In this document: positions 1 through 5,280 of the stretch, piece after piece
Layout of the letters: each line of letters starts with the position of its first letter
Numbering within the stretch: the first letter of the stretch is position 1
Assembly: GCA_024223125.1 (NCBI GenBank)
Contig: JAAEOP010001048.1
Span: forward strand, 1 to 5,280
Direction: 5' to 3'
DNA from: Chloroflexota bacterium
GTDB taxonomy: Bacteria; Chloroflexota; Anaerolineae; Promineifilales; Promineifilaceae
Length of the DNA: 5,280 bases
Notes under the pieces: model-generated
Told to the model about the DNA's origin: nothing
What the model saw: only the letters and a program-made list of their open reading frames with translations
The model's database searches: none
Translations under genes and position numbers: made by a program

Positions 1-99
1 AAAAAAACGTTACGATTTTATGAGGTTGTAAAAGTGCTACGATTTAATGATAGACGACAACGGAGAGTGCTTTCCAATACGCTGAATACGGTATAAAAA

Positions 100-492
100 G
101 TGCATGAAATACCAGAGCAGGTAAGGGTGGAATACGTGCTCAGATTTAACACCCTAGTGCGCGACCCCGCAGGCAAATACGAATCGACAGCTTTTCTCTG
201 CACTGACCAAGAAGCCAGCCCTATTCAAATTCTGGATTGGTTTATTCTACGCTGGAATCTGGAAGTCACATTTCAGGAGGCACGCGCGTTACTTGGCGTG
301 GAAACTCAGCGTCAATGGTCAGACAAGGCGATAGCACGTACAACGCCTGCATTGATGGGCTTGTTTTCACTCATTGTACTCTTTGCCTATTACTTGACAC
401 GAGACAAAACATTTCCGATCCGCACTTCGGCCTGGTACAAGAAGAAAGAGCCAACATTTGTGTTGACCATATCTGCATTTGCCGACCGATAA
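100..492 (+). pseudogene. C-terminal remnant of a DDE transposase (IS4/IS701-like)
   Basis: The open stretch encodes about 130 residues matching the C-terminal third of DDE transposases of the IS4/IS701 type. What I recognise is a VRDPAGKYES strand, then LCTD, then the RWNLEVTFQEAR segment, which should carry the catalytic glutamate, then GVETQRQWSDKAIARTTP and a hydrophobic helix. The catalytic aspartates would lie upstream and are absent. The same frame continues to position 1 with weakly transposase-like residues but is broken by TAA at 94-96, so GTG at 100 is only the first possible start after that stop, not a genuine one. At the 3' end the frame closes soon after KKEPTF, earlier than usual; dropping one A in CGATAACCTG (486-495) would give RYLL, closer to what I expect there, so a one-base frameshift is likely. 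The family is fairly sure, the exact IS family less so. It appears inactive. Confidence 0.75.
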
Positions 493-554
493 CCTGCTCC
501 ATTAACATCTCAAATTCATTTGGTAACAAGACAATAGTCTGATTATAACAGAAA

Positions 555-582
555 GCCCCCCGATTTCTTTGAATCGGGAGGC
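555..582 (-). terminator. Rho-independent terminator of the ABC transporter operon
   Basis: An inverted repeat pairs 559-565 (CCCGATT) with 572-578 (AATCGGG) around a 6-nt loop. After one C/A mismatch it continues with GCC (555-557) pairing GGC (580-582). Read on the minus strand, the hairpin is followed by TTTCTGTTATAAT, a moderately U-rich tail. It lies about 29 bases beyond the stop codon of the binding-protein gene, where the operon should end. On the plus strand no T tract follows, so it probably does not terminate the transposase remnant. Confidence 0.7.
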
Positions 583-585
583 CAA

Positions 586-613
586 CTGATTACTGATTAC
601 TGTAAACTGCTCA
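586..613. repeat. Heptamer tandem array (CTGATTA type) running into a stop codon
   Basis: Four consecutive 7-base units fill 586-613: CTGATTA twice exactly, then CTGTAAA and CTGCTCA. All begin with CTG and there are no gaps. The last unit contains TCA at 611-613, which is the TGA stop of the binding-protein gene on the minus strand. The two exact copies are clear; the degenerate two are supported by the unbroken phase. Confidence 0.6.
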
Positions 614-1741
614 CTCCCCGCCGGCCGTCACTTCTATATCCAGCTTCTTGTAATTCGATCCGGTCGTATCCCCATCAATACCTTCTAACGCAGCTTGAGC
701 AATATCTGTGCGCACGGCCGCGTCGTCCGGCGCTTCTGAGATGACGCCAAAATCAACGGAAATATCTATCGTTTGCTGGTAGAGGTCATCATTCATTACC
801 CCAATGCCATCGGGTGACGGCCAGATGAGGGAATTGATTTCGTTTAGCTGCCAGCGCATATGCCCTTCACCCAATGTCGGGCCATTGTCCAGAACAATCT
901 TTACGCACTCATCAAAATTATCGCGGCAGAAAATCCAGCCGTTGAATGTACCCCGCAGAAAGCGTTCGGCAATGTCTTCGTTGCCTTCTTCCGCCAGCCA
1001 GTCGCCCAGTACAAAAACATGGTCTTGCAGCATCGCCGTGCCTACATCGTTGTAATCAAAGACCTTGAAATCTTCTGGCTGGTACAGTTCGCCCGTTTCC
1101 GGGTTGGTGGCTTCCAGCAGTTGGGCATACTCGTTGTAAATTTCGGCCTGGGCCAGATCAATCTCTTGATTCAGCAGTAAAGACATATCAAACGGCTGTT
1201 GCACAACCGTTACCTGATCCGTATCATCCGGTTCAATACCAGCCTGACGCAAAGCAGCGTATACTTCCCACTCGTTGCCAAAGCCCCAGGTTCCTACGCG
1301 CTGCCCGGCCCAATCATCTACCGTTTCATAACCGGCGTCAGCCCAAGCCACTTGCAACGTCCCACTGCGCTGGAAAATCTGGGCGATATTGACCAGGTCA
1401 ACCCCTTGCCCGCGTGAAGCCAGCATTTTGGGAACCCAGGCCACGCCAAATTCGGCATCGCCAGCCGCCACTACCTGCTGTGGTACAATTTCCACGGCCC
1501 CTTCTTTAATGGTTACATCTAAACATTCAGCTTCGTAAAGCCCTTTTTCTTTGGCGGCGTAATAACCGGCAAATTGGGATTGCGTCACCCATTGCAGTTG
1601 GATGGTGACAGGCGTCAGGGATTCACAATCGCCCCCGGCCGTTTCGGCCGCTTCTTCACTATCCCCACCGCCGCCACAAGCCGCTAAAGCCAGGCTGATT
1701 ATCAAAACAGAAGCAAATATTTTCAAGGTTATCAGTTTCAT
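611..1741 (-). CDS. ABC transporter solute-binding lipoprotein, NMT1/THI5-like (TauA/SsuA/ThiY class)
   Basis: A 376-residue extracytoplasmic binding protein that captures the ligand for the importer encoded upstream. A lysine-containing start, a hydrophobic stretch and the lipobox LAAC place a lipidated cysteine at residue 22, followed by a glycine- and acid-rich linker. The mature domain opens with QLQWVTQSQFAGYYAAKEKG (about 48-67), the ligand-cleft signature of the NMT1/THI5-like family, then QQVVAAGDAEFGVAW, also typical. Family members bind pyrimidines (ThiY), riboflavin (RibY of Chloroflexota), sulfonates or taurine; this opening looks most like the ThiY/RibY branch, but the ligand is not established. 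The mature protein has four further cysteines: C39, C73 (AEC, where relatives often have glycine) and a pair in FCRDNFDEC. I chose ATG at 1741 because GGAGGAG lies just upstream; an in-frame TTG at 1753 is the longer alternative. It is the last gene of the operon, 243 bases after permease 2. Confidence 0.93.
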   Translation of the reverse strand: MKLITLKIFASVLIISLALAACGGGGDSEEAAETAGGDCESLTPVTIQLQWVTQSQFAGYYAAKEKGLYEAECLDVTIKEGAVEIVPQQVVAAGDAEFGVAWVPKMLASRGQGVDLVNIAQIFQRSGTLQVAWADAGYETVDDWAGQRVGTWGFGNEWEVYAALRQAGIEPDDTDQVTVVQQPFDMSLLLNQEIDLAQAEIYNEYAQLLEATNPETGELYQPEDFKVFDYNDVGTAMLQDHVFVLGDWLAEEGNEDIAERFLRGTFNGWIFCRDNFDECVKIVLDNGPTLGEGHMRWQLNEINSLIWPSPDGIGVMNDDLYQQTIDISVDFGVISEAPDDAAVRTDIAQAALEGIDGDTTGSNYKKLDIEVTAGGE

Positions 1742-1744
1742 GTT

Positions 1745-1751
1745 CTCCTCC
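1745..1751 (-). promoter_or_regulatory. Shine-Dalgarno site of the binding-protein gene
   Basis: GGAGGAG on the minus strand, with AAC between it and ATG at 1741; the GGAGG core is five bases from the start codon. It decides for ATG 1741 over the upstream TTG at 1753, which would place this site inside the coding sequence. It is the only strong ribosome site directly before a gene start in this operon. Confidence 0.8.
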
Positions 1752-1761
1752 AATCAACGAT

Positions 1762-1870
1762 ATTTATTTGTAACTGTACAGGTGCGACGCACTTTTCCCA
1801 GAGTAATGTCAATACCGCTGCTCTTTGCAAGTGCATCGCACCTCTGGAAGCTGAATAGTTACATTTATTT
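1762..1870. mobile_element. 93-bp MITE-like element, copy 1 (1770-1862), with 8-bp target duplications
   Basis: The element proper is 1770-1862, starting GTAACT and ending AGTTAC. Inside each end lies a second inverted segment: GGTGCGACGCACTT on the left and AAGTGCATCGCACC on the right, one mismatch apart. The right arm has about nine extra bases between the outer and inner segments. The direct repeat ATTTATTT flanks it exactly on both sides (1762-1769 and 1863-1870), the mark of an 8-bp target-site duplication. It has no coding capacity. Copy 2 (5047-5139) has the same length and orientation with two substitutions. GTAA ends and 8-bp duplications are the known hallmarks of IS66-family elements, so an IS66-type transposase acting in trans is the likely mover (inference). 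It sits between permease 2 and the binding-protein gene, so the operon mRNA would carry its hairpin. Confidence 0.85.
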
Positions 1871-1872
1871 TA

Positions 1873-1902
1873 GGTAATTTGATAATTGGTAATTGGGTAA
1901 TT
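1873..1902. repeat. 7/8-base tandem array (GGTAATT type)
   Basis: Four units run in series: GGTAATT, TGATAATT, GGTAATT and GGGTAATT. The period is 7 with one-base insertions. The array is AT-rich, lies directly after MITE copy 1 and its target duplicate, and belongs to the 243-bp gap between permease 2 and the binding-protein gene. No coding sense is seen. Confidence 0.5.
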
Positions 1903-1930
1903 ATTTGATAGGTTTACCTCCTTTTGCATG

Positions 1931-1985
1931 GTGGGTGGTGGTTAGAGTTGTTTGTACCATCCACCATCCACTAACCACCATCCAC
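1931..1985. repeat. Inverted repeat able to form a 15-bp hairpin
   Basis: GTGGGTGGTGGTTAG (1931-1945) is matched at 14 of 15 positions by the reverse complement of CTAACCACCATCCAC (1971-1985), with a 25-base loop. The right arm lies within the heptamer array that ends at the permease 2 stop codon. Read on the minus strand it immediately follows that gene, so it could stabilise the upstream mRNA or pause transcription. It has no U tract, so a classical terminator is unlikely. Confidence 0.5.
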
Positions 1986-1990
1986 TAATC
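1956..1990. repeat. Heptamer tandem array (ACCATCC type) overlapping the permease 2 stop
   Basis: Exactly five 7-base units fill 1956-1990: ACCATCC, ACCATCC, ACTAACC, ACCATCC and ACTAATC. The phase never slips. The last unit contains CTA at 1985-1987, the TAG stop of permease 2 on the minus strand, and reaches the last coding base triplet. This is the clearest example of the stop-codon-associated arrays in this window. Confidence 0.75.
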
Positions 1991-2857
1991 GCCTCGTACC
2001 GACGGATGCCAGGGGATTGCAAATCGCTCGGCCGTTAGCACAATGATGTATAACGTAATGCCCACAACACAGGCTACAATAATGGCCGCCCACGCATTGG
2101 CAAAACGGAACTGGGCCGCCTCCTGGGTAATATACACACCCAACGCAGAACGATTGCCGCCAAAATATTCGCTGACAATGGCCCCAATCATACTTAACGC
2201 GGCCGCAACTTTCAAAGCGTTAAAAATATAGGGCAGTGCATTGGGAACCCGCAGCTTAAACAAAACATCAACTTCTTTAGCGGCATAAGACTGCATCAAT
2301 TCCAAAGCGCTGGCGTCCACCAGCGTCAGCCCGCGCACCGTGTTGATCATCACCGGAAAAAAGACAATAACAGCCACAATCACCATTTTAGAAAGGGGAT
2401 TATCTACACCAAACCAATTATTCAAGATGGGTGCAAAGGCCAAAATAGGCACAGAATTGGCGGCAATGGCAAAAGGCATCAGCGCTTCGCTGGCAATCGT
2501 CCAACGTGAAGTGAGCAAGGCAATGAAAATGCCCAGACTGCACCCCATGATAAAACCGCCCACCGCTTCCTTGGTGGTAAACCAGCCAATCTTGAGTAAC
2601 TGTTCCCAACTACCGCTAAATGATTTTATGATGGCTGATGGGGCGGGTAGTAAAAATTCTTGCACGTTAAACAAGCGTACAAACAGTTCCCAGGTAACGA
2701 TGGCAACAATGAAGATGATGATAGAAGGCAAGTAATACTTGAACCAGCTTTGTTTTTTTTGAGGAATGACAGCATCTACACCGGCGGCGACATCAGAATA
2801 ACCGGTCTTGTCAATTTCTGCCCCTGGCGGCGGTTGACCAATTGGCTGCTCGGTCAT
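1985..2857 (-). CDS. ABC transporter permease 2 (TauC/SsuC/ThiX family)
   Basis: A 290-residue inner-membrane subunit of a type I ABC importer, forming half of the channel with permease 1. A polar, proline-rich cytoplasmic N-terminus (about 1-40) precedes the first membrane helix (about 44-63) and the family motif EFLLPAPSAI. A series of helices follows, including the NSVPILAFAPILNNWFG and FFPVMINTVRGL segments (about 134-177). The cytoplasmic EAA-type coupling loop, which docks on the ATPase, begins at ALELMQSYAAKEVDV (about 184) and ends in ALP. Length is a little over the family's usual 250-270 because of the N-terminal tail. Its ATG overlaps the ATPase stop as ATGA, so translation is probably coupled; only a weak GAGG lies about ten bases upstream. 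The tail contains an A8 run (T8 on the plus strand, 2753-2760). Its ALELMQSYAA sequence is identical to that of permease 1, so the two are divergent paralogues. Confidence 0.93.
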   Translation of the reverse strand: MTEQPIGQPPPGAEIDKTGYSDVAAGVDAVIPQKKQSWFKYYLPSIIIFIVAIVTWELFVRLFNVQEFLLPAPSAIIKSFSGSWEQLLKIGWFTTKEAVGGFIMGCSLGIFIALLTSRWTIASEALMPFAIAANSVPILAFAPILNNWFGVDNPLSKMVIVAVIVFFPVMINTVRGLTLVDASALELMQSYAAKEVDVLFKLRVPNALPYIFNALKVAAALSMIGAIVSEYFGGNRSALGVYITQEAAQFRFANAWAAIIVACVVGITLYIIVLTAERFAIPWHPSVRGD

Positions 2858-3636
2858 GCGCTCATCGCCTCTGCTTCTCGCAGGCTTTCGCGCACCTGGT
2901 TTACCAGAGAGAAATAACGGGTGTCTTCCCGCGTTGCGGCCGTGCGATGGCGAGGCAAATCAATCTTGATGTCCTGAATGAGCCGGCCGGGTCTGGCCGA
3001 CATGATCACCACTCTAGTAGACATAAACACCGCTTCAGCAATGCTGTGGGTGATGAAGATAATGGTTTTGTTACTGTCTTCCCAGATGGTGTGCAGTTCC
3101 ATATTCATCCGTTCACGAGTCATCTCATCCAAAGCCCCAAACGGTTCATCCATGAGCAGCAATTGGGGGCGCATAGCCAGGGCGCGGGCAATGGAAACAC
3201 GCTGCTGCATTCCGCCGGACAACTGCCAGGGATGATGGTTTTCAAAACCGGTCAATTCCACCAAAGACAACATCTCTTGAGCGCGGCTTTCCCGTTCTAT
3301 TTTGTTTAGCCCGCGTAGTTCCAGAGGAAGCTGCACATTTTTACTGACAGTGCGCCATTCATACAGGGTAGGGGATTGAAAGACGATGCCATAATCTTGA
3401 TCCAGACGCGCTTGAGGGGCCGGTTTGTTGTTGACCAGAACACGGCCGTAGCTCGGTCCAATCAAATCCCCCACCAACCGCAGCAGTGTAGACTTACCAC
3501 AGCCCGATGGCCCAATAACAGAAACAAATTCACCCGGTGCAATATCCAGGGTAATATCTTGCAAGGCAACAACCTGGTTCTGTTCGCCTTCATTAAAGGT
3601 TTTGGTCACGTTTTGGAGGGAGACGGTTGGGGTCAT
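2854..3636 (-). CDS. ABC transporter ATP-binding protein (TauB/SsuB/ThiZ family)
   Basis: A 260-residue cytoplasmic ATPase energising the importer. Every nucleotide-binding element is intact: Walker A GPSGCGKST (42-50), Q-loop glutamine (Q87, in VFQSPTL), signature LSGGMQQR (139-146), Walker B LLLMDE (159-164) with catalytic glutamate E164, D-loop ALDE (168-171) and switch histidine H197 in FITHS. Length and the absence of an extra C-terminal domain fit the nitrate/sulfonate/taurine-type ATPases. As the only ATPase beside two permeases, it presumably forms a homodimer contacting both. Its last bases overlap the permease 2 start (ATGA), while a 69-base spacer with tandem repeats separates it from permease 1. 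The start at 3636 suits the protein family, but the sequence just upstream on the coding strand is pyrimidine-rich (CCACCTCCAAATACCT) with no Shine-Dalgarno match. Confidence 0.95.
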   Translation of the reverse strand: MTPTVSLQNVTKTFNEGEQNQVVALQDITLDIAPGEFVSVIGPSGCGKSTLLRLVGDLIGPSYGRVLVNNKPAPQARLDQDYGIVFQSPTLYEWRTVSKNVQLPLELRGLNKIERESRAQEMLSLVELTGFENHHPWQLSGGMQQRVSIARALAMRPQLLLMDEPFGALDEMTRERMNMELHTIWEDSNKTIIFITHSIAEAVFMSTRVVIMSARPGRLIQDIKIDLPRHRTAATREDTRYFSLVNQVRESLREAEAMSA

Positions 3637-3643
3637 AGGTATT

Positions 3644-3708
3644 TGGAGGTGGAGATTGGAGATTGTTAGCGGTCAACGCTTGTAAATCTCCTAATCTCTG
3701 AATCTCTA
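3644..3708. repeat. Facing tandem arrays (TGGAGAT and AATCTCYN types) in the permease 1-ATPase spacer
   Basis: The left half (3644-3663) has TGGAGG followed by two exact TGGAGAT units, period 7. The right half (3685-3708) has AATCTCCT, AATCTCTG and AATCTCTA, period 8. The two halves are roughly complementary: GGAGATT (3658-3664) pairs perfectly with AATCTCC (3685-3691) over a 20-base loop. The last right-hand unit contains CTA at 3706-3708, the TAG stop of permease 1. The left half is what puts pyrimidines, rather than a ribosome site, in front of the ATPase start. Confidence 0.6.
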
Positions 3709-4638
3709 CTCAAGTCTTCTACGATTTTTCAGGACAAAATATTCTGCCAATGAAACAAGTAAATAGAAAAAGATGCCTACAAAAGCGGTAATAATAATGG
3801 TAGCCCACAGACGTTCTGGGCCGGAGATGTAATAAGAGTTGAAATTTAGGATGGCTCCGCCCAGGCCATCGCGGATGCCGGAGGGGAGTTCGCCAATAAT
3901 GGCTCCCACAACGCTGGCGGTGGCCGAAACTTTAAGAGCCGTAAAGATGAGCGGCAGCGCGGCCGGAAAGCGCAATTTCCACATCGTCGTCCAGGTAGAA
4001 GCAGCATAAGATTGCATCAATTCCAACGCCATCGGGTCAGGGGAACGCAAGCCGCGTAAGGTGTTAATGGTCACCGGAAAAAAGGTCAGATAGGCGGCGA
4101 TGACGGCCACACTCAACCAGCCCGCTTGCAGCCAGATAATGACCATCGGCGCAATAGCCAAAATAGGCACCGTTTGCGAAGCGACCACATAAGGCATCAA
4201 TCCACGTTCTAGCATGTGGGAATGGGCAAACACAGCCCCTAATGTAAATCCTAACAAACTGCCAAATGTAAACCCAATAAAGGCTTCGCGGAAGGTGAAA
4301 AAGGCAGAACTGGTTAATACTTGAATGAGGGGCGGGCCGTTGCGACGGGATTCACGGCCGTAAGCCCCCCAAATCTTCCAGACATGCGGCAAGTTCAAAT
4401 CAGAGGCCACTTTGAAACGAAAAGGGGGAGTGTATTCCAGGCCAAAGGGGTTGTTTTCCGGCCGCCACGGATCTCCGCCTACAAGCTTCAACGTTTCCCA
4501 GGCAAAAATCAGCAGCAGCAAAATAAAAACCAGGGAGATTGTCTGGCGGGCAAAGCGTGACCGACTTTCCCACCAATGGAAAAACCGATTTTGCTTGGGG
4601 GGGGCCGCAGCTGGGGAGATTGTCATTACGTCAGACAT
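3706..4638 (-). CDS. ABC transporter permease 1 (TauC/SsuC/ThiX family)
   Basis: First gene of the operon and the partner of permease 2 in the channel; 310 residues from ATG 4638. A polar tail leads to the first membrane helix (QTISLVFILLLLIFAWE), then an unusually long outside loop of roughly 55 residues (WRPENNPFGLEYTPPF through GRESRRNGPPLI), which permease 2 lacks. Then come the core helices with SQTVPILAIAPMVIIW, FFPVTINTLRGL and GAIIGELPSG. The EAA-type coupling loop starts at ALELMQSYAASTWTT and ends PAALP. The frame stays open to a TTG at 4677, but that TTG lies in a perfect -35 box, so I reject it. ATG 4638 or ATG 4626 is the real start; neither has a Shine-Dalgarno match, which fits a leaderless or short-leader message. 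A C8 run (4597-4604, G on the plus strand) lies in the N-terminal tail. Confidence 0.92.
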   Translation of the reverse strand: MSDVMTISPAAAPPKQNRFFHWWESRSRFARQTISLVFILLLLIFAWETLKLVGGDPWRPENNPFGLEYTPPFRFKVASDLNLPHVWKIWGAYGRESRRNGPPLIQVLTSSAFFTFREAFIGFTFGSLLGFTLGAVFAHSHMLERGLMPYVVASQTVPILAIAPMVIIWLQAGWLSVAVIAAYLTFFPVTINTLRGLRSPDPMALELMQSYAASTWTTMWKLRFPAALPLIFTALKVSATASVVGAIIGELPSGIRDGLGGAILNFNSYYISGPERLWATIIITAFVGIFFYLLVSLAEYFVLKNRRRLE

Positions 4639-4649
4639 AGGTGAAGGGT

Positions 4650-4677
4650 ATTTTAAGTGAAGTTCAGTTTGTGTCAA
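4650..4677 (-). promoter_or_regulatory. Sigma-70-type promoter of the transporter operon
   Basis: On the minus strand a perfect TTGACA (4677-4672) is followed, after 16 bases, by TAAAAT (4655-4650), five of six matches to TATAAT. Initiation would fall near 4643-4642, only about four bases before ATG 4638, so the transcript would be nearly leaderless. It sits directly upstream of the first gene in the correct orientation. Confidence 0.7.
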
Positions 4678-4680
4678 AAA

Positions 4681-4700
4681 TTAGCGCTAATTAGCGCTTG
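4681..4700. promoter_or_regulatory. Palindromic operator candidate next to the -35 box
   Basis: AGCGCTAATTAGCGCT (4683-4698) is a perfect 16-bp palindrome. Equally, TTAGCGCT is repeated at a 10-base step, one helical turn. It starts about five bases upstream of the -35 hexamer of the operon promoter, a position where a dimeric activator or repressor could act. No regulator gene lies in the window to pair with it. Confidence 0.5.
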
Positions 4701-4720
4701 GTCTGGCAAGGGCGTGAAGC

Positions 4721-4755
4721 GTGTTCCGTGTTCCGTGTTCCGTGTTCCGTATTCG
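4721..4755. repeat. Heptamer tandem array (GTGTTCC type)
   Basis: Four exact copies of GTGTTCC (4721-4748) are followed by a degenerate fifth, GTATTCG (4749-4755), 35 bases in strict phase. It lies in the non-coding stretch upstream of the operon promoter. The rest of 4756-4856 shows no gene or structure that I can support. Confidence 0.85.
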
Positions 4756-4856
4756 GTTTACGGATAACGGGCATTACCCCACTAAATCCCGGAGATCTGT
4801 TATCGTCTCTCTGCGTCCCACTGCGGCCAGTAGGAGGAAAACCAGGAGACAGGTAT

Positions 4857-4976
4857 CTATTGTGGTGGCAGCATCTGGACCTCGCCGCTGCCATCAACAT
4901 TGAAAAGAAACCCCATCTCCGTGTCAAGAAAGATGCAGTGGCAAACAATCTGACGGCCGTTCGCACTCCAGGCGGT
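4857..4976 (-). pseudogene. Fragment resembling a TolB/PD40 beta-propeller repeat
   Basis: About 39 codons on the minus strand read TAWSANGRQIV, then about 15 less typical residues, then NVDGSGEVQML, ending at TAG 4857-4859. This resembles one blade of the WD40-like PD40 repeat found in TolB and many secreted or envelope proteins (pattern AWSPDGRQI ... ADGSGEVQLT). No second blade, signal peptide or ribosome site is present. The upstream frame runs into the transposase fragment, in another frame. I read it as the leftover end of a longer gene, cut when the transposase fragment came to lie next to it. It is short, so a chance resemblance cannot be excluded. Confidence 0.4.
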
Positions 4977-5271
4977 GATTGTGTGAAAAACACGGCGAAA
5001 GCTGCTTTCACGATATCGTCCATCTGGTACTGAATGTTTTTCCCTGGTAACTGTACAGGTGCGACGCACTTTTCCCAGAGTAATGTCAATGCCGCTGCTC
5101 TTTGCAAGTGCGTCGCACCTCTGGAAGCTGAATAGTTACTTTCCCTGTTCGTTTATCTGGCAGGGAAGCACTCAGTTTTGTCAATCGGGTGATACTTTGG
5201 TCAACGATAGTGGGTCGTTTGTTCTTTTTAGTTTTCTGTTTTATTTTCATAAGCAACGACCATACCATCAA
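4973..5271 (-). pseudogene. N-terminal transposase fragment, interrupted by MITE copy 2 and truncated
   Basis: From ATG 5250 (alternatives TTG 5271 or ATG 5268) the minus strand encodes a lysine-rich start, then RLTKLSASLPDKRTGK, before entering the 93-bp element. Removing the element plus one 8-bp target duplicate (101 bases) joins this in frame to NIQYQMDDIVKAAFAVFFTQSP (codons 5038 to 4973). The joined protein matches the opening of a DDE transposase group known from cyanobacteria and Chloroflexota (usually filed under ISNCY), with LPDxRxGKNxQY then AFxVFFTQSPSFL. After FFTQSP the expected continuation is lost and the sequence becomes the PD40-like fragment. The gene is therefore dead twice over: truncated and interrupted. 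The family is recalled from memory; the frame restoration is read directly from the sequence. Confidence 0.65.
5039..5147. mobile_element. 93-bp MITE-like element, copy 2 (5047-5139), with 8-bp target duplications
   Basis: Same length and orientation as copy 1 (1770-1862), differing at two bases only (an A/G in the centre and an A/G in the right inner arm). Here the inner inverted segments GGTGCGACGCACTT and AAGTGCGTCGCACC are perfectly complementary. The direct repeat TTTCCCTG flanks it exactly (5039-5046 and 5140-5147). The duplicated target differs from that of copy 1, so the two arose by separate insertions. It has landed inside a transposase coding sequence, breaking its frame. Confidence 0.88.
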
Positions 5272-5280
5272 TTATCTGAT

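What the first reader, a model, noticed from the sequence alone, without database searches (positions are those of the whole stretch)
1762..1870. A 93-bp non-autonomous mobile element, seen twice with perfect 8-bp target duplications
Seen: two 93-bp copies (1770-1862 and 5047-5139) with two differences, ends GTAACT/AGTTAC, nested inner inverted repeats, and flanking direct repeats ATTTATTT and TTTCCCTG respectively. Known: IS66-family elements have GTAA ends and make 8-bp duplications. Inferred: a MITE mobilised by an IS66-type transposase elsewhere in the genome, recently active given the near-identity and intact duplications. The inner arm GTGCGACGCAC is itself nearly palindromic, which could serve transposase binding or RNA folding.
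Basis: partly seen in the sequence, partly recalled or inferred. Interest (0 to 1): 0.78.

Follow-up and report, generated by a model that had tools for sequence, protein, structure and literature searches.

The report
Jumping mini-element wrapped around REP-like hairpin
A 93-base piece of DNA in a Chloroflexota bacterium carries the end sequences of one family of jumping genes but encloses a hairpin repeat that in related bacteria also lies beside a different kind of jumping-gene enzyme, so two mobile-DNA systems may have been combined in one tiny element.

Summary
In detail: two 93-bp copies (1770-1862, 5047-5139; 2 differences) with ends GTAACT/AGTTAC and perfect 8-bp duplications.

The IS66 reading is supported in relatives: 5 of 16 IS66-family loci examined have an 8-bp duplication and ends GTAACYRYWCAG like the MITE's. 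Of 16 two-ended miniatures in the window, G005 and G356, 11 have perfect 8-bp duplications; swapped flanks gave 0 of 506. The window's own genome is not held.

The inner arms AGGTGCGACGCACTT/AAGTGCGTCGCACCT are a separate, abundant, mostly extragenic hairpin family. They flank a RAYT gene in G003, and a same-core version flanks one in G001. They also occur in a second MITE family with other ends and a ~9-bp duplication. No GTAG guide was seen, so the hairpin is REPIN-like, not a canonical REP.

Best reading: an IS66-type MITE formed around a REPIN-like hairpin. New variant of a known kind; moderate interest.

The parts
1762..1769 (.). left 8-bp target duplication ATTTATTT, copy 1
1770..1862 (+). 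93-bp MITE copy 1; lies 28 bp upstream of the likely ATG (1741) of the NMT1-type binding-protein gene (- strand), inside an ABC operon
1770..1781 (+). IS66-type left end GTAACTGTACAG
1780..1794 (+). left hairpin arm AGGTGCGACGCACTT (REP-like 15-mer); overlaps the last 2 bases of the end
1795..1828 (+). 34-nt loop (34/35 nt is the commonest long-loop length in G001/G002: 25 of 55)
1829..1843 (-). right hairpin arm, one change (AAGTGCATCGCACCT)
1851..1862 (-). IS66-type right end CTGAATAGTTAC
1863..1870 (.). right 8-bp target duplication ATTTATTT
5039..5046 (.). left 8-bp target duplication TTTCCCTG, copy 2
5047..5139 (+). 93-bp MITE copy 2, upstream of the ABC operon, same orientation as copy 1
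5057..5071 (+). left hairpin arm, copy 2
5106..5120 (-). right hairpin arm, copy 2, perfect complement of the left
5128..5139 (-). IS66-type right end, copy 2
5140..5147 (.). right 8-bp target duplication TTTCCCTG

Best explanation
The 93-bp element is a non-autonomous IS66-type MITE that formed around a REPIN-like hairpin. Shown: the outer 12-bp ends match those of IS66-family elements in relatives, and related two-ended miniatures carry 8-bp target duplications. Shown: the inner 15-bp inverted arms are a separate repeat family in these genomes, found next to RAYT genes in two of them. Inferred: an IS66-type TnpC supplied in trans pairs the two GTAAC ends and inserts the element with an 8-bp stagger, carrying the hairpin as cargo. 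Inferred: the hairpin family was first spread, or is still recognised, by a RAYT. Inferred: the hairpin came to lie between IS66-type ends by capture, perhaps helped by the likeness of its first bases (AGGTGCGA) to the inner part of some IS66 ends (AGGTGTGA).
For: Ends and duplications: (23 of 132 pairs have end-like sequence on both sides; 11 of the 23 have a perfect 8-bp duplication, all 11 among the 16 from window/G005/G356; 0 of 506 swapped-flank controls). IS66 partners: (G001 L016, 1558 bp, 476-aa DDE_Tnp_IS66 ORF, ends GTAACCGTTCAG, duplication GATTTTCG; G001 L013; G331 L241; G306 L249; G333 L245). Arms as an independent family: hits on the two strands, up to 1 mismatch: G001 67/70, G002 56/56, G005 55/54; reversed-pattern control 0-1; 47 and 51 inverted pairs in the stretches read; 27 of 98 pair centres inside an ORF of 150 aa or more, against 0.86-0.87 of random positions. 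RAYT link. Same arms in a MITE with other ends. Arms kept at 17 orthologous sites while loops diverge: (491/517 columns against 105/189; nearest flanks 1105/1411). Pairs whose two arms bear the same change, so that pairing is kept: 17 counted by hand in the capped lists.
Against: A GTAG-type guide beside the arms was looked for and not seen. Arms (up to 3 mismatches) were near only 4 of 30 RAYT loci, one of them diverged and two being G003 contigs that are probably one locus, 2 of 30, the same G003 places. G005 and G356 have many arms but no PF01797 match (MAG-type genomes, so absence is weak). No IS66 locus examined carries the arms (0 of 7, 0 of 10). None of the 7 two-ended G001/G002 elements has a duplication. 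The likeness of AGGTGCGA to IS66 ends is weak (random 6-mers reach it in 5%). The arm-conservation test used arms with at most 2 changes, which inflates arm identity. In the fetched set, 0 of 132 pairs had the same change in both arms.
Confidence: 0.63

Rival explanations
1. A plain IS66-type MITE. The inner arms are the inner part of its own terminal repeats, and the solo hairpins in relatives are old copies whose outer ends have decayed.
For: IS66 ends such as GTAACTATACAGGTGTGAGT (G331 L241) share 16 of 20 bases with the MITE left end. In G001/G002, flanks with end-like sequence (at least 9 of 12) are more frequent than in shuffles: long loops 12/54 and 16/56, short loops 8/40 and 7/46, against about 5%.
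Against: The arms flank RAYT genes, sit in a MITE family with unrelated ends, and are absent from the 17 IS66 loci examined. 153 of 196 G001/G002 flanks show no end-like sequence.
Confidence: 0.24
2. A host-recruited regulatory or mRNA-stabilising hairpin, with mobility now incidental.
For: Arms conserved at 17 orthologous sites while loops diverge. Copy 1 sits 28 bp upstream of a binding-protein ATG inside an operon, and its - strand folds better than 199 of 200 shuffles.
Against: Duplications show recent mobility of the window copies. Around copy 1 no terminator-like site was found, and the one promoter-like hit equals the shuffled mean of 0.9. 0 of 12 distinct upstream regions in relatives have the hairpin.
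Confidence: 0.08
3. A REPIN moved by a RAYT alone, the GTAAC ends and duplications being coincidental.
For: RAYT-flanking hairpins with the same arms.
Against: Perfect 8-bp duplications at the GTAAC boundary in 11 of 23 elements against 0 of 506 controls.
Confidence: 0.02

Closest known systems
IS66 family (DDE transposase TnpC) and MITEs derived from it
   Same: GTAA ends and 8-bp repeats (PMC11946415, passage seen, gives 20-30 bp repeats starting GTAAGCG and 8-bp DRs); end sequence shared with IS66 elements of relatives; one end type of the G005 MITE is GTAAGCG
   Different: no coding capacity; only about 12 bp of shared end sequence; filled almost entirely by a hairpin pair that the IS66 elements examined do not carry
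REPINs (REP doublets forming hairpins) with RAYT / TnpA_REP, PMC3116915 (passages)
   Same: two conserved short repeats in inverted orientation, spacer variable in sequence and restricted in length, mostly extragenic, same arms beside a RAYT gene
   Different: GTAG-type guide not seen; 43 of 98 loops only 3-4 nt; here enclosed by DDE-type ends with duplications
TIRtrons/TIRYTs (RAYT-like genes flanked by repeats other than GTAG REPs), PMC3733652 (passages)
   Same: RAYT-like gene flanked by repeats that lack GTAG and are dispersed in the genome
   Different: here the dispersed repeat is also cargo of IS66-type MITEs and of a second MITE family

Membership tests
IS66-type MITE | ends beginning GTAA, inverted | tested here: met
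   both window copies match the end consensus 12/12 at both ends
IS66-type MITE | 8-bp target duplication | tested here: met
   both window copies; 11 of 23 two-ended elements perfect, 0 of 506 controls
IS66-type MITE | autonomous IS66 element with matching ends in the same genome | not testable with these tools
   own genome not held
IS66-type MITE | autonomous IS66 element with matching ends in relatives | tested here: met
   5 duplication-flanked elements among 16 distinct IS66 loci examined, in 4 genomes; one transposase is split over two frames (L013)
IS66-type MITE | no transposase gene of its own | tested here: met
   93 bp long; ORFs crossing it look incidental
IS66-type MITE | mobilised in trans by TnpC | not testable with these tools
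   needs an assay
REPIN/REP | conserved short repeats as inverted doublets with variable spacer | tested here: met
   98 pairs and 23 unpaired arms in the G001 and G002 stretches read; sixteen 34-nt loops, two of them the window's, 0.30 mean identity against 0.25 shuffled
REPIN/REP | extragenic location | tested here: met
   27 of 98 centres in an ORF of at least 150 aa against 0.86-0.87 of random positions
REPIN/REP | association with a RAYT gene | tested here: inconclusive
   met in G003 (two contigs, probably one locus) and, by the same core, at one G001 locus; 4 of 30 loci, one diverged; G005 and G356 have no PF01797 match
canonical GTAG REP | GT[AG]G guide next to the hairpin foot | tested here: not met
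   no such columns beside the arms in 86 short-loop and 110 long-loop flanks of G001/G002
REPIN/REP | excision/transposition intermediate | not testable with these tools
   needs read data

The most novel reading that the evidence does not exclude
The hairpin arms are a portable module. They began as the single-stranded-DNA substrate of a RAYT and were then captured independently by at least two unrelated DDE-type MITEs (IS66-type with 8-bp duplication, and a GGGTGTG-ended type with ~9-bp duplication). The repeat could thereby go on spreading in lineages where no RAYT was found (G005, G356).
Probability: 0.38. Interest if true: 0.72.

Novelty: new variant of a known kind. Interest (0 to 1): 0.5.

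Why it matters
REPINs and IS-derived MITEs are usually treated as separate classes of bacterial miniature mobile DNA, one tied to HUH enzymes and the other to DDE enzymes. Here one 93-bp unit has the ends of one and a body like the other, and the body recurs in a second MITE with different ends. If that holds, it gives a concrete route by which a REP-like family can outlive its RAYT, and a natural test of whether the arms help transposition, host tolerance or neither.

Tried and rejected
Rfam scan of the window at gathering thresholds: 0 hits. Plasmids: 2 records with a 29-bp partial match, E 0.7. Phages: 7 Nodularia phage records with a ~32-bp partial match, E 0.8. Viral contigs: 0 exact matches to a 29-base pattern.

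Extra pairing inside the long loops: loop ends look complementary by column composition, but Watson-Crick counts do not exceed shuffled partners, so it was rejected. Matched changes in the two arms: 0 of the 132 fetched pairs, yet 17 pairs counted by hand in the capped place lists have them (for example G307 C71, G310 C24, G355 C54); some may be copies of one another, so I use this only as mild support for pairing. Larger transposase-bearing elements ending in the arms (G005 single-arm loci L048, L054, L055): the listed ORFs showed no evident transposase next to the arm, judged by eye without a family search. Empty site of a solo hairpin (G001 L185 against G002 L160): the spacer aligns too poorly to define the inserted unit. 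Terminator or promoter role near copy 1: nothing above chance. Composite-transposon reading of the two window copies: unlikely, because each has its own duplication.

Mended on re-checking: the upstream regions are 12 distinct ones (13 loci, but L237 and L240 give the same stretch); the two G003 RAYT contigs share flanks and are probably one locus. For the latter I lowered the main confidence from 0.66 to 0.63 and the novel case from 0.40 to 0.38, and raised the plain-IS66 rival from 0.22 to 0.24.

Full report
Observation. The two copies, their ends and both duplications are as described. They differ at 2 of 93 positions. The outer terminal repeat is about 12 bp (GTAACTGTACAG / GTAACTATTCAG). 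The inner 15-bp arms begin 10 bp from the left end and 19 bp from the right end. Copy 1 lies inside an ABC-transporter operon (NMT1-type binding protein, two permeases, ATPase), 28 bp upstream of the binding protein's likely ATG. Copy 2 lies upstream of the operon. The copies point the same way and each has its own duplication, which argues against a composite transposon.

Placing the window. No whole genome is held for it. The binding protein finds orthologues (E up to 1e-60) in 12 of 52 genomes of G002's family, the best at 84-85% amino-acid identity. That family also contains G001 (PABI01, isolate NAT123) and G003 (JAACJX01); G002 is CAJQMR01; record titles name them Anaerolineae/Ardenticatenia MAGs. 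The 13 loci give 12 distinct upstream regions in 12 genomes, and 0 of 12 have the hairpin in the 420 nt read before a motif in the mature protein, a stretch that includes the start of the gene. Copy 1 is therefore specific to the window's lineage. Most spacers are too diverged for a base-by-base empty site, and in some genomes a different gene lies upstream.

IS66 ends. PF03050 was searched in 25 genomes (5, 20); 12 have a match. I scanned the flanks of the IS66 loci for an 8-bp repeat with inverted ends, without assuming an end sequence (exact repeats, up to 1 mismatch). Of 16 distinct loci (7, two being one element; 10), 5 have a perfect 8-bp duplication with GTAAC ends: G001 L013 and L016, G331 L241, G306 L249, G333 L245. 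The scans also returned hits without GTAAC ends in L246 and L247, and lower-ranked ones in L016 and L245, which I take as chance. L016 has a 476-aa ORF matching DDE_Tnp_IS66, while L013 is split over two frames. The L016 ends GTAACCGTTCAG equal one end of a G005 MITE (L053), and G309 L244 (no duplication found) has GTAAGCGTTCAG, equal to its other end. IS66 ends starting GTAAGCG and 8-bp repeats are described in a passage of PMC11946415.

More copies. The pattern GTAACTN{3,6}AGGTGCGACGCACTT hit 10 stretches in 5 Chloroflexota MAGs. Because it demanded the end sequence, later counts use arm pairs regardless of ends. Among 132 pairs, 23 have end-like sequence (at least 9 of 12) on both sides; 11 have a perfect 8-bp duplication and 13 at least 7 of 8. 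Swapping flanks between elements gave 0 perfect and 1 of at least 7 in 506. All 13 come from the 16 elements of the window, G005 and G356; the 7 from G001/G002 have none and are old or chance. The 14 G005 and G356 elements are 87-150 bp, and in 13 of 14 one arm is 10 bp and the other 17 bp from the end, an asymmetry like the window's 10/19.

The inner arms are another repeat. The 15-mer occurs (up to 1 mismatch) 67+70 times in G001, 56+56 in G002, 10+9 in G003, 1+0 in G004 and 55+54 in G005, against 0-1 for the pattern read backwards. It is patchy: 6 of 301 genomes sampled from the phylum, G005 included (exact); 33 of 52 in G002's family and 9 of 11 in G005's family (up to 1 mismatch). Several of those have only 1-2 hits, no more than the reversed control reaches in some genomes. 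In the stretches I fetched there are 47 inverted pairs and 15 unpaired arms in G001, 51 pairs and 8 unpaired arms in G002: 43 of 98 pairs have 3-4 nt loops and 55 have 21-37 nt, 34/35 the commonest (25 of 55). The place lists stopped at 100 of 112 and 100 of 137, arms needed at most 2 changes, and pairs at stretch ends and duplicates were dropped, so this census is incomplete. G005 was sampled through 20 chosen stretches and two further loci, G355/G356 through chosen, mostly long-spaced, pairs. Pair centres lie in an ORF of 150 aa or more in 27 of 98 cases, against 0.86-0.87 of random positions in the same stretches. Loops of different sites are nearly unrelated (sixteen 34-nt loops, two being the window's, 0.30 mean identity, shuffled 0.25).

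RAYT. In G003 a 195-aa Y1 protein (PF01797; NCBIfam REP_Tyr_transpos 69 bits, below its cut-off of 80; PDB 4er8 TnpArep, E 1.4e-4) has these hairpins on both sides in two contigs. The contigs encode the same protein (100%) and share flanks, so this is probably one locus. A G001 homologue (59% identical) is flanked by hairpins with the same GTGCGACGCAC core in the reverse nesting order. The five other homologues inspected for repeats have other flanking palindromes (ATTTCCCCGGAAACTC in two, GTGCCAGGCAC in one, AACCTCCCGGAGGTT or a close variant in two), as expected of RAYT/REP pairs. Against this: arms lie near only 4 of the 30 loci (one diverged) and 2 of the 30 (the same G003 places); G005 and G356 have no PF01797 match; and the GTAG-type guide of canonical REPs (PMC6006769, passages) is not seen beside the arms. 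I therefore call the hairpins REPIN-like and not canonical REPs.

A second carrier. In G005, two elements of 130-131 bp have the same arms inside ends GGGTGTGTTTCA / TGAAACACACCC, with flanks matching 9 of 9 (L065) and 8 of 9 (L064) bases (which looked only at fetched stretches). I do not know which transposase family owns these ends. This is the main reason to treat the arms as a module and not as IS66 terminal repeat.

Arm conservation. At 17 sites shared by G001 and G002 the arms match at 491 of 517 aligned columns, the loops at 105 of 189, the nearest 40 nt of flank at 1105 of 1411 and the next 60 nt at 1661 of 2108. Arms were chosen with at most 2 changes, so their figure is biased upward. 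A look that did not require arms, but only inside fetched DNA (itself chosen around arms), found both flanks of 17 of 51 G002 sites and 18 of 47 G001 sites in the other genome. Both arms were seen at 16 of 17 and 16 of 18; the two one-arm cases are pairs for which one search shows both arms, and one G001 site has none in G002. Selection on, or concerted copying of, the arms is likely but not proved. That loops are less alike than flanks is unexplained.

How it probably works. The GTAAC ends, and the duplications that start exactly at them, indicate movement by an IS66-type TnpC in trans (inferred). The hairpin body is cargo from a RAYT-linked repeat family (inferred). One IS66 end variant continues AGGTGTGA where the MITE arm reads AGGTGCGA, which could have eased the joining of hairpin and ends, but random 6-mers reach that likeness in 5% of cases. 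Copy 1 would place a hairpin in the spacer before the binding-protein gene; any effect on expression is untested.

Print. Searches for the core letters, REPIN+RAYT+MITE, IS66+MITE+TSD, Chloroflexi with REP/RAYT, REPIN+insertion sequence+composite, IS66 end features, MITE+REP+chimeric, Chloroflexi+MITE and IS66+MITE showed no listing that describes such a composite. These cover only the held open-licence library, and I saw only listings, abstract starts and passages.

Noticed in passing
G005 L065:3736-3865 and L064:1721-1851: A second MITE family (ends GGGTGTGTTTCA/TGAAACACACCC, about 9-bp duplication) carrying the same hairpin arms; its transposase family was not identified.
   Followed up: partly
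window 100-492 (+): C-terminal fragment of an IS701/IS4-type transposase (NF049999 E 2.6e-24, below cut-off).
   Followed up: partly
window 1931-1985: Another inverted repeat (GTGGGTGGTGGTTAG / CTAACCACCATCCAC) in the same spacer as copy 1.
   Followed up: no
window 4713-4747: Short direct repeats of CGTGTTC units upstream of the ABC operon (family D5).
   Followed up: no
RAYT loci L102, L103, L106, L110, L125: RAYT homologues in the same bacterial family are flanked by different palindromes, some shared between genomes; a possible set for studying RAYT/REP matching.
   Followed up: partly
G001 contig C8, 32901-37675 (L178): A cluster of hairpins in the reverse nesting order around and near the RAYT gene.
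   Followed up: no
G001/G002 orthologous sites: Loops at shared sites are less alike than the surrounding flanks (105/189 against 1105/1411); unexplained.
   Followed up: partly
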